DNA of 64,000 bases. It comes from Brevibacillus laterosporus LMG 15441. GTDB taxonomy: Bacteria; Bacillota; Bacilli; Brevibacillales; Brevibacillaceae. Under the pieces are notes generated by a model, which saw only the letters and a program-made list of their open reading frames with translations, was not told the origin of the DNA and made no database searches. The first letter of the stretch is position 1. Each line of letters starts with the position of its first letter. The stretch is from positions 4,128,501-4,192,500 of the forward strand of contig NZ_CP007806.1 in assembly GCF_000219535.2 (NCBI RefSeq), read 5' to 3'. The position numbers and the translations under genes were made by a program. Below, piece by piece: positions 1 through 64,000 of this stretch.

Positions 1-50
1 AGAATGTATCGATCTCCCTAATATTCCAAAAAAGCATTGTGGATCTATAC

Positions 51-683
51 CTACCCTACAATTGTTTTTCCTTCAACAGTAACATCGCTTAACTCCACAT
101 TATTTTTGTCCACATTCGTAATCTTCAGATCGCCAATAATCTTTTTGCCTAAACCTTTAATGATGATGCTACGAGCTACAGTAATATCTCCTTGAATATC
201 TGTTCCCAAAATAATGGTTTTCACATTTGGATTTTGTAATGCGATATTAAACTCAGTAGCATTAGTAACAATAACTTCTGTGGTAAGTAATTTTTGCTCA
301 GGTTGCATTTCTTTTACAGTAGAAACGTTACCTTTAGCATCTACAGCGTAGAAACCTTTTTCTCCACCGATTTTTTCGAAATCTTTGCTAGTTATTGTTT
401 TGTATTCAACTTCTTTTCCCGCTAATTTAGCAACCATCAGTTCTTGTAAAGTAGCTACTTTCCCATCCCAATTTACATAAAGAACGTTGTTTTCAACATT
501 CTCTAAACCAGAATCATATAAATCTGCTACAAATTTATGGGTTTGTTTAATTAGTGCTTTGTCAGAATAGTATCTGTCTACTTTTCCACCAATATATACA
601 CCGCCATCTGCTGCATAAGCAGAAGTAGCCATACTAGTTACTAGTGCTGCAGATAGCACTGATAGGATTACTTTTTTATTCAC
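51..683 (-). CDS. secreted protein with C-terminal beta-helix-like region, function unknown
   Basis: 210 aa. Residues 1-24 are a clear signal peptide (Lys-Lys, hydrophobic core, AYA-A cleavage site), so the protein is exported. The first half of the mature part is not recognised. The last 75 residues show the short alternating hydrophobic strands (IILGTDI, SIIIKGLG, ELSDVTVEG) seen in right-handed beta-helix or pectate-lyase-like regions of surface proteins. The GTG start is preceded by GGAGGGG with good spacing. The protein ends abruptly in the helix-like region and decayed coding sequence lies just upstream on the same strand, so it may be part of a reduced surface-protein locus. Secretion is seen in the sequence; the fold is inferred. 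Confidence 0.75.
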   Translation of the reverse strand: MNKKVILSVLSAALVTSMATSAYAADGGVYIGGKVDRYYSDKALIKQTHKFVADLYDSGLENVENNVLYVNWDGKVATLQELMVAKLAGKEVEYKTITSKDFEKIGGEKGFYAVDAKGNVSTVKEMQPEQKLLTTEVIVTNATEFNIALQNPNVKTIILGTDIQGDITVARSIIIKGLGKKIIGDLKITNVDKNNVELSDVTVEGKTIVG

Positions 684-786
684 TTACAACCCCTCCAAAT
701 ATCGTATATTGAAGTATTTCATTCCCTTGTTTACATAACATATATGTTTTAGAAAGATAAGAGACCTTAGGCCGCTAATCTAGCAT

Positions 787-963
787 TTAACCATAAACAT
801 CTGGAAGTACTTCTGAAGCTGTTTGTTTCTTGATGTCTAGCTCACCCAAGTAGATGCTTTCACATATGTTACTGTGTTGGTTGGACGAACTGTTTTGTCT
901 GGCTCCCCTTTTTGCTAGGTCTTCACTAACTGCAATGCTACTCCGACCTTTACATCAGTACTA
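787..963 (-). pseudogene. decayed coding remnant upstream of the secreted protein
   Basis: On the minus strand a protein-like reading (TDVKVGVALQLVKT, stop, QKGEPDKTVRPTNTVTYVKA) is broken by two TAG codons. It resumes in another frame as DIKKQTASEVLPDVYG followed by TAA. The composition resembles the tail of an exported surface protein. No ribosome binding site or intact start is present. The parent family is not recognised. Confidence 0.35.
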
Positions 964-1491
964 AGCTTCAGTAAAAGCTACGAATGATGACACATCAAAT
1001 TGATCACTTAACCCAAAAATGAGATAAACTATTTGACATTTTAAACAATAAAAAATACCCCTGATCCACGTCCGGGTTTCAGCTTATAGACAAAGATCCA
1101 AATGTCTGCACCCTTGAGATGTTTCTCTCTTTCATAACTATAGAAGCTGTTATTTAAAGTGAGGTTCCCGGTTCTTGAGGGCAATTGAAATTGTATGATA
1201 GATTGTACAGAATAAAAATAGAAAAAATTACTGTTGTCAAAAGTATTTTTAGTACCTAATCCTTTTGTATCATATGGAAATAAGCCTCATTTTAAAAAAT
1301 ATTTGGGTTGTCACATGCACCGAGGAAGTAATCATCCTTACTTCACTCAAATTTAAACTCCCCTTTAGGCAAACCAGTTACAATCTATTTTTCAGTGAGT
1401 AGATAGTGTTTCACCTTTACCCTAGATTCTTCATTCTAGAGCTTTCTTGTCCACATGATAAAATTGTAAGAGCATGATTAAAGCTGGCTAG
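964..1491. other. gene-free AT-rich stretch
   Basis: No open frame with a ribosome binding site and no convincing RNA or terminator is seen. The stretch lies between two decayed genes and looks like degraded sequence. Confidence 0.4.
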
Positions 1492-2056
1492 AGAATTTCC
1501 TTGTTTGAATCAGGTAGACTTTCAGACGAAAATATTCAAAAGTTACATACAATTATCAATGAATCATTAAAGTTAGTTGGAAAATGCTCCCTAAGAATGT
1601 AGCTTCCGTCATGACGGAAAAGAGGTACAGATTGGAGCTAAAACTAATTCTGGAAATAGAACTATAGCTATTGATGCAGAAACAGTAAAAGAGATGAGGG
1701 AAGTTGAAAAAAGATACAAAGCTGAAAAATTAAAAGCTGATCCAGGTATGTATGAAGATAACGGACTAGTTATTTGCACTATTGTAGGAACTCCAGTAAC
1801 TCCAAGAAATTTAATGAGGTCATTTTACCGTTTGATTGAAAAAGCGCAGGTAAAAAAAATAAAAATTCATGATCTTCGACATTCACATGCCACCATGCTA
1901 TTAAAAGCAAACGTTAATCCAAAGGTTGTTGTTGAACGTATGGGGTGGTCTGATATGAAGATGATAGACCGCTATGCTCACGTTTTACCTAACATTCAAA
2001 AGGAAACTGCTGAAACATTTGGTAAAGTATTCTTTGAAAACAAAGAAGCTAAATAG
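1492..2056 (+). pseudogene. tyrosine recombinase (phage/ICE integrase) remnant
   Basis: The C-terminal catalytic part is readable in one frame from about 1607 to 2056. It carries the integrase arrangement HDLRHSHATML (Arg and His of the catalytic pocket), a later GWSD segment, and the nucleophile context MIDRYAHVLP. An upstream stretch (1492-1602, another frame) reads ENIQKLHTIINESLKLVGK, typical of the core-binding domain, and ends at TAG. The two parts are separated by a frameshift and a stop, and the N-terminal arm-binding domain is missing. An intact integrase would be about 370-390 residues. The remnant points at the 3' end of the adjacent tRNA-Val gene, a common integration target, which suggests a lost or decayed element. 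The first ATG in the surviving frame is at 1694, but nothing indicates it is functional. Confidence 0.85.
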
Positions 2057-2135
2057 AAATTTCATTCGCGCCAAATTCGCGCCAAATTTTCTTTTCGCAC
2101 CAAAAAGCATATGGACAAGTTTATCTACAAATAAC

Positions 2136-2162
2136 AAAAACCCCTTGATTCCCAAGGGGTTT
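2136..2162 (-). terminator. intrinsic terminator after the tRNA genes
   Basis: AACCCCTTG and CAAGGGGTT form a stem, followed on the minus strand by TTTTTG. It closes the two-tRNA transcript. It could also stop transcription entering from the integrase remnant. Confidence 0.75.
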
Positions 2163-2176
2163 ACACGTCTTATATA

Positions 2177-2252
2177 TGGTGATCCGGACTGGGTTCGAAC
2201 CAGCGACCCCCACCCTGTCAAGATGGTGCTCTCCCAGCTGAGCTACCGGATC
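2177..2252 (-). tRNA. tRNA-Val (GAC anticodon)
   Basis: A complete cloverleaf reads on the minus strand. The acceptor GATCCGG pairs with CCGGATC. There is a D arm GCTCAGCTGGGAGAGC, an anticodon loop TTGACAG giving anticodon GAC, a T arm with GGTTCGAACCC, and an encoded CCA end. Only 29 bases separate it from the next tRNA. Confidence 0.93.
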
Positions 2253-2281
2253 AAATTTTTCTGGGAATGAAATATGTAATT

Positions 2282-2358
2282 TGGTGGGCCCTGTAGGACT
2301 CGAACCTACGACCAATCGGTTATGAGCCGACCGCTCTGACCAACTGAGCTAAGGGCCC
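2282..2358 (-). tRNA. tRNA with CAT anticodon, probably tRNA-Ile2 (lysidine type)
   Basis: A complete 77-base cloverleaf with acceptor GGGCCCT, D arm GCTCAGTTGGTCAGAGC, anticodon loop CTCATAA, T loop GTTCGAG and an encoded CCA. A CAT anticodon could mean Met or Ile2. C4-G69 and C5-G68 acceptor pairs, known determinants for TilS lysidine synthase, are present, and the sequence resembles Bacillus tRNA-Ile2. Ile2 is therefore favoured over elongator Met. Confidence 0.85.
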
Positions 2359-2413
2359 TTATGCTTAAAAGGTTATGTATAACATATATAAGCATTGTTT
2401 GTTGACAAAAATA

Positions 2414-2442
2414 AGTATAACTCATTTTCATTTAAGATTCAA
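2414..2442 (-). promoter_or_regulatory. sigma-A-type promoter for the tRNA pair
   Basis: On the minus strand, TTGAAT (-35), a 17-base spacer, then TATACT (-10), about 60 bases upstream of the first tRNA. Confidence 0.6.
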
Positions 2443-2668
2443 TAGTTAAATAAAACTTTTTCTGCTTTTTTTTGTGAATTTTCCCCAATAGCTTATTTTC
2501 TATCAGAATATTTACGCACATCAATTTTCTTTACTAAGCTAAGCTTTTCCCTACCAAGATCCGCCAATTCTACCAGCACTGTTGGTTCGGCTGGTTTTGC
2601 TGGTTTTGTTCATTCTCACATTATACTCTAGGCCTATTTTTGGTAATAAAAGGTATCTTTACATGAAT

Positions 2669-2707
2669 AGTGCCTACTTAACAGGACTTTCCTGCTAGGT
2701 AGGCACT
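2669..2707 (-). terminator. stem-loop downstream of the chemoreceptor gene
   Basis: AGTGCCTAC and GTAGGCACT form a perfect 9-base stem with an inner AGGA/TCCT pairing. The T-run after it on the minus strand is weak, so it may be an mRNA 3' stabiliser or an inefficient terminator. Confidence 0.5.
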
Positions 2708-2740
2708 CCATATTGCTCCTCTATCTTTTCTACTTTTCTC

Positions 2741-4741
2741 TTATTCGTTTATCTTAAATCTTTCGACAGCACGCCGCATTCCTTCTGCCATCTTAGTCAG
2801 TGCAGTTGCAGATGAAGTAATCTCCTCCATTGATGCGAGCTGTTCCTCAGATGCTCCGGTAACACTCTGTGAAGAGGTCGCCATGCCTTGGGCAATCTGG
2901 GCAATCTCGCGCATGGAGGCAGAGACTTCTTGTGCACTTGCCGACATTTGTTCTGTAATGGCTGATACGTCATGAATTTGTTCAACGATATGCTGTGTCG
3001 ATGCTTGAATGTTAGTAAAAGCCTCTCTAGCTTCTGTTGTCACCACAATACCCTTTTGGACATCTGCATGAACTTTCTTTTTCATGACTTCTGATGCATT
3101 CTGGGTCAAGCTCGTTACCTGTATGATAATCTCTTGGATGCGATCTGCCGTTTGTTTAGATTGATCTGCAAGCTTTCTGACTTCATTCGCAACGACAGCA
3201 AAGCCTCTTCCCTGCTCTCCTGCCCGTGCTGCTTCAATCGCTGCATTTAACGATAGCAAGTTCGTCTGCTCCGCAATATCAACGATAGCTGTACTCATCT
3301 CAGCGATTTGTCCGCTATGCTTTTGCAATTGTTCCATAATACCTGCGGATTCTTCTACAGATTGACGAATCGCTTCCATTTGTTCTGTCACTACTATTAC
3401 TTTTTGATTACCATTCTGTACATCCTCTGAGGTTTTAGCCGATGAATCTACAATGGCATTTGCTGATTCGGCGATTTTAAAAATACCCGATGACATTTCT
3501 TCCATGGTCCGAGCGCTTTCAGATGTAGCTACTGCTTGTGCTTTTGATCCGTTTGCCGACTCCTCTATTAGCTCAGTTACATATTCAACCGCTTTAGAAT
3601 TTTGGAGTGTACTAGCTGTCATTTGTTGACTTGACGCCGCCAATTGATTAGATGTTTCCTTCATCTCTGTGACAATCCCTCTCAGAGAACCTACCATTTC
3701 ATTGAAGTTGGTGGCTAATTGACCAATCTCATCGTTCTGATTAATATTCACCTTTTCGTCTAAATAACCATCGCTTACTCGTTTAGCAGCGACAGCCAGT
3801 AGTTCTACTGGTTTTGTAATTTTACTTGTCCAGATAAATATTAAGATCGAAGCGGCTACGAGAAAGACAACTAAAATGAAGGCCGTTTGGTTCAGAATCG
3901 GGGCAGAAGCCTTTGCATATTCTTCATTTGAAAGGACCCCTGCGATCTTCCAGCCTGTTAAAGGGTTGGTCTCAAATACCGCTTTTAATTTTTTACCGTT
4001 CTCAGGGGAATCATAGCCGATCGAGCCCTTATCGTTTTGTTGTATGTATGTGTATTGCTCACCATCTACCTGATGTCCCATGGCTTGTGTAGGATGGGAC
4101 ATGAATTTGTTCGTACGATCTAGCAGATACGCATATCCTTCAGAACCAAATTTTACACTTCCCACTAACTCGTGAAGTTTATTAATGCTTAAACTAATAC
4201 TTACGGCACCCTGTCCATCTGGAAGCGCTTTACCGATATTCAATACATAATTTTTTGTTGTCATCGAAATGACAGGATTATGGATAGCGATGGCGCTCGG
4301 ATCCTTCATGACCTGTTTATACCAATCTCGCGTTCGTGGATCATAGTCTTGTTTACCTGGGTTAGGAGCTTTCATCCATGCACCATTTTGATTCCCGACT
4401 GTTACGATTTCGATCTCAGGATGTTGTTTTGCAAAGTCCTCCATTATTTTTCGAAGCTCAGGACTCTGCGTGTCGATTTGACTAGAGGTAATTTGTAGGA
4501 CCAGAGTATCGAGATTAGCAATCTCTAATTGGATAATCTGGTCAATTGCTTGGTTCAATAAGCTTACATTCGATTTAGCTGTTTCCTCTAATTTTTGTTC
4601 CAATTGCCATTTCGAAATGTAGTAGGAGGAATAGCCGATGAGGATTCCCTGTAATATTAGGACAACAATAATCAGGAACATCAGCCTACTCCGCAAGGTC
4701 TTTCGATTAAATATACTATTTCGTATGTCTAGCCATTTCAT
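2741..4741 (-). CDS. methyl-accepting chemotaxis protein (Cache-type chemoreceptor)
   Basis: 666 aa membrane chemoreceptor that passes ligand signals to CheA/CheW. A transmembrane segment lies at about 17-38. An extracellular dCache-like sensor follows at about 40-280 ([10 protein letters not shown] and [10 protein letters not shown] are Cache hallmarks). A second membrane segment is at about 286-306, HAMP at about 307-360, and a long coiled-coil signalling domain after that. The conserved hairpin tip is visible ([19 protein letters not shown]). The ATG start has GGGAGGG upstream. The gene stands alone. A cheW gene lies about 26 kb away in the same window. No classical SigD promoter with correct spacing was found. 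The ligand cannot be told from sequence. Confidence 0.95.
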
Positions 4742-4935
4742 TAGCCTATGCCCTCCCTTGATAGTAAATCAGCCTGACAGTATAGCTGACTAGGACTTTA
4801 TATCTATTACTTACATCGGTTTTTTTCAGCCTTTATGTAACTATTTAGGAAAATTCTTTTAAAAAACATTATTGTGAGTATATACCTCTGTATGTAATTA
4901 AAGTTAATTATATGAAATCCCACTAAAAAATACAC

Positions 4936-4985
4936 GTAAAAAGAACCGTCTCATCCACAGATAAACCTACAGACAAGACGGCTCC
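4936..4985 (-). terminator. intrinsic terminator of the DUF218 gene
   Basis: On the minus strand AGCCGTCT pairs with AGACGGTT, with extra pairing inside, followed by TTTTTAC. It lies 160 bases beyond the stop of the gene at 5148-6257. Confidence 0.7.
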
Positions 4986-5147
4986 ACAGCCTTTTGACTT
5001 TTTTACTTGAAGAAATAAAATAACGCGTGCGCTCTCTGCTAGTTACATCTATCTTAATGTCCAATTCTGTTTTGTAACATCAGCATTATTCTACTAACAA
5101 AAGCCTCAGATCATACTGAATAGCTTACAATAAGTAAAAAATAACGC

Positions 5148-6257
5148 CTAGCGCTGCATACCAGGGTACGCCCAAATTCCGCTTGTTCTCAATAAATCGC
5201 GGTAAATAACTAACTGCTCATCCTTTGTTACTTTATGGGCTTCTTCCATGGATTTATAATCTAGATATACCATATTAGTGATGTTGCGATCGTTCTTTTT
5301 ACCCAATTGCTTCGCATAATGCTCACTCGCTTCTTTAAACACACTTAATCCACGACGCATATGACTCGCACTGGATACCAGTGTCATATCCTTTAAGCCT
5401 TCACGCTCCATGATTGCAATGGAAAAAAGCGCATTTTCAACGGTATCGGTTGCTTTGTTATCTAATAGAATACGGTTCTTATCAATCCCTTGCTCCATGA
5501 GCCATTTGCTCATAGCGTCCGCTTCCGTTACACCTTTTTTCGGTACACCACCGCTTACGATGATTTTAGAATTTGGATACTGCTTTGCTAGAGCAAGTCC
5601 TGCTTTTAGACGTTCAATTAATGGCTCTCGCATGGTTCCATCCTCTGCTAGCGCATAGCCTAGAATGACGATGGCATGATCTTTTTGTGGCAAGCCTTTT
5701 GGTACGTCCTTGTTAAAAACAGTCTGCATATACGCTTCAGCAGAGGCAAGCTTTGCTGCGTACTCGTTTGCTTTTTGCTCATCTAATTTCTTTAATTTGG
5801 CCATTTGAGCATCATACGTTTTTGTATCACCATTAACCTTGGAATAAACACCGTATAACAAATTAGCATTAAAATTAGTAGGGTCAAGATTCAGAATTTG
5901 CTTATAGGTCTCTAATGCTTCCGGAAGCTTCTTTTGAATGATTTGAGTAGAAGCTAGTCCGAATTTCAGGTCATTATCAAAAGGGTCAAGCATAGTTGCT
6001 TCTAGGTAAGCGTTTTCAACAACATCGTATTTTCCTTTTAAGGTAATTCCCTTAAAAATCTCCGCTTCTGCTTTCTTTAAATCACCACCGTGCCAGTAAT
6101 AGTACATCGCTGTTTCTTTTAGCTGGTTAATACGGTAGCTTGTAGGCTCATCATTTTTTACAGTAGTCGTACTTGGGTTCGCGAATACACTAGACGTTGT
6201 TACCAGGGATGCTGCTAGAATTACACTAGCTAGTAATTTTTTGTTGCGTAACATCAT
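5148..6257 (-). CDS. secreted TPR plus DUF218 (YdcF/SanA/ElyC-like) protein
   Basis: 369 aa. The signal peptide is residues 1-26 (KKLLASVILAASLVTTSSVFA). Two or three TPR-like helical repeats occupy about 40-170 (LEALETYKQILNLDPTNFNA type). The C-terminal half is a DUF218 domain with the conserved AIVILG, SGG, TDTVENA and SSASHMRR segments. The family includes E. coli SanA, ElyC and YdcF, linked to envelope integrity; the reaction is not established. Two ATG codons lie in tandem. The first, at 6257, has AAGGAGGAA at the best distance. The gene follows a promoter and a roughly 190-base leader containing a terminator-like hairpin, so attenuation is possible. Confidence 0.85.
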   Translation of the reverse strand: MMLRNKKLLASVILAASLVTTSSVFANPSTTTVKNDEPTSYRINQLKETAMYYYWHGGDLKKAEAEIFKGITLKGKYDVVENAYLEATMLDPFDNDLKFGLASTQIIQKKLPEALETYKQILNLDPTNFNANLLYGVYSKVNGDTKTYDAQMAKLKKLDEQKANEYAAKLASAEAYMQTVFNKDVPKGLPQKDHAIVILGYALAEDGTMREPLIERLKAGLALAKQYPNSKIIVSGGVPKKGVTEADAMSKWLMEQGIDKNRILLDNKATDTVENALFSIAIMEREGLKDMTLVSSASHMRRGLSVFKEASEHYAKQLGKKNDRNITNMVYLDYKSMEEAHKVTKDEQLVIYRDLLRTSGIWAYPGMQR

Positions 6258-6351
6258 AAAAAATTCCTCCTTATGAGCAGCTCTATGTTGTTAGGTTAAT
6301 CAGAAGCACGGCTTTGCACGATCCTCCTCATGCATAAGGAAAATGGCTAGC

Positions 6352-6411
6352 AAAAAAGCATGAACTAAACAGGTAGCAGAAAGAATTCTCTACTCACCCT
6401 TTAGCTCATGC
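6352..6411 (-). terminator. long hairpin with T-run in the leader of the DUF218 gene
   Basis: On the minus strand GCATGAGCTAAA pairs with TTTAGTTCATGC, continued by GGGT/ACCT and AGAGAA/TTCTTT pairings, and followed directly by TTTTTT. It sits between a good promoter (6455-6483) and the start at 6257. It could be the terminator of the upstream lipase-like gene, a leader attenuator, or both. No known riboswitch class was recognised. Confidence 0.7.
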
Positions 6412-6454
6412 CTAGTCGTACTAGTAACACGCCGTATAACTGATTTTCATTTTT

Positions 6455-6483
6455 GTATAATGAATGATACCACACAATGTAAA
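6455..6483 (-). promoter_or_regulatory. sigma-A-type promoter for the DUF218 gene
   Basis: TTTACA (-35), exactly 17 bases, then TTATAC (-10) on the minus strand. The predicted start near 6448 gives a leader of about 190 bases. Confidence 0.6.
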
Positions 6484-6582
6484 CGCATACAATAAAGAAT
6501 TTAATTTTTTAATAATAATATCATAATTGTGCCATTCATCTATTTTTGCAATGTAATATGAAAAATGTATTACAAAATATAC

Positions 6583-8229
6583 CTATAGCTCTTCCTCTGC
6601 ATCCTCATCTATGACTGCAAAATTATACCAGACCGACCGTGAAAACTCTTCCCCAAATTCATTTACCCCAGTGATTTCTAAGCAAATGTTGTAAACCCCT
6701 GGTTCCCGTGGAGCTTTAAAAGTTCCTTGAATCTCATCGTCTTTTTCCTTAATTTTCAGATAATCTTCCGCGGCCAAAAGCTGTCGATTCTTTGTTTCAA
6801 CCATGCTAACATTAGCAATTGCCTGTTTCTTAATAGTAGCTTCAGGTAATTCAACTCGGATTTCTCCTCGCTCACCTGGTTCATAGATTTTTTTCTCACT
6901 TACTACTTCCATTGGTTGGTCACTTTCTACCTGAGCAAACATAAAGTAGGCATCGTTTTTCCCAGACGCAACAAGCTTCCATTTTCCTTTTTCTGGATCA
7001 TCAATTTTAAATCCATGATGGATCGCACTTGCAAATAGTTCCTGAGTCTCGTCCCCATCCACGTCAGTCTCAGAGTCAAAGTCACTATCTTCTAGTCTCT
7101 TTGGCGTATACTCCTTGCCTGATGGGCTAATCAGCTTAACTTTTGTCTTTTCATTCGCTGTCATAACATCTACCATCATCTGACTAACTCCGCTTTCCAG
7201 CAAGAAGGTATCCTGCGTTTTTCCTTTAATTTTACCGCCTCTTACAATTGTATTGCTCACGATTGAGGCTGGAGTGTTTTCTTCCTCGTCCAATTGATAT
7301 TCTCTGTCTAATTCCGGCGCAAAATTGGGTTGTAATTCTTTCGAGCTTTTACGTATATTGGATTCTACCTCTGACCATACGTGTTTAGCATCGGTAATAG
7401 CAGTATGAGAGATATTTTTCTTAAAGGTTTTAATTCCATAGGGTAAGCCAAAAGCAGAATCAACGGTAACGGCTCCATCGTCTTCACCTGGTAAAACAGC
7501 ATGGGCAAACCAATACTTTGTAAATATGCCATCATCCCCTGTACCTGCTGCCATATAGGTTCTGGTTTTGTTGATATCCCTATGATTATCTGTTTGCTTG
7601 CGGAAATTAGCCATGTAGGAGGTTTGTAAGGAGTATACGGCATCATCTTTTTTGCCTAAAATCTCGGCGAGCCAGGAGAACCACGAGGAATAGGCTAAGT
7701 CTGCCAGCTCAGAGCCTTTATTAGGAGTAGCAAGCTGATGAACCGTATGAACATAAGGGGCCGCACCATAATGAATGAGGGCTGCTTGTGTATCAACGCC
7801 GCCTTTAGAATGAGCTACAATTGCGATTTGTTTTACGTTGTAATAATCGGCTACTTTTTTAATCACTTCAGCCAGCTTTTCTCCATTGGTATACATGTTG
7901 CCGCCATCACCATCAGCATCTCTTAATTGCACAAAAGCAGTGCGGTACCCCGAGTTGTAGGCTGCTTCATATAAGCCGCCGTCTCGATAAAACTTTTTGT
8001 AGGTAGCGTGAAGTCCTTGAACAAATAAAATGACAGGCTTGTCCAGCGAAGCGTTAGGCGGAATAGCTCCCGTATACCAATCACCAAAAGCACCATGGGG
8101 ATTCTCGTCATGCAGAGTAGGAGCAGGGGCGGCGGCTAAGGCTTTGGTAGAAAACATAGGGATAGGTAGTAGTAAACTAGAAGTTAGAGTAATACAAATT
8201 ACAGCATGATACAGCTTAGATATGCGCAT
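6583..8229 (-). CDS. secreted alpha/beta-hydrolase (lipase/esterase-like) with C-terminal beta domain
   Basis: 548 aa. The signal peptide is residues 1-33, ending ALAA. An alpha/beta-hydrolase fold follows: PVILFVQGLHATYKKFY near the oxyanion strand and the nucleophile elbow AHSKGG (GxSxG variant) around 140. HxxG-type lipase features (VHQLATPNKGSELA) resemble extracellular triacylglycerol lipases. Residues from about 300 to the end form an unrecognised beta-rich region with acidic patches (a DSDFDSETDVDGDE stretch that may bind calcium) and end very acidic. It probably acts on esters or lipids outside the cell; the substrate is unknown. The ATG start has GAGGAGTG upstream. It is separated from the next gene by a strong hairpin. 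Confidence 0.85.
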   Translation of the reverse strand: MRISKLYHAVICITLTSSLLLPIPMFSTKALAAAPAPTLHDENPHGAFGDWYTGAIPPNASLDKPVILFVQGLHATYKKFYRDGGLYEAAYNSGYRTAFVQLRDADGDGGNMYTNGEKLAEVIKKVADYYNVKQIAIVAHSKGGVDTQAALIHYGAAPYVHTVHQLATPNKGSELADLAYSSWFSWLAEILGKKDDAVYSLQTSYMANFRKQTDNHRDINKTRTYMAAGTGDDGIFTKYWFAHAVLPGEDDGAVTVDSAFGLPYGIKTFKKNISHTAITDAKHVWSEVESNIRKSSKELQPNFAPELDREYQLDEEENTPASIVSNTIVRGGKIKGKTQDTFLLESGVSQMMVDVMTANEKTKVKLISPSGKEYTPKRLEDSDFDSETDVDGDETQELFASAIHHGFKIDDPEKGKWKLVASGKNDAYFMFAQVESDQPMEVVSEKKIYEPGERGEIRVELPEATIKKQAIANVSMVETKNRQLLAAEDYLKIKEKDDEIQGTFKAPREPGVYNICLEITGVNEFGEEFSRSVWYNFAVIDEDAEEEL

Positions 8230-8513
8230 TAATTTTCACTCCTCATTCATAATATCACCTTAATTTACATATTCTCCCTTTTACGTGCAATTGTCAATTA
8301 TTTTTTGAATATTTAATCAAAAATTCATGCTCTTTATTTTTTATTCATGTTTTCTCGTATAACCTCTTTTTTCTTTCATAGAAAAAATATTATGTTTACA
8401 AGCTTTACGTAAATAAAACATCCTGCTTTACCTTCTAAGAATCATTTTACATCTACCTTTTCCACCTCCATGCTGCCTTCCTTAAAAATAACAAATAAGC
8501 CAGCCCTCACAAC
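8230..8513. other. gene-free AT-rich intergenic stretch
   Basis: Lies upstream of the lipase-like gene. It must contain that gene's promoter, but none stands out. No open frame with a ribosome binding site was seen. Confidence 0.4.
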
Positions 8514-8552
8514 AAAAAGCACCCTGCCAAAAAAACTGGCTCAGGTGCTTTC
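8514..8552 (-). terminator. intrinsic terminator of pgpA
   Basis: AAAGCACC and GGTGCTTT with GCC/GGC inner pairing, followed by TTTTTG on the minus strand, about 65 bases after the pgpA stop. Confidence 0.8.
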
Positions 8553-8618
8553 TACTTTTATCCTTCATGGGAGAAATTTCATAATCTCTACGCTCTTCAA
8601 AAAATAATACGTAATGGC

Positions 8619-9218
8619 TTATCCAGCCTGATCGGAAGTTGCTTGCTGACCTGCCATTCCAATGTTGATCCGCAATTGATCGGATTCTTCTTCTTGCTTT
8701 CTCGCTGCCTCTGTTTCTTCTTCATCGCGCAGGCGGTGCGCCATTCGACTTGATGCGTTAGCGGCTATGCTACACACCATGTCGTCCAGAAAGGTATTTA
8801 CTTTCCCTTCTGTTTTATTATCCAGTTGTTTAATAATGCCAATTTTTTGTTTATCTAGATGCCCAAACGTTGTTACAGCAATACTGCCATAGCCAAAAAC
8901 GGAACCAAGTGCCAATGTTTCATCACAACCAAAAAGACCCTCGTCACCTGCGATTATGGATTGCAAAGGTTCAGAAAGCAAACCTTTTTCAGCCAATTTA
9001 TCCAGTTCGATGCCCACTAAAATGGCGTGTTGGATTTCACGTTTTTCTAAAACAGCCTGAACGCTTTCTATGCAAGCCTCCATGGCCAAAGTAGGGTAAT
9101 AGGGCGATTGCATCGCGTGTACGATTTCTGCAATAGCCTCAATGGATACTCCTCGTTCTGTCAAGCTGGCTAAAGCTGCATCTCTAACTTGTTTACTGTG
9201 TACCCTTTTGATTTTCAT
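8619..9218 (-). CDS. phosphatidylglycerophosphatase A family protein (YutG-like)
   Basis: 199 aa. Strongly like Bacillus YutG of the PgpA family, which dephosphorylates phosphatidylglycerophosphate in phospholipid synthesis. Conserved stretches seen are ERGVSIEAIAEIV, KREIQHAILVGIELD, SEPLQSIIAGDEGL, VFGYGSIAVTTFG and the acidic KVNTFLDDMV, likely metal-binding. A Gln/Glu-rich tail of about 35 residues follows the domain. An upstream in-frame ATG exists at 9239, but AAGGAGG lies between it and the ATG at 9218, which has ideal 8-base spacing, so 9218 is taken. No membrane segment is obvious, as in YutG. The gene is monocistronic with its own terminator. Confidence 0.85.
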   Translation of the reverse strand: MKIKRVHSKQVRDAALASLTERGVSIEAIAEIVHAMQSPYYPTLAMEACIESVQAVLEKREIQHAILVGIELDKLAEKGLLSEPLQSIIAGDEGLFGCDETLALGSVFGYGSIAVTTFGHLDKQKIGIIKQLDNKTEGKVNTFLDDMVCSIAANASSRMAHRLRDEEETEAARKQEEESDQLRINIGMAGQQATSDQAG

Positions 9219-9472
9219 ACAGCCAACCTCCTTACACACATGAGTGGCAAAATAATGAATACATCTTATATAGTATCACATTCTGTGTGGGTTGCGACTC
9301 TCTGCACTGTTCGATCAGACCGTATTGCCCTCATTGGTTACCCGGTTCAAGCAAATCGCTGTTTTTTTGGCTTCATACAGCATGCTTTTCTAAAAGTTTA
9401 AGCCCATTTCCCTTTTGCCGTCCCCCTCCCCTATACAGTAAAATACGATTATCTAGCAAAGGAGGTTATCCC

Positions 9473-10201
9473 ATGTCTACTTCTCAGACTCCAAAAGGTA
9501 GCTTGTCAGAAGTGACTCTCGCTAGTCAATATCTGGGCACTACGGAAACGCTACTTATTTATACACCACCCTTTTATTCACCGCTGTATTCTTATCCAGT
9601 CTTATACGCTCAGGACGGACGGGATTACTTAAGCTTGGGACGCCTGCCAGGTTTGCTTGACCGTATGCTGGATAAAAGGGAGATTCAGAATCTCATCGTT
9701 GTGTTTATTCCCGTTGAAAAGGAAAAAAGACGCTCACGCTATCATCCTGATGGCGAGGAATTTGATGCCTATATACGCTTCATGGCAGAAGAAGTAGCGC
9801 CGTATATGGATCAGCATTTTGCTACAGAGCCATTAAGTGGTGGACGGACACTGATCGGTGACTCACTAGGTGGTACGGTTTCCTTAGCGGCCGCTATCCG
9901 TTATCCTCATACATTTGGTAATGTAGCCTCTCAGTCAGGGGCCCTGTATGAATCCTTTTATAACTTAGCGGCAAATAGCCAGTCCTTTGAGCAATTATCT
10001 CTTTATCTGGAGATTGGTACCAAAGAAACGGCTGTCTCTACAAGCTACGGAACGATTGATCTATTTACCCCACACCAACGCTTTGTAGAATTATTGCAAC
10101 AAAAAAAGGCCACCTTTCACTTAGAAATAAGCGAAGGCGACCATGCATGGGAGCATTGGCAAGCCCATCTGCCCCAGATTATTCGTTATTTTTACTCGTA
10201 G
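9473..10201 (+). CDS. esterase D / enterochelin-esterase-like hydrolase (YjcH-like)
   Basis: 242 aa cytosolic alpha/beta-hydrolase of the putative esterase family. The nucleophile elbow is GDSLGG near residue 120. The acid/His part of the triad is EISEGDHAWEHW near the C-terminus. Other family marks are PVLYAQDGRDYLSLGR and RSRYHPDGEEFDAY. The ATG at 9473 has AAAGGAGG upstream; the frame is open further 5' but without a ribosome site. In B. subtilis yjcF-yjcG-yjcH are adjacent. The same three families occur here in the order H-G-F, each with its own ribosome site, and with a convergent small gene inserted after H. The substrate is unknown. Confidence 0.85.
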   Translation: MSTSQTPKGSLSEVTLASQYLGTTETLLIYTPPFYSPLYSYPVLYAQDGRDYLSLGRLPGLLDRMLDKREIQNLIVVFIPVEKEKRRSRYHPDGEEFDAYIRFMAEEVAPYMDQHFATEPLSGGRTLIGDSLGGTVSLAAAIRYPHTFGNVASQSGALYESFYNLAANSQSFEQLSLYLEIGTKETAVSTSYGTIDLFTPHQRFVELLQQKKATFHLEISEGDHAWEHWQAHLPQIIRYFYS

Positions 10202-10232
10202 CAAAGAAGATAGATAAGCCCAAATGATAGCT

Positions 10233-10400
10233 CTATTCTCTAGTGGCAGGATCTGTCGGGTCACGTAATTGAGAGCGGGCAGATCCATTGGTTATAACGG
10301 TTTTGTCACTTTTAAGAATAACCCAAAGCATCGTAAAGAGCAGTACAAGTAGCATGGTAATTCCTAAAAAAGCATACGTCATCAAAACAGCACTTTTCAT
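10233..10400 (-). CDS. small single-pass membrane protein, 55 aa
   Basis: 55 codons from ATG (10400) to TAG, preceded on the minus strand by GGGGGTGATAC. Residues 6-29 are strongly hydrophobic (LMTYAFLGITMLLVLLFTML) and form one transmembrane helix. A short hydrophilic tail of about 26 residues follows and ends DPTDPATRE. It lies convergent to the esterase gene and divergent from the YjcG-like gene, filling an otherwise empty gap. The family is not recognised. A good ribosome site, a sensible helix and clean termination support a real gene. Confidence 0.65.
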   Translation of the reverse strand: MKSAVLMTYAFLGITMLLVLLFTMLWVILKSDKTVITNGSARSQLRDPTDPATRE

Positions 10401-10544
10401 ATGTATCACCCCCTTTTCCAGTAGGGTTTCCTGAAAAAGGCAAGTATATACAAGACAACTGCAACATTATACACCGAAAGAATTTTCTGTTAAAATAGAG
10501 AAAAGGCGTTTAATGGGCATTTTATATGAGGAGGAGGGTTTTCC

Positions 10545-11051
10545 ATGAAATATAGTATCGTACTTTTCCCATCAAAAGAAGTGCAAGAAGTCGCTAACTC
10601 ATACCGTAAACGGTACGACCCTGCCTATGCCTTGGTTCAGCCATATATCCGGTTAAAAGAGGCATTTGAAGCGGATGATACGCAGATTGCTGCCTTGTCC
10701 GCTCAATTGGAAGACATCGCAAAATCAACCTCATCTTTTTCTATTAATTTCCACAGGGCTTCTACGTTCCATCCTACTACCAACGTTATTTTTCTATCCT
10801 TTCAGAACAAAGAAGCTGTTGAAAACTTGCATGCCAGCATTATGAGATACTTCGGTGATCATCAGGAAGAGTTTGCCTTCGTCCCTCATCTGACCATAGG
10901 ACGTGATTTAAGTGAGTCTGAATTAAAGGATGTTGTCGATCAGTTGGGCATGATGAAATTCGATCTTCCTTCTGAAATAACAAATCTACATGTACTAAAA
11001 GAAGAAGTTGATGGTAAGTGGTCGATTGTAAGAAGCTTTCCATTAGCCTAA
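10545..11051 (+). CDS. YjcG-like 2H phosphoesterase (2'-5' RNA ligase family) with degenerate first motif
   Basis: 168 aa. Closely follows B. subtilis YjcG: KYSIVLFPSKEVQEVANSYR at the N-terminus and FVPHLTIGRDL near 113-123. The second H-x-T-h motif (H115, T117) is intact. The first motif, where YjcG has HLTL after a proline, reads Y34-I-R-L37, so the catalytic His and Thr are both replaced. 2H enzymes normally need both motifs, so the protein may be inactive as a phosphodiesterase or may only bind RNA. The ATG follows GAGGAGGAGGG. A terminator follows at 11077. Family membership is clear; loss of activity is inferred. Confidence 0.85.
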   Translation: MKYSIVLFPSKEVQEVANSYRKRYDPAYALVQPYIRLKEAFEADDTQIAALSAQLEDIAKSTSSFSINFHRASTFHPTTNVIFLSFQNKEAVENLHASIMRYFGDHQEEFAFVPHLTIGRDLSESELKDVVDQLGMMKFDLPSEITNLHVLKEEVDGKWSIVRSFPLA

Positions 11052-11076
11052 CTTGTTATTTTCAAATGAAATTGGA

Positions 11077-11115
11077 TAAACAAGGCCTTGCTCGTTATGG
11101 CCTTGTTTGCTTTTA
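11077..11115 (+). terminator. intrinsic terminator of the YjcG-like gene
   Basis: ACAAGGCC and GGCCTTGT form the stem, followed by TTGCTTTT. Confidence 0.75.
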
Positions 11116-11195
11116 TAAACAGATTTGAGATGTTGACATCATCTACTCATCTATAGACAATAGATTATTCTTACTATATTTTGGAGGAAAGTCAG

Positions 11196-11639
11196 ATGTA
11201 TACCATTCGCCAAGTAACCACAGACAAAGAATTGCAAGATGCATTGCATGTGCGCCGTGTTGTTTTTATAGAAGAACAACAGGTACCAGAGGATCTGGAA
11301 ATTGATGAGCACGACCAGCTCTCTGATCCAACCATACACGTTATAGCCTACCGAGATATCGAACCGGCAGCTACCGGACGCCTTCGTTCTCCTGAACAAG
11401 GAGTGGGAAAAATTGAACGTGTTGCTGTTAAACAAGATACCCGCGGGACAGGCCTGGGTCGTGAACTAATGCTTCACCTGGAAAAAATCGCTGTCCAGCA
11501 AGGGAACTCAACGCTCAAGCTTTCGGCTCAGTTACAAGCCCAGCCATTTTATGAGAAATTGGGGTATGAGGGTTACGGTGAAATTTTTGATGACGCCGGC
11601 ATCGATCATATCATGATGAAGAAACAGTTGAATAGATAG
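11196..11639 (+). CDS. GNAT acetyltransferase (YjcF-like)
   Basis: 147 aa. GNAT fold: the N-terminal strand MYTIRQVTTDKELQDALHVR, the acceptor loop with FIEEQQVPEDLEIDEHD, and the acetyl-CoA loop VKQDTRGTGLGRELM (Q/RxxGxG/A) near 85-100. It ends with AQPFYEKLGYEGYGE. This pattern matches YjcF/ElaA-type acetyltransferases; the substrate is unknown. The ATG at 11196 is placed by TTGGAGGAAAG. A TTG overlapping that site opens the same frame 15 bases earlier but has no ribosome site. The gene ends at a strong convergent terminator. Confidence 0.87.
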   Translation: MYTIRQVTTDKELQDALHVRRVVFIEEQQVPEDLEIDEHDQLSDPTIHVIAYRDIEPAATGRLRSPEQGVGKIERVAVKQDTRGTGLGRELMLHLEKIAVQQGNSTLKLSAQLQAQPFYEKLGYEGYGEIFDDAGIDHIMMKKQLNR

Positions 11640-11653
11640 TGAACTATCCAAAC

Positions 11654-11697
11654 AAAAAACACGCGGGACAATCCTCTGTTCTCCTGCGTGTTTTTAT
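11654..11697. terminator. bidirectional terminator
   Basis: AAAACACGCGGGA and TCCTGCGTGTTTT form the stem, with A and T runs on both sides. It serves the acetyltransferase gene (+) and the PHP gene (-). Confidence 0.85.
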
Positions 11698-11715
11698 TTT
11701 CATAGCGGATATGAT

Positions 11716-12567
11716 TTATTTTTGTTGTCGTAACGCTGCTAGTCTTCGCATTTTATCAACAGCATCACTAGATGTGCCATAGGCTCCCAGTGGTGCATGA
11801 AATGTCTGATTCCCACGGTATCCATGAAAATCAGAGCCACCCGTCACAATCAATCCATATTCCTCTGCAAATTGTCGATACACTGCCTTATCTTCTTCTG
11901 AATTGTCAGGGTGGTTGATCTCGATGCCATCTAGCCCATACACAATTAGCTCTTCTACCAAATCGTTGTTCTGATATAAGCCAGGATGAGCAATAACTGC
12001 CACACCACCAACTTTCTTAATCATGTTGATTGCTTCCAATGGTTCGATCCGCTCTACATTTACATAAGCGGCGCCACCTTCTCCCAAATACTTCCGAAAT
12101 GCATCATCAATGGATGTAGCAAGCCCTTTTATGACCAATTCCTCTGCAATGTGCGGACGACCTATATTTTTATCATCAGAGGTTTTGCGTCGATAGACAT
12201 CCTCTACCGTAATATCTACTCCAATCTCCTGAAGACGCGCAATCAATTTCAGATTACGCAGATGACGCACATCACGTAGCTGTGCTAATGCTTCATGGAA
12301 GGCTGGGTCTTCAAACGGAATAAAATAGCCAAGGATATGAATGTCTTTTCCCTCGTGAGCAGTACTAATTTCAACACCGGGCACCACTTCTACTCCTAGC
12401 TCCATCCCTTTTTGAATCGCTTCTGCTATTCCTGCTATTGTATCGTGGTCTGTAATAGCAACGGCGTTAAGGCCTGCCTCTTTCGCGAGCTGAACATTTT
12501 CCGCTGGTGTCGTTGTTCCATCAGATGCCAACGTATGGGTATGTAAATCACATGAAATCTCCATCAT
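11716..12567 (-). CDS. PHP-domain phosphoesterase (TrpH/YciV-like)
   Basis: 283 aa. A polymerase-and-histidinol-phosphatase (PHP) domain with metal ligands in DLHTHTLASDGTTTP (residues 6-20), AITDHDT, GVEISTAH, IAHPGLY and GGSDFHG. The family includes E. coli RnaseAM/TrpH (YciV), which hydrolyses 3',5'-nucleoside bisphosphates and trims 5' RNA ends, and that role is the best guess. TTG (12570) and two tandem ATGs (12567, 12564) begin the frame. GGGGTGA suits an ATG, and 12567 is chosen with uncertainty of one codon. Single gene with a convergent terminator downstream. Confidence 0.87.
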   Translation of the reverse strand: MMEISCDLHTHTLASDGTTTPAENVQLAKEAGLNAVAITDHDTIAGIAEAIQKGMELGVEVVPGVEISTAHEGKDIHILGYFIPFEDPAFHEALAQLRDVRHLRNLKLIARLQEIGVDITVEDVYRRKTSDDKNIGRPHIAEELVIKGLATSIDDAFRKYLGEGGAAYVNVERIEPLEAINMIKKVGGVAVIAHPGLYQNNDLVEELIVYGLDGIEINHPDNSEEDKAVYRQFAEEYGLIVTGGSDFHGYRGNQTFHAPLGAYGTSSDAVDKMRRLAALRQQK

Positions 12568-12724
12568 CAATCACCCCAATTTTAGAAAACTTAAACTTGG
12601 TTTTACTTACTTCTATAGATAAAATCCCAAATGGCTCCTAATCTATAGAAAAAGCAGTCTGAAAAAATGAGCGCTTACATATAACTGAAGTTATAACCGG
12701 AAAGTAAGCAAGGAGGGAGTCTTC

Positions 12725-13090
12725 GTGCAACTTGAATGTAACACTCTAGTAGGTATGATCCAGCCATTGTGGTATGTAGAAAAGACGCTTTTAGAGCAAG
12801 GTTTTCATCGGAGCAAGAGCCAAGATTCACCCACCTATAACGCAAGGATCTACGATTCATCAACAGGGATGACCTATAATCTCCAGATTCCCACCCGCCA
12901 TACAGTCCCCAAGGAATGTGAAAACGAGGAAACGATAAAAATTGGTTCCCCCTATTTAAAATTGAAGACGGCCTTACGAACATCCCAAGAAGATCTCTTG
13001 ATTCCCCGGGCAATAAAGGCGGCAGCGGAACATAAATTAGCTGAAATCGCCGATTATTTAAGCAAACCTCATCAACAAACTGGTAAATAA
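12725..13090 (+). CDS. YugN-like family protein
   Basis: 121 aa, GTG start with AAGGAGGG seven bases upstream. The pattern LVGMIQPLWYVEKTLLEQGF, a central beta region, IKIGSPYLKLKTAL and a C-terminal helix with PRAIKAAAEHKLAEI resembles the YugN-like family of Bacillus, which has no known function. A longer open frame on the opposite strand (12675-13133) lacks a ribosome site and protein-like sequence and is taken as a shadow. Confidence 0.7.
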   Translation: MQLECNTLVGMIQPLWYVEKTLLEQGFHRSKSQDSPTYNARIYDSSTGMTYNLQIPTRHTVPKECENEETIKIGSPYLKLKTALRTSQEDLLIPRAIKAAAEHKLAEIADYLSKPHQQTGK

Positions 13091-13464
13091 GGCATTCAAC
13101 CAGCTCTTTTATCATAACATAAACGAATTTCACTCTACATAGGCGGGGTGATTTTTAGCACATTTCACATCTATTTTAGCAAGCAAATATGTATCCATTT
13201 TGAAGTAATATACCAAATTGATTTCCTACGAAAGAATACTCAAGCCTTCCCTGTGGATAAAAGACCCGTCCAGTCTCCAGAAAGTCATACGAAGTACCTA
13301 GGTAGACTTATTTTGTATGGTAATCTTCCTTTTCACAAATCTGTAGGTAACCTCTTTCATTTCTTACACAGTTCAGGTATGCAATTGACCCTATCTGTAG
13401 GTAAATAGATTCTAACCGTTCGTTTTCGAATAATAGCTCCTTTATAAAGCTGAAGTCGACAATA
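13091..13464. other. gene-free stretch with a short direct repeat
   Basis: No supported gene. ATCTGTAGGTAA occurs twice, near 13339 and 13395, in an otherwise featureless region. An 86-codon frame at 13148 has no useful ribosome site. Confidence 0.4.
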
Positions 13465-13818
13465 TTAAATGAGGGCATTGCTGCCAATCATGCTTGCCCC
13501 AAATTGAGCTGCATGTGAATATGTTTGTATAATGCCATACAAGGGCTGCGACAATTCGTCCAACCCTTTCTTTGCTTTTTTACCATAGTATATCCAAGAC
13601 TACATCAGTCAGTCCTGATCTGTTCCCTGCTATCATGGTGCCAATGCTAATACACTCTACAGGCATTTAGGGTGTTTGCTCACCATAGCTGGAGCATTTG
13701 CTTTCCATGCATAAAAATGGGGCAGAATGAATGAATACATGCATGATTTCCAGAAAAAAGGAGCCACAGCGATGCTTGCAGCTTTTTCCTGCCAAGATTA
13801 GAGATATCTGGTTTTGAC
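13465..13818 (-). pseudogene. decayed coding remnant, family unknown
   Basis: Reading the minus strand gives consecutive protein-like pieces in different frames: KAASIAVAPFFWKS and FYAWKANAPAMVSKHPK, stop; then VECISIGTMIAGNRSGLTD and VVLDILW, TAA; then KKAKKGLDELSQPLYG and SHAAQFGASMIGSNALI, TAA. The junctions fit small indels (one sits in an A-run) and nonsense changes in one former gene. There is no start signal. The family is not recognised, and some pieces may be chance. Confidence 0.3.
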
Positions 13819-13999
13819 TATCCAATTCACCTGCTGGTATACTAATGTGTAAACAATTTATATAAACTTTCTATTTTCCTTGGCATTTAAATATGTCATC
13901 TTTTGTCCAAACGTTCATAATCTACAACATCATATATAAATTCAACGAAAGATGGAGGTGAGTTCTCCCTTTCTACAAGCTAGAAGGTGGAGAAACCAT

Positions 14000-15376
14000 T
14001 TGGACAGTATACCGATAGATCCGTCGAACCTACTGTTAATAGCAGGCCAAGTATTTGTAGCTATCCTGTTGGTTCTTTTAAACGGATTTTTCGTTGCAGC
14101 CGAGTTTTCCTTGGTAAAAGTGCGTCAAACGCGCTTAACCCAATTGGTTAACGAAGGTAGCAAAAGCGCCGTTTACGCGCAAAAGGTAACACAACAACTA
14201 GACGCTTATTTATCCGCTTGCCAATTGGGGATTACACTCGCATCCTTGGCACTTGGCTGGGTCGGGGAACCAGTGATTGGCAATCTGATTGTCAAACCAC
14301 TCCTTGGTCACTGGATTGCGTCTGAGGCTCTTTTACACTCTATTTCCATTGCGATTGCATTCGGTATTATTACCTTTTTGCACATCGTTCTTGGAGAATT
14401 GGCACCAAAGTCGGTCGCCATCCAAAAAGCGGAATCAACCTCACTACTGGTGGCTGCTCCGCTCATGTTCTTCTACAAAATCAGTTATCCAATCATTTGG
14501 GTACTGAATGGTGCAGCAACTTTTTTATTGCGCCGTTTGGGCATTCAGCCAGTTTCTGAAAATGAGACGGCCCATACAGAAGAAGAAATTCGTTTGTTGG
14601 TAAATGAAAGTCACAAAAGCGGTCACATTGATGTCGAAGAAATGGAGCTTGTGGATAATGTTTTTGATTTCTCCGAACGTCTTGCACGTGAAATCATGAT
14701 TCCACGAATTGACATGATCTGCTTATATGATGACAATACCTTTGAGGAAAACCTGCAAATGATTCGTGATCAACGTCATACGCGTTTTCCTGTCGCTCAT
14801 AACGACAAAGACAGAATCATTGGTTTTGTGCATACTTCAGACTTCTATCTAGCAGCTCTCACAGAAGGAAAAGCTAATTTGCATGACTTTTTGCGTCCTA
14901 TCTTAACGGTACCAGAGTCCATGGAAGTGAGCCACGTTCTGCGACTGATGCAAAAGCGCCGTTCACAGATCGCGATCGTCATTGATGAATATGGTGGTAC
15001 TGCCGGATTCATTACCATGGAAGATATCCTAGAAGAGATCGTAGGCGAAATTCAGGATGAATTTGATGCATTTGAGCGTCCTGAAATCGAAACCAAAGCG
15101 GAAAATATTTTATCGGTATCTGGTAAAACATTGCTCACCGACTTGAATGATATCTTGCCGATCGAGCTGGTTTCCGATGATGTGGATACAATTGCAGGTT
15201 GGGTATACAGCCAATTAAGTGAAGAAGTGACGGCTGGAAAGTCTGTTCTCTATAATAACTTTAAGTTTACGATTACAGAATTCGATAACCACCGAATAAA
15301 TAGAATTGCCATTGAACAGCTTGAAGTAGAGCCAGCACAAGAAGATTCGTCTGGCGATATCCTATTGCAAGCCTGA
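14000..15376 (+). CDS. CorC/HlyC family transporter (DUF21 + CBS pair + CorC_HlyC domain)
   Basis: 458 aa. N-terminal DUF21 membrane domain (about 10-190, starting LLLIAGQVFVAILLVLLNG), two CBS domains (about 205-330, REIMIPRIDM and IAIVIDEYGGTAG), and a C-terminal CorC_HlyC domain. The family includes B. subtilis MpfA (YhdP), a magnesium efflux protein; magnesium or cobalt export is the likely role. The frame is open from ATG 13952, but no ribosome site precedes it. AAGGTGGAG lies seven bases before TTG 14000, and that start gives the same N-terminal length as the paralogue at 38182-39522. No M-box riboswitch is seen upstream. Confidence 0.85.
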   Translation: MDSIPIDPSNLLLIAGQVFVAILLVLLNGFFVAAEFSLVKVRQTRLTQLVNEGSKSAVYAQKVTQQLDAYLSACQLGITLASLALGWVGEPVIGNLIVKPLLGHWIASEALLHSISIAIAFGIITFLHIVLGELAPKSVAIQKAESTSLLVAAPLMFFYKISYPIIWVLNGAATFLLRRLGIQPVSENETAHTEEEIRLLVNESHKSGHIDVEEMELVDNVFDFSERLAREIMIPRIDMICLYDDNTFEENLQMIRDQRHTRFPVAHNDKDRIIGFVHTSDFYLAALTEGKANLHDFLRPILTVPESMEVSHVLRLMQKRRSQIAIVIDEYGGTAGFITMEDILEEIVGEIQDEFDAFERPEIETKAENILSVSGKTLLTDLNDILPIELVSDDVDTIAGWVYSQLSEEVTAGKSVLYNNFKFTITEFDNHRINRIAIEQLEVEPAQEDSSGDILLQA

Positions 15377-15381
15377 TAACT

Positions 15382-15413
15382 GGAATGTCCCTCTATCATT
15401 GAGGGACATTTCC
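15382..15413 (+). terminator. stem-loop between the CorC-type and helicase genes
   Basis: GGAATGTCCCTC and GAGGGACATTTCC pair closely, but the following T-run is short. Possibly a weak terminator allowing read-through into the helicase gene. Confidence 0.5.
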
Positions 15414-15436
15414 GTTTGTATAGGAGTGAATCTATA

Positions 15437-17836
15437 TTGAATATTGCCAAGTACAATGATGAGTTGCTTTTGTTACGCAAAGACAACTATGCAAAAATTC
15501 CCACTTGGCGCATGTATGCGAAGCAAGGGGAACTCTCATGCCCTGTTTGTGGACAACCTGTTCAGATCGTTGCTGGCATAAGCCGTAAGCCATTTTTTAC
15601 TCATGTACATACTGCTCCCTGTTCACTAGACGAACTGGATAGCTACTTACAACAAGCGTTGGTCACGACAGAATTAGCATCTGCGAGCAGCAATAGTACA
15701 GCTAAAGCAAAACAGTCTACATCAGCATCAGGTCTGGAATCTGTACAAGCCTCTGCTAATCATGATCAATCCAATGATTCAATAGTCGGTGGTTTTCGCT
15801 TACCTAAAGGACGCAGCATTACACCTCCAGCAACGGCTGTGACACAGGCACCCACTACACCTGTTAAAAGCTTCCGTACCCTGATTGCACCAAAACAACG
15901 CACGCAGGTATTGGAAGAACATTATCATTCAGATCTACATCCCGCACAAGAGCAGGCTGTTACTTGTACCGAGGGGCCCTTATTAATTCTCGCAGGTGCT
16001 GGCAGTGGCAAAACTCGTGTTATGACTGCCCGTACTGCCCATTTAATTACAAAGCTGAATATTGACCCACGCTCTATCATGGTGGTCACCTTTACTACCA
16101 AAGCAGCCGGAGAAATTAAACATCGTTTAATGAAATCTTTGCCTTCCCATCAGGCATCAGCTTTGATTGCAGGTACCTTCCATAGCTTATTTTACCGAAT
16201 GCTATTATTTCATCAGCCTGAACGCTGGGACCAGCAACGTTTGTTAAAGCAAGAATGGCAAAAGCGTAAATTTTTACGTGAAACTGGCGCTATTGCACAG
16301 ATGGAGAATCCGATAGTCAAGGAGTCGGATTTTGAGGCAGTCTTGAGTATCATAAGCCGTTGGAAAAATGAATATATCACCACTTCCGATGCCCAGCTAT
16401 TGTTAGCGGACAGTCCGGAAGAAAAGCAAGCACAGGAACTATACCCTCTCTACGAAAAGCTAAAAAAACAGCACGGTTGGTTTGACTTTGATGATATGCT
16501 AATTGGCTGTTATGAAATGCTAAAAGACGATCCGCATATCTTGTCGTTGTATCAGGGGCGCATCCGATACATTATGATTGATGAGTTCCAAGATATTAAC
16601 CGCGTTCAATATGAAACAGTAAAGTTACTGGCTGCTCCTGAAAACAATCTCTGCGTAATTGGAGACGATGATCAGTCTATTTATGGCTTTCGGGGCAGTG
16701 ATCCACGCTATATTCTTGGTTTTACCGCTGACTATCCTAATGCAAAGACCATTTCATTAGAAGTAAACTATCGTTCTCGCTCTTCTATCGTGGGTCTTGG
16801 CTACTCCCTGATCGGGAACAATCGTACTCGCTGGAAAAAGGAACTAAAGTCATTTCACAGAGAAGAAGGCTCTTGCTACCTCTTCCAGCCAGCGGATGAA
16901 GAGGAACAAGCATCCCGGATCGTGGATGAAATTAAGCTGCGCATAGAAAATGGAGCTGAGCCTCACCAATTTGCGCTGTTGTTTCGTACCTACGAGTCTA
17001 CACGCCCTTTACTAGAACGTCTGAGCGAGGCAGATATTCCATTCTCCTTTACACGAGAGGATGAGCCTTTCTATAACAAACAAGTGGTTCGCTGGGCACT
17101 CGGTTACCTGCGACTGGTGGTAGATCGTGAAAATGAATCGGCGCTGCGAGAAATATTGCCTACGCTTTATCTATCACCAACCGTTTGGAACGATATTCGA
17201 AGTCAATCGATCTTAAATAATTGTTCGCAGTTAACCGTGCTTCCCGAATTAACCCATCTAAAAACCTTTCAACGGGCGCAAATGCGTAAAGTAATAGATA
17301 CGTTACATAGCTTATATAACGCTACTCCCGTTCATGCACTTGAAACGATTTATGAGGACCTTAAGCTACGTGATTACGTAAAAAAGCGTGATAAAGATCG
17401 TCCAGAACGGGATCAGGAACGCTCCACAGATGAATTGCGTCAGTTATTGGTGTCAGCGAAACGTCATACTAGCATTCAAGATTTCCTCATTTATATTGAT
17501 GAGATGATAAAAAAGGAAGCTGAATGGCGCAAGCAGCCACAAAACAATCACAATGCCGTACAGATGTTAAGTATTCATCGAGCAAAGGGCTTAGAATTCG
17601 ATACTGTCTTCTTAGTGGATGTGGTAGAAGGGGCAATCCCTCATGATTTTGCTATGGATCAAGCACGCCAAGGGAACAAGGACGCTATTGAGGAAGAGCG
17701 TCGCCTCATGTACGTAGCTGTTACACGTGCAAGACATGATTTATTTATTGGTGTACCTACTGAGAGATTCGGTCGTAAAACACGTATGTCCCGCTTTGTT
17801 TCGGAGATGGGGCGAGGAAAAAAAGAACCAGAATAG
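15437..17836 (+). CDS. UvrD/PcrA-like DNA helicase with CoiA-like zinc N-terminal domain
   Basis: 799 aa SF1 3'-5' DNA helicase. Walker A GAGSGKTR near 188, DEFQD near 382, the GDDDQSIYGFRG motif, LEVNYRS, LSIHRAKGLEFDTVFL, and the final VAVTRAR near 760 are all present. Ahead of the helicase, residues 1-60 hold CPVC (35-38) and a THVHTAPC segment, a zinc-binding arrangement like the N-terminal part of CoiA competence nucleases. A Ser/Ala/Thr-rich linker of about 100 residues follows. Standard PcrA lacks this extension. TAGGAGTG precedes TTG 15437, so the TTG is chosen over the frame opening at 15416. Role: DNA repair or recombination, perhaps linked to incoming DNA; this is inferred. Confidence 0.88.
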   Translation: MNIAKYNDELLLLRKDNYAKIPTWRMYAKQGELSCPVCGQPVQIVAGISRKPFFTHVHTAPCSLDELDSYLQQALVTTELASASSNSTAKAKQSTSASGLESVQASANHDQSNDSIVGGFRLPKGRSITPPATAVTQAPTTPVKSFRTLIAPKQRTQVLEEHYHSDLHPAQEQAVTCTEGPLLILAGAGSGKTRVMTARTAHLITKLNIDPRSIMVVTFTTKAAGEIKHRLMKSLPSHQASALIAGTFHSLFYRMLLFHQPERWDQQRLLKQEWQKRKFLRETGAIAQMENPIVKESDFEAVLSIISRWKNEYITTSDAQLLLADSPEEKQAQELYPLYEKLKKQHGWFDFDDMLIGCYEMLKDDPHILSLYQGRIRYIMIDEFQDINRVQYETVKLLAAPENNLCVIGDDDQSIYGFRGSDPRYILGFTADYPNAKTISLEVNYRSRSSIVGLGYSLIGNNRTRWKKELKSFHREEGSCYLFQPADEEEQASRIVDEIKLRIENGAEPHQFALLFRTYESTRPLLERLSEADIPFSFTREDEPFYNKQVVRWALGYLRLVVDRENESALREILPTLYLSPTVWNDIRSQSILNNCSQLTVLPELTHLKTFQRAQMRKVIDTLHSLYNATPVHALETIYEDLKLRDYVKKRDKDRPERDQERSTDELRQLLVSAKRHTSIQDFLIYIDEMIKKEAEWRKQPQNNHNAVQMLSIHRAKGLEFDTVFLVDVVEGAIPHDFAMDQARQGNKDAIEEERRLMYVAVTRARHDLFIGVPTERFGRKTRMSRFVSEMGRGKKEPE

Positions 17837-17852
17837 AACCATGTACGATAAA

Positions 17853-17938
17853 GAAAACCCCCTATGCTTGCCGGCATAAGGTTTTGTTCTAAGCGCAGAA
17901 CTGAACTTTATTTTCACGGCAATCCGTAGGGGGTTCTT
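17853..17938. terminator. long bidirectional terminator structure
   Basis: AACCCCCTA pairs with TAGGGGGTT across about 80 bases, with a nested GTTCT/AGAAC hairpin and CCGGCA/TGCCG pairing. It lies between the convergent helicase and fabI genes and has a T-run on each strand. Confidence 0.75.
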
Positions 17939-17950
17939 TAGTAGTCTAGC

Positions 17951-18724
17951 TTAACGACCGATGATATTGTAGCCAGCGTCAACATGTAGTACTTCACCAG
18001 TAATACCACGAGACATATGGCTCATTAAGAATAAAGCAGTGTCGCCTACATCTGTTTGATCAATCGTACGACGTAAAGGAGCCTTTTCTTCAATTTCTTT
18101 GATGATCGCATTAAAGCCGCTAATCCCTTTTGCAGCTAATGTACGGATTGGACCAGCAGAGATCGCATTTACGCGAATGTTATCTTTGCCAAGATCACTT
18201 GCCAAATAACGTACACTCATATCGAGAGCCGCTTTAGCTACACCCATCACGTTGTAATTGGAGATTACACGCTCACCGCCAAGATATGTCAACGTAACAA
18301 TACTACCGCCCTCTGTCATTAACGGACGAGCTTCGCGAGCTACCGCTACCAGAGAATACGCACTGATGTCATGTGCTAACGCAAATCCGTCACGGGAGGT
18401 ATCAACGAATTCACCGCTTAGATCTTCCCCTTTAGCAAATGCGATACAGTGAGCGATGCCATGCAATACTCCTACTTTTTCTTTAATAGATTGGAATAAT
18501 GCTGCTACCTCTTCATCCTTGGTCACATCGCAGTTGTACAATAGCTGCTCAGGCTGATCCAACGTTGCAGCCAAATCCTCTACATTCTTTTTCAATCGCT
18601 CTCCCTGATATGTGAAAATCAGGTTCGCTCCCGCTTTCGACAAGGACTGGGCAATTCCCCACGCGATACTGCGATGATTCGCTACACCCATAACCAAAAT
18701 ATTTTTACCTTGCAATAAATTCAT
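17951..18724 (-). CDS. fabI: enoyl-[acyl-carrier-protein] reductase [NADH] FabI
   Basis: 257 aa. Catalyses the last reduction of each fatty-acid elongation cycle (trans-2-enoyl-ACP to acyl-ACP, NADH). An SDR fold of FabI type is seen: the GVANHRSIAWGIAQ nucleotide site at the N-terminus, SIVTLTYLGGERVISNYNVM with the Tyr-x6-Tyr-x6-Lys catalytic pattern extending to GVAKAAL, and the ISAGPIRTLAAKGI loop. The ATG at 18724 has AAAGGGG at good distance; the frame is open 39 bases upstream without a ribosome site. A TATAAT-like -10 lies about 40 bases upstream. No FapR operator was recognised here. Confidence 0.95.
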   Translation of the reverse strand: MNLLQGKNILVMGVANHRSIAWGIAQSLSKAGANLIFTYQGERLKKNVEDLAATLDQPEQLLYNCDVTKDEEVAALFQSIKEKVGVLHGIAHCIAFAKGEDLSGEFVDTSRDGFALAHDISAYSLVAVAREARPLMTEGGSIVTLTYLGGERVISNYNVMGVAKAALDMSVRYLASDLGKDNIRVNAISAGPIRTLAAKGISGFNAIIKEIEEKAPLRRTIDQTDVGDTALFLMSHMSRGITGEVLHVDAGYNIIGR

Positions 18725-18817
18725 ATGTAAAAACCCCTTTCTTTCCCAACATACTCCAAACATTATAACTTATATTAGCTTGTTCTACGAGTTCTCGCTA
18801 GTAGTTTGATTCGTCAT

Positions 18818-19540
18818 TTAGTGAGGATGTGTATGAAAAAAAAGTGAAAAAACCATGTAAAGTAGCATAGATACACAAAAATAAAGGCTTAATTTAGGAT
18901 AATTTCGGTTTTGTATTAGAGGGACTAGGTGACTCGCTGCTACATATAAAAATACCCCAGCTGACAAAGCTAGTCCTGCACTCGTCCATGCTTCGGAAAT
19001 CCAATGTCCGGCCAGACGCAAGGTCATAGCTCCAAGAATGGTAGCCCCACATAAACCAAGTCCCCCAAGCAAGGCCATTCCACGTTTACCTGTAGCTGCT
19101 AGCAATAGTGAGGATACTGTAATTCCATCAGGCAATCGGTGCAGGATAAGCGCTATGAGTAATGGAAAAGCAAGACCTGCATCCTTATCCAATCCTGCTG
19201 CGATCGAAAAACCTTCAAAAAAGGCATGCATAAAAAATCCAAAGCTTATGCCGATCAGGTTATTCGTATGTGGCCTTCCTTGGTCGTGTCGAATGCTTTC
19301 TAGTAGGAATAGTAGCATAAAGCCTACCAATACCAGTGGCAGAAATTGATGTGCATCTTCTACCATTGCATGTGGCAGAAGATCCAAAACGGTTAAACTA
19401 AGTAAAATGCCGCCTCCTAGGCTAATCATCACAAATAATGCCTGCTCGGACCACTGTTTGCGAAAACAGATGGTAAAACTGCCAAGCAAACTAGCAGCGC
19501 AAACCAGTAACAACAGAATTGATATTGGAGGATGCCACAT
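18818..19540 (-). CDS. ZIP family divalent metal transporter
   Basis: 240 aa, seven to eight predicted membrane segments. ZIP metal-site motifs HAFFEGFSIAAG (segment IV) and HRLPDGI (segment V) indicate uptake of zinc or a similar divalent cation. A His-rich end (FFHTHPH) is typical. Two ATGs begin the frame. The second (19540, MWHPPISILLLL) starts directly at the first membrane helix and has AGGG upstream, so it is preferred over 19570. No Zur or MntR box was recognised in the 300-base gap to the divergent regulator gene. Confidence 0.85.
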   Translation of the reverse strand: MWHPPISILLLLVCAASLLGSFTICFRKQWSEQALFVMISLGGGILLSLTVLDLLPHAMVEDAHQFLPLVLVGFMLLFLLESIRHDQGRPHTNNLIGISFGFFMHAFFEGFSIAAGLDKDAGLAFPLLIALILHRLPDGITVSSLLLAATGKRGMALLGGLGLCGATILGAMTLRLAGHWISEAWTSAGLALSAGVFLYVAASHLVPLIQNRNYPKLSLYFCVSMLLYMVFSLFFHTHPH

Positions 19541-19713
19541 TATTTCATGCCCTGCCTTCCTTATCCACAATCGGACAAACTGTTGATCTGATTCATTTTA
19601 CGCTTACTGATAGATAGTTATGCTCCTCTGTTCTTGTCAAAGCTAGACATCCATCCCTATACTTGTCCAAATTCGCCGAAAGATCACTAGTTTTTAGAAC
19701 CTTTGTCGATTGC

Positions 19714-19746
19714 CTTTTTCCGGGAAAAATAGGTGCTATAATACCT
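19714..19746 (+). promoter_or_regulatory. promoter of the RacA-like gene, with palindrome over the -10
   Basis: TATAAT at 19737-19742 is embedded in AGGTGCTATAATACCT, whose ends are inverted (AGGT/ACCT). The -35 is weak (TTTTTC at 16 bases). The palindrome could be an operator. Confidence 0.45.
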
Positions 19747-19855
19747 GTAGAAAATGGAACCAACACCTATTCAGCACGTCTTTGTCCTGTTGTATTTTGG
19801 CTGGTCACAAATGTCTAAAATCTGCTTTGAGGAATTACGATTGGAGAGTGATCAC

Positions 19856-20491
19856 ATGAAGCAAATGCTGCATACTTGGATGGCTTCTAAAGAAGTAGCG
19901 GAAAAGTTAGACCTGCATGTTCGCACCTTGCGTAATTGGCTAGACTTATTCGTACCGACAAGCCAACGACAAAAAAATCCACAGGGACATTATTTAATTA
20001 GCACAGATGGTTTCACGCTGCTGCAAGAAGCAAAAAAACGCAAAGATTCCGGGAACAGCTCCCTAAAAGAGATTCAGCGGGACATGCTGGAGGAAGGCAT
20101 CCTTCCTGTTGAAATCTTAGATAATGAAGTAGCAGCAAACGGGGAGACACAGGTTAGCGGATCGAAAGCATTACCTAGTCAGCCTCTTACAAATGCCCTT
20201 CGAGAGGTTGAAATAACCGTACAAGATACACTTCTTCAATTCCAAAAAGAAATAAGTCAACTATCCACGCTGCCACAGCTGCAGGCTTCTATATTAGAAA
20301 AAATCGCTGAAATTGAAGAGAAACAAGAGGCTCTTCGTTTGGAAATGCGCCGTGTGACGTTTGAAATGGATCTCATGCATCAGCGCCTGACACGTCGTAA
20401 GCAACGCTCCAACCGCTATGAAAGCAGATGGTCACTTAATCCTTTTCGCTGGTTTACCCGCAGTAACAACCATAGTGTCATTTCAGAGTAG
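19856..20491 (+). CDS. MerR-like HTH protein with coiled coil and basic tail (RacA-like architecture)
   Basis: 211 aa. Residues 6-75 are a MerR-type winged helix (WMASKEVAEKLDLHVRTLRN, then GHYLISTDGFTLLQEAKK). About 120-180 is a heptad-rich coiled coil (ILEKIAEIEEKQEALRLEMR). The C-terminus is Arg-rich with an amphipathic, Trp-containing end (SRWSLNPFRWFTRSN). HTH, coiled coil and membrane-seeking tail in this order match B. subtilis RacA, which anchors chromosome origins at the cell pole during sporulation. Sequence identity is low by eye, so this is an architectural resemblance only. The ATG at 19856 follows GGAGAGTGATC; the frame is open from 19754 without a ribosome site. A terminator follows. 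Confidence 0.7.
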   Translation: MKQMLHTWMASKEVAEKLDLHVRTLRNWLDLFVPTSQRQKNPQGHYLISTDGFTLLQEAKKRKDSGNSSLKEIQRDMLEEGILPVEILDNEVAANGETQVSGSKALPSQPLTNALREVEITVQDTLLQFQKEISQLSTLPQLQASILEKIAEIEEKQEALRLEMRRVTFEMDLMHQRLTRRKQRSNRYESRWSLNPFRWFTRSNNHSVISE

Positions 20492-20509
20492 AGACCCTTG
20501 TCTTTATTC

Positions 20510-20537
20510 AGGTCCGGCATAAGCCGGTATTTTTTTT
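20510..20537 (+). terminator. intrinsic terminator
   Basis: CCGGC-ATAA-GCCGG stem, then TATTTTTTTT. Confidence 0.85.
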
Positions 20538-20629
20538 GACTTTGCTCTATTAGCTCTCTATCTTATAATGATAAAAGATTATCACTTTTGCAAAAATATT
20601 TTTCCGAATGCTGGATAGGAGGAACAAAC

Positions 20630-21205
20630 ATGTATGTACAAATAAAAAATCCTGCCCTCCAAAATATGATTCTTCGCGATCTTCAACCAGAGGATATCCC
20701 CCTCATCTGGCACTATAACTATGCGGCTATTGACCGGGAGTTTCAAAATTGGAATGGGCCTTATCAGCCTGTTGACTATGTACCTGTAGAGGAATACGAA
20801 AAACGGTATCATGAGGATTTACTCCTAGTAAACACAACTATTCCCCGCAGGAATCTAGTGATTGAAATCAATGGAGAGCTAAAAGGTACGGTAGGTCGTT
20901 ACTGGGTAGACAAAGCGACTAATTGGTGCGAGATAGGCATTGTCATTTATGATTCATCTTATTGGTCTGGCGGTTACGGAACCGTTGCTTTTCAATCGTG
21001 GATTGATTATTTGTTTACCGAAATGGATGTGGTTCGTCTCGGAATCTCGACATGGTCAGGCAACGAACGGATGATGCGTCTAGCCCAAAAATGCGGGATG
21101 CAAGAGGAAGGGCGAATACGACAAGCAAGAATCGTCCGTGGTGCATATTATGATTCTATCAAAATGGGGATGTTACGCAGTGAATGGCAGGCTCGGACCC
21201 CCTAG
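20630..21205 (+). CDS. GNAT acetyltransferase (RimJ/RimL type)
   Basis: 191 aa. The RimJ/RimL-like GNAT pattern is seen: MILRDLQPEDIPLIWHY near the N-terminus, GTVGRYWVDKATNWCEIGIV in the central sheet, YWSGGYGTVAFQ as the acetyl-CoA loop, and SGNERMMRLAQKCGMQEEG at the end. It likely acetylates a small molecule or a protein N-terminus; the substrate is unknown. The ATG at 20630 has ATAGGAGGAA at ideal spacing. Single gene between terminators. Confidence 0.85.
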   Translation: MYVQIKNPALQNMILRDLQPEDIPLIWHYNYAAIDREFQNWNGPYQPVDYVPVEEYEKRYHEDLLLVNTTIPRRNLVIEINGELKGTVGRYWVDKATNWCEIGIVIYDSSYWSGGYGTVAFQSWIDYLFTEMDVVRLGISTWSGNERMMRLAQKCGMQEEGRIRQARIVRGAYYDSIKMGMLRSEWQARTP

Positions 21206-21229
21206 ACAACACTCCCTTTTTCAAAAAAT

Positions 21230-21271
21230 AGAAGAGCCACGGAGCATGACTGCTCCTGTGGCTACTTTTTA
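21230..21271. terminator. bidirectional terminator
   Basis: AGCCACGGAGCA and TGCTCCTGTGGCT stem with A-run before and T-run after. It lies between the convergent acetyltransferase and TerC genes. Confidence 0.85.
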
Positions 21272-21287
21272 CGATCCGGCATTCTTT

Positions 21288-22016
21288 TTACGATCCGATA
21301 TTTACTTCATGATGAGAACTCTTTTCTTCATGCATAATTTGGTTGGCCCTGGCTTTTTTCGCCATCCGATTACGTTGCCAGTAACCAGCTACGATTACCC
21401 CTACAATAATTACGCCTTTCAGTAGATAGCTTATCCAAGGATTCGCATCGAAGAACGGTTGTAGATGAGCCTCATGCGTAATCATTTTAGCTGCTGCTAA
21501 GGCTAGAATTCCTGCCCCTACATAAGGAATCCATGCATAGCGATCCATCGCCTTGAGGATTAATGTGCTTCCCCATACCATGATTGGTACACTAATTAGT
21601 AAGCCAATAATAATGAGCAACATATTACCATGAGCAGTGCCGGCAATTGCTACAACGTTATCAATTCCCATTGTTACATCAGCGATCACAATCGTTCGAA
21701 TCGCTGCCATTAACGAATTTCCAGCTTTGATATCCTTTTCATGCCCATCTTCCACCAATAGATTATAAGAAATCCAAACCAGCAAGAGACCTCCGATAAC
21801 AAATAAGAATGGAATTTGTAACAAATAAGCTGCTGCAATCGTTGCAATTACACGAACAACTACAGCTAACCCTGTTCCCCAGAAAATCGCCTTTTTCTTT
21901 TGCTCCAACGGCAGGTTTCGGCTTGCCATGGCAATGACTACTGCATTGTCTCCACCAAGCAAAATGTCAATAGCAATGATCATCAGTAACTGAATAATAA
22001 ATTCTGTCTCAAACAT
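21288..22016 (-). CDS. TerC family membrane protein (YjbE/YkoY type, probable Mn2+ export)
   Basis: 242 aa integral membrane protein with seven helices. TerC signature residues DILLGGDNAVVIAM (helix 1) and DVTMGIDNVVAIAG (helix 4) supply the conserved acidic metal-coordinating positions. A His-rich C-terminal tail (HEEKSSHHE) is present. Bacillus relatives (YkoY, YceF, YjbE) are controlled by or linked to manganese and are thought to export Mn2+, some in support of secreted metalloenzymes. The gene sits behind a yybP-ykoY riboswitch with its own terminator and promoter, which supports manganese control. The ATG start has GGGAGGG upstream. Confidence 0.9.
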   Translation of the reverse strand: MFETEFIIQLLMIIAIDILLGGDNAVVIAMASRNLPLEQKKKAIFWGTGLAVVVRVIATIAAAYLLQIPFLFVIGGLLLVWISYNLLVEDGHEKDIKAGNSLMAAIRTIVIADVTMGIDNVVAIAGTAHGNMLLIIIGLLISVPIMVWGSTLILKAMDRYAWIPYVGAGILALAAAKMITHEAHLQPFFDANPWISYLLKGVIIVGVIVAGYWQRNRMAKKARANQIMHEEKSSHHEVNIGS

Positions 22017-22116
22017 AATTTCTTCCCTCCCTGCCCTTCACGTGGGCTCATCTTACCCTTGAACGCCTTACTTTGATCTTTTGCTGGTTCTTCATGAAAA
22101 CGTCATGATTGACAAC

Positions 22117-22165
22117 AAAAAAGACCTTTACCTACGTACATATCCTGTACATAGGCAAAGGTCTT
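22117..22165 (-). terminator. riboswitch expression-platform terminator
   Basis: AAGACCTTTGCCTATGTAC pairs with GTACGTAGGTAAAGGTCTT, then TTTTTTG, on the minus strand between the aptamer and the TerC start. It is the off-state terminator of the riboswitch. Confidence 0.85.
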
Positions 22166-22262
22166 GCTAACAACGATCAGTTGCCAACAAAGCCGAGGAT
22201 ATACATCCTGTAATGACGACTTTGCTGTAAAAGCTACTCCCCTTTGACTGAGAGTTGCGTTC
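22166..22262 (-). ncRNA. yybP-ykoY (manganese) riboswitch aptamer
   Basis: The minus strand carries the class hallmarks: CAAAGGGGAGTAGC at the 5' side, GTCGTCATTACA, a GGCTTTGTTGGCAACT segment, and a 3' strand leading straight into the terminator. Known members bind Mn2+ and switch on exporters of the TerC and MntP types, matching the gene downstream. Aptamer edges are approximate. Confidence 0.85.
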
Positions 22263-22281
22263 TTTTAAGTTTTATATTGTC

Positions 22282-22310
22282 ATCATACGAGTAACTCCAC
22301 TTGTTGTCAA
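22282..22310 (-). promoter_or_regulatory. sigma-A promoter of the riboswitch-TerC unit
   Basis: TTGACA (-35), 17 bases, TATGAT (-10). The predicted start near 22275 is just before the aptamer. Confidence 0.85.
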
Positions 22311-22355
22311 GCATCCTTTTCAGTATGATGGATGAGTAAGGAGGAGGAGACAAAA

Positions 22356-22859
22356 GTGAAGAAACCATTTGTGATTGAAGCCATCATGCTAGCTATATAT
22401 GGCAATTTACTAGTGCCAAGCGAGCCTGTCGAATATCTCATCCCTTCTTCTACTCTCCGTGAACTGGACGAATTTATCGGAAATTCTAGTCCCATCATGC
22501 ATGACCCGGAAGAAGAGCAACGGGTAAGGGAAATTATTGGTGACATGCTCCAATATTTCAGCAATCCGTTTCGACGTAAAATGATGGAAAAATCATTGGT
22601 AGCACCATGGTCTACTGTTACCTTTGAACATAGTGATACTGTTCACTTTACCGTTGTAAAAGCGGAGGATACCGCCATGTGGGGAGAGATTTTTGACCCC
22701 ATTGAAACAGAATTAATTTTAACAGCAATGAAATGGGACGTTCCTCTGATTACTGATCAAACCGAATGGCAGGATCGTTTGCTGGAATATGTGATTCCGA
22801 TTCAATTTTATGATATTGAGGACTTCGATTTTGCCGTGGAGCCTAATCTCTATTTATAG
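22356..22859 (+). CDS. conserved hypothetical protein, possibly PIN-like
   Basis: 167 aa. GTG start at 22356 after AAGGAGGAGGAG, which itself overlaps an upstream in-frame ATG that is therefore rejected. Related proteins occur in Paenibacillus and Brevibacillus and are sometimes labelled ADP-heptose synthase, for which no domain evidence is visible here. The pattern YLIPSSTLRELDEF near the N-terminus and PLITDQTEWQDRLLEY near the C-terminus is reminiscent of PIN-fold nucleases, but the full acidic set is not evident. It starts only 46 bases from the divergent riboswitch promoter and ends at a double terminator. Function unknown. Confidence 0.65.
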   Translation: MKKPFVIEAIMLAIYGNLLVPSEPVEYLIPSSTLRELDEFIGNSSPIMHDPEEEQRVREIIGDMLQYFSNPFRRKMMEKSLVAPWSTVTFEHSDTVHFTVVKAEDTAMWGEIFDPIETELILTAMKWDVPLITDQTEWQDRLLEYVIPIQFYDIEDFDFAVEPNLYL

Positions 22860-22867
22860 AGAAAAAG

Positions 22868-22905
22868 AAAAGGCTTATCCTTTTTCTAAAAATGGATAAG
22901 CCTTT
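22868..22905. terminator. terminator hairpin 1
   Basis: AAAGGCTTATCC and GGATAAGCCTTT form the stem. Lies between the convergent 167-aa gene and the NRPS gene and can act both ways. Confidence 0.75.
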
Positions 22906-22949
22906 AGCGTGTAGACACCCTCAGATAAAAAGGTCTACACGCTTTTTAT
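22906..22949 (+). terminator. terminator hairpin 2
   Basis: AGCGTGTAGAC and GTCTACACGCT form a perfect 11-base stem, then TTTTTATT on the plus strand. Confidence 0.85.
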
Positions 22950-22980
22950 TGGCCAAAAAGTGACTATGTTACTGCTACTG

Positions 22981-25900
22981 CTACTTTAAGATAGTCTCCT
23001 GTATTGCAGGAAAAAAGTCTACTTCTACAGCATATTCGATCATACTTCTTATAAGTTGTTCTGTCGGTTTTGGACAAACAACGGCGGTATTTTGTAAAAA
23101 TTCTTGTACAAGCGCACAGTCAGGTATCGAAATAGACATGCCTTCACTAGCTTCCAAGGAAGGCAGAATCAACTCTAATGCCTGCTGTTGCTCGTCAGAA
23201 AGATCTCCCTGATAAAGAGTTTGAATATACTCCTCCGCCTGAATGAGAGAAACCGGATATCCAGCTTGTTGTATATTACGGATAAAATCCTCCCAGGTAA
23301 TTTGAGCTGGATTACATATGTGCAGCGTCTCACCGATTGTCTCTAGCTGGCACGAAAGTTGTACAATAGCCTTGCTTCCATAATCAATAGGCGTTAAATC
23401 CATGTAGCCAGATATTGAGGGCGCAACTCGTAATAAGAAGATGGCTTTCAGCAATCGGTAAAATGCATTTTCATGAATGTTATATTGAAACTTACCTGTC
23501 ACAGAATGTCCAACCAGATTACCTACTCGGTAAATGGTTGCATCCAATCCCTCTTCCATCGCTTGTCTTACACTTTTCTCTGATAAAAACTTACTTTCGA
23601 CATAGACATTTTCTATCTCTTGACCACGGTCAAAATCTGTTTCATAAAACATAAATTCTGCTGGATCGTGGATAGAATGCCCAACCACGCTTAATGTGGA
23701 AATGTAATGGAACCGCGCTTTTAATTTTTTCGATAGTTGAATTAGTTCATTTGTAGACTCAAGATTTACTTTATGAAAATGCTCACGATCTCCATAATGT
23801 CTTACCTCTCCTCCACAGTGAATAACCGAATCAATCTTTCCAGCTATATGATCCCATACCAAAGAATCCATCCCTAGGCCCTTGCTACTTAGGTCACCTT
23901 CCACCGTGAAAACTCTACCCTTCATTTGTGATAGAACGTCTTGTCCAAAATAGAACACCATTTTGTCCTCTAGTTTTCTATCAATCGAGGCATCGCCCGT
24001 TTTACGTACGAGACAGTGGATAGGAATTGAAGGTATTTCAAGCAATTCCTTTAGAATATAGGCACCTAAGAAACCAGTAGCACCTGTAAGGAAAACTCCT
24101 TTTGGTACATTTACAGTGATGTTAGACACTTTTTCGCGTTTCTTCTGTATCTGATTCGTTACAGGTTTGGTAGCTATTGGAGATTGTTCTGTGCTTTGTG
24201 TGCTTTTGGTGCTTTGTTCTTGCTTTTCTTCTAAATACTGAGCAAGCTTAGCAACTGTACGGAATTTGAAAAAATCCTGAATTCGAATCATCGGATATTT
24301 AGGCTTTAATTGTACCAGAACTGGCATGATTTTTAAGGAGTGTCCACCTAACTCAAAAAAATCATCCTCTAGTCCAACAGGCTTCACATCCAATACCTGC
24401 TCCCAAATTTGCGCAATTTCTATTTGCAACTCCGTCTCAGGCTTAGTAAAGCTTCTTTCTTTTTTCACGAAATGCGGGGAGTTCTGCATCAAGCTTTTTC
24501 GATCGACTTTACCATTTGGAGTTAACGGTAGTTCCTCCAGATAAATATAATGCCTTGGAAGCATGTATTCTGGAAGCGTTCCAGATAAATAGGAATTTAA
24601 CTCGCTGGCTTGGATTTCTTGTTGACTATTCGTAGTGTAATAGGATACAAGAACTTTCTCTGCTCCAGAATCTACTGCCAGCACAACAGATTGATGGATC
24701 AATGGATGCTGTAAAAGCGTTTCTTCTATTTCACCTAATTCTACACGGTAACCTCTAATTTTAATTTGATCATCTCTTCTACCCACGAATTCAATATTGC
24801 CGTCAGGTAACCATCTAGCTAAATCACCTGTGCGATATAGTCTATCTGCAAACTGATGAGTAAATGGATTTGAGATAAATACTTCTTCATTTTTCTTCTC
24901 TTGATTCCAATAGCCTGGTGAAAGTCCAACACTCTCGATATAAATCTCACCAATTGCTCCAATCGGGCACGGCGTTTTTTGAGAATGGAGAATGTGAATC
25001 TTGGTATTGGCAAGCGGCTTTCCAATCGGAACATTTTTTTGCTCAGGCTCGATCCGATGAATTGGATAAAACGTTGCAGAAACAGTAGCCTCAGTCGGGC
25101 CGTACTCGTTGATAATCAACGTCTGCTGACCAAATCTATTATGCCATGCTCGTACAGATTCAGCAGGCAGAGCTTCTCCTCCAACCATCATCATACGCAG
25201 CGTTTTTACCATTTCTGCTTCTGTATTACTCAGGGAAGCAATTACGTTATGGAAAAATACAATTGGCACATCCGTGATTGTAGCCTGAACCTTTTGAACT
25301 GCAAGAGCATAGGCACTGACAGAATATCTCTCATCTTCAGATAAAATGTGTAATCTAGCTCCATGCAACAAGGCTGAAAAGATCTCAGAAACAGAGGTGT
25401 CAAAGCTAAAGGAAGCAAACTGAACAAAAGTATCCTCGCAATTTACCTGAAATTGATCCTTCCTCCATTGAATCAGATTAAGAACCCCACGATGACGCAG
25501 TAATGTGCCCTTTGGTTTCCCTGTCGAGCCAGATGTATAAATGACGTAAGCTATATCCTCTGCGGTATTTAAGGTTTCCACATGATTGGTTTGTCCAAGC
25601 TCATACACATCTTCCATGCGCACGATGACACCTGTATAACGTGATAATCCCTTCATGTGAGCATCTCTTGTAATCATGTATGAGGTTTGACTATCCTCTA
25701 AGATATATTCAATACGATCCTTTGGATAGCCCGTATCAATTGGAACATAAGCTCCTCCTGCCTTTAAGATACCTAACATAGCAATAATGCTCTCGATGCT
25801 TCTATCAAGTAATATAGCTACCTTCTCTTGCGGTCTCATCCCGGTAAAACGTAAATAATGAGCTACCTGATTGGATGCGTGGTTTACCTCTTCATAAGTG

Positions 25901-28900
25901 AGAGACTGCTCTCCCATTGAAATTGCGATTTTACTAGGATACTTGCTTGCTTGTTCATAAAATCGTTCCTGAATCGTTTGCTCAAAAGGGTATGCAGCTT
26001 TTGTACCGTTTACTTCCTGATACAGTTGTTTCTCCTCATCTGTCAATAAATCCAGCAGATGTGGAGCAGACAGACGCTGGTTGATGAATGCTTCTAGGAT
26101 TTTTTCCAAACTACCAGCAAATCGAGAAATGGTATCTTGTGTAAATAAATCCTTGTTATATTCAAACGCTAGATGTAATTGCTGATTCTTCTCATATACG
26201 GCAAGAGAAAGATCAAATTTACTCGTATTGATATCGCATGGAAGCACTTCTAATTGATAGTCACTCTGCTGTAGATTCAGATCATTTTCGTAGGTAAACA
26301 ACGTTGAAAAGATAGGTGTTTGATTTTCCATTCGATCAGGATTGATTAGCTCTATTAGACTATCAAAAGGATACGCCTGGTGATGATAAGCCGCTAAGGT
26401 GGTCTCCTTTACCTTTTGGATAAGCTGGTGTAAAGTATCCACACCTTGGAAATTCATCCGGATAGCTAATGTATTTACAAAAAAGCCTTGAATATGCTCT
26501 ACCGCTTCATGTATTCGCCCAGCGATAGGGGTACCAACAATAATATCCTCTTGTCCAGAGAAATGGCTTAATAGTTTGAAATAAGCAGACAATAATAGCA
26601 TATTCATCGTAACACTTTCAGCTTTCCCTACTTCTTTTAACTGCTGAGTGAGCTTTTTAGTAAGAGGAAAATCAACGGTTTCGCCCTCAAAGGTCTGTTC
26701 CTTAGGTCGAATGAAATCCAAAGGCAGTTCTAGAACCGGCAAAGGTCCTTTTAGCTGTTCAAGCCAGTATGCCTCTTCCGCTTTCCAATAGCCCTCTCTA
26801 AGCTTTTGTTCCTGCCATTCTGCATAATCAATATATCGACGCTCAATAGGCTGTAAGCTTGGTTTCTTCCCTTGTTCCTGAGCCTGATAAACCTCCATGC
26901 ACTCTTGCAGGAGTAGCTGTATACTCCATTCATCCGTGATGAGATGATGAAAATTTAAATAGAGATGGCTTAGCTCATCCGAAAGCGAATATAACGAGAT
27001 TCTAAATAAAGGTCCATTAGACAAATCAAATGGCTCTTTCATATCATTTCTTATCTCTTCTTCGATTAAGGCTTTCTGTTGTTCTTCGTGTAAATGAGAC
27101 AAGTCCTTATGATAAAGTGCTAACTCAAAAGAATTGTGTATAACCTGTCTAGGTTCGCCCTGAAATTCCACAAATGTAGTACGCAGAATCTCATGTCGAT
27201 TGATCAATATTTCTAGAGCTTGTCTGAACAAATCAGGATCAAGGCCTGGTTTGATTTTCATCTGTAACGGAACATGGTACACGCCTACACTATTATTCCA
27301 TTTTTCCAAGAACCATAGCCTTTTCTGAGCATTCGATAATGTATAATGCTCCTGTTCAATAACGTGCGGCAATTTATCTATATCCTTACTTACTTGATAA
27401 GCAGTATTTGTAGTAGCCTGCTCGTCGATAAATACTGCCAAGCGTTCTACCGTACGATACTGGAATAAATCCTTAAGCTCGATTTTCGCTTCTAATTGCT
27501 TTTGTACCTGATTGATTACCTTAATAGCTATTAATGAGTGACCTCCCAGTGCAAAAAAGTCATCATTAATGCTGATTCTCGCTTCTTCTATTTGAAGCAC
27601 TTTCGCCCATATTTTTACTACAGCTTTTTCTGTAGGCGTATTGGGTGAGAGATATATTCTACTCTCCGTGGTCATAAGTGATCTAGCTTGTTGAGCTAAT
27701 GACTTACGATCCACTTTTCCACTAGGTGAGAGAGGCATTGATGACAGAGTATAGAAATGCTCCGGTACCATATATACAGGTAGCCTTTGATTCAGATAGG
27801 TCACTAATTCATCCACAGGTACGTCTCCATCAGAATCAGCAGTCATATAAAAGGCTACTAATCTGGAACGATCATGATCATCCTTGTAGACAACAATAGC
27901 CGAATCCTTTACCTTAGGATGTTGTAATAAGACGGTTTCAATTTCGTCTAGTTCTATTCGATAGCCTCTAATTTTTACCTGATGATCTATGCGCCCCATA
28001 AATTCCAAGTTACCATCTGGTAGAATACGCCCTATATCCCCGGTGCGATAAAACCTTTTCTCAGGTTGGTTAGGAAGAGCAAGTGAAACAAAAGCCGTCT
28101 TTGTTTGTTCGGCTTGATTTAAATACCCTTTTGCTAGTCCTACACCTCCAAGAATGATTTCTCCTGGGACATTTAGCGGGCAGAGCATGCCATGTTTATT
28201 CAAAATAAAGATTTCACTGTTTGCCAAAGGCTTACCTATTGGGATGCTTTGTTGCTCCTCTGGCAACAATTCTGTAATATCATAGATCGTTTTACAAACG
28301 GTAGCCTCTGTAGGTCCATAAGCGTTAGCTATTAGAATCCTCGTTCCTACCTTACGCTGCCACATACGTACTGCTTCTGGGGATAAGGTTTCACCGCCAA
28401 TAAAAATAGCCTTAAGCGAATGTAATTGCTCTAAAGTCTCCTCAGGCAGTTGCGATAGCTGTTTAAAGTAAATGACAGGAAGTACACAATAATTTGCTTT
28501 GGTGCTGTTTACGGTCTGGACAAAATTTTCTGGAGATGTTCGATCTAGGTCTGAAAGCAGGTGAAGTCTTCCACCACATAATAGGCTAGAGTAAATTTCC
28601 CACACAGAGGCATCAAAAATAAGGGAAGCAAACTGTAAATAAACATCTTTTTCTGTATATTTATACTTATCCTTTAAGGAATAAATTAAGTTTACAACCC
28701 CAATATGGGACAATAATACACCCTTTGGATTACCGGTTGAGCCTGAGGTATAGATCATATAAGCAATATCCTCGGGAGTATGGCACGCTTCAACTGAATC
28801 AACAGGAAGATCTGTTGGAATCTCTTCCCACAATAAACAGCATCCAAAATCATTCGGAAGCTTATGAGCCCATTTCTTTCTAGTAATGAGATGGGTTGCT

Positions 28901-30615
28901 TCGCTATCCGCAACCATATACTGTATACGCTCGGCAGGAAAATCTGGATCAATAGGAACATAGGCTCCACCTGCCTTTAAGATCGCTATCATGGCGATAA
29001 TAGTATCAATATGACGATCCATTAATAACGCAACCCGCTCACTTTTCTTCAGATGATGTTGAAGAAGATAATGAGCAAGCTGATTAGTCCGATCCTGCAA
29101 TTGTTTATAGGTAATAGCTTCCTCTCCCATAGTAATGGCTAGGCGGTCTGGGAATTGAGAAGCTTGATCATCGATAAGCTGATCCAACGTTTTTGCAGTC
29201 GGAAAATCCAAATAATTGCGATTTATTTTCTTATAAATTTCATAATCCTCTTCAATAAGAAATGGCAATGTATGTAGTGATGCTTCGGGATTTTGAAGCA
29301 AGGTTTCTAATACATGAATATAGCGTTGAAGTAAGTTTTCAATTGTATTCGAATGATATAAATCCGTATTAAAATCTATCTCTATCATATATTGCTTCTC
29401 TTCGCTTTTAACTACTCGCCATACAATATCAAAAAGAGTGGTACGTTTAAATTGATAAGTTACCTCTGCTTCAAGTCCTTCAAATTCAATTGTAGGAAGA
29501 CCTACCATATTAAATACCGTAGAAACGATTCGTCTATCTCCCTTTTCGGTTGAATCGGTGTTTTCGATCAGAGATTCACTTCGATAATGTTGATGCTGCA
29601 AGGCCTCTCTAACATGTTGATCAACTTGCTTGAGCAATTGATTATAACCTTGTACATCAGCTAAAGAAAGACGGATAGGAAGAGTATTAATATAATAGCC
29701 AAAAATTTCCCCAAAGCCTTTTCTCGGTCTCAGATTCACAGGCATACCAACCACGATATCTTCTTCCAAAGTCATTTGATGCAAAAGGATAAAATAAGCC
29801 GTTAGCATAACACGATAGACACTTATTTGCATGTCTGTTGAAAATTTTTCAACCTTCCGCATCAATGCCGAGTCAATGATACAGCTTATGTAATCTCCTT
29901 GATAGGTCAAGCCTTTAGCAGGAGATTGATCTGAGGAAAATCCCACATAAGGAATAGAGCCTTGCATCTTATTTGCCCAGTATGTATCGGATTCATGATG
30001 AGCTAATGCTCCTATTTCAGTAGCTTGTATCAGTTTAGCAATTCCTGTATCTTCCTGCTTGGCTTGAGCAATTTGTTCCTTCTTTTTTAAAGCTGTATAG
30101 AAGGCGGATAGTTCTCGCAAGAAAATACCTGAGCTCCAGCCATCATAAATGATATGGTGGAAAACAACATAAAATAGATATTCTTCATCACTTATTTTAA
30201 GTAAATGAGGGCGTAATAATGGTCCTTCCTCCAACGAAAATGGCTCTATACGTAAAAGTTCTAACGTGTCCTGAATCATATTTTCTTTCTCTATCGGTGA
30301 AATCGCTGTAAAATCGTGCGGAGTGATTGGAACATTCACTTGAGGTAAAATTAGTTTTTGAGGATTCTCTCCATCCTGACAAATAAAGATCATTCGCAAA
30401 GCCGGATGGCGTTGAACAATTCGATCTAAAGCTTCCTGCAAGAGGATTAGAGAAACTTCCCCTTTCAATTTAACTCCAAGCGGTTCATTGCATGACGCTG
30501 GATTCATCTGATGTGCGATCCAAAGAGATTTTTCTGCATTCGTTAGCTCAAGGGCTTGTTGGTCAGGTGAATGTTGCTCCCTCTCTCCTCGCACGTAATT
30601 CTTTTTTATAAACAT
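22981..30615 (-). CDS. two-module nonribosomal peptide synthetase with terminal reductase (C-A-T-C-A-T-R)
   Basis: 2544 aa from ATG 30615. Domains: condensation (HHIIYDGWS near 157), adenylation 1 (YTSGSTGNPKG near 622), carrier 1 (LGGHS near 1023), condensation 2 (HHLITDEWS near 1222, with Glu for the usual Gly), adenylation 2 (YTSGSTGKPKG near 1697), carrier 2 (LGGHS near 2090), and an SDR-type thioester reductase (TGATGFLG near 2180, Ser-Thr then YVESK near 2340). Pocket residues read by eye: A1 D-A-W-V-F-G-A-V-C (hydrophobic or aromatic amino acid), A2 D-T-S-D-M-G-E-V-S (two acidic positions, perhaps a basic amino acid). An N-terminal C domain suggests N-acylation of the first residue; the reductase should release an aldehyde. 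The start is placed by TTAGGAGGG before 30615; the frame continues upstream to TTG 30681 without a ribosome site. No MbtH, PPTase, transporter or thioesterase gene is adjacent. Confidence 0.92.
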   Translation of the reverse strand: MFIKKNYVRGEREQHSPDQQALELTNAEKSLWIAHQMNPASCNEPLGVKLKGEVSLILLQEALDRIVQRHPALRMIFICQDGENPQKLILPQVNVPITPHDFTAISPIEKENMIQDTLELLRIEPFSLEEGPLLRPHLLKISDEEYLFYVVFHHIIYDGWSSGIFLRELSAFYTALKKKEQIAQAKQEDTGIAKLIQATEIGALAHHESDTYWANKMQGSIPYVGFSSDQSPAKGLTYQGDYISCIIDSALMRKVEKFSTDMQISVYRVMLTAYFILLHQMTLEEDIVVGMPVNLRPRKGFGEIFGYYINTLPIRLSLADVQGYNQLLKQVDQHVREALQHQHYRSESLIENTDSTEKGDRRIVSTVFNMVGLPTIEFEGLEAEVTYQFKRTTLFDIVWRVVKSEEKQYMIEIDFNTDLYHSNTIENLLQRYIHVLETLLQNPEASLHTLPFLIEEDYEIYKKINRNYLDFPTAKTLDQLIDDQASQFPDRLAITMGEEAITYKQLQDRTNQLAHYLLQHHLKKSERVALLMDRHIDTIIAMIAILKAGGAYVPIDPDFPAERIQYMVADSEATHLITRKKWAHKLPNDFGCCLLWEEIPTDLPVDSVEACHTPEDIAYMIYTSGSTGNPKGVLLSHIGVVNLIYSLKDKYKYTEKDVYLQFASLIFDASVWEIYSSLLCGGRLHLLSDLDRTSPENFVQTVNSTKANYCVLPVIYFKQLSQLPEETLEQLHSLKAIFIGGETLSPEAVRMWQRKVGTRILIANAYGPTEATVCKTIYDITELLPEEQQSIPIGKPLANSEIFILNKHGMLCPLNVPGEIILGGVGLAKGYLNQAEQTKTAFVSLALPNQPEKRFYRTGDIGRILPDGNLEFMGRIDHQVKIRGYRIELDEIETVLLQHPKVKDSAIVVYKDDHDRSRLVAFYMTADSDGDVPVDELVTYLNQRLPVYMVPEHFYTLSSMPLSPSGKVDRKSLAQQARSLMTTESRIYLSPNTPTEKAVVKIWAKVLQIEEARISINDDFFALGGHSLIAIKVINQVQKQLEAKIELKDLFQYRTVERLAVFIDEQATTNTAYQVSKDIDKLPHVIEQEHYTLSNAQKRLWFLEKWNNSVGVYHVPLQMKIKPGLDPDLFRQALEILINRHEILRTTFVEFQGEPRQVIHNSFELALYHKDLSHLHEEQQKALIEEEIRNDMKEPFDLSNGPLFRISLYSLSDELSHLYLNFHHLITDEWSIQLLLQECMEVYQAQEQGKKPSLQPIERRYIDYAEWQEQKLREGYWKAEEAYWLEQLKGPLPVLELPLDFIRPKEQTFEGETVDFPLTKKLTQQLKEVGKAESVTMNMLLLSAYFKLLSHFSGQEDIIVGTPIAGRIHEAVEHIQGFFVNTLAIRMNFQGVDTLHQLIQKVKETTLAAYHHQAYPFDSLIELINPDRMENQTPIFSTLFTYENDLNLQQSDYQLEVLPCDINTSKFDLSLAVYEKNQQLHLAFEYNKDLFTQDTISRFAGSLEKILEAFINQRLSAPHLLDLLTDEEKQLYQEVNGTKAAYPFEQTIQERFYEQASKYPSKIAISMGEQSLTYEEVNHASNQVAHYLRFTGMRPQEKVAILLDRSIESIIAMLGILKAGGAYVPIDTGYPKDRIEYILEDSQTSYMITRDAHMKGLSRYTGVIVRMEDVYELGQTNHVETLNTAEDIAYVIYTSGSTGKPKGTLLRHRGVLNLIQWRKDQFQVNCEDTFVQFASFSFDTSVSEIFSALLHGARLHILSEDERYSVSAYALAVQKVQATITDVPIVFFHNVIASLSNTEAEMVKTLRMMMVGGEALPAESVRAWHNRFGQQTLIINEYGPTEATVSATFYPIHRIEPEQKNVPIGKPLANTKIHILHSQKTPCPIGAIGEIYIESVGLSPGYWNQEKKNEEVFISNPFTHQFADRLYRTGDLARWLPDGNIEFVGRRDDQIKIRGYRVELGEIEETLLQHPLIHQSVVLAVDSGAEKVLVSYYTTNSQQEIQASELNSYLSGTLPEYMLPRHYIYLEELPLTPNGKVDRKSLMQNSPHFVKKERSFTKPETELQIEIAQIWEQVLDVKPVGLEDDFFELGGHSLKIMPVLVQLKPKYPMIRIQDFFKFRTVAKLAQYLEEKQEQSTKSTQSTEQSPIATKPVTNQIQKKREKVSNITVNVPKGVFLTGATGFLGAYILKELLEIPSIPIHCLVRKTGDASIDRKLEDKMVFYFGQDVLSQMKGRVFTVEGDLSSKGLGMDSLVWDHIAGKIDSVIHCGGEVRHYGDREHFHKVNLESTNELIQLSKKLKARFHYISTLSVVGHSIHDPAEFMFYETDFDRGQEIENVYVESKFLSEKSVRQAMEEGLDATIYRVGNLVGHSVTGKFQYNIHENAFYRLLKAIFLLRVAPSISGYMDLTPIDYGSKAIVQLSCQLETIGETLHICNPAQITWEDFIRNIQQAGYPVSLIQAEEYIQTLYQGDLSDEQQQALELILPSLEASEGMSISIPDCALVQEFLQNTAVVCPKPTEQLIRSMIEYAVEVDFFPAIQETILK

Positions 30616-30708
30616 TCTAGTAGTCCCTCCTAAATCAATTTTGAACGTTTCACTCATGATTGTTTGTTCGGGGCTTTCCAATTCATTGTTTGCAAAATAG
30701 ACAAAATG

Positions 30709-30723
30709 CTACGATTTTCTCAT
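30709..30723 (-). other. four-codon leader frame with strong ribosome site, in frame with the NRPS
   Basis: AAGGAGGGG precedes ATG 30723, which reads Met-Arg-Lys-Ser then TAG. The frame is the same as the NRPS and has no other stop before it. It is either a minimal upstream ORF or the former NRPS start interrupted by one nonsense codon. The NRPS then uses the second ribosome site before 30615. Confidence 0.55.
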
Positions 30724-31270
30724 AATTCCCCTCCTTATTTTTACGCTAGAATAAAACTAACACTTTTAACTTTTCAATCATCTTATAATTTAATTATACA
30801 TATATTGTAATTCAAAAAAATGGGATTTGCTTATTCTTTATTAACTTTTATTTATATTTAAATATTTCGACAATAATGATCGGCGAAAAATAGCTACTAG
30901 TATCTTTTTCAGCCAGAATCTCGCAACTTTTGATGCTTGTAAAAAAACTCCATGCCATTTTCAATGGATTAGGAAAATAATGTATTTTTCGGTAATTTCT
31001 CTATCTGAAATCCACAAAAACATTGGATTTGGCTATTTCACGACAATCTTTTCGTAGACCGGAAAACCAACTTTTTCATTGCGTTAAAAAATATTTATAT
31101 ATATTTATTATTATTTATTTAATCAATCCTACAAATATTAATTCTAATGGAATCGAACATCATACACGGCCCATGAAACTGTGCTTTTCTAAAAGCAACG
31201 ATTCCAGATTCCATCTGAGATGATATAATAAACATACTTTTAGAAGGAAAAATAGAAAGGGGGAAGCCTC
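30724..31270. other. AT-rich divergent intergenic region between NRPS and cheW
   Basis: Must hold the promoters of both genes. TATAAT occurs at about 31224 ahead of cheW, and a GGAATCG/CGATTCC inverted pair lies near 31149-31205. No regulator gene is present and no clear -35 was assigned. Confidence 0.4.
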
Positions 31271-31768
31271 ATGGAATTAAATCAAGATCAACTAGGCCTC
31301 AACCAATCTCAGAGCGATGTCGAGGCCCTTTCTTATATCTTATTTACCATGGGTAATGAAACGTTCGGTTTTCCATTGGAGAATGTCCTCGAAATTGTTA
31401 AGCCAATGCCTATTACAAAGGTTCCTAAATCACCAGAGTATGTAGAAGGTGTCATTAATCTACGTGGGAATATCCTTGCTATCTTACAAATCCGTAAAAT
31501 GTTTGGACTACCATCCATTCAGCTTACTGAAGATAGTCGTTTTATCGTACTTAAAATAGACGGCTTTGAAGCAGGTATCGTTGTGGATGGTGTATCAGAA
31601 GTAGCCAAAATTGCACCTTCCTCCATAAAAGCGGCTCCACCAGTAGTTGCAGGCTTAGATGGTTCCAATTTAGCTGGAATTGCCCAAGAAGGAGAACGTC
31701 TACTCCTCATGCTTAATCTGCCTACTATTTTTGCCCAATGGATTCAACCTGTTGCATCAGAGGCGTAA
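31271..31768 (+). CDS. cheW: chemotaxis coupling protein CheW
   Basis: 165 aa, one CheW domain that links chemoreceptors to CheA. Seen: LSYILFTMGNETFGFPLENV at the first beta-barrel strand, PKSPEYVEGVINLRGNILAI (the conserved NLRG receptor/CheA contact), DGFEAGIVVDGVSEV, and GIAQEGERLLLMLNLPTIF at the end. The ATG follows AAAGGGGGAAG. It is not in a che operon here, so it is probably a secondary copy. A chemoreceptor gene lies in the same window at 2741-4741. Terminates at a bidirectional hairpin. Confidence 0.93.
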   Translation: MELNQDQLGLNQSQSDVEALSYILFTMGNETFGFPLENVLEIVKPMPITKVPKSPEYVEGVINLRGNILAILQIRKMFGLPSIQLTEDSRFIVLKIDGFEAGIVVDGVSEVAKIAPSSIKAAPPVVAGLDGSNLAGIAQEGERLLLMLNLPTIFAQWIQPVASEA

Positions 31769-31831
31769 ACGATTATCGGCGGCTCATTTGTTCATCAATG
31801 GGTCGCCGTAGTTGTTAAACGTGAACGCAAC

Positions 31832-31872
31832 AAAGGCCTTGCCTGCATCATTGCTCGGCAAAGCCTCTTGTT
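31832..31872. terminator. bidirectional terminator
   Basis: AAAGGCCTTGCC and GGCAAAGCCTC stem between the convergent cheW and 226-aa genes, followed on the plus strand by a TTGTTCCTTGCTTTTT tract. Confidence 0.6.
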
Positions 31873-31926
31873 CCTTGCTTTTTACTGGGTAGATTATCAG
31901 CTTCATCCCTATTTTTTTACACAGCA

Positions 31927-32607
31927 TCATGCCAACCCACTATCTCTTCCGCCGCTTGCTAAATACGAATAATTAACCCACATCATTTCTTCAATCCCTA
32001 AGATTTCCTTAAACAAATCCACTGAATCATACAGTAGACTGCTACCCGTTTCATAATCGATTTCGACTAGAATGTTTGTGTCAAACAATGAATGGAGTTG
32101 CTGAATTTGCTTGGGAGACAAGAAGGAACGGAACAACTGTGGCTTACAGCGAGATAATCCCTTCTGCACTTCCTGGCGATATATCTGTGAGGTAATAATT
32201 GTATCAATTAGTTCATCGTACTCTTTGCGTAGGTCTTCTTCTTTCATATAATCATCTGGATCTATTAGATCTGGATATCTCCGCTTCATTTCTATCTCCG
32301 CTAATTCCATATCTAAAATATAGCTAATCGTAGCAGACGATACCTCGTAGCCGCCTTCAAATAATCGGAAGCCCCAACCGCTGTCCTCCGCATCATGAAA
32401 CCACAGCAGAGCCACTCCAAGCTTGGATAAATCCAATAGGTATTGAAGGGTTTCCGCCGTCTGTACCCACTCATCTTCCAGAAAAAATACATTCCATTCA
32501 TCGTTTAGCCGCTTATGAAAATACGGTTGCTTTGAGTCAGGTAGTTGTTTAATCAGTTTGCTTTCGTATCGTCTTGGATATAACACCCCGGTAGTAAACT
32601 CACTCAT
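31927..32607 (-). CDS. hypothetical protein, 226 aa
   Basis: Soluble, acidic protein without signal peptide or membrane segment. It is rich in Tyr, Asp and Glu, with a central helical stretch (ELAEIEMKRRYPDLIDPDDY) and a C-terminal half around LFDTNILVEIDYETGSSLLY. The family is not recognised. The ATG at 32607 (MSEFTTGVLYPRR) has GGTGG upstream; the frame is open to 32718, but that extension is Arg/Met-rich and has no ribosome site. It lies downstream of thpR on the same strand with a 125-base gap. Confidence 0.65.
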   Translation of the reverse strand: MSEFTTGVLYPRRYESKLIKQLPDSKQPYFHKRLNDEWNVFFLEDEWVQTAETLQYLLDLSKLGVALLWFHDAEDSGWGFRLFEGGYEVSSATISYILDMELAEIEMKRRYPDLIDPDDYMKEEDLRKEYDELIDTIITSQIYRQEVQKGLSRCKPQLFRSFLSPKQIQQLHSLFDTNILVEIDYETGSSLLYDSVDLFKEILGIEEMMWVNYSYLASGGRDSGLA

Positions 32608-32732
32608 TTTGAATTTCCACCGCTTTCTCAGCATCTGACATCTCATTGTGATCGCACACATTCGTGATCTTCTGTTTTTATTAAGTTTATTCAGATGGTG
32701 AGAAAATTTGAACGGCAAAACGGCGTTTTTTT

Positions 32733-33320
32733 CTATAAATTCGTTGTTTCGCCTAATAAACTGGTGAATAGTGGAGTATGAATAGCTCCTTCTGGGCGTA
32801 ACTCCGATTGAAATAGGGTAATTCCCTCTACCTTCCAGCTAGGCTTGGGATGAGGTAAAAAACGTTGTGACCAATCTGCTAATGGAAGGGAACGCTCTTC
32901 ATGCAACTTTGGCTTGCGGGCTATGGTTACATGTGGCTCATATGGTCGTTTGTCATACGGAAGGCTTTCATGACGATCTAGGCGTTTTCCCAGCAGGAGA
33001 TGCATCTGTTGCAAGGATTCTATATCCCCTTGCAGTCCTAGCCACAATACTCGTGGCTTTCCTCCCTTGGGGAACGAACCAAAATGATCAATAGACAAGG
33101 AAAAAGGACGGATAATGGAACTAACAATCTGGATATCCTTCTTAAGCTCCGGAATTTTTTGTTCATCAACATCTCCGAGAAAATGCAAGGTTAAATGTAA
33201 ATTATGTAAAGGCTGCCATCGCTCAGCTTTAAGCTCCTGCTTCACCTGTTGTTGAGCAGCCTCAATATATGAAATTACATCGGTCGGAACATGCAAGGCA
33301 ATAAATAGGCGTTTTACCAA
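32733..33320 (-). CDS. thpR: RNA 2',3'-cyclic phosphodiesterase (ThpR/LigT family)
   Basis: 195 aa 2H phosphoesterase. Both catalytic motifs are present: NLHLTLHFLGDV (H-x-T-h) near 45 and PHVTIARK near 129. The N-terminus RLFIALHVPTDVI is typical. The family hydrolyses RNA 2',3'-cyclic phosphates and can ligate tRNA halves via 2'-5' linkage in vitro. Length matches the family (about 180-195). Start is TTG at 33320 with AAAGGACTG upstream. It contrasts with the YjcG-like protein in this window, which has lost the first motif. Confidence 0.9.
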   Translation of the reverse strand: MVKRLFIALHVPTDVISYIEAAQQQVKQELKAERWQPLHNLHLTLHFLGDVDEQKIPELKKDIQIVSSIIRPFSLSIDHFGSFPKGGKPRVLWLGLQGDIESLQQMHLLLGKRLDRHESLPYDKRPYEPHVTIARKPKLHEERSLPLADWSQRFLPHPKPSWKVEGITLFQSELRPEGAIHTPLFTSLLGETTNL

Positions 33321-33347
33321 TAGATTCAGTCCTTTCTTATTCCTATC

Positions 33348-33383
33348 CGTAAAAAAGAGGACCCTCTCAGAGAGCGCCCTTTT
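33348..33383 (-). terminator. probable terminator
   Basis: GGGCGCTCTC and GAGAGGGTCC make an imperfect stem, then TTTTTT on the minus strand, after the 160-aa gene. Confidence 0.5.
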
Positions 33384-33396
33384 TTCCAGCCCACAA

Positions 33397-33879
33397 TTAG
33401 GCAGCCGTATTTCGTCCCGTTATCATGCCCAACACATAACGAATATATGCATCTATAATATCATGTTGCGGTTGATACTCGAAATGAACCGCTAAATCCA
33501 TCTGCTTCGTTTGCTCGGTCGAAGCGACATTCCAGTGAACCTCTGCTTCATATGAGAAATATTCGTTAATCCTCTGTTTAATGGTTTCTGCATCCCTAGG
33601 CGAATTGTAAGAGATTGAAAATCTCATAATTAGCGGAATGTCTTGCCTATTGTCACGATTGAAACCATATCTACCCGGCTTGCTTTTCAGCGTAATGACG
33701 CCAGCCAAATCCCAAAGAGTAAAGTCAGCACAAAAGGTATTTGCAAACGTCTCTCCTGGCATAGAAAGTCGTACTCCTCCCTCTGTGCGAAGAGACAAGG
33801 CTTGAGCGATTTGCTCCACCTCTTTTTGTAGACCCTGAAAGGAAATAAGTGCGATACTACCTTGTTGGGAAGAATTCAC
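33397..33879 (-). CDS. hypothetical protein, 160 aa
   Basis: Soluble protein with no signal or membrane segment and no recognised family. A middle stretch, GRYGFNRDNRQDIPLIMRFS, then a helical DAETIKQRINEYFSYEAEVHW. Start is GTG at 33879 with GGGGGTG upstream. It lies 90 bases after the 342-aa gene and is probably the last gene of the surE transcript, since a terminator follows and none is seen before it. Confidence 0.6.
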   Translation of the reverse strand: MNSSQQGSIALISFQGLQKEVEQIAQALSLRTEGGVRLSMPGETFANTFCADFTLWDLAGVITLKSKPGRYGFNRDNRQDIPLIMRFSISYNSPRDAETIKQRINEYFSYEAEVHWNVASTEQTKQMDLAVHFEYQPQHDIIDAYIRYVLGMITGRNTAA

Positions 33880-33969
33880 TACCTACACCCCCATCACTTT
33901 TTATCTTTCTCTTTTTCGCATTTTGGCTTGTCTAATCCTTTGTTGAAACATGTCTAGTTTTCTGTATGT

Positions 33970-34998
33970 TTAGACAAATGGATTCGCGCTTGTTTGATCT
34001 ATATGAGAAAAAAGTCGAGCAAGCTTATTTTGCATCTCATGATTTAATTCCAGATGGTAAAAGCATCCCGCTTCTCGTTGAAAAATCGGAAACGCGCCCT
34101 CTTTTAATGGAGATATTTCCCGAATGCTTTGAAAAGCAGGAAACCGACGAAATAATTCCAAAAACGGATCATCCTGCTGCGTATGGTACATGGAACGTAA
34201 GGAAGGGCTTGTATAGATCGAGAACGTTTGCTCATTCCCATAGACCCAAACAAGAAGGTCCGCTTCTCGAATATGACTGACAGGATGCCGACTTAGCATA
34301 TGCAGGGCCTGATACAAGCTCTCCATTAAGACATGCTCTGCTTGATCCTGATGCTTTTGCAGATGAATCTGATAAAGAAAATCATATGCTTCTCCCTGTT
34401 GTAGCAATAGATCATCTGGTAACTCTAGTGCAGATTTTGAAATTATCTCATGCCTACCTTCTTGTTCATCTGCTCCTTCTAATATAAGGGGGTTGTGAGT
34501 GCGCGCATCTAGCTCCTGTAGCATTTGATACACATCTGATCTTTCAGTAGATGAAAGAGTAAGTACTTCCGTGAAGATGTGAACCAGCAGATCTTGTTCC
34601 CTTGCTAAAAAAAACAGCTCCAGATCGGGCTGCTCTAGCAATGTATGAATCCAAGTACGTTCAACAGGTACATGCGGAAGAAACGAAAGCGGGAATCCTA
34701 GTGGAGTACTTTCATCATATTTTGTCCATACGATCAGAAGCAATTGCTCCTTATACGTGCGAAACTCGACCGTACTAAGTCCCTCCACCGCTTGACTAAA
34801 AGCGTCAATATCTTCAAACACCAGATAAAGCTCTGCTACCCCCTGATCATTTAATCGCCCGAAACAGGGATAGCCTTCCTCATGAACAACTTGATATAGG
34901 GAAACATAAAAATCTGTAGAGAGAACCTCCCCTGATGTTTGAGCATCAGGAGACGGTCCAGGGAAAGAAAGTAAGGATTGCATCTGCATTTCTGCCAT
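33970..34998 (-). CDS. hypothetical protein, 342 aa, translationally linked to surE
   Basis: Soluble acidic protein without recognised domain, rich in Leu, Glu and Gln. N-terminal half has FYVSLYQVVHEEGYPCFGRL and ELYLVFEDIDAFSQAVEGL. C-terminal part has LVWVYGNEQTFSIYTSPSLR. The ATG lies three bases after the surE stop, with its ribosome site (AGGGGAG) inside the end of surE, so the two are co-translated. Genomic linkage suggests work with SurE, but nothing in the sequence shows an activity. Confidence 0.7.
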   Translation of the reverse strand: MAEMQMQSLLSFPGPSPDAQTSGEVLSTDFYVSLYQVVHEEGYPCFGRLNDQGVAELYLVFEDIDAFSQAVEGLSTVEFRTYKEQLLLIVWTKYDESTPLGFPLSFLPHVPVERTWIHTLLEQPDLELFFLAREQDLLVHIFTEVLTLSSTERSDVYQMLQELDARTHNPLILEGADEQEGRHEIISKSALELPDDLLLQQGEAYDFLYQIHLQKHQDQAEHVLMESLYQALHMLSRHPVSHIREADLLVWVYGNEQTFSIYTSPSLRSMYHTQQDDPFLELFRRFPAFQSIREISPLKEGAFPIFQREAGCFYHLELNHEMQNKLARLFSHIDQTSANPFV

Positions 34999-35001
34999 GT
35001 T

Positions 35002-35799
35002 TTACTCTCCCCTTAGGTTATTTTTTAAAAGTGGCCACTCTTTCATTTGCTCCAATAATTTACGATCCGTGGAATCAATATGAATAGGAGTAACTGTCGT
35101 ATATCCTTGTTTTACTAGTTGAAAATCCTCTTCTGTACTTTGTTTTTCCAAGCGTTCGGGATACTCTCTCCCCAGAAAATAACCAGAATCTGAAGGACTG
35201 TAGACGTCGTGATAAAAATCAAAGGCTAACACAGCGGGAGTGATGCCTTTTATCTGGCTTTTAGGCAAATCAGGTACATTTACATTCCAGAACACTTTCG
35301 GAGGCATTTGTTTTTGCTTCGTTTGCTCCATAAATTGCTTTAGCAGAGGTTCAATAATCTTTCCCACTTCTCCAAAGCTTGTCGGGTTATGATAATTATC
35401 ATAGGACAAAGCAACAGCCGGGATGCCTAAAATTACTGCCTCACGAGCTGCACTACATGTCCCTGAATAGTAAACATCTTTTCCTAAATTAGCCCCTACA
35501 TTAATTCCTGATAACACAAGATCAGGACGCTCCTGATCTTTAAATAAGAGGTAATAGGCCGCCTTTACACAATCGGCAGGATTGCCATTTACGCTCCAGG
35601 CCTTTACTGGTAACCCATAAAAATCATGCGGTGCAGGAGCTAATGCTTCACGAAATGTAACACCGTGACCCACTCCGCTTCTCTCTTCGCTTGGGGCAAC
35701 CACATAAATTTCAAGGTCCTGTAAAGGAAGAAGGGCTTCCGCAAGGGTTCGTATACCTAATGCTTCAATGCCATCGTCATTTGTAAGTAGAATACGCAT
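35002..35799 (-). CDS. surE: 5'/3'-nucleotidase SurE
   Basis: 265 aa. Acid phosphatase SurE that removes 5'- or 3'-phosphates from nucleoside monophosphates during stress or stationary phase. Family marks: MRILLTNDDGIEALGI (metal ligands D9, D10), VVAPSEERSGVGHGVT (S41 region), SVNGNPADCVKAA, LVLSGINVGANLGKD and SGTCSAAREA. Length matches the family. The ATG start has AAAGGAGATTGG. First gene of a likely surE, 342-aa, 160-aa transcript. Confidence 0.96.
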   Translation of the reverse strand: MRILLTNDDGIEALGIRTLAEALLPLQDLEIYVVAPSEERSGVGHGVTFREALAPAPHDFYGLPVKAWSVNGNPADCVKAAYYLLFKDQERPDLVLSGINVGANLGKDVYYSGTCSAAREAVILGIPAVALSYDNYHNPTSFGEVGKIIEPLLKQFMEQTKQKQMPPKVFWNVNVPDLPKSQIKGITPAVLAFDFYHDVYSPSDSGYFLGREYPERLEKQSTEEDFQLVKQGYTTVTPIHIDSTDRKLLEQMKEWPLLKNNLRGE

Positions 35800-35885
35800 G
35801 ATACCAATCTCCTTTAACCATCTGATCTAGTAATTGTAACAAAACGACTGGAAAGTTTCACCTCTCCTCCCTGCTTTCATTCATA

Positions 35886-35957
35886 TAAAAAACCGAGGAA
35901 GTAAGCCCTCTCGTATGATGCCTTACTACCATACGAGTTATGCTATTTTCCCCGGTT
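35886..35957 (-). terminator. strong terminator after the methyltransferase gene
   Basis: AACCGGGGAA pairs with TTCCTCGGTT and ACTCGTATG with CATACGAG, followed by TTTTTTATATG on the minus strand. Confidence 0.85.
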
Positions 35958-35984
35958 ATTAATTTGAATTGTTCATTCATTTCG

Positions 35985-36770
35985 TTACTCCCGAACACTT
36001 GCCACTATGGCAAGAGCCGGCCCGTTAGGATAGATCGGATCGTCAAAGCTGATTGCGTCTATCTGGAAACCAACATGGTTTAAGCCTGCAAGTAAATCCT
36101 GTCTACTGAGCCAGTTGCTAAAAGGAAGTGTGCCCCCAATAAACAGTTTGCTATCGAGTGCTTGCAAATAATTATGTTGATATAATGTGTGAGCAAAGCC
36201 ATATTCTGAAGCAGATTGGCTCCCGCTAAATCGCAGACGATAATCAACTGAATGCTGTAAGATATTTTCATCAAAATAGTGCGTCCATAAGTACATTTTC
36301 TTGCATCGTTCCTTTAATAGCCCCAGCACCATAATCGGATTGACCATATGGTACAAGACACCAGAGGCAAAGCAAACATCAAAAGTCTGATCTGTCTGTT
36401 TTAAAAATTCTACAAAATCTCCGCATAGGTAACGCACACGTTGCAAATTAGTTACTTCTTTTGTTACCAAGCAACGTAAAAAGCACTTCGTATTGGCTTC
36501 AATTCCAAGAATGCTAGCGGCATCCCCCTTTTTTTCCAGCAGATAACTATGTGCCCCCTCCATCGGTCCTAACTCCAGTACCGATTTACCTGCTACTCCT
36601 CCTAATTTATCAATCGCCCAGATAGCACGAGCATCTTCAAATAAAGGAGCAAAGCCCCCCTCAATCTGATATTGTGCAGGAAAAATACTAATCCACTCAT
36701 CTTTAAAAATAGAAGTTGCTGTTTGATAAGAAGGAGCTGTTTTTACATAATAATCAAGCGCATAATGCAT
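35985..36770 (-). CDS. class I SAM-dependent methyltransferase
   Basis: 261 aa. Rossmann methyltransferase: motif I KSVLELGPMEGAHS near 58-71, acidic GIEANTKCFLR (motif II), and FDVCFASGVLYHMVNPI (motif IV). Substrate unknown; the LYHM segment resembles methyltransferases of small molecules or lipids. ATG at 36770 with GGAAGGGATGG upstream at slightly long distance. Only 27 bases follow the stop of the subtilase gene, so the two are probably one transcript, ending at the strong hairpin at 35886. Confidence 0.8.
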   Translation of the reverse strand: MHYALDYYVKTAPSYQTATSIFKDEWISIFPAQYQIEGGFAPLFEDARAIWAIDKLGGVAGKSVLELGPMEGAHSYLLEKKGDAASILGIEANTKCFLRCLVTKEVTNLQRVRYLCGDFVEFLKQTDQTFDVCFASGVLYHMVNPIMVLGLLKERCKKMYLWTHYFDENILQHSVDYRLRFSGSQSASEYGFAHTLYQHNYLQALDSKLFIGGTLPFSNWLSRQDLLAGLNHVGFQIDAISFDDPIYPNGPALAIVASVRE

Positions 36771-36797
36771 TCATTTTTTCCATCCCTTCCTTGCATA

Positions 36798-38120
36798 TCA
36801 GCGTCTCTTAAACAGAGAAAGAAGATCGAATCTGTTTTGACGGATGGGTGCAGATTCATTCTCGAAGGTATGTGCTTGGTTCTTTTCATGGTTCTTTTCA
36901 TGGTTCTTTTCATGGTCTTTTTCAAAGTTCTTTTCAAGGTTCTTTTTATGTTTCTTTACGTGATTTTTTTCAATTCCTTCTCCCGGATAAGTTATTTGCT
37001 TATTCGAACGATTATTCGCTCTTTTGTTGAAGCGATTCATGGCTCTGGTACGTTGTTGCGCTAGACGTAGAGCATATAGTCCCGAAATATGAGCAGCCGC
37101 CATAGAAGTACCGTCCAACGTACGATATCCTTTATTGAGCCAAGTAGATTTAATGCCAACACCAGGGGCAACTGTATTCATTCCTCTGCCTCTCGCGCTA
37201 AATTCAGCTAGCTTTGCTTGTTGGTTGATCGCACCTACCGCGATTACTTCACGATAGGCAGCGGGATATTCCAGGCCCCTACCATTATTCCCTGCGGACG
37301 CTACGAGTATGATTCCATTTCTGGAGGCTACACGTAAGGCTTGATGGAAAGCAGGATGATCCTCACTCGTTCCAAAGCTCATGTTAATAATATCCACCTT
37401 CTGCTCGATAGCCCAATTGATCCCGGCTATGATGTCACTGATATTAGCTGTTCCTTCCGCTCCAAACGCTTGCACATCATAAAGATCAACCTCGGGAGCA
37501 ATGCCAACAATCCCCCGATTATTGGCTACAGCCGCTATAGTTCCCGCCACATGCGTACCGTGTCCTCCCATATTAAACCGTTCCGCCCCAGCTATCACTG
37601 ACACTTTTCCTTTTATCTGTCCCTTCAAATCTGGATGGGACGATGAAATACCAGTATCAATCACGGCAACTTTAATTCCCTTACCCTTTGTTACATGCCA
37701 CAGGGCAGGAGCCCCTATATGCTCTACCCCCCATGGAATTTCTTCTTTATGATCCTTATTCTCCTTATGATCCTTATTCTCCTTATTCTCCTTACTTTTC
37801 TTACTTACCTTACTCCTATTACTTTCCTTACTTTCCTTACTTTCCTTGCTTTCCTTGCTTTCCTTGCTTTCCTTGCTTTCCTTGTTTTTCTTACTTTTCT
37901 TACTTTCCTTACTGTGTAAGCGCACCTGGACTTCATTTGATACGGTATATCCTTCACGGCCAATTAATTTGGTTAATTTTTCAAACTCGTCCTGCGCCAC
38001 TAAGAAGCAACCAACAGATTCACAATGCCTAACTGAGGGCATGATGGATTGATTTTCTTTTAATTTTTTGGCACAGATACTATAACCAAGCGTTTTGGGA
38101 AATGAAATAATCTTATACAC
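36798..38120 (-). CDS. subtilisin-like serine protease (S8) with charged repeat insertions, no signal peptide
   Basis: 440 aa. Residues 1-68 resemble an I9-type propeptide. Residues about 72-125 are low-complexity Lys/Glu/Ser then Lys/Glu/Asn/His repeats (SKESKESKES; NKDHKENKDHKE). The peptidase domain follows (about 126-360) with Asp in VAVIDTGISSSHPDL, His in GGHGTHVAGT, Asn in SAGNNG and Ser in DGTSMAAAH. The C-terminal 75 residues are another Lys/Asn/His/Glu repeat tract (EKNHEKNHEKN). Start is GTG at 38120 with GGAGGGG. No secretion signal is visible, so it is probably intracellular or leaves by another route. The repeats lie in frame and are 3n in unit length, so length may vary between strains. 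Confidence 0.88.
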   Translation of the reverse strand: MYKIISFPKTLGYSICAKKLKENQSIMPSVRHCESVGCFLVAQDEFEKLTKLIGREGYTVSNEVQVRLHSKESKKSKKNKESKESKESKESKESKESKESNRSKVSKKSKENKENKDHKENKDHKEEIPWGVEHIGAPALWHVTKGKGIKVAVIDTGISSSHPDLKGQIKGKVSVIAGAERFNMGGHGTHVAGTIAAVANNRGIVGIAPEVDLYDVQAFGAEGTANISDIIAGINWAIEQKVDIINMSFGTSEDHPAFHQALRVASRNGIILVASAGNNGRGLEYPAAYREVIAVGAINQQAKLAEFSARGRGMNTVAPGVGIKSTWLNKGYRTLDGTSMAAAHISGLYALRLAQQRTRAMNRFNKRANNRSNKQITYPGEGIEKNHVKKHKKNLEKNFEKDHEKNHEKNHEKNQAHTFENESAPIRQNRFDLLSLFKRR

Positions 38121-38181
38121 AAAAGCCCCTCCACGAATATCATGTCTATTTGATATCCTATGCAGGGACCTGCTTGATGGC

Positions 38182-39522
38182 TTATGCTTCTTTGTTATCT
38201 TTTATCATTTTTTTAACAAAGACACGAGTAATACGTAAATGATTCACTTCTCCAACTTCAAATTCATACCCTTCCTCTATCACTTTCATGCCTAAGGTCG
38301 GAGGATGGGTGATTTTTGTGTAAATCCAACCAGCGATCGTATCTACTTCTGCGGTATCTAGCTGTATGTTGAGATATGCGTTTACTTCTTCGAGCAACAT
38401 ACGCCCATCAAAAGAAACGATGCTTTCCTCCTTCTGTTTAAATTGCTCGATCTCAGGTCGCTCATCATCAAATTCATCCTGAATGTCTCCAACAATTTCC
38501 TCCACAATGTCTTCAAGTGTAAGTAATCCAGCAGTCCCACCATATTCATCTATTAGGATGGCGACTTGACTCCGTTGTTTTTGTAGCATGGTTAACAAAT
38601 GACTAATAGAAATGGTCTCTGGTACAGATAAAACAGGACGTAATAAATCACTCAAATGGCGTTCCTTCTCTATTTCCTTTAAAGCATAGGTTAAAATGTC
38701 TTTAATATGCAAAATTCCAACCACATGATCCTTATCCCCATTTACCACTGGATAACGGGTAAATCTCCCTGTACTCACAATATCTAAATTATCCTCAAAG
38801 CTGTCTCTAATATCGAGAACAACCATATCTGTTCGAGGTACCATGATTTCGCGAGCTGTTGTTTCCGAGAATTCAAAGATATTGTCTACTAGCATTAATT
38901 CGGTGTTATCAATTAACCCACTTTTGTGGCTTTCATTGACTAAAATCCGAATTTCTTCTTCTGTATGTGCCGCTTCATGCTCAGATACCGGTTCAATACC
39001 AAACAAACGTAAAATTTTGGAGGCTGCTCCATTTAACAGCTTAATAAAGGGAAACATTACCTTATAAAACAACTGCATGGGACGTGCTACAAATAAAGAA
39101 ATTTGTTCAGGACGTTGTATAGCCAATGATTTAGGTGCCAGCTCTCCTAATACGATATGTAAGAATGTAATGATCAAAAATCCAATCACAACGGAAATCG
39201 AGCTCTTCCATGGCTCTGTAATCCCTGCATATGAAAAAACGGGATGCAATAAGTGCGCGATCGCTGGCTCTCCAATCCAGCCTAACCCTAGAGAAGCAAG
39301 CGTAATTCCCAATTGAGTTGCGGATAAATAAGCATCTAGCTGATGTAATAATGTATCAACTAATCTAGCCTTTACATTGCCTTCTGCTACAAGCTGAGTA
39401 ATTCGAGATTCACGTATTTTTACCAGAGCGAATTCGGTGGCTACAAAGAACCCATTAAGGAAAACAAGAAATAGAACAAACAATAAATTAATGCTTGTCC
39501 CAAGAATGCTACCTGATGCCAC
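38182..39522 (-). CDS. CorC/HlyC family transporter (DUF21 + CBS pair), second copy
   Basis: 446 aa. Same order as the protein at 14000-15376: DUF21 membrane domain (NLLFVLFLVFLNGFFVATEF onward), CBS pair (REIMVPRTDM; VAILIDEYGGTAG), then CorC_HlyC. Key segments are near identical (AHTEEEIRILVNESHKSG). Likely Mg2+ or Co2+ export. Start is GTG at 39522 with GGAGGG. Divergent from the XPB helicase gene. Confidence 0.9.
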   Translation of the reverse strand: MASGSILGTSINLLFVLFLVFLNGFFVATEFALVKIRESRITQLVAEGNVKARLVDTLLHQLDAYLSATQLGITLASLGLGWIGEPAIAHLLHPVFSYAGITEPWKSSISVVIGFLIITFLHIVLGELAPKSLAIQRPEQISLFVARPMQLFYKVMFPFIKLLNGAASKILRLFGIEPVSEHEAAHTEEEIRILVNESHKSGLIDNTELMLVDNIFEFSETTAREIMVPRTDMVVLDIRDSFEDNLDIVSTGRFTRYPVVNGDKDHVVGILHIKDILTYALKEIEKERHLSDLLRPVLSVPETISISHLLTMLQKQRSQVAILIDEYGGTAGLLTLEDIVEEIVGDIQDEFDDERPEIEQFKQKEESIVSFDGRMLLEEVNAYLNIQLDTAEVDTIAGWIYTKITHPPTLGMKVIEEGYEFEVGEVNHLRITRVFVKKMIKDNKEA

Positions 39523-39669
39523 ATTCTTCCCTCCTCTCTCTATAAAGGTATTTCTATTGTAACCTGAGCCCCTGATTTTGAATCAAAATGATAGCTCTCC
39601 CCTGCTTTTCCCTTTCGTCCCCAAATATGGTACCATTGGCAATATTGATACCGCTATGAGGTGACGACC

Positions 39670-41361
39670 GTGTCTTTTCAACCCCATTTACCACTAATTG
39701 TACAAAGTGATCGGAGCATTTTAGTAGAAGTGGAGAATCCCTTATTTGATGAAGCAAGACAAGCGATTAGTGGCTTTGCTGAGCTTATTAAAAGCCCAGA
39801 ATATATACATACTTACCGTCTAACTCCACTTTCTTTGTGGAATGCAGCGGCAAGTCAGCTACAAGCAGAGCAAATCCTTGAAACACTCAGCCGCTACAGT
39901 AAATATGGACTGCCCCCTTCTGTTGCAGATGAGGTTAAAAGAGCCTTTTCGAGATACGGATTGATCCAGATGCATACCTACGAGGATCAAATCGGACTGA
40001 CAAGTGTAGACCCTCTTATTCTGGCAGAAGTTATGGGCTATCAATCTATGCAGCCTTATATAGAAGAAAAACGTTCGGAGAGTCTGTATATACTGAAGCC
40101 GTACTCACGTGGACTAGTAAAACAGGCTCTTATTAAGCTTGGCTATCCCGTGCAGGATTTAGCCGGCTATCAGGAGGGCGAACCGTGCCCGATGGAGCTT
40201 GTCCCCTGCGATAACACAGGAACTCCTTTTGCCCTGCGAGACTATCAGCTAGCTGCCGTGGATGCCTTTTATGCCAATGGTACTGCTTACGGTGGCAGTG
40301 GTGTTTTGTGCTTGCCCTGTGGAGCCGGGAAAACCATTATTGGAATTGGTACCATGTCACGCTTTGAGACGGCGACTCTCATCTTAACAACAAGTACAAC
40401 ATCTGTCCGACAATGGATCAACGAAATCATAACGAAAACCACTCTGACCGCTGACATGGTAGGCGAATATACTGGTGAACAAAAAGAGGTGCGACCTGTT
40501 ACCGTTACCACCTATCAAATGGTGACTTCAAGACAGCGTGGCTCAGAAGAGTTTCCCCATATGAATTTATTTACGGATTATAACTGGGGACTAATCATTT
40601 ACGACGAGGTTCACATGCTCCCTGCTCCTATTTTCAAGATGACCTCAAGCATTCAGGCCAAACGGAGGTTAGGATTAACCGCTACTCTAGTACGTGAGGA
40701 TGGAAAAGAAGATGAAGTCTTTTCCCTGATCGGCCCCAAAAAATACGAAATGCCATGGAAAGCGTTAGAAGCTCAGGGCTGGATCGCAACGGCCTTCTGT
40801 AAGGAAGTCAGACTACCACTTCCTTCTATTTATCGCGAGGCCTACGCCTTTTCTGGCACACGTGAGAAATATCGACTAGCAGCAGAGAATCCGATTAAGG
40901 TGAACTGGGTGCAAAAATTGCTGAGGCAGCATAAAGACGATCATATCCTCATTATTGGTCAGTACATCAAACAATTAGAATTGGTGGCCAACACGCTAGG
41001 CTTACCGCTCATTACAGGTAAAACACCTGAGGAAGACCGGGGTCGTTATTATGAGATGTTTAAGCGTGGAGAAATCAAACAGCTAGTGATATCTAAAGTC
41101 GCCAACTTTGCTGTAGACTTACCTGATGCTAATGTTGCGATTCAAATCTCAGGTACATTTGGTTCTAGACAGGAGGAAGCTCAGCGATTGGGTCGTATCT
41201 TGCGTCCTAAGGCAACCAACCAAGCCTATTTTTATACACTGGTGTCACGGGATACCCGTGAACAGGAATTTGCGAGTAAACGCCAAATGTTTCTATTAGA
41301 ACAAGGTTATCACTATCAAATCATAGAATCTGATGAAGAGCCTGAAAATCTTGGAGGGTAA
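39670..41361 (+). CDS. XPB/Ssl2-like DNA helicase
   Basis: 563 aa SF2 helicase of the bacterial XPB group. An N-terminal region with the XPB damage-recognition-like domain (about 10-190), then Walker A PCGAGKTIIGIG near 216, DEVH near 311, LGLTATLVREDG (motif III with the RED-type loop), and motif VI EEAQRLGRILRPK. XPB proteins unwind DNA 3'-5' in repair; bacterial copies occur sporadically, often with a Bax1 nuclease, which is not adjacent here. GTG occurs at 39661 and 39670; GAGGTGA overlaps the first, so 39670 is chosen. Confidence 0.9.
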   Translation: MSFQPHLPLIVQSDRSILVEVENPLFDEARQAISGFAELIKSPEYIHTYRLTPLSLWNAAASQLQAEQILETLSRYSKYGLPPSVADEVKRAFSRYGLIQMHTYEDQIGLTSVDPLILAEVMGYQSMQPYIEEKRSESLYILKPYSRGLVKQALIKLGYPVQDLAGYQEGEPCPMELVPCDNTGTPFALRDYQLAAVDAFYANGTAYGGSGVLCLPCGAGKTIIGIGTMSRFETATLILTTSTTSVRQWINEIITKTTLTADMVGEYTGEQKEVRPVTVTTYQMVTSRQRGSEEFPHMNLFTDYNWGLIIYDEVHMLPAPIFKMTSSIQAKRRLGLTATLVREDGKEDEVFSLIGPKKYEMPWKALEAQGWIATAFCKEVRLPLPSIYREAYAFSGTREKYRLAAENPIKVNWVQKLLRQHKDDHILIIGQYIKQLELVANTLGLPLITGKTPEEDRGRYYEMFKRGEIKQLVISKVANFAVDLPDANVAIQISGTFGSRQEEAQRLGRILRPKATNQAYFYTLVSRDTREQEFASKRQMFLLEQGYHYQIIESDEEPENLGG

Positions 41362-41534
41362 AGCGTAAGATATGTCCCAATCCTTTCCTAGTTTTTGTAA
41401 CGTTTTTTTTCTTTAAAAAATGTTAGAATGGGATGGAATCTTTACATGCATCAGCTTTTTACTATGACTATCCATACCGTTTAATCATGGAAGAACACTG
41501 GAAATATTTATGGATAAAATTCAAAAAGACTAAC

Positions 41535-41561
41535 TGAAACGTTTGAAAACAACGTATCGTC
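41535..41561 (+). promoter_or_regulatory. ECF-type promoter, probably autoregulatory
   Basis: TGAAAC (-35), 17 bases, CGTC (-10), the pattern recognised by SigM/SigW-type extracytoplasmic sigma factors, directly before an ECF sigma gene. Confidence 0.65.
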
Positions 41562-41589
41562 AGATGAAGTGAAGGGAGGCAATACTTCG

Positions 41590-42159
41590 ATGCAAGCCGA
41601 CAGTGAAATTGTACAACAGGTTTTGCAAGGGGACGTCGAAGCTTTTCGTGACATTATTCAAAAATACCAGCATATGATCTATATCTTCATATATAAGATG
41701 GTAAACAACAAGGCAGACGCTGAAGACCTGACCCAAGAGGTATTTATCAAAGCCTACGAAAAGCTGAACACCTATCGAGGTGAAAGTCAACTATCAACAT
41801 GGCTCCATACTTTAGCAAGGAATCGTACCATTGACTTTCTCCGGCGCCGGAAGTTCCATGATACGGATGAACAATTGGCTTTCGTCCCTTCAGGAGTACA
41901 GAATGAATTACCACAGGAATCGCTTTTGCGAAAAGAACAACAGAAGACCATCGCCGAAGCTTTCGAACAGCTATCTGACTCCTATAAAGAAGTTATTGTG
42001 CTTCGTTGTACGCACGAATATCCCTTTGATAAAATAGCTTCCCTGCTTGGGGTAGCAGAGTCTACAGCACGGGTTCGATATTTACGAGCAAGGCAAGAAT
42101 TTGCCAAAGTGTTAACGAAAATGGAAGGAGGACTCGTACATGAATTGCCAGGAATTTAA
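41590..42159 (+). CDS. ECF RNA polymerase sigma factor
   Basis: 189 aa. Sigma-70 region 2 (YQHMIYIFIYKMVNNKADAE, then DLTQEVFIKAYEKL) and region 4 (FEQLSDSYKEVIVLRC, FDKIASLLGVAESTARVRY) with no region 1 or 3, hence an extracytoplasmic-function sigma. It resembles the Bacillus SigW/SigM/SigX group, which answers envelope stress. The ATG at 41590 has AAGGGAGG; an in-frame ATG at 41569 lies before the ribosome site and is rejected. It overlaps the anti-sigma gene by 20 bases, and its promoter looks self-recognised. Confidence 0.93.
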   Translation: MQADSEIVQQVLQGDVEAFRDIIQKYQHMIYIFIYKMVNNKADAEDLTQEVFIKAYEKLNTYRGESQLSTWLHTLARNRTIDFLRRRKFHDTDEQLAFVPSGVQNELPQESLLRKEQQKTIAEAFEQLSDSYKEVIVLRCTHEYPFDKIASLLGVAESTARVRYLRARQEFAKVLTKMEGGLVHELPGI

Positions 42160-43681
42160 GGCAAAATGGACTAACACTGTTGACGACGATATCGCTCTTT
42201 CCCATTTAGAAACCTGTGATGAATGCTTGGCTTGGCTAGAGAATGAATGGTCATCTATAGAGGAAAACCTGTTCCTAAAAGAGATTCCACAACCTTCCAT
42301 TGACCTAGAAGATAACATTATGAATAAAATATATGCCGCTCCCCAACACCATGGAGGTTCTAGTCAATCTGAAAAAACAGAGCCGGGGATCATTCCGCTT
42401 GCAGTAGCTAATGAAATACCAGAAAGTAGCAAACCGTCCAAAGCAAAACGCTTTCGATTCTTTTCGTATCCTGTCTTGGGAGCCGCTAGTGTCCTTTTGG
42501 TCATGGGACTTGTAGGCGTTCAGGCTCTAAATGGAGGTTTTACAGGTAGCGCTGATAATACTGGTACGGAGCAATTGCCTTCTCCACAGGTAGCTTATGC
42601 ACCAATGTCTGAGGGGTCAACCTCCTACATGGCAAAGACACCTCAAAGTAACGATAAGCAAGCTCCTATCGAGAGCGGATCACCTGAGACTCAAGCACAA
42701 GCAGCCGAGCCAAAAGCTGCATCTCAAGAAAAATTACAAGCAACTCCACCTAGCATGAAAAAAGCCGAAGGAACACCTGAGAGACAAGACACCAAGCCAG
42801 CTAGAAGCGACAAAGATACTGCGGTAGCTCAAGCAAAGAAATCCCAAGCCCCTTCCGCAGACTCAACAATCGCTATGCTTGATAATGGTAAACAACCCGT
42901 TCAACAAGCACAAAATAATAAGCCAGCTTCGCCTTCTCTGCTCGCTTCACGCTCGCTATCTCCAATGCAAGCAGCATCCAAGGAGCATACGGTAACAGCT
43001 TCTGGGACAACAGAGAACAAAGCTGATCAAGATTCAGGCTCAAAGTCTACATCCTCTGATCAATCCGAAAAATTACATGACATAGCAGTGGCACCCTCTG
43101 AAAATCAAGGAGGCGCAGCAAGTCTAAATAAATCCTTAACGGCGACTGAAACACCATCCGTAGACGAATCCGAGGTAGAGTCAATTGGTGAAGCAACAAG
43201 CGAAATGTTCACCCAAGAGACAGAGAAGGAAAAAGAGAAACCTCAAACCTTCTCCAGCTTTACCTCCTTGGAAAAGGCAAAACAAGCCTCGGATATGCCG
43301 CTCGCAGGTATAGTTAAAGCAGATTTTAAGCTTGCTTCTGTTGCTATTCATTACGAATCAGAAACAAGTAAACATGTCACTTCTCAAACAGCTATCTATC
43401 GACATGGTGATGCTCAGCTTAAGCTAGAGGTACTGCGCAATGACACGCAAAAACGTACTTTGTCCATTCCAGGAACCTTTGCTGGATCTCCACAAATTTT
43501 CTATGTCGGTACTGATAAAGCAATCGGAGTAACTTTCGACTCTCAAGAAAAAAATACAATGCAGCATGCAGTTCACCTTATTACCACGAAATCCTCCCAA
43601 CAGCTCTATGTAATTGCAACAGCAAAAGGAATGAGCTTACAGGATTTAATGGATACTGTAAAAACTATGAATTGGTCATAG
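42140..43681 (+). CDS. membrane anti-sigma factor with long extracytoplasmic domain
   Basis: 513 aa. Residues 22-29 (HLETCDEC) are the H-x3-C-x2-C zinc anti-sigma motif that clamps the cognate sigma in the cytoplasm. One transmembrane helix is at about 113-132 (LGAASVLLVMGLVGVQAL). About 230 outer residues rich in Ser, Gln, Ala, Pro and Lys follow (low complexity, wall-spanning). A folded C-terminal domain at about 370-513 (FKLASVAIHYESETSK; TTKSSQQLYVIATAKG) is probably the sensor. The gene overlaps the sigma gene and has AAGGAGGA before its ATG. The signal is likely cleaved by regulated proteolysis, as in RsiW; this is inferred. Confidence 0.88.
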   Translation: MNCQEFKAKWTNTVDDDIALSHLETCDECLAWLENEWSSIEENLFLKEIPQPSIDLEDNIMNKIYAAPQHHGGSSQSEKTEPGIIPLAVANEIPESSKPSKAKRFRFFSYPVLGAASVLLVMGLVGVQALNGGFTGSADNTGTEQLPSPQVAYAPMSEGSTSYMAKTPQSNDKQAPIESGSPETQAQAAEPKAASQEKLQATPPSMKKAEGTPERQDTKPARSDKDTAVAQAKKSQAPSADSTIAMLDNGKQPVQQAQNNKPASPSLLASRSLSPMQAASKEHTVTASGTTENKADQDSGSKSTSSDQSEKLHDIAVAPSENQGGAASLNKSLTATETPSVDESEVESIGEATSEMFTQETEKEKEKPQTFSSFTSLEKAKQASDMPLAGIVKADFKLASVAIHYESETSKHVTSQTAIYRHGDAQLKLEVLRNDTQKRTLSIPGTFAGSPQIFYVGTDKAIGVTFDSQEKNTMQHAVHLITTKSSQQLYVIATAKGMSLQDLMDTVKTMNWS

Positions 43682-43706
43682 CTTGATGCTGTCTACCCAA
43701 AACAAT

Positions 43707-43752
43707 CAAAAACCCTCTAGCCAAAGATAAAACGATGGTTAGAGGGTTTTTG
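43707..43752. terminator. bidirectional terminator
   Basis: AAAAACCCTCTA and TAGAGGGTTTTT stem between the convergent anti-sigma and ABC permease genes. Confidence 0.85.
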
Positions 43753-43765
43753 ATTATATCTTACA

Positions 43766-44746
43766 TTACGTAACATCTTGTCTAGTAAACACTACATAGG
43801 CAATCACTAAAGAAGCAACTCCCCAAACAGATAATACTCCAAGAGAAAAGGGTAGGCTCATGCCTTTAATAGGTGGCAAGCTCCCCGCTAAATACGTCGT
43901 AAGCTGTAAATTTACATTAAACAAGTACTTCGCTTGTTCCCACGTAGAGGCCATTTGAGTTAAAATAGCCCCACTAATAAGAGCAGCCATCATAATCCCC
44001 ATGCCAGCCGCTGTGCTTCTCACCAAGACAGAGATCATCAACGATATTGTACCTACCACTACACAAACGAACCAGCCTAATCCATATTGCATCAAAATAT
44101 ATTTCCATTGATCTAATACAAATACCTGTGAGGTTTGTAAGACTTCTCCTGTCGCTTTAAAGCCGGTTAAAACGGGCATCGTCCACCCTCCATAACCAAA
44201 GACAACTCCTGAGATAAGATACGCTAGTACCAGAGATAACAATAAGGTCAAGGAAGTGAACAAAAGGAGTGTTATATATTTACTCGTTAGGATCTTCCAA
44301 CGTTTGACTGGCCTTGTCAGCAACAGTTTAATTGTCCCTTCACTAAATTCTGAAGATACGAGATCAACTGCTAAAATCACAATAATCATCGGTAGAAACA
44401 GTCCAACAGCTTGATCCATAAATCCACGTGCAAATGTAACGGCCCCTGGCGCTGACGGATCAATATCATGATCTAAATAATACTGTTGCAACTGTAATTG
44501 GGTTTTCAGAAAATCCTTCCATTCGGGAGGGATGCGAGTGGAAGCCAATCTATTTTGGGTATCTACTATCTTTTGTTGAAGAATGGTGCGCCAGTCATCG
44601 GTACCAATTTGTGCCCGGGCCACCTCTACTGATTGGTATTGCGCATATGTAAACAACGGAATCAAAATAAGCAATATGAGGACGACTACATAGAAGCGTT
44701 TGCGTCTGACTAGCTTTAAGCTCTCGTTATATACCAGATCAAGCAT
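43766..44746 (-). CDS. ABC-2 type transporter permease
   Basis: 326 aa with six predicted membrane helices, beginning YNESLKLVRRKRFYVVVLIL. A large outer loop lies between helices 1 and 2. The stretch SSEFSEGTIKLLLTRPVKRWKI is the conserved ABC-2 coupling region that contacts the ATPase. The ATG at 44746 follows GAGGAGGGG; an in-frame codon 15 bases earlier lies before the ribosome site. The start overlaps the end of the ATPase gene by eight bases, so the pair forms one exporter. Substrate unknown (drug, peptide or lipid). Confidence 0.88.
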   Translation of the reverse strand: MLDLVYNESLKLVRRKRFYVVVLILLILIPLFTYAQYQSVEVARAQIGTDDWRTILQQKIVDTQNRLASTRIPPEWKDFLKTQLQLQQYYLDHDIDPSAPGAVTFARGFMDQAVGLFLPMIIVILAVDLVSSEFSEGTIKLLLTRPVKRWKILTSKYITLLLFTSLTLLLSLVLAYLISGVVFGYGGWTMPVLTGFKATGEVLQTSQVFVLDQWKYILMQYGLGWFVCVVVGTISLMISVLVRSTAAGMGIMMAALISGAILTQMASTWEQAKYLFNVNLQLTTYLAGSLPPIKGMSLPFSLGVLSVWGVASLVIAYVVFTRQDVT

Positions 44747-45686
44747 GCTTCCCCTCCTCATCTACTGATTCATCTTGGGTTAGTGTAAGGAAAAGGTCTT
44801 CCAATGTAACAGCCTTTTCTTCAATGCCAATAACATCTACTCCTGCATGGATAAGGGAACGGTTAACCTCAGCAATTTTGTCCGTTTCCATTCGACACTT
44901 CACTCTGCCGTCTGACAAAGCTATAAGTTCATATACATAGGGGCTTGCCTGCATTAACTCAACAGCTTTCGGCAAACTATTGTCTCTAAATTTCCAATTC
45001 ACCTGATCCGCAAATTGCTCCATTAATTCTTTAACGTGGCCAACTGATATAACTCGTCCCTTATTAATAATGGCTACCCGATCACACATAAGCTCAATCT
45101 CACTAAGCATATGACTGGATATAAAGACGCCGATCCTCTCTTCTAGCGCTAAGCGGCGTATGAACTGCCTCAATTCACGAATACCTGCCGGGTCTAATCC
45201 GTTGGTAGGTTCATCTAAGATAAGTAAGCGGGGACGATGTAGCAATGCTTGTGCAATTCCTAAACGCTGACGCATACCTAACGAATATGTTTTTACCTGT
45301 TCGTGAATCGCTTCCGTCAGCTCCACTTGCTCTACAACTTCACGAATTCTATCAGAGCTTACCTTTTTACTCATTCGGGCAAGCATTTCTAAGTTCTCTT
45401 GTCCTGTTAGAAAGGGGTATAATTCAGGGTTCTCCACAATACATCCGACCTGATCAATTGCCTTCAAAAAATGGTTTTGTAAAGAATACCCACCGATTTT
45501 TATCTCTCCTCCATCAGGTTTGGTAAGCCCGACCAACATACGAATCGTGGTTGTTTTTCCAGCTCCATTAGGTCCAAGAAAACCAAATACCTCCCCCGCT
45601 CGCACATCAAAGGTAATATCATGGATCAGTCGTTTTTTCTTTATTGATTTTTGTAAACGAGCAACAGAAAGAACTGCGTCTGCCAC
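44739..45686 (-). CDS. ABC transporter ATP-binding protein
   Basis: 315 aa. Walker A GPNGAGKTT near 39-47, Q-loop, signature YSLGMRQRLG near 143, Walker B LLILDEPTNGLDPAG near 163, and an H-loop SSHML. A C-terminal extension of about 90 residues follows the core, typical of ABC-2 export ATPases. GTG start at 45686 with AAAGGTGGGAG. Translationally coupled to the permease downstream. Confidence 0.93.
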   Translation of the reverse strand: MADAVLSVARLQKSIKKKRLIHDITFDVRAGEVFGFLGPNGAGKTTTIRMLVGLTKPDGGEIKIGGYSLQNHFLKAIDQVGCIVENPELYPFLTGQENLEMLARMSKKVSSDRIREVVEQVELTEAIHEQVKTYSLGMRQRLGIAQALLHRPRLLILDEPTNGLDPAGIRELRQFIRRLALEERIGVFISSHMLSEIELMCDRVAIINKGRVISVGHVKELMEQFADQVNWKFRDNSLPKAVELMQASPYVYELIALSDGRVKCRMETDKIAEVNRSLIHAGVDVIGIEEKAVTLEDLFLTLTQDESVDEEGKHA

Positions 45687-45861
45687 ATATCTCCCACCTT
45701 TCTCTCTTATATTTATAAGCAGAGGATTTCTTATTCTTTCACAAGGAAAGCTTCCTCATGCTTTTTCTCCCACATGAGCCTCTCTGGTTTGATCACCAAT
45801 TAGAATGGTACAATAGTAGTAAAGTGTAACAAGAAATACCTGCTCAATAAGGAGGTTCTCT

Positions 45862-46674
45862 GTGCTTAGCTCTAAAAAACATCCGTTAACGAAATGGCTT
45901 CTGCTACTGGCTTGCTTATCTTTTTTTGCTCTATTAGTCGGCTTCTGCTTTGCGTTTACGCCAGTGCATTTAGCTGATAAAAGCACATCTGAGCTTCAGA
46001 CCCCCAATGAAGACCAAACACCAGAAGCTCCTTCCCCTGCTATCTTGCCCACTACAGGCACATTAAAAGTGGTAGCGCTGGGTGACTCCTTGACACGTGG
46101 GTTAGGAGATTCAAGCGGATTAGGCTATATTGGAATTTTGAAGCAAAAGGCTGAAAAGGCGCGCAATCAAAGCATTCAACTAAGCAATCTAGCTATCAGT
46201 GGCAGTGAATCAGGAGATGTAGTGAACCAACTGAAACAAACGAATGTTAAGCGCCTGATTTCTGAAGCCAACCTCATATTGTTTACGATTGGGGGGAATG
46301 ATTTGTTTCGCCAAAGCGGCGGTATATTTGAATTTGATCTTGAAAAACTATTGGACGCTTCAACCCAGCTTACTATCAACTATGAAGCCATTGTAAAACA
46401 AATTCGATCTATAAATCCAGAAGCACCCATTTTTTATACTTCTCTCTATAATCCCTTTGGCGATACAGAGTTCAAACAAGAATCAAGTACGCATGTTCAG
46501 GAGTGGAATAATGAAGCAACCACTATCTCAGCCCGTTATCCTAACGTGCTGGTGATCCCCTCCTACGACTTATTTTGGAACAAGGAGAAGGCCTATCTAT
46601 ACACGGACCATTTCCATCCGAATCATGCTGGATATGAACGGATAGCCGATCGAATTATGCAGGCAATTAAATAA
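45862..46674 (+). CDS. SGNH/GDSL hydrolase, membrane-anchored or secreted
   Basis: 270 aa. Residues about 12-32 are an uncleaved anchor or signal (WLLLLACLSFFALLVGFC). Catalytic blocks: ALGDSLTRG (Ser, block I), IGGNDLF (Asn, block III) and DHFHPNHAGYE (Asp-x2-His, block V). Bacillus YpmR-like lipases/esterases share this layout; the natural substrate is unknown. GTG start at 45862 with AAGGAGG at eight bases. Confidence 0.88.
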   Translation: MLSSKKHPLTKWLLLLACLSFFALLVGFCFAFTPVHLADKSTSELQTPNEDQTPEAPSPAILPTTGTLKVVALGDSLTRGLGDSSGLGYIGILKQKAEKARNQSIQLSNLAISGSESGDVVNQLKQTNVKRLISEANLILFTIGGNDLFRQSGGIFEFDLEKLLDASTQLTINYEAIVKQIRSINPEAPIFYTSLYNPFGDTEFKQESSTHVQEWNNEATTISARYPNVLVIPSYDLFWNKEKAYLYTDHFHPNHAGYERIADRIMQAIK

Positions 46675-46703
46675 ATAGATTGATGACGATTCTACTTATA
46701 TAC

Positions 46704-46743
46704 AAAACTGTCGAGGCCTCTTGCTCCCCCGACAGTTTTTTTA
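46704..46743. terminator. terminator
   Basis: AAAACTGTCG and CGACAGTTTT stem followed by TTTTATT on the plus strand. The flanking A-run lets it serve the convergent MFS gene too. Confidence 0.85.
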
Positions 46744-46758
46744 TTTGTATTCATTTTC

Positions 46759-47982
46759 CTACCGAGTCATCGTCATAGCTTGACCTGTACGAGCAGTATA
46801 GCAGTTGCGTCCCAGAGTGTAGAACAAAATACTGAAAAGCGTGATACAGGAGATAACCGTAAACATAATTGTTCCATTGTATACTCCCAGTATATATCCT
46901 CCTAGCACCGGTCCTAAAAATTGTCCTAAGTTATGAAAGCTTTGGGTGCCAAAATAAGTTCCTCGCATCCCCTCAGGTGCTAAATAGTCAATAAAAACGG
47001 TGGAAGCAGGGAAGGTTAAAATCTCCCCAATGGTAAAGATACACATGGAAATCATAAAAGTTAGCCAACTCGATGAAAGCCCGAAGCCTAACAACCCCAT
47101 CGCATACATGATGGTTCCCGTTACAAGACTAAACAACGGGGTCCTTTTTTCGGCCCATCTGGATAAGGGAAGCTGCAAAGCAACCACCACTATGGCATTT
47201 AAGCTCATCAGATATGAAAATAGGATGGCTCCGTCAACGAACATTCCCTGAACGAATTGGGATAGGGTTACAGTCATTTGAGAATAGCCCACTGATACCA
47301 GAATGCCACCGACAATAAAGTAGCGTAACGCGACATCCTGACGTACCACATTCCAAGCCGAAGCAAATGTAATTTTTTCTTTCTTTTGGCCCTCAATTTG
47401 TTTTATGCCAAATTTATGTAACAAATATTGCAGGCTGATGACATAGAGCAAATAGATCATGGCCGTAACAATAAACGGGAGAGCCCCGCCTAGTAATGCT
47501 AAATATGCCCCAAGCAAAGGACCCACGGAAACACCAATGTTAATAGCCAGATAACGCATGGAAAAAACTCGAAAGCGTCGCTCTGGTTCTGTTAAATCTG
47601 CCATGAGTGCTTGCGATACAGGCTCGTAAAAGGAACGGCAAAATCCCGCCAAAATGTTAAGCAAAATAAAAAAGATTGCGCTTTTTCCAATCGCAAATCC
47701 TAAAAAAACAAGCACCCAGGTATACAATGCCCACAGCATAATTCTCCTTCGCCCAAATAAATCAGATAACGTTCCTGCAATAAATCCTCCCACTGTAGAT
47801 GCCAGAGGACCAGCCCCAATAGTAATTCCAATCATGACCGGACTCAGATCAGTTGTCTTGGATAAATGAATAGCCAAAAATGGCATACTCATAGAACTAG
47901 CAGCTCGCACAAAAATCGTACCGATAAGTAAGGAGTGTATTATAGGGTGAAATTCTTGCCAGTATGCTTGTAGTCTGTTCAT
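46759..47982 (-). CDS. MFS transporter (multidrug-efflux type)
   Basis: 407 aa, 12 predicted membrane helices. The major-facilitator loop 2-3 signature GTLSDLFGRRRIMLW and a second PVSQALMADL segment indicate a drug:H+ antiporter-like protein. ATG start with AAAGGGGAG. Monocistronic. Divergent from fabH across about 200 bases. Substrate unknown. Confidence 0.88.
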   Translation of the reverse strand: MNRLQAYWQEFHPIIHSLLIGTIFVRAASSMSMPFLAIHLSKTTDLSPVMIGITIGAGPLASTVGGFIAGTLSDLFGRRRIMLWALYTWVLVFLGFAIGKSAIFFILLNILAGFCRSFYEPVSQALMADLTEPERRFRVFSMRYLAINIGVSVGPLLGAYLALLGGALPFIVTAMIYLLYVISLQYLLHKFGIKQIEGQKKEKITFASAWNVVRQDVALRYFIVGGILVSVGYSQMTVTLSQFVQGMFVDGAILFSYLMSLNAIVVVALQLPLSRWAEKRTPLFSLVTGTIMYAMGLLGFGLSSSWLTFMISMCIFTIGEILTFPASTVFIDYLAPEGMRGTYFGTQSFHNLGQFLGPVLGGYILGVYNGTIMFTVISCITLFSILFYTLGRNCYTARTGQAMTMTR

Positions 47983-48126
47983 TTTTTACTCCCCTTTATC
48001 TATCTTTATCTCTTTGTGATAAACCAAATTGTAGGAATATTCAATTGAAAAGTCAATGACTGCTCCCTATTCTTCTATATGAAAAATTTGATTAGGATTA
48101 TCTAAATATGTAAGGGGGATAAACTA

Positions 48127-48157
48127 TTGACTTCCTCTTTTTAGTACCTGATACTAA
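48127..48157 (+). promoter_or_regulatory. promoter of fabH
   Basis: TTGACT (-35) at 48127-48132. The -10 is either GATACT after 17 bases or TACTAA after 19. Both fall inside the FapR-like palindrome, so the operator would block polymerase. Confidence 0.5.
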
Positions 48158-48173
48158 TATCAGATACTAAAAA
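48138..48173 (+). promoter_or_regulatory. FapR-like operator within a 36-base palindrome
   Basis: TTAGTACCTGATACTAA (48141-48157) resembles the FapR box (TTAGTAC, centre, GTACTAA) known upstream of Bacillus fatty-acid genes including fabHB. It is the left part of a larger palindrome whose two 16-base arms differ at one position around a CTAA centre. FapR itself is not in this window. Confidence 0.6.
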
Positions 48174-48200
48174 ATTTAAGTAAGAAATGGGGTCATATTG

Positions 48201-49256
48201 ATGTCGGCTTACTCGAATCCTTTTTCCAATTCTCCTTCACCTGATTTTGGGTCGTCTGCTTTGTCGTCTAAAGCCCGTATCACAGCTATAGGGTCTTACG
48301 TTCCAGACAAGCGGCTCACTAATTTTGATTTAGAAAAATTAGTAGAGACTAGCGATGAATGGATTGTGAGAAGAACTGGCATGCGAGAGCGACGCATAGC
48401 TGAACCCGACCAATTTACAAGCGATCTTTGCCTACGAGCTGTTCAGCATTTGCAGCAAGCATATGATAAAGAACTAGAGGATGTTGATTTCATTCTTGTA
48501 TGTACGACCACCCCAGACTATCCTTTTCCCAGTGTAGCTAGCCAACTACAGGCTAAGCTATCAATTCGTTTTGCTGGAGCGCTTGATGTAAATGCCACAT
48601 GTGCTGGTTTTGTCTATGGACTACATCTAGCTAATTCTCTGATAAGCAGTGGTCTGCATAAAAAAATTCTTGTGGTAGCCGGAGAGACATTATCAAAAGT
48701 GACTGATTACTCCGACCGTAATACCTGTGTTTTGTTTGGGGATGGCGCTGGTGCAGTACTTGTTGAACGTGATGAACAGAATCCTAGCTTCCTGCATTCC
48801 TTTATGAGCAGTCATGGTAATGGCGGGATTCATTTATATCGTTCAGGTCTTTCTAATCAAATGGGAGATGTAGAGCTAATTGGAAAGGGAAATATCTATC
48901 AAAATGGTCGGGAATTATATAAGTGGGTAGTCTCTCAATTACCTCAGGGAATGCACCAACTGGTTGCGGCAAGTAATTTCTCATTATTGGATGTAGATTG
49001 GTTCGTGCCACACAGCGCTAATTTACGCATGATTGAGTCGATATGCGAAAAAAGCGGATTTCCGTTAGAGCGAACGCTGTACAGTTTGGAATATTTTGGA
49101 AATACCTCCTGCGCTACTATCCCGCTTGCTTTAGATATGGCTTTATCAAACGAGCAAATAAAACAAAACGACACAGCTATTCTTTATGGTTTTGGCGGCG
49201 GTTTAGTTCAAGCGGCTTCGCTTGTGCGTCTGTCTTTAGATAAACGTCAGGCCTAG
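48201..49256 (+). CDS. fabH: 3-oxoacyl-ACP synthase III (FabH family)
   Basis: 351 aa. KASIII that condenses acyl-CoA primers with malonyl-ACP to start fatty acids. Catalytic triad seen: Cys in DVNATCAGFVYGL, His in WFVPHSANLRM and Asn in YFGNTSCATIP. GDGAGAVLVE and a final LYGFGGGLVQAASL are standard. An unusual Ser/Pro-rich N-terminal extension of about 24 residues precedes the domain. ATG 48201 has GGGG at eight bases; a TTG just before it is rejected. It probably corresponds to the secondary FabHB of B. subtilis, since it is apart from fabF and has a FapR-like operator. Confidence 0.9.
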   Translation: MSAYSNPFSNSPSPDFGSSALSSKARITAIGSYVPDKRLTNFDLEKLVETSDEWIVRRTGMRERRIAEPDQFTSDLCLRAVQHLQQAYDKELEDVDFILVCTTTPDYPFPSVASQLQAKLSIRFAGALDVNATCAGFVYGLHLANSLISSGLHKKILVVAGETLSKVTDYSDRNTCVLFGDGAGAVLVERDEQNPSFLHSFMSSHGNGGIHLYRSGLSNQMGDVELIGKGNIYQNGRELYKWVVSQLPQGMHQLVAASNFSLLDVDWFVPHSANLRMIESICEKSGFPLERTLYSLEYFGNTSCATIPLALDMALSNEQIKQNDTAILYGFGGGLVQAASLVRLSLDKRQA

Positions 49257-49276
49257 GCCTACTTGTAACGAGATGT

Positions 49277-49324
49277 AAAAAAGCCATCCCCATCGAAGCC
49301 TAAGCTTCTAGGGATGGCTTATTC
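49277..49324. terminator. terminator shared by fabH and the SdpI-like gene
   Basis: AAGCCATCCC and GGGATGGCTT stem. The hairpin overlaps the last codons of the convergent SdpI-like gene. Confidence 0.75.
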
Positions 49325-49995
49325 TGTTTTCCTTTTCCACGTCGGAAATATAAGTAGGAGTATATATAGGTAGATAGAATTGTTAGGCATACGGAAGAAA
49401 CGATTAACAATAAGCCCAACCATCCTGGCAAATACGGACATAACAGATAGACTACACCTGTCAGCATCCAGAATACGGACAGTTTACGATGAGTATGAAC
49501 CCAAACCTCCTGCTCCGTTTTAGTCCATGACGTACGCATACCCAACGGATGCAAATACGATATCCACGGCAACAAATAGCCATAAACTAACAAAATAATA
49601 CCTACAATAATCATGCTATACATTTCGAGGCCTATCGGAATAAATAAATTTTGCAATATTAATAAGCAATACATTGTACTAAATAGTACTGCTTGAGCTA
49701 TTCGTAATAAATCAAAGCAAATCTCCATCTGTCTCGTCTGTCGCTCACGTTGGCGAGAAATCGTAATAAATGCTCGTAACAAAATGGGGGCAACGATATT
49801 GACAAGACTAAAAACAAGGAGAAACAGCAGCTTATCCTGATAGTATCCGGTCTCATCCCCTATCCTCATCGCTACTAACAGCTTATCGGGCATTTGGGTG
49901 TAAAAACCGATCGCCGCAATAATTGGAGACAAAGTGATCAGCACTAGCATAAAGTCAAGCCAATACCACACTCTTTGCGTACGATGCAATTGCAT
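49300..49995 (-). CDS. SdpI/YhfL-like membrane protein
   Basis: 231 aa, six predicted membrane helices. The stretch PLGMRTSWTKTEQEVWVHTH followed by RKLSVFWMLTG matches the conserved loop of the SdpI/YhfL family, whose B. subtilis member is the immunity protein and signal transducer for the cannibalism toxin SdpC. The N-terminus has DUF1648-like features. No sdpC, sdpR or toxin gene is adjacent, so an immunity role is not shown. ATG with GGCGGTGA upstream. Confidence 0.7.
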   Translation of the reverse strand: MQLHRTQRVWYWLDFMLVLITLSPIIAAIGFYTQMPDKLLVAMRIGDETGYYQDKLLFLLVFSLVNIVAPILLRAFITISRQRERQTRQMEICFDLLRIAQAVLFSTMYCLLILQNLFIPIGLEMYSMIIVGIILLVYGYLLPWISYLHPLGMRTSWTKTEQEVWVHTHRKLSVFWMLTGVVYLLCPYLPGWLGLLLIVSSVCLTILSTYIYSYLYFRRGKGKQNKPSLEA

Positions 49996-50057
49996 GTTGT
50001 TTCACCGCCATTCTTCCTATTAAAAACCTGCCTCTATTCTTTTAGAGGGGGGAAAAA

Positions 50058-50909
50058 CTAGTGATTATTATGGATGGGTATGGATTGAAGCATCTCACCT
50101 TGGTCATTCCATTTCACTGCTCGATACTTGGCATCATGGTAAAAGGTAAACCACGCTTGTTGAGCTATCATTTCCTTCAACCACTTTTCCTTCGCATAGA
50201 TAGAGGTCATTGGATAATCATCATAGGCCATGACCCATAGCGGGTTCTGATGTGCGTGCGTAGGCATAATATCTGCCATATGGCAAGCCTTCTCACCTTT
50301 ACTTTCGAACAAAATAATAGCATGTCCATCACTGTGACCACCCGTATGCACCATTTTGATGCCTGGAACAACCTCTTTCTGGTCGGCATACGTGCAAACC
50401 TGCTTCTCGATGGGGCGCCAATTGTCCTCCCAATACGTGTTTTTAGACCTGATATTAGGAGATCGCATTTCATTCCATTCAATTTCGTTGATATAAATAG
50501 TAGCATTCAAAAATGTGGAATAGAGACTGCCATCCTCTGCCACACTTACTAATCCGTTCGCATGATCATAGTGCATGTGGGTCATTAGGACCAAATCAAT
50601 GTCTTTACATTGTAACCCGACTTCTTGAAGAGATTCCGACAATTCCGATTCTTCAACCAGTCCAAAGTTACGTTTTTGTTTCTCATTTAAGCGATTTGTC
50701 CCCATTCCCGATTCGATCAGTATATTTTTTCCGTGAACTTGTACAAGAATTGGATCAGAACGGAGTGGAATTTGATTCTGTTCATTAGAAGGGTAGCGTT
50801 TACTCCACAAAGCCTTTGGGACAACTCCAAACATCGCTCCACCGTCTAACTGGGTCATTCCACCTCTCATCCACGTTAGCTTACAATCACCAATTTGCAG
50901 TGTATTCAT
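50058..50909 (-). CDS. ytnP: YtnP-like metallo-beta-lactamase-fold lactonase
   Basis: 283 aa. MBL fold with zinc motif THMHYDHANGL (H-x-H-x-D-H) near 110, a following His in HTGGHSDGH, Asp in HMADIMPTH, and a final TFYHDAKYRAVKW. Closely tracks B. subtilis YtnP (TWMRGGMTQLDGGAMFGVVP, KALWSKRYP), a lactonase reported to quench acyl-homoserine lactone or streptomycete signals. ATG with AGGAGGAGTAGC. Single gene. Confidence 0.87.
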   Translation of the reverse strand: MNTLQIGDCKLTWMRGGMTQLDGGAMFGVVPKALWSKRYPSNEQNQIPLRSDPILVQVHGKNILIESGMGTNRLNEKQKRNFGLVEESELSESLQEVGLQCKDIDLVLMTHMHYDHANGLVSVAEDGSLYSTFLNATIYINEIEWNEMRSPNIRSKNTYWEDNWRPIEKQVCTYADQKEVVPGIKMVHTGGHSDGHAIILFESKGEKACHMADIMPTHAHQNPLWVMAYDDYPMTSIYAKEKWLKEMIAQQAWFTFYHDAKYRAVKWNDQGEMLQSIPIHNNH

Positions 50910-51108
50910 GCTACTCCTCCTCTAACCCATTTCTCACGCGAAACTCTTATCTCTACGTTACACCAAGACAGCTTTCTGGTAAAGAAAACTTCCTTGATTA
51001 GATTGATGGATTTGTGGATAAACCTGAAAAATTTTGTAGTAAGGAAAGCCTGATAAATTAAAATCTATGACACAACCAACAAATTATTCCTAGCTGTTAT
51101 ACATCCAC

Positions 51109-51142
51109 GAAAAGAAAGGCACCCGATGCGGGGTGCCTATGT
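51109..51142 (-). terminator. terminator of the 98-aa gene
   Basis: AGGCACCC-CGCATC-GGGTGCCT stem, then TTCTTTTC on the minus strand. Confidence 0.75.
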
Positions 51143-51161
51143 TACATATAGACTATTGTAC

Positions 51162-51458
51162 CTACTTTTCTTGAAAAACAACTGTTTTTGATAACCCAAT
51201 TATTTCTACTGCATAATCACTAGATACTGCTTCCATAATAAATTGAAATTCTCCATTTGATCTGCGCAAGATCATTTGTGCTATTTTTTCTGACTTCTTA
51301 AACAAACTGATAGCATGGTCATTTTCTGGATAGCCATCCCTCGTTGCTATGAATCGACAACCTGCAGGCAAACAGAATCTCCAACCTTTTACTTGAATAT
51401 TCTGCTGTTGTGCATGAAGAAAATGACGCTTCCCTAATAATATCATGTGCTCGCCCAT
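51162..51458 (-). CDS. small hypothetical protein, 98 aa
   Basis: Soluble protein with no recognised family. It begins MGEHMILLGKRHFLHAQQQN and has a beta-rich middle (WRFCLPAGCRFIATRDGYP). AAGGTGG lies seven bases before the ATG at 51458; a GTG six bases earlier is an alternative start. It is followed at close range by its own terminator, which supports expression as a single gene. Confidence 0.6.
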   Translation of the reverse strand: MGEHMILLGKRHFLHAQQQNIQVKGWRFCLPAGCRFIATRDGYPENDHAISLFKKSEKIAQMILRRSNGEFQFIMEAVSSDYAVEIIGLSKTVVFQEK

Positions 51459-52035
51459 TTCCACGCCACCTTCACCCTAAAGGGCTATTAAAGTTATTTT
51501 TATTGTGCAATGAAATCGTTAGAAAAGGAAGTGCTTCGACAAAAACTCCAATAAAGCGACAGCATAAGTAAAACACTGTAAATACTTTACATTTACAGCT
51601 AAATTTATGAAATAAATGAACAATCACTCCTTACTAGGCTCCTCGAATCTGTTACTTGTAGGAGTGTAAAACCTATCTTATGTATCTACTTCCAAAATTT
51701 ATGCAAGAGTTTTTTTTATGATCTCCTATACATAATCATCTGGAAGGGGGAATTGTAGGAAAGCTTGTTTTTATTTACTGAAAATTCATTTTTGTTTTTC
51801 TTTTTTCTAACCAATTTTTTTCTTTATCGTTCGACATTTTCCTCTCATTTCGAGCATTTTTTCATTATCAATTTTTTGCTATTATATTTTTCCAGCGTCA
51901 CTTCTACTTACTTCCTCCCGTGACATATCTACCATAGGATTATTGATAACTTTCTCAAAAAATCCAATTATTACGTTTGAGAAAATACGAATAACCAAGT
52001 AAACTAAATCATGGATAGTCTGATATCCGCAAGTA
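51459..52035. other. AT-rich intergenic stretch; possible small-RNA region at its right end
   Basis: No protein gene is supported. A plus-strand promoter-like pair (TTGAGA, 17 bases, TAAACT, about 51978-52006) precedes a plus-strand terminator at 52036 with no gene between them, so a short untranslated RNA is possible. Confidence 0.35.
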
Positions 52036-52076
52036 TTTGCCCGCCCAAAATATGCAGATCGGCGGGCATTTTTTTA
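52036..52076 (+). terminator. intrinsic terminator oriented on the plus strand
   Basis: GCCCGCC and GGCGGGC stem, then ATTTTTTTATT on the plus strand. The minus-strand side lacks a T-run, so it fits poorly as the mgtC terminator. Confidence 0.65.
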
Positions 52077-52085
52077 TTCCTAGGT

Positions 52086-52748
52086 TTATTTATCCATACG
52101 TACAAATGTAACCCCGTTCATATCTTGAATTTCTAGTAGCATGTGATTGCTTTCTGTAGAGAGTTGTGCTTGAATCTGCAAATCAAGCATTGTTTTTGAG
52201 TTCTCTTCTTCATCAGGCATTTCCACCTGATAGGTCGTTATTTTCACACCATTATTTGCTAATTTATCAATCACATCCCGTACGTGATTTTGTCCTTGCA
52301 AATGAACCACGAGACGCATTGTTTTTGGAAATAGCAATTGCAAGCTACGATCTAGAATTTCCAATCCAATCAATACGAGGATAGTAGCACAAAATCCGAT
52401 GCCATACATACCTGAACCAATAGCAAGTCCAATACCTGCTGTTGCCCACAAGCCTGCTGCTGTTGTTAAACCACGAATCGATTGTTTTTGCACTAAAATA
52501 GTCCCCGCTCCCAAAAAGCCAATTCCACTCACCACATTGGCTGCAATCCGACTTGGGTCTAACTTGACAGAGTCCCCCAAAACATCAAAAAAAGCATATT
52601 TAGAAACAATCATGATCAATGAACTGCCCACTGCTACAAGGAAATGCGTACGCAATCCCGCTGCTTTCTGTCTGCTTTTACGCTCAAATCCGATAAGTGC
52701 CCCACATAAGCCCCCAACAAATAAACGCAAGAGTAACTCCCATTCCAT
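52086..52748 (-). CDS. MgtC/SapB family membrane protein
   Basis: 220 aa. The first 140 residues form the MgtC/SapB membrane domain: RLFVGGLCGALIGFERKSRQ, KAAGLRTHFLVAVGSSLIM, and GIGFLGAGTILVQKQSIRGL with GLTTAAGLWATAGIGLA. A cytoplasmic ACT-like domain follows (about 145-220). MgtC proteins affect Mg2+ homeostasis and the membrane ATP synthase under low Mg2+. The ATG at 52748 has GGAGGGG at eight bases; the ATG at 52754 is too close. No M-box or other Mg2+ leader is seen in the 100 bases upstream. Confidence 0.88.
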   Translation of the reverse strand: MEWELLLRLFVGGLCGALIGFERKSRQKAAGLRTHFLVAVGSSLIMIVSKYAFFDVLGDSVKLDPSRIAANVVSGIGFLGAGTILVQKQSIRGLTTAAGLWATAGIGLAIGSGMYGIGFCATILVLIGLEILDRSLQLLFPKTMRLVVHLQGQNHVRDVIDKLANNGVKITTYQVEMPDEEENSKTMLDLQIQAQLSTESNHMLLEIQDMNGVTFVRMDK

Positions 52749-52823
52749 CGCCATCCCCTCCTCTCTTCTCTATACCCTTATATGTAGTCCGTTAAAACCA
52801 GATCAGTGTCATCGAAAAACAGC

Positions 52824-52855
52824 AAAAAATCTGACTCTCGTGTAGAGAATCAGAC
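52824..52855 (-). terminator. terminator of the HExxH-protein gene
   Basis: TCTGATTCTC and GAGAGTCAGA stem, then TTTTTTG on the minus strand. Confidence 0.85.
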
Positions 52856-52875
52856 GATATGCAGCTATCCTTCCT

Positions 52876-54387
52876 CTAATTCGGTTCTAAAACATAAGAA
52901 TATGGCACATGTAAAAAGGAAAGTAAACGATTTTGCCCCTCTTCCTCCTGAACCATTTGAAGAATTTCGCTGATCTCCTTTTGGACAGACTCATACCGAA
53001 GTTCGTGTTGCTGCTCTGATTCCGCATTCGTTTCATACTCCATTATCCAACCTGCTACTTGCTTTGCTAAGGGGAAAAGGGCCTTCTGAATTTTCGTATA
53101 GCTCATTGATAATTGGTGCTGATTTTGTTCGAAAAGCTGTTCAGAGCGCTGTTCCAAATATCCACGAATCTCCGCCAAGCGAGACAGTAATTCTCTTACT
53201 TTCCATAGTTGCTTATGCTGCTCTCGTTGCTTTGAATCTAGAAGTGGGAACGGATCGCTGGATAGTAGGGCTTGTAAGTCTGGCCACGGCTTTTTCTGAA
53301 GTGATTCCTCCAGCTTTTTCATGCAATACGCATCAGCAGGAAGCAGTTCTACCGTTTCTCTGAAGGCAGGTAAGGTATTTCGCGCATAGCTTTTCACTCC
53401 CCAATCGCTATGAGCTTGCAGGGCTTTCACAAAAGAAAAACAATGTGGATCTACTAATTCCAGTTCTCGCTCGCTTACCTCATGAGTAGACAAAATTGTT
53501 TGTTTGACCGTGTTATCTGGTATCTGAGAATGTCCTTCCCCCAATTGCATTCCCCTCTTCACATAAGTCCGCAATGTATCACCTGTCAAAGAGGAATCCT
53601 CATTTCCTTGATAAAGCTGGATACGGAAGGCGGCAAATTCTTCAAAGCCCTGTAGATTCCCGTATCCATCATCAATAACATGCAAATCTGCCTGTACTTC
53701 CATTAGCTCACTTAGTACCTGCTCTTCTAATGCGTAGATACATCCCTCGATGTGAGTCCAATAGCTTCTGCATTCCGCCTCTGAACCCAATACCCTTTGA
53801 TAGACATCATGAAATAAGAGGATATGAGCAATTTCATGAAAATAATTTTGAAACGGAAACTTGAGATTTTCCCCCCGGAGATAGGAGCCTGCATTCTGAT
53901 AGATTTTCCCGTGCTCAGGACGAAACAGTGTAGGTAAGGTGGAATCCACATCTAAAAAGAGTTCAATGCCCGCATTATAGCTGTTAGCCCATATAGCAAG
54001 GTAAGTTGGACTTAGCAGGAGGGCTATAGAATGGTTGGTAATTTGTACAGGTAGATTAAAGTGAAGACCATTCGTCTCTTCCTGCAAGGATAACCACGTC
54101 ATCCCTACTGCCAAAGCCTGATACAACGCAAATTCACCCTGTGCAACCGAATGTCTCGCATAAAGCTGTAACTGTCTAAGGCAATTCGTGACACCTTCTG
54201 CTTCATATGTATATTGTTGTTGAAACTGTTCAAGGCCCTCTACAAAATCCTCGTGTTCAATCGTCAAAAATACATTAATTCCATCTACCCAGAAGTCCGA
54301 TCCTATTTTCGACTCCAACCATTCATCCGTCTGATGTGCTAGCTTACGTAATTCCTCATAACGCTGTAGCATGTGAGGGGAATTCAT
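52876..54387 (-). CDS. HExxH-motif (zincin-like) protein of a putative small-peptide cassette
   Basis: 503 aa, no signal peptide or membrane helix, so cytoplasmic. About residues 186-192 read FHEIAHILLFHD, a zinc- or iron-binding HExxH. About 35 residues later ELMEVQADLHVIDDGYG could supply a third acidic ligand, as in gluzincin peptidases. The C-terminal 150 residues are helical and Glu/Gln-rich. The family is not recognised with certainty. Candidates are a metallopeptidase that processes the two small peptides encoded just upstream, or a peptide-modifying enzyme of the HExxH type found in RiPP loci. ATG at 54387 with AAGGGATAGG. The gene follows the peptide genes after a hairpin that probably sets its lower expression. 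Confidence 0.7.
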   Translation of the reverse strand: MNSPHMLQRYEELRKLAHQTDEWLESKIGSDFWVDGINVFLTIEHEDFVEGLEQFQQQYTYEAEGVTNCLRQLQLYARHSVAQGEFALYQALAVGMTWLSLQEETNGLHFNLPVQITNHSIALLLSPTYLAIWANSYNAGIELFLDVDSTLPTLFRPEHGKIYQNAGSYLRGENLKFPFQNYFHEIAHILLFHDVYQRVLGSEAECRSYWTHIEGCIYALEEQVLSELMEVQADLHVIDDGYGNLQGFEEFAAFRIQLYQGNEDSSLTGDTLRTYVKRGMQLGEGHSQIPDNTVKQTILSTHEVSERELELVDPHCFSFVKALQAHSDWGVKSYARNTLPAFRETVELLPADAYCMKKLEESLQKKPWPDLQALLSSDPFPLLDSKQREQHKQLWKVRELLSRLAEIRGYLEQRSEQLFEQNQHQLSMSYTKIQKALFPLAKQVAGWIMEYETNAESEQQHELRYESVQKEISEILQMVQEEEGQNRLLSFLHVPYSYVLEPN

Positions 54388-54435
54388 TTTATCCTATCCC
54401 TTCTTCAATTTGATAGAAATGCTTTCGTCCGATAA

Positions 54436-54473
54436 CAAAACAAGAGCACGCGTCAAAACCATACGTGCTCTTG
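54436..54473 (-). terminator. hairpin between the peptide genes and the HExxH gene
   Basis: CAAGAGCACG and CGTGCTCTTG form a perfect 10-base stem, then TTTTGTTAT on the minus strand. Its place suggests partial termination, giving abundant peptide mRNA and little enzyme mRNA. Confidence 0.75.
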
Positions 54474-54482
54474 CCTTACACA

Positions 54483-54578
54483 TTAAAGCTTACAAACTCC
54501 GGTAATAATTGGATGTGCCATCCCTTTAAGTTCATCTACTTTTTCATTGTTGACCGTAATTTTAACAACTTTTTTCAC
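54483..54578 (-). CDS. 31-aa peptide 2 (putative precursor)
   Basis: 31 codons, GTG start with AAAGGAGGG eight bases upstream. Begins MKKVVKITVNNEKVDELKG and ends MAHPIITGVCKL. It has the same length and same MKKVVK opening as peptide 1, and a Val-Cys pair close to the end, so the two are paralogues. No signal peptide. The charged front half followed by a hydrophobic Cys-containing back half is compatible with leader and core parts of a ribosomal peptide; this is an inference. Not recognised as a known family. Confidence 0.65.
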   Translation of the reverse strand: MKKVVKITVNNEKVDELKGMAHPIITGVCKL

Positions 54579-54632
54579 AGCAAAACCCTCCTTTACGTTG
54601 AAAGTTCATTTTACTTTAAAAAAAGTACTACT

Positions 54633-54728
54633 TTACAAGCAAACATCAACAACTACACGCCACATTAACTCTTTCATTTGCTTTACATTCTTGTTATCCG
54701 AGAGTTCTACTTTTACTACTTTTTTCAT
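54633..54728 (-). CDS. 31-aa peptide 1 (putative precursor)
   Basis: 31 codons, ATG start with AAGGAGGATG at good spacing. Begins MKKVVKVELSDNKNVKQ and ends MKELMWRVVVDVCL. Paralogous to peptide 2 (shared MKKVVK, equal length, Val-Cys near the end). Both precede the HExxH gene on the same strand. A sigma-A-like promoter with an overlapping inverted repeat lies directly upstream. Function unknown. Confidence 0.65.
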   Translation of the reverse strand: MKKVVKVELSDNKNVKQMKELMWRVVVDVCL

Positions 54729-54752
54729 TATTTCATCCTCCTTATAACCAGA

Positions 54753-54780
54753 TTTATATGATAGGAGTGATAACTATCAA
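54753..54780 (-). promoter_or_regulatory. promoter of the peptide cassette with inverted repeat
   Basis: On the minus strand TTGATA (-35), 16 bases, TATAAA (-10). TGATAG and CTATCA (54759-54764 and 54774-54779) form an inverted repeat within the spacer, placed where a repressor would bind. Confidence 0.55.
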
Positions 54781-55066
54781 TACATATATTATGATAGATA
54801 ATTCTGAACATTTCAATAATATTACATTTTTTTTATATTATACTAGCTTTGGCAGACGAATTACATCCAGTAACATATATAGAGACGAAGGTATGGAAAT
54901 GTTTCGAGAACAGCTATTACATACAAATAAGCATGGAAATAGGCCAATGAAAATAAAAACGGAGCGATAGAAGGACAAATTCCTGTCTACTACTCCGGCT
55001 TATCATGCTTTTTACTTGCGTTTTTGTCTGTATGTTGCCTTACCCGGCAGTTTTGCTCCTCATGCT

Positions 55067-55978
55067 CTACCGTTTTTGTTCATTCATCGCTTGCAGGGCC
55101 AAATAATAAGCCCCTTTTGAAGAACAAGTCTCGTCTATAACAAATACGGGGTCTGGTATCGCATTTTTTACCTCTTCGTAAAACGCCTCTTGCACAAGCG
55201 CAATTTTGGTCAAGACACTGCCCTTTAAAGCAATGGAAACAGGTGATTCAAACCTGAATTTATGGTACAAACGGATCGTTATTTGAGCCAGATGCTCTCC
55301 CGCCCTTTGTAGAATTCGTTGAGCATTTGGTTCACCAGCTTCCGCTTCTTTCACAACTAAGGGGGTTAGGGCTGCTATTTTATCCTTTGAAGAAGAATAG
55401 ACAAAGTCTTTGATCTGTGCTGTCTTTTGGATTTTCAAATATTCGACTAGCCTCTGGCCTAATGAGCTGGATTCAAATCCACACTCTTCCTCTAGGATTA
55501 ATTGACGCAGAGCTTCGATTCCAATCCAATATCCACTACCTTCGTCACCTAGTAGATGCCCCCATCCTCCCGTCATTAAGCTTTGACCTTGATGTACTCC
55601 AAGCGCTACCGCTCCCGTACCTGCGATGGTCAAAATGCCATCTTGCCCTTGCAAGCATGCCGCATGAGCAATTCGAGCGTCATTTGTGATCATGAGAGGT
55701 ATTCCAAAACGCTCTTGTAGACTCGTTTCCACTGCTTCTCGATGTGTTCCGCTCTGAATACCGGCTAGCCCCAAAAATAAATAGGCACATTCACAATCGT
55801 CTACGATTGCACTCTGACATTGTTCAATGGCTTTTATGATATGTGCGATAGCTGTCTCTCTATGCACTAGAACATTACCATATCCGCTTTCTGCCCTAGC
55901 AAGCTCTGCTCCTTGAAAATTGTAGGCTACCGCTATTGTTTTCGTTCCCCCGCCATCAACTCCAATGATATAGGCCAC
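55067..55978 (-). CDS. N-acetylglucosamine kinase, BadF/BadG family (MurK-like)
   Basis: 303 aa. ASKHA-fold sugar kinase: IIGVDGGGTKTIAVAY (phosphate 1), ITNDARIAHAACL, TIAGTGAVALGV (phosphate 2), GGWGHLLGDEGSGYWIG and a final VSIALKGSVLT. The family phosphorylates GlcNAc, and in Clostridium (MurK) also MurNAc, at C6 with ATP. It is the last gene of the cell-wall-sugar cluster, where it would rescue free GlcNAc released by MupG. GTG start at 55978 with AAGGTGAG. No obvious terminator follows. Confidence 0.85.
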   Translation of the reverse strand: MAYIIGVDGGGTKTIAVAYNFQGAELARAESGYGNVLVHRETAIAHIIKAIEQCQSAIVDDCECAYLFLGLAGIQSGTHREAVETSLQERFGIPLMITNDARIAHAACLQGQDGILTIAGTGAVALGVHQGQSLMTGGWGHLLGDEGSGYWIGIEALRQLILEEECGFESSSLGQRLVEYLKIQKTAQIKDFVYSSSKDKIAALTPLVVKEAEAGEPNAQRILQRAGEHLAQITIRLYHKFRFESPVSIALKGSVLTKIALVQEAFYEEVKNAIPDPVFVIDETCSSKGAYYLALQAMNEQKR

Positions 55979-55997
55979 TTTTCTTCACTCACCTTAC

Positions 55998-57086
55998 TTA
56001 CGCTTTTTCAACAAACGCAAATTTTCCCCATGGCTGTAATTGATCCAATAAGAAAATTTCTTCTTCCGCAATACGACCAACCACATTGGTCTTCCCTGAA
56101 TTCTCCATATCCTGCAAAGCTAGTTGCAATTCTCCTTTGTACTGCCCATATAGATTGTTTTCAATTAAAATATCTCCACGGCGGATATGCGGTGTATTGG
56201 ATGGTGGAAAATCCTCCTGCTTGTATTTCACGCGAGATTGTGTGGAACGAATTAGGTAATCGGACACGTCCCCGCGATAGAAATGTGGCTCTTCTACTAC
56301 AATCTTTTTCTCAAGAGGCGTAATGCTGTCATGCAACTGGACCCTAAATGTTAATTTATGAGGATTCACTTCGCTTACTTCCCGTAGCTCTGATTCTGAT
56401 GCATAAGCATTTGCGATAATGATATCGTCAATCAGTCCCATTGAATACAGGTGCTTTACCTGTGTAGCGATAGGAAGCGTACGGTGCATTTCCAGTGAGC
56501 AAAGCCCCTCAGTGACTGGCCATGGACCAAATGTAGCTGCCATCGAAGTAACAAACGCTGCTGTTCGAATTCCTTTTTCTTTAAATTGGCGGCTACAAGC
56601 TTCAAAATGCTCCAATGACAAGCCTGAATAGCGATGCGGATAAAAATTATGTGAACCAAGTATATGATCTACTTGAGGCTGGTACGTCATAATATTGTCA
56701 ATATACTTTGTTCCGCTGCTCATATTTAATTCAATTTTTAACCCATACGGATTATAGGTCATCATCGCTTCCTCATGACCGGTAAATCCCATATCAAGAC
56801 GAATGCCATAAGCCCCTAGACGATGAAAAAAAGATAGATCATCATAGGAAATGCCCAATTTACCAAAAACACGCGGTGCTATATCCACGATGACTTGCAT
56901 ACCTAGGCTATTGGCGAAATCAATGGTTTCTCTAAATTCCTGCACAATTGTCTCAGCATCCCCTTCAACAGACAATAGGCAAGTAAAAATCCGTGTAAAG
57001 CCATATTGATGCGCTAATGCAATATACGCTTTGTCCTTCTCGACTGTACTATGCTCCGGGTAAATAGAGATACCTAGCTGATGCAT
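55998..57086 (-). CDS. mupG: 6-phospho-N-acetylmuramidase MupG (DUF871)
   Basis: 362 aa. TIM-barrel plus C-terminal cyclophilin-like domain of the DUF871/MupG family. LGISIYPEHSTVEKDKAYI at the N-terminus, RLDMGFTGHEEAMMTYNPYG and ILGSHNFYPHRYSGLSLEHF are family hallmarks; the C-terminal domain starts near 240. The S. aureus enzyme cleaves MurNAc-6-phosphate-GlcNAc to MurNAc-6P and GlcNAc in the cytoplasm. Linked genes here (PTS, murQ, GlcNAc kinase) handle exactly its substrate and products. ATG with AAAGGAGGG. 17 bases after the IIA gene. Confidence 0.9.
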   Translation of the reverse strand: MHQLGISIYPEHSTVEKDKAYIALAHQYGFTRIFTCLLSVEGDAETIVQEFRETIDFANSLGMQVIVDIAPRVFGKLGISYDDLSFFHRLGAYGIRLDMGFTGHEEAMMTYNPYGLKIELNMSSGTKYIDNIMTYQPQVDHILGSHNFYPHRYSGLSLEHFEACSRQFKEKGIRTAAFVTSMAATFGPWPVTEGLCSLEMHRTLPIATQVKHLYSMGLIDDIIIANAYASESELREVSEVNPHKLTFRVQLHDSITPLEKKIVVEEPHFYRGDVSDYLIRSTQSRVKYKQEDFPPSNTPHIRRGDILIENNLYGQYKGELQLALQDMENSGKTNVVGRIAEEEIFLLDQLQPWGKFAFVEKA

Positions 57087-57103
57087 ATCAAACCCTCCTT
57101 TGT

Positions 57104-57451
57104 CTATTTTGAGGTTTCTGCTTTTACTTTTTGTAAAATACGAATCATATGCTCAATCAGCTTTTGCTCACTCATTGAGGTCATAAGATGGTCTTGTGCA
57201 TGAATCATTAGCAGTGTTTTCTCCGCAGGTGTGCCGTTTAGTTCAGCTTGAATTAAATCCGTTTGTGTGTGGTGAGCAAGTGTTAATTCTTCCTGCGCCT
57301 GCTTCATAAGCTCAGCAGCTTTTTCAAAGTTATACTCTTCGGCTGCTGACAAGGCTTCAAAAGCAAGACCACGAGCATTTCCACTATGGACAATAATTTC
57401 AAAAATGACCGTTTCATTGTTATTGACTTCGTTGTTCGTTTCGTTTTGCAT
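57104..57451 (-). CDS. PTS lactose/cellobiose-type IIA component
   Basis: 115 aa, three-helix IIA of the lactose/chitobiose family. HSGNARGLAFEALSAAEEYN at the N-terminus and MIHAQDHLMTSM with the phosphorylated His. It passes phosphate from HPr to the IIB encoded at 61855-62160. ATG with GGGAGTGG. Separated from IIB/IIC by three genes, but on the same strand within the cluster. Confidence 0.92.
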   Translation of the reverse strand: MQNETNNEVNNNETVIFEIIVHSGNARGLAFEALSAAEEYNFEKAAELMKQAQEELTLAHHTQTDLIQAELNGTPAEKTLLMIHAQDHLMTSMSEQKLIEHMIRILQKVKAETSK

Positions 57452-57488
57452 GCTGATCCACTCCCATTCATATCATGATTCCTCTTCT

Positions 57489-58643
57489 TTACACACCTCT
57501 AGGAGGATACGTTACATTCCCCAAAATAACAGGCTCCCGAGCTCCTGTAGCAGTTGGCACATTACTTGGCAGACGGTGCAACGTTTCATGGGCCAATAAA
57601 GCAAATGCAACTGCTTCCTTAGCTTCGGACGACAATCCGACATCTTCCTGTGTGATAACCCTGCATGTATTCCCCAACTGTTGCTGTAGCATAGAGAGTA
57701 GCGTCTTGTTATAGCTACCGCCACCCCCAATGATCACCTCATCCACCTGCAATGTGGGAAAAATATAATTTTTGCAATGATAAGCAATCGAGCTAGCTGT
57801 AAACATCGTCATGGTAGCAAGTAAATCGTATGGGGATAGATGAGTATTTTCACGTATGATTTTCTCAACAAACTGCTTACCAAATAGCTCCCTACCCGTG
57901 GATTTAGGCGGTTGTAGCTGCATATATTCGATACTCATGCATTGTGTAAGCAAAGCCTCATCTACTACTCCTTGAGCCGCCCATTTTCCATCCTGATCAT
58001 AAGCTGTATCGAATAGAACTCTACACAGCTCGTCGATTATCATGTTACCAGGACCTGTATCAAAGGCATACACATCCTGTAACTGAGCTGCCTTAGGAAT
58101 GACGGTTACATTGCCGATCCCACCAATGTTTTGCAACAGCCGTGACTTTTCCTGTTCTCGGTACATGATCAGCTCGGTGTAGGGGACCAGAGGAGCTCCC
58201 TGTCCTCCTGCAGCCATGTCCATGGTGCGAAAATTGGAAATGACAGTTGTGTTGGTACGATAGGCAATTACTGCAGGCTCCCCGATCTGCAAAGTGGATG
58301 CGACATACGCTCCCTCTGACTGAGGCTGATGATAAATCGTTTGACCATGAGAACCAATGACAGAAATATTGGCAAAATCAAGCTGATTTTGTTTACAAAT
58401 GGCTTCTACAGCGTCAGCAAATAATTCTCCGAGTTTAAAGTTCAGGCTACAAATGACCTGTACGTTCGAGCGTTCAAGTGACAAGCTGTCCATAATTTCG
58501 TCGCGCACAGACTGAGGAAATGGAAGCGTCATAAAATCAAGTAACTTAACCTGTGAATCATAGCCCGTTCCCTGAATATCGACCAGTGCTACATCAATGC
58601 CATCCAAAGAGGTACCTGACATAAGTCCGATTACATAAGCCAT
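57489..58643 (-). CDS. anmK: anhydro-N-acetylmuramic acid kinase AnmK
   Basis: 384 aa. Converts 1,6-anhydroMurNAc plus ATP to MurNAc-6-phosphate. Seen: [19 protein letters not shown] at the N-terminus, [47 protein letters not shown] and a final [20 protein letters not shown]. Full length for the family. ATG two bases after the stop of the GH4 gene, hence co-transcribed. Feeds MurQ. Confidence 0.95.
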
Positions 58644-58645
58644 AA

Positions 58646-59977
58646 TTAAGCTTGCTCCTCTTTAAAAAATTGAGGCAGATAATCACGATGTGCCTCTAAC
58701 AAATCATCCAACACAGCCTTAGCTTTTTCATCACTTGGCACTAAAGGATTAATCGTCAATGCCAGCAAGGCTTTCTCATAAGAACCAGTCACCGCCGCCT
58801 CTGCACCTACCCGCTCAAACGATTTGATCTGTTGAACAAGTCCATTAATAGCTGTAGGTAACTCGCCTACTGTGATTGGTTTTGGCCCTTCCTTCGTAAC
58901 CATGCAATTTACTTCGATTGCTGAATCATGAGGAATCCCCTGAATGGTTCCATTGTTTCTAACATTTAAAGTCTGAATATCATTTGTTCCATTATACAGA
59001 GAGGAGATAAGACTACATGCGGCATCACTATAATACGCACCGCCGCGTTTTTCTAACTGTGGAGGTTTGATTTGTAGCTGTTCATCTCGGTATAGTTCAA
59101 AGAGATCGTCTTCCAATCGTTTTACCACCTCTGCTCGCGTGGTTCCTGATTCGAATGCTTTTAATTCCTCAGCTAAAATATCCTGTGTCTTATAGTAGTA
59201 CCGATGATATGGGCATGGGATTACGCCTAATGCTTGCAGGAAAGTTGGCTCCCAAGGCATTGGAGCGATATTGCGCATAGATAATTGTTTCTCTGGGTCA
59301 GCCAGCATGTGCAGGACCTGCTTGGTTACATCCTCCCCATCAACTGTAGCGCGAAGTCCATATACAAGATGGTTAAGTCCGGCAAAATCAATGTGAAGTC
59401 GTCCTACATCAATATCAAGCATCTTTGCTATCGTCATCTTTGTGGTAATCGGTACGTTACAAATACCAATGACCTTAGAATGCTTACCATAACGCAATAG
59501 CGCTTCGGTTACCATGCCAGCCGGATTGGTAAAGTTAATCAGCCATGCATTCGGGCATAGCTCTTGCATATCCTCGGCAATTTGCAGCAGGACAGGTATC
59601 GTACGCAGTCCCTTAAATAATCCACCTGCTCCATTGGTTTCCTGACCAATCATTCCATGCATTAATGGAATCCGTTCATCCTTAATCCGCGCTTCCAATA
59701 ATCCAACCCGCATTTGTGTCGTAACAAAATCGGCGTCCCGTAAAGCCTCCCTGCGATCCAATGTTAGATGAATCTCCATCGGTACACCCGCTTTTTTGAC
59801 CATACGTTTAGCTAATTCACCAACAATGTGTAGCTTCTCTCGCCCTTCCTCGATATCTACCAGCCATAATTCACGGATTGGCATCTCATTGTATCTCTTA
59901 AGAAATCCTTCCACCAGCTCCGGAGTATAGCTAGAGCCTCCTCCGATCGTTACAATCTTAATCCCTTTTTTACTCAT
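58646..59977 (-). CDS. 6-phospho-beta-glucosidase, glycoside hydrolase family 4
   Basis: 443 aa. NAD+- and Mn2+-dependent GH4 enzyme: [19 protein letters not shown] (NAD site), [20 protein letters not shown], the [15 protein letters not shown] catalytic region, [18 protein letters not shown] and GICNVP (metal-binding Cys). The family hydrolyses 6-phospho-beta-glycosides such as cellobiose-6P or chitobiose-6P. In this context a 6-phosphorylated amino-sugar disaccharide is plausible. The ATG at 59977 has AGAGGAGAAAG; the frame is open to 60052 without a ribosome site. Confidence 0.9.
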
Positions 59978-60054
59978 CTTGCTTTCTCCTCTCTGTCCCA
60001 TTTCTCCTATACTTGTCCGCAGATTTCTAGTCTTTTGAGGAAATAATGGCAAGC

Positions 60055-60342
60055 TTAGTACAAGTACACGAGATAATAACTAGCCGCCGTACAAACCACT
60101 AATGAACCGATAATAAATGTGATAGCCTGCATATGATTTTTATATTTGCCTTCAAAGTAAAGCATAACGATACTGACGCCTGCGCCTCCAGCCAAGCTAT
60201 TTACTAGAAATAGACTCGCTTGCTGGGATAGTCCCAACCACATCAGAAACGGGGTAAGCAGCAAATTTAAGCCCACCAAAAACGTAAAAAAGAAAAAAGC
60301 GCTTTTCCAACGAAATTTAATAAGCTTGTTGCTCTCCTCCAT
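60055..60342 (-). CDS. small membrane protein of the sugar cluster, 95 aa
   Basis: Three predicted membrane helices (AFFFFTFLVGLNLLLTPF; ASLFLVNSLAGGAGVSIVML; AITFIIGSLVVCTAASYYLV) and a short charged N-terminus (MEESNKLIKFRWK). The ATG at 60342 follows GAGGGGAGG; the frame is open 45 bases upstream without a ribosome site. It lies between the PTS IIC gene and the GH4 gene, 77 bases from the GH4 start. Not recognised; its constant place in the operon suggests a link to transport of cell-wall sugars. Confidence 0.7.
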   Translation of the reverse strand: MEESNKLIKFRWKSAFFFFTFLVGLNLLLTPFLMWLGLSQQASLFLVNSLAGGAGVSIVMLYFEGKYKNHMQAITFIIGSLVVCTAASYYLVYLY

Positions 60343-60397
60343 TGTCCATTCCTCCCCTCTATGCAAAACAACACTATCAGATAACAAGAACGTAATG

Positions 60398-60415
60398 TGA
60401 GTAGAATGCTACTCA
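60398..60415. repeat. perfect 18-base palindrome upstream of the small membrane gene
   Basis: TGAGTAGAATGCTACTCA: 7-base arms around AATG. It lies between the IIC terminator and the small membrane gene, where an internal operator or promoter element could sit. Confidence 0.45.
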
Positions 60416-60436
60416 TCTACCATGTATGCTTCTCCA

Positions 60437-60487
60437 ACAAAAGAGACGTGGACAAAGAATGCCATAAGCTCCCTTTGCTCCACGTCC
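60437..60487 (-). terminator. terminator-like hairpin after PTS IIC
   Basis: GACGTGGA, CAAAG and their complements CTTTG, CCACGTC pair around an 18-base loop, then TCTTTTGTT on the minus strand. It would reduce transcription of the downstream half of the cluster. Confidence 0.65.
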
Positions 60488-60512
60488 CCCCTTTCTTTAT
60501 CTTACATCATGT

Positions 60513-61790
60513 TTACATTGTCGCTGTTTCCTCAGCTTCTCTTTCTTGGTCCACTACTTTTTTGTCATACATTTTAAAGAATGGAATGTAGATCAGGAAG
60601 GAAATCAGGATATTGATTACGACCAGAATAATGGCTCTCCAATCCCCGCCCGTAGCCAGATACGCTCCAATCGGTGCTGGCAGTGTCCACGGTACCATAA
60701 TGTAAGTCGGATTCACCAAGCCAAGCACAGTGGCATAATACGACAAGGAAGCCGTAATAACAGGAACGATAACGAAAGGTATAATCAGCACTGGATTTAA
60801 CACAATCGGCATCCCGAAAATCACGGGTTCATTAATATTGAAGATCCCCGGTACAATGACAGTTTTTCCTAATGTCTTGTGATAGTTTGATTTGGCAAAT
60901 AACAGCATACATAGGACAAGACCAAGTGTCGCACCTGATCCTCCAACCCAAACATACCATTGAAAGAATGTTTCAGGTGCCACATGCGGAATCGCTTGAC
61001 CAGCGGCTACTGCCTCCGCATTTTTAGCCAAATACACTTCCCATAGTGGACGAGCAATCGTACCTACAATGGAAACCCCATGGATACCAAATGCCCAGAA
61101 GAACGTAATTAAAATAACCGGAATTAGTATACCAGGCAAGCTATCTCCTGCTTTTACTAACGGTGCAATAATTTTATCAACAAGTCCATGTAAATCAATT
61201 TTAAAGACAACCGTAATGATTGTCATGATCAGAAGCACGATTGCTACCGGGATCAATGCTTCAAAAGAACGTAGCAGGGAAGGCGGCACCTGATCTGGAA
61301 GCTTGATCATCAAATTGCGCTGTTTACAGAAGCGCAATACCTCTACAGCAAAAATAGAAGCAAGCATCGCTACGAACAAGCCGTGTCCACCTAGATTGGT
61401 CATTGGAAGAACAAAGCCTGCTCCATCCATCACTTTAGGTGCAATCGTCATGAGAAATGCCATGATTGCTAATTGTGAACCTGCCAAAGGATCAAGATTA
61501 TAGCTCTTCGCCAGATTATGCCCTATCCCAAAGGAAATGTAGAGTGACATGATAAACATCGTCATACGGTATGGAATAAGAATTTGACCCGCATTTTCCT
61601 TTGCCCACATTGTGATTGCCCAATCTTGTGGCAACGGTGGGAAAGCAATAATTAAGAAGAAACTTCCTACGATAATAAACGGTAAAGCGGAGATAACCCC
61701 GTCACGGATTGCACGTAAATGTCGTTGTTCAGCGATACGAGCAATAGGACCTGACAAGTGTTTATCTAAAAATTGTACAAAAGCGTCCAT
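60513..61790 (-). CDS. PTS cellobiose/chitobiose-type IIC permease
   Basis: 425 aa, about ten membrane helices. The lactose/diacetylchitobiose-family IIC layout is seen: HLRAIRDGVISALPFIIVGS near the N-terminus, the substrate loop with GIHGVSIVGTIARPLW, and IFNINEPVIFGMPIVLNP with the essential Glu near 300. It carries a beta-linked disaccharide inward while IIB phosphorylates it. The ATG at 61790 has GGGGGAAG; an upstream extension to 61823 has no ribosome site. Together with IIA and IIB it makes a complete transporter; by context the substrate is an amino-sugar disaccharide. Confidence 0.92.
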   Translation of the reverse strand: MDAFVQFLDKHLSGPIARIAEQRHLRAIRDGVISALPFIIVGSFFLIIAFPPLPQDWAITMWAKENAGQILIPYRMTMFIMSLYISFGIGHNLAKSYNLDPLAGSQLAIMAFLMTIAPKVMDGAGFVLPMTNLGGHGLFVAMLASIFAVEVLRFCKQRNLMIKLPDQVPPSLLRSFEALIPVAIVLLIMTIITVVFKIDLHGLVDKIIAPLVKAGDSLPGILIPVILITFFWAFGIHGVSIVGTIARPLWEVYLAKNAEAVAAGQAIPHVAPETFFQWYVWVGGSGATLGLVLCMLLFAKSNYHKTLGKTVIVPGIFNINEPVIFGMPIVLNPVLIIPFVIVPVITASLSYYATVLGLVNPTYIMVPWTLPAPIGAYLATGGDWRAIILVVINILISFLIYIPFFKMYDKKVVDQEREAEETATM

Positions 61791-61854
61791 TGTCTTACTT
61801 CCCCCTTTACGCCCTGCGGACATCCTCTTTACAAGAAATGTTCTAGGTGTCTGA

Positions 61855-62160
61855 TTACTTTGCTACTTCCTGTACTTTTTTAAATAAGGTTGCTCCACCA
61901 AGTGGTGTGTAGCCCTGAGGTGGAATCAGTTCGCACGGCACTCCTGCTGCATCCGCTTCTTGTTTTAACTGTTCAAAACGATGACGTACCTGAGGAGCTA
62001 CCATGGCTACATTCCAGCCATTTTTCACTTCCTCAGCAAATTCTTGTGTACTAACAGCCTTCACTTCCATTTCGACCCCATGCTTATCTGCTTCTTTTTT
62101 AAGAGCGTTTACCACAATAGCACTGGACATCCCTGCGGAACATACGAATAATACCTTCAT
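61855..62160 (-). CDS. PTS cellobiose/chitobiose-type IIB component
   Basis: 101 aa. VLFVCSAGMSSAIVVNALKK carries the phosphorylated Cys (residue 7). VAMVAPQVRHRFEQLK and a final TPLGGATLFKKVQE match the lactose/cellobiose IIB fold. ATG with AGGAGG. It lies 64 bases upstream of the IIC start. Confidence 0.93.
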   Translation of the reverse strand: MKVLFVCSAGMSSAIVVNALKKEADKHGVEMEVKAVSTQEFAEEVKNGWNVAMVAPQVRHRFEQLKQEADAAGVPCELIPPQGYTPLGGATLFKKVQEVAK

Positions 62161-62389
62161 TACGATTCCTCCTTTTGCATGTATGAAAGTTTTTTGTAAC
62201 CTTTACTAAAATAAAGCACTAGCTTTCAAGAGCGGGGGAAGCCCTTGGACATCAGCAGGTAGGTTTTATACAAGCATGATGAACGAAATGCTTTTCGATA
62301 CCTGCTTTATACCTGCCTTTAGTGTTACACCCCACTATGCATGTTGTCGAATCTATTTGTTTATAATGGTTGTATTTTTACTTGCGACA

Positions 62390-63289
62390 CTATTCTGATG
62401 ATTGTTGGAGGGCGTGCTGAACAAATCCTTCATACTTTTGCAAACGCTCCAGCGCCTCTTCATATTCACATGCAGCTAATATCATCACGATTGCTGCTTT
62501 TACATTCTTGTTAGCCTTTTCATAGAATTCAGTAGCTTGCTCGTAGCTAACCTCTGTTGCTTGCATAATAATTCGCTTGGAACGCTCCACTAGCTTTAGA
62601 TTAGTTGGCTGAACATCTACCATCAGGTTTTTATACACTTTGCCAACGCCAATCATCGAGCAGGTGGAGATCATATTTAATACTAGCTTCTGTGCTGTTC
62701 CCGCCTTTAATCGAGTGGAGCCCGTCAAAATTTCAGGACCTGGAACTACCTCGATAGCCACATGAGCAAATCGACTAATCTCCGCACCCTTATTACAAGC
62801 AAGGCTGGCTGTGCTGGCTCCTACACTGCTCGCATACTGGAGAGCGCCGATAACATAAGGTGTACGTCCGCTGGCTGCAATCCCGATAACGGTGTCTTTG
62901 TCTGTTAATCCAATGGCTTGCAGGTCACTTTTAGCAAACTCAGCATTATCCTCGGCACCTTCCACCGCAACGACAAAAGCCTCTTTTCCCCCAGCAATCA
63001 ATCCTTGTACCATCTCAAAATCAGTACCAAAAGTAGGAGGGCATTCCACTGCATCCAGGATTCCTAATCGTCCACTGGTACCGGCTCCTATATAAATAAG
63101 TCTTCCGTCTTGTTTAAAAGAGCGAATCACTAGCTGAATGGCTCTTTCAATCTGCTCCAGCTCAGCAGCAATGGCACGTGGTACCTTTTGATCTTCCTCA
63201 TTCATGATTTGCAACACGTTTAGGATCGTCATCTGGTCCAAATTCATCGTTCTATCATTACGTGTCTCTGTTACCAATTTCTCCAGCAT
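62390..63289 (-). CDS. murQ: N-acetylmuramic acid 6-phosphate etherase MurQ
   Basis: 299 aa SIS-domain lyase that splits the D-lactyl ether of MurNAc-6P to GlcNAc-6P and D-lactate. Seen: [20 protein letters not shown] at the N-terminus, [20 protein letters not shown] (sugar-phosphate site), [27 protein letters not shown], and [20 protein letters not shown]. Full family length. ATG with AGAAGGTGAG. It has its own sigma-A promoter and a probable operator, and is the first structural gene of the cluster. Confidence 0.96.
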
Positions 63290-63325
63290 GCGCTCACCTT
63301 CTGCTCCTATTTTGTTTCCGCTTTC

Positions 63326-63353
63326 ATTTTACCACTTTGAAATAAAACGTCAA
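63326..63353 (-). promoter_or_regulatory. promoter of murQ and the sugar cluster
   Basis: TTGACG (-35), 16 bases, TAAAAT (-10) on the minus strand, about 35 bases before the murQ start. Confidence 0.7.
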
Positions 63354-63370
63354 TTATTTTATTTATTTTA

Positions 63371-63385
63371 TGAATCAAAATTTCA
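63371..63385 (-). promoter_or_regulatory. probable RpiR-family operator
   Basis: TGAAATTTTGATTCA is a near palindrome (TGAA/TTCA arms) 18 bases upstream of the -35. RpiR-type regulators bind AT-rich TGAAA/TTTCA palindromes, and the gene for such a regulator is adjacent. Confidence 0.5.
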
Positions 63386-63390
63386 ATGCA

Positions 63391-63473
63391 CAATAAAAAA
63401 ATAGGTAGTAAGAGAGCAAGGATGCAGCATAAAGGCAAGCATCCGCGCACCTAATCTCCCCTCCTACCTGCTA
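63391..63473 (-). terminator. terminator overlapping the end of the RpiR gene
   Basis: A long interrupted stem (AGGTAG/CTACCT outside, GGATGC/GCATCC inside) followed on the minus strand by ATTTTTTTATTG. It separates the regulator transcript from the murQ promoter. Confidence 0.6.
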
Positions 63474-64000
63474 GACCTTAATACCTCTTCACGAATTTCA
63501 TTAAAGTTCTCAATAACCGTTTCCCCTATTCGATTAAACACACTGACATATAAGGCATCCACAATCGTTAAGTGCATAATTCTGGAAGCAAAACTACCTA
63601 CACGAAAATCCTGTTCAATATTTGGCGTACAAAGCTTAATGTCAGCTTCTTTATACAAAGGAGATTTCGTTACATTGGTAATAGCGATAACCGTCACCTG
63701 CTTCTTTTTAGCGAAACGTACGATTTCCAGCACCTCTTTGGTATTCCCGCTTACAGAAATAGCGATCAGTACCCCTCCTTTTTTCATATTGGACACCACA
63801 GGAAGCATCATATGAAAATCGGTGGTCATCTCCGAGTAGTAACCAATTTTTCTAAATTTATGACAACCATCCAAGGACACTACCGAGGAGCCACCTACAC
63901 CGTAAAAGATGACACTCTTCGTCTGTAAAATAGCCTCTACCGCTTTTTCTAATTCCCGTCTGTCAAGAGAAGTGGATATTTCCTCAATAGCAGTCTTATT
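63464..64000 (-). CDS. RpiR/MurR-family transcriptional regulator (5' end outside window)
   Basis: The readable part is 178 residues, open to the window edge, so the N-terminal HTH domain lies outside. It holds the SIS sugar-phosphate-binding domain: SVIFYGVGGSSVVSLDG, GGVLIAISVSGNTKEVLEIV, VTVIAITNVTKSPLYKEAD and LCTPNIEQDFRVGSFASRIM. By position next to murQ it should be MurR-like, releasing the operator when MurNAc-6P or a related sugar phosphate binds. The family is clear from the sequence; the ligand is inferred. Confidence 0.88.
   Translation of the reverse strand, partial: NKTAIEEISTSLDRRELEKAVEAILQTKSVIFYGVGGSSVVSLDGCHKFRKIGYYSEMTTDFHMMLPVVSNMKKGGVLIAISVSGNTKEVLEIVRFAKKKQVTVIAITNVTKSPLYKEADIKLCTPNIEQDFRVGSFASRIMHLTIVDALYVSVFNRIGETVIENFNEIREEVLRSSR

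Follow-up and report, generated by a model that had tools for sequence, protein, structure and literature searches.

A probable leader-guided peptide-maturation cassette with an orphan HExxH enzyme in Brevibacillus

Overview of the cassette

Two genes for 31-residue peptides that begin with MKKVVK and one gene for a 503-residue HExxH protein are located together in Brevibacillus laterosporus, on the minus strand at positions 52876-54816 of the window (the whole stretch of 64,000 nucleotides that was analyzed). We propose that these genes probably form a self-contained cassette for leader-guided peptide maturation, with the enzyme cutting the peptide cores or processing them in some other way. 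This reading is based on the gene association, the conserved leader combined with a variable core, multi-core repeats, purifying selection, the invariant HExxH and Glu residues, and the double loss of motif and peptide at one locus. A more ambitious proposal is a new class of ribosomal peptides, where an orphan HExxH enzyme of unseen fold reads the MKKVVK leader, frees or modifies single or multiple cores, and is tied to RNPP regulators in one lineage. We regard this proposal as tentative and finely balanced on the doubtful side.

Organization of the locus and transcription signals

The open reading frames of both peptides and of the enzyme, as reported in the initial annotation of this DNA, were verified. 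The features of the cassette are as follows.

54788..54816, minus strand: predicted sigma-A-type promoter, TTGAAA-17-CATAAT, serving the peptide genes (10/12 consensus matches)
54737-54743, minus strand: Shine-Dalgarno sequence of peptide A, AAGGAGG
54633..54728, minus strand: peptide A gene (W-type), ATG start
54586-54594, minus strand: Shine-Dalgarno sequence of peptide B, AAAGGAGGG
54483..54578, minus strand: peptide B gene (HPI-type), GTG start
54441..54473, minus strand: terminator-like hairpin separating the peptides from the enzyme, CAAGAGCACG/CGTGCTCTTG, 10/10 complementary
52876..54387, minus strand: enzyme gene, 503 aa, orphan HExxH protein, putative peptide-processing metalloenzyme
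53824..53838, minus strand: codons of HEIAH (residues 184-188), with H184, E185 and H188 invariant in 22/22 alignment rows
53707..53709, minus strand: codon of E227, candidate third metal ligand, 39 residues past H188, invariant in 22/22 rows
52829..52855, minus strand: terminator-like hairpin 3' of the enzyme gene, 11 pairs, T-rich tail

Peptide A is MKKVVKVELSDNKNVKQMKELMWRVVVDVCL and peptide B is (M)KKVVKITVNNEKVDELKGMAHPIITGVCKL. With the border between the two parts placed tentatively, peptide A consists of the leader MKKVVKVELSDNKNVKQMK and the core ELMWRVVVDVCL, and peptide B of the leader MKKVVKITVNNEKVDELK and the core GMAHPIITGVCKL. Both genes have the good ribosome sites that were claimed for them. 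TTGAAA-18-TATAAT occupies the place corresponding to the predicted promoter in a brevis-group locus (L044), and both are consensus matches only. The claim that the promoter carries an inverted repeat is weak: the repeat exists (TGATAG...CTATCA, with 6-nt arms) but sits in the 5' leader (54779-54759), and it is seen at the three loci of the laterosporus group but is missing from the brevis group. The hairpin between the peptides and the enzyme, previously described as a terminator, is a perfect 10-bp inverted repeat; the RNA fold of the surrounding 96 nt has a z of -3.4, and, as judged by eye, the hairpin is present in all 12 orthologous Brevibacillus loci. It is absent from the terminator scan's list for the window, while its counterpart in L044 does appear in the scan as terminator-like.

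No Rfam element was detected within positions 52750-55070. By eye, no ATP-grasp, subtilisin, YcaO or radical SAM genes were recognized in the cassette, the neighbors of which were partly searched for families. The Brevibacillus cassette also has no exporter gene and no second processing gene, which counts against its interpretation as a maturation cassette.

Conservation of the peptides in Brevibacillus

The initial annotation had asked whether MKKVVK-type peptides recur beside homologues of the enzyme, and they do, at 12/12 orthologous Brevibacillus loci and at 7/7 intact loci of a second family (f36). Both peptides are present in unchanged order at each of the 12 Brevibacillus loci, where genomes duplicated across two collections (L003/L016, L005/L018, L007/L017, and L011/L019) were counted once. 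The first 19 or so residues are conserved, and the tails are type-specific and variable in peptide B, with 3/19 variable positions in the leader versus 9/13 in the core within the brevis group. For peptide A the pN/pS ratio is 0.05 (36 brevis-group pairs, which are not independent), and this value, together with the recurrence of both peptides at all 12 orthologous loci, argues that the peptide ORFs are not due to chance. Unlike a fast-evolving core, however, peptide A is nearly constant within the brevis group, and we counted this against the preferred interpretation. The pairing holds even though, in the 4 of 9 brevis-group loci that were compared with the window by blastn, alignment is limited to the region of peptide A and the gene of the enzyme and does not extend to the flanks. 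The peptides have no signal peptide, as judged by eye, and the precursors matched no known precursor family.

Relatives of the enzyme were found by the genome-contig search in Brevibacillus only, at 4 loci; in a phylum sample of 398 genomes the enzyme was present in the source genome only, and plasmids, phages and viral contigs contained no relative. Three weak matches (G019, G148, and G400, with E of 0.001-0.006) were treated as chance and dropped before counting. Three paralogous enzymes (L002, L014, and L015) have an intact HExxH, but what is left of the peptide at each is a decayed remnant that lacks a start codon, and thus the enzyme can be retained where no peptide adjoins it. Homologues without neighboring peptides had been named beforehand as evidence against a link between the genes, and these paralogues provide it in a mild form, since each of the three genomes also holds a full cassette elsewhere.

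Second family of loci and multi-core precursors

Each of the seven intact f36 loci has at least one and at most four peptides that start in the MKKVVK manner, a definition that takes in the variants MKQVVK, MKKMVK, MKKEIKK, and MKKVTK. The order of a W-type followed by an HPI/HIT-type peptide, according to our own typing, is shared by Brevibacillus and three g84 genomes. The sole homologue that has lost HExxH (L043, excluded from the 22-row enzyme alignment A3) also has no such peptide. Among 34 strict MKKVVK matches located away from the enzyme and inspected singly, which are a subset of all such matches, none resemble these peptides. A 33-codon frame in G138 (L124), the nearest in size within f36, has no Shine-Dalgarno sequence and was judged not to be a precursor.

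Three of the precursors in f36 have greater lengths, 103 aa (G178), 70 aa (G208), and 70 aa (G188), and contain Lys-bounded 'PxGI' units. The 103-mer has six PIGI units and 117 similar 6-mer pairs versus a shuffle maximum of 20; in the two 70-aa forms the repeat excess is marginal (5 vs a shuffle maximum of 8 in one and 9 vs 8 in the other). Judged from their sequences, the peptides have a leader/core architecture and the longer f36 precursors are multi-core, most clearly the 103-mer. Cyanobactins, graspetides and fungal dikaritins are known multi-core RiPP precursors, and they likewise combine one leader with repeated cores and short linkers; in contrast to them, an orphan HExxH protein alone is common to the loci described here.

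The RiPP or peptide-pheromone plan proposed in the initial annotation thus gained from the recurrence of the peptides, the conserved leader, the variable core, and the multi-core forms. The combination of a conserved leader, a distinct core and an adjoining enzyme, which is characteristic of RiPPs, was found at 12/12 orthologous Brevibacillus loci, 7/7 intact f36 loci, and 0/3 paralogous loci.

Sequence families and structural model of the enzyme

H184, E185 and H188 of the HEIAH motif and the downstream E227 are invariant in all 22 aligned enzymes (A3). Searches of Pfam and NCBIfam with the enzyme and 21 relatives gave nothing above threshold (best E of 0.018 and 0.029, with unrelated names). 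The best hits of four members in PADLOC (E of 0.051) and in PHROGs (E of 0.0063) cover short stretches and were set aside, and a sequence search of PDB gave no convincing match. No known RiPP-modifying family was matched in NCBIfam or Pfam, and no convincing match to a housekeeping family, which might have contradicted a peptide-processing role, appeared.

The best of five AF2 models has a pLDDT of 85.5 and a pTM of 0.88 (mean pLDDT of the five models 85.5, 84.7, 77.9, 66.9, and 56.3), although the conserved FRPE loop (residues 153-160) is for the most part below pLDDT 50. An earlier model built from 15 sequences was poor (pLDDT 49.8) and was not used. In the best model, strands are followed by the HExxH helix and then by the Glu helix. 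The structure prediction that had been suggested as a check produced no significant fold match for the 503-aa protein, with no match at E <= 0.001 in PDB or BFVD. The top BFVD row is an uncharacterized Tupanvirus protein (E 0.25, probability 0.80, TM 0.34). The VIA-align rows are mostly helical bundles, with the best Z of 8.9 across 108 residues, and may reflect a common arrangement only. The sole HExxH peptidase that we recognized among the fold-search rows listed is BsuCP (3hq2), an M32-type carboxypeptidase (E 3.5 and TM 0.12 only); no alphaKG-HExxH structure was recognized among these rows, and neither point argues against either kinship.

The gluzincin metallopeptidases (clan MA(E)) share with the enzyme an invariant Glu downstream of HExxH (22/22), which would serve as a metal ligand, and an HExxH helix placed after short strands, as in the predicted model. 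Unlike gluzincins, the enzyme has no convincing sequence match in Pfam, NCBIfam or PDB and no significant fold match, and its model has large additional helical parts at both ends. Another HExxH protease, TmcP of the TMcin system, is by description a membrane S2P-type protein in the accessible part of its source (PMC13252029).

Proposed mode of action

In the following scheme we infer how the leader is recognized, which reaction takes place, how transcription is organized, how the product is exported, and whether it serves as a signal or antimicrobial. The shared promoter would provide abundant precursor mRNA, and the hairpin would let only part of the transcripts reach the enzyme gene. The conserved leader of about 19 residues (MKKVVK...xx(E/D/Q)xK) would recruit the 503-aa protein, a putative cytoplasmic zincin-like metalloenzyme (HExxH plus Glu227) that appears to be dedicated to the adjoining peptides, and the C-terminal core of roughly 8-16 residues would become the product. 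Given a maturation cassette, we lean slightly towards the enzyme cutting after the leader-final Lys and, in multi-core forms, after each linker Lys, with modification of core residues as the second choice.

Should the peptides prove to be substrates of the enzyme, the cassette would be a minimal two-part maturation system, with a precursor of about 30 aa and one enzyme, that falls outside all enzyme families in the searched libraries. It would offer a concrete substrate-enzyme pairing for a family without an assigned function in those libraries, naturally occurring substrates with one or several cores, a leader that could be engineered as a new tag, and candidate signaling or antimicrobial peptides from a genus, Brevibacillus, that has uses in biocontrol. 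The cassette was not described in the literature that we searched (titles and abstract openings on HExxH enzymes and RiPPs, on Brevibacillus/Tumebacillus and multicore Bacillales RiPPs, and on RNPP/pheromone maturation), in which the strings MKKVVK, WRVVVDVCL and PIGIPAEF were also not found. The pairing of short precursors, alike in their leaders and different in their tails, with a putative metal-dependent enzyme outside known families suggests a so far undescribed route to small bioactive or signaling peptides.

Alternative functions of the peptides and the enzyme

A role as signals, trimmed inside the cell, exported, and re-imported onto RNPP-type regulators, is a plausible product function that fits either chemistry, although we consider it rather less than even. 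In G168 an RNPP_C regulator (L038:1806-2717) is 0.5 kb away from the peptides, and in G178 another (L039:5206-6135) is at a distance of about 2.9 kb from the enzyme; these genomes hold only 2 and 1 RNPP_C matches, respectively. However, a 105-codon ORF on the opposite strand separates the regulator from the peptides in G168, the other five intact f36 loci have no such regulator beside them (2/7 have one nearby), and RNPP_C had no match in the three Brevibacillus genomes searched (G000, G020, and G023). In three g84 genomes, Opp-type permease genes lie on the downstream side of the enzyme, but f36 has multiple copies of this subfamily, which is also present in genomes that lack the enzyme, and in G208 two opposite-strand genes stand between the permease and the enzyme. 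RRNPP systems (Rap/Rgg/NprR/PlcR) similarly have short linear precursors in Bacilli, and the two f36 regulators add to the likeness. In contrast to them, the constant partner here is a metalloenzyme and not a TPR receptor, and inspection by eye shows no signal peptide in the precursors; a secreted propeptide paired with a TPR receptor or regulator was not found.

The enzyme might instead modify without cutting, as an oxygenase or tailoring enzyme acting on core residues (e.g. Pro of HPI/PIGI/PYV/PDI), with a general protease freeing the core; we consider this unlikely. Its model is the alphaKG-HExxH enzymes (TIGR04267 / IPR026337: ChlBH, BpmH, PflC/PosC, and PesO), in which, as here, an HExxH enzyme is found beside small leader-bearing precursors. 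In the accessible parts of the sources, these enzymes act on the core of RiPP precursors and can hydroxylate or cut: one from Peribacillus hydroxylates Pro (PMC13060819), and PflC/PosC can also cut the peptide backbone (PMC12636437). By our own reading, many cores have Pro 4-5 residues past the leader Lys, while the W-type cores have none. TIGR04267 matched 15 genomes among 398 of the class, but none of 22 enzyme members (E up to 10) and nothing in the source genome. An alignment (A4) of 11 Bacilli alphaKG-HExxH proteins, taken from 17 TIGR04267-matched loci, has an invariant E295, four residues before HExxH, and an invariant H340 in RPxxxxxH after it, both presumed ligands; the enzyme family lacks the upstream Glu and the RP...H. 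The hhalign comparison of the enzyme with these 11 proteins covered 38 columns (probability 10%, E 0.003), with no sequence-profile kinship past the HExxH helix. On this evidence alphaKG-HExxH membership was ruled out and the chemistry alone was retained as a rival.

The close association of peptides and enzyme would also fit peptides that inhibit the metalloenzyme or belong to it as small subunits, a quite improbable role, since an inhibitor or subunit would not usually come with several different tails for each enzyme or with Lys-bounded repeats. Least probable, at a small fraction of our expectation, are inert leader or arrest peptides regulating the enzyme gene by cis attenuation, which the short ORFs, the conserved hairpin before the enzyme gene and the near-constant C-terminus of peptide A in Brevibacillus would suit, but which sit poorly with the variable C-terminus of peptide B, the 70-103-aa multi-core forms, the occurrence of as many as four different peptides at one locus, and one f36 locus where the peptide gene lies downstream of the enzyme (C12 in G168).

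Cassette layout and conservation in Brevibacillus

The initial annotation described the locus correctly as two peptide genes, a promoter, a hairpin and a gene for a 503-aa HExxH protein, and all of these elements were located:

54816-54788, minus strand, sigma-A-type promoter upstream of peptides A and B and the enzyme gene
54633-54728, minus strand, peptide A, ATG start
54483-54578, minus strand, peptide B, GTG start
54441-54473, minus strand, perfect 10-bp hairpin between the peptides and the enzyme gene
52876-54387, minus strand, enzyme gene, 503 codons

The inverted repeat assigned to the promoter exists, but it is weak, with arms of 6+6 nt, and lies in the 5' leader. The neighboring genes examined in Brevibacillus (MgtC, BadF-type kinase, DUF2306) look unrelated to the cassette. 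At 55067-62160 there is an ordinary-looking amino-sugar/beta-glucoside PTS set, including a BadF/ROK-type kinase (by Pfam) and AnmK-like, 6-phospho-glucosidase-like and PTS IIA/IIB/IIC-like genes (by eye).

Among 39 genomes searched in the Brevibacillus family, 12 (own genome included) contain the enzyme, and the proposed recurrence of MKKVVK peptides upstream of its homologues was borne out, as peptides A and B precede the orthologous enzyme in identical order at 12/12 loci. The source genome is Brevibacillus laterosporus-like, and the enzyme of G004, from the same genus, is 95% identical to that of the window. In blastn comparisons with the window, loci of the laterosporus group aligned throughout (9.5 kb for L016, 4.5 kb for L004), whereas in the brevis group (nine loci) the four compared (B. 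formosus, B. porteri and two others; the remaining members are B. fortis and four more) aligned only around peptide A and along the enzyme gene. Since the flanks do not align, the conserved unit consists of the promoter, A, B, the hairpin and the enzyme.

Distribution beyond Brevibacillus and a paralogous enzyme

Profile searching across 398 genomes of the class gave matches in 20, or 17 after three chance-level rows were dropped, comprising 12 of the Brevibacillus family and five of a second family, f36; in a 398-genome sample of the phylum, the enzyme was matched in the own genome only. The f36 set, from a family represented here by seven genomes, contains seven intact enzymes and a degenerate one. 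The peptide-enzyme pairing extends to this family: MKKVVK-type genes (starting with MKKVVK, MKQVVK, MKKMVK, MKKEIKK or MKKVTK) lie within about 0.75 kb of the enzyme at 7/7 intact loci, one of them about 0.1 kb downstream (G168, C12). In the degenerate enzyme (L043), HHSMA stands in place of the HExxH motif and about 29 preceding residues are gone; inspection of this locus found no MKKVVK-type peptide.

A second enzyme, about 38% identical and with intact HExxH, occurs in three B. laterosporus-type genomes (G000, G002 and G004; loci L002, L015 and L014). Upstream of it there is only a decayed peptide gene (L002:2983-3260, also L014 and L015), which keeps the KKVVK codons and an RBS-like sequence but has lost its start codon, accompanied by a hairpin-arm remnant. 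The paralogue sits on a long branch and is constrained (dN/dS 0.16-0.24 versus 0.10-0.13 for the main enzyme). The enzyme can thus persist without an adjacent peptide; the paralogue might work on A and B in trans, or it might have acquired a new function. Homologues lacking small peptides, proposed earlier as evidence against the pairing, are represented by these paralogues, but the orthologues in Brevibacillus (12/12) and the intact f36 enzymes (7/7) retain theirs.

Precursor architecture and selection

The precursors have a leader/core architecture, in which the leader opens with MKKVVK, followed by a polar stretch and mostly by (V/I)xx(E/D/Q)xK. By our own typing, the cores are W-type (WRVVVDVCL, WIGRVSEL), HPI/HIT-type (HPIMTLACKK, HITILIEF) or of further types (...NPYVWMFDNDCPW; ...TPDVFYGGTSRCW; ILVIFNGSACF). 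The order W-type then H-type is common to Brevibacillus and three genomes of g84, a group within f36. All three multi-core precursors belong to g84: that of G178 (VKEARPIGIVPIEFVKEINPIGIPAEFTAAKELRPIGI..., 103 aa) has six PIGI units, and those of G208 and G188 (70 aa) have two and three PxGI units. The repeats of the 103-mer are well beyond chance (117 similar 6-mer pairs versus at most 20 when the tail was shuffled 1000 times), whereas the excess in the 70-mers is marginal (5 versus a shuffle maximum of 8, and 9 versus 8). Lys precedes the multi-core units, and Glu plus a hydrophobic residue ends the last unit in 2/3 multi-core precursors and several single cores; from these sequence features we infer that Lys would mark the core boundary. 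Opposite a multi-core precursor gene, a 147-codon open frame (L039:10552-10995, plus strand) can mislead gene-calling software.

A strict MKKVVK start was present in 88 of the 398 class genomes, counting those with the enzyme; of the matches away from the enzyme, 34 were read, and none of these looks like a homologous precursor. As descriptive figures from non-independent pairs, pN/pS of peptide A was 0.11 in the laterosporus group (3 pairs), 0.05 in the brevis group (36 pairs) and 0.32 between them (27 pairs), that of peptide B within groups was 0.49 and 0.59, and amino acids of brevis-group peptide B varied at 3/19 leader versus 9/13 core positions. By eye, the peptide A core codons (54633-54665; TGG CGY GTA GTT GTT GAT ...) are almost identical between the two groups, unlike the leader codons, which diverge; an extra nucleotide-level constraint on the core is possible.

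The enzyme and its predicted reaction

That no standard maturation enzyme is recognizable held in every library searched, and within these the enzyme is an orphan. None of 22 enzymes reached the curated Pfam or NCBIfam cut-offs (best E 0.018 and 0.029), and no convincing match was found in PADLOC or PHROGs (four enzymes each; best PHROGs E 0.006 over 36 residues) or among PDB sequences. Five AF2 models were built from 22 sequences (pLDDT 56-85), the best having pLDDT 85.5 and pTM 0.88. The modeled N-part is helical, followed by four short strands within residues 114 to 178; the HExxH motif lies on a helix spanning 179-192, E214 and E227 on the next one (203-231), and the C-part is again helical. 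Conserved clusters are NHSxALLLSP, FRPE (in a poorly predicted loop), HExxH, E214 and E227. A Foldseek search with this model gave no hit at E <= 0.001 in either PDB or BFVD.

Membership in the alphaKG-HExxH family fails, as the enzyme resembles 11 Bacilli proteins of this family over the HExxH helix alone (38 columns, probability 10%, E 0.003) and lacks two residues that never vary among them. Proteins over the TIGR04267 cut-off are encoded away from the cassette at L078, L079 and L080 (G003 and G030, of the Brevibacillus family, and G178). The best reading is leader-guided peptide maturation by a putative zincin-like enzyme, whose predicted reaction would more likely be hydrolytic than oxidative. 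According to two reports, HExxH RiPP enzymes can hydroxylate precursors and even cut their backbone (PMC12636437, PMC13060819), so that the present enzyme may work in a similar way although family membership fails.

Regulators and transporters near f36 loci

The use of the product may be hinted at by neighboring genes in f36:

L038:1806-2717, RNPP_C regulator, 0.5 kb upstream of peptide genes
L039:5206-6135, RNPP_C regulator near the enzyme locus
L039:6208-8827, L040:12802-16142 and L041:6719-9300, Opp/Dpp-type permease pairs

RNPP_C/HTH/TPR regulators (PF18768) occur near 2/7 intact loci, in genomes with just 2 and 1 matches to the family; we estimate chance proximity post hoc at about 1% and 0.2% (two-sided 5-kb windows). 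All three g84 genomes have such a permease pair downstream of the enzyme; it follows directly in G178 and G188, while in G208 two opposite-strand genes intervene. This Opp-type subfamily is present also in genomes without the enzyme. Together, regulators and permeases give hints of a signaling role. At L040, 12802-13410 is a shorter permease-like ORF with no Pfam match. In G188, an ABC transporter and a MauE/DoxX protein lie between two permease pairs (L041:2882-6628), flanked by two small ORFs, of which one (188 aa) has no Pfam match; this group may serve export and redox functions.
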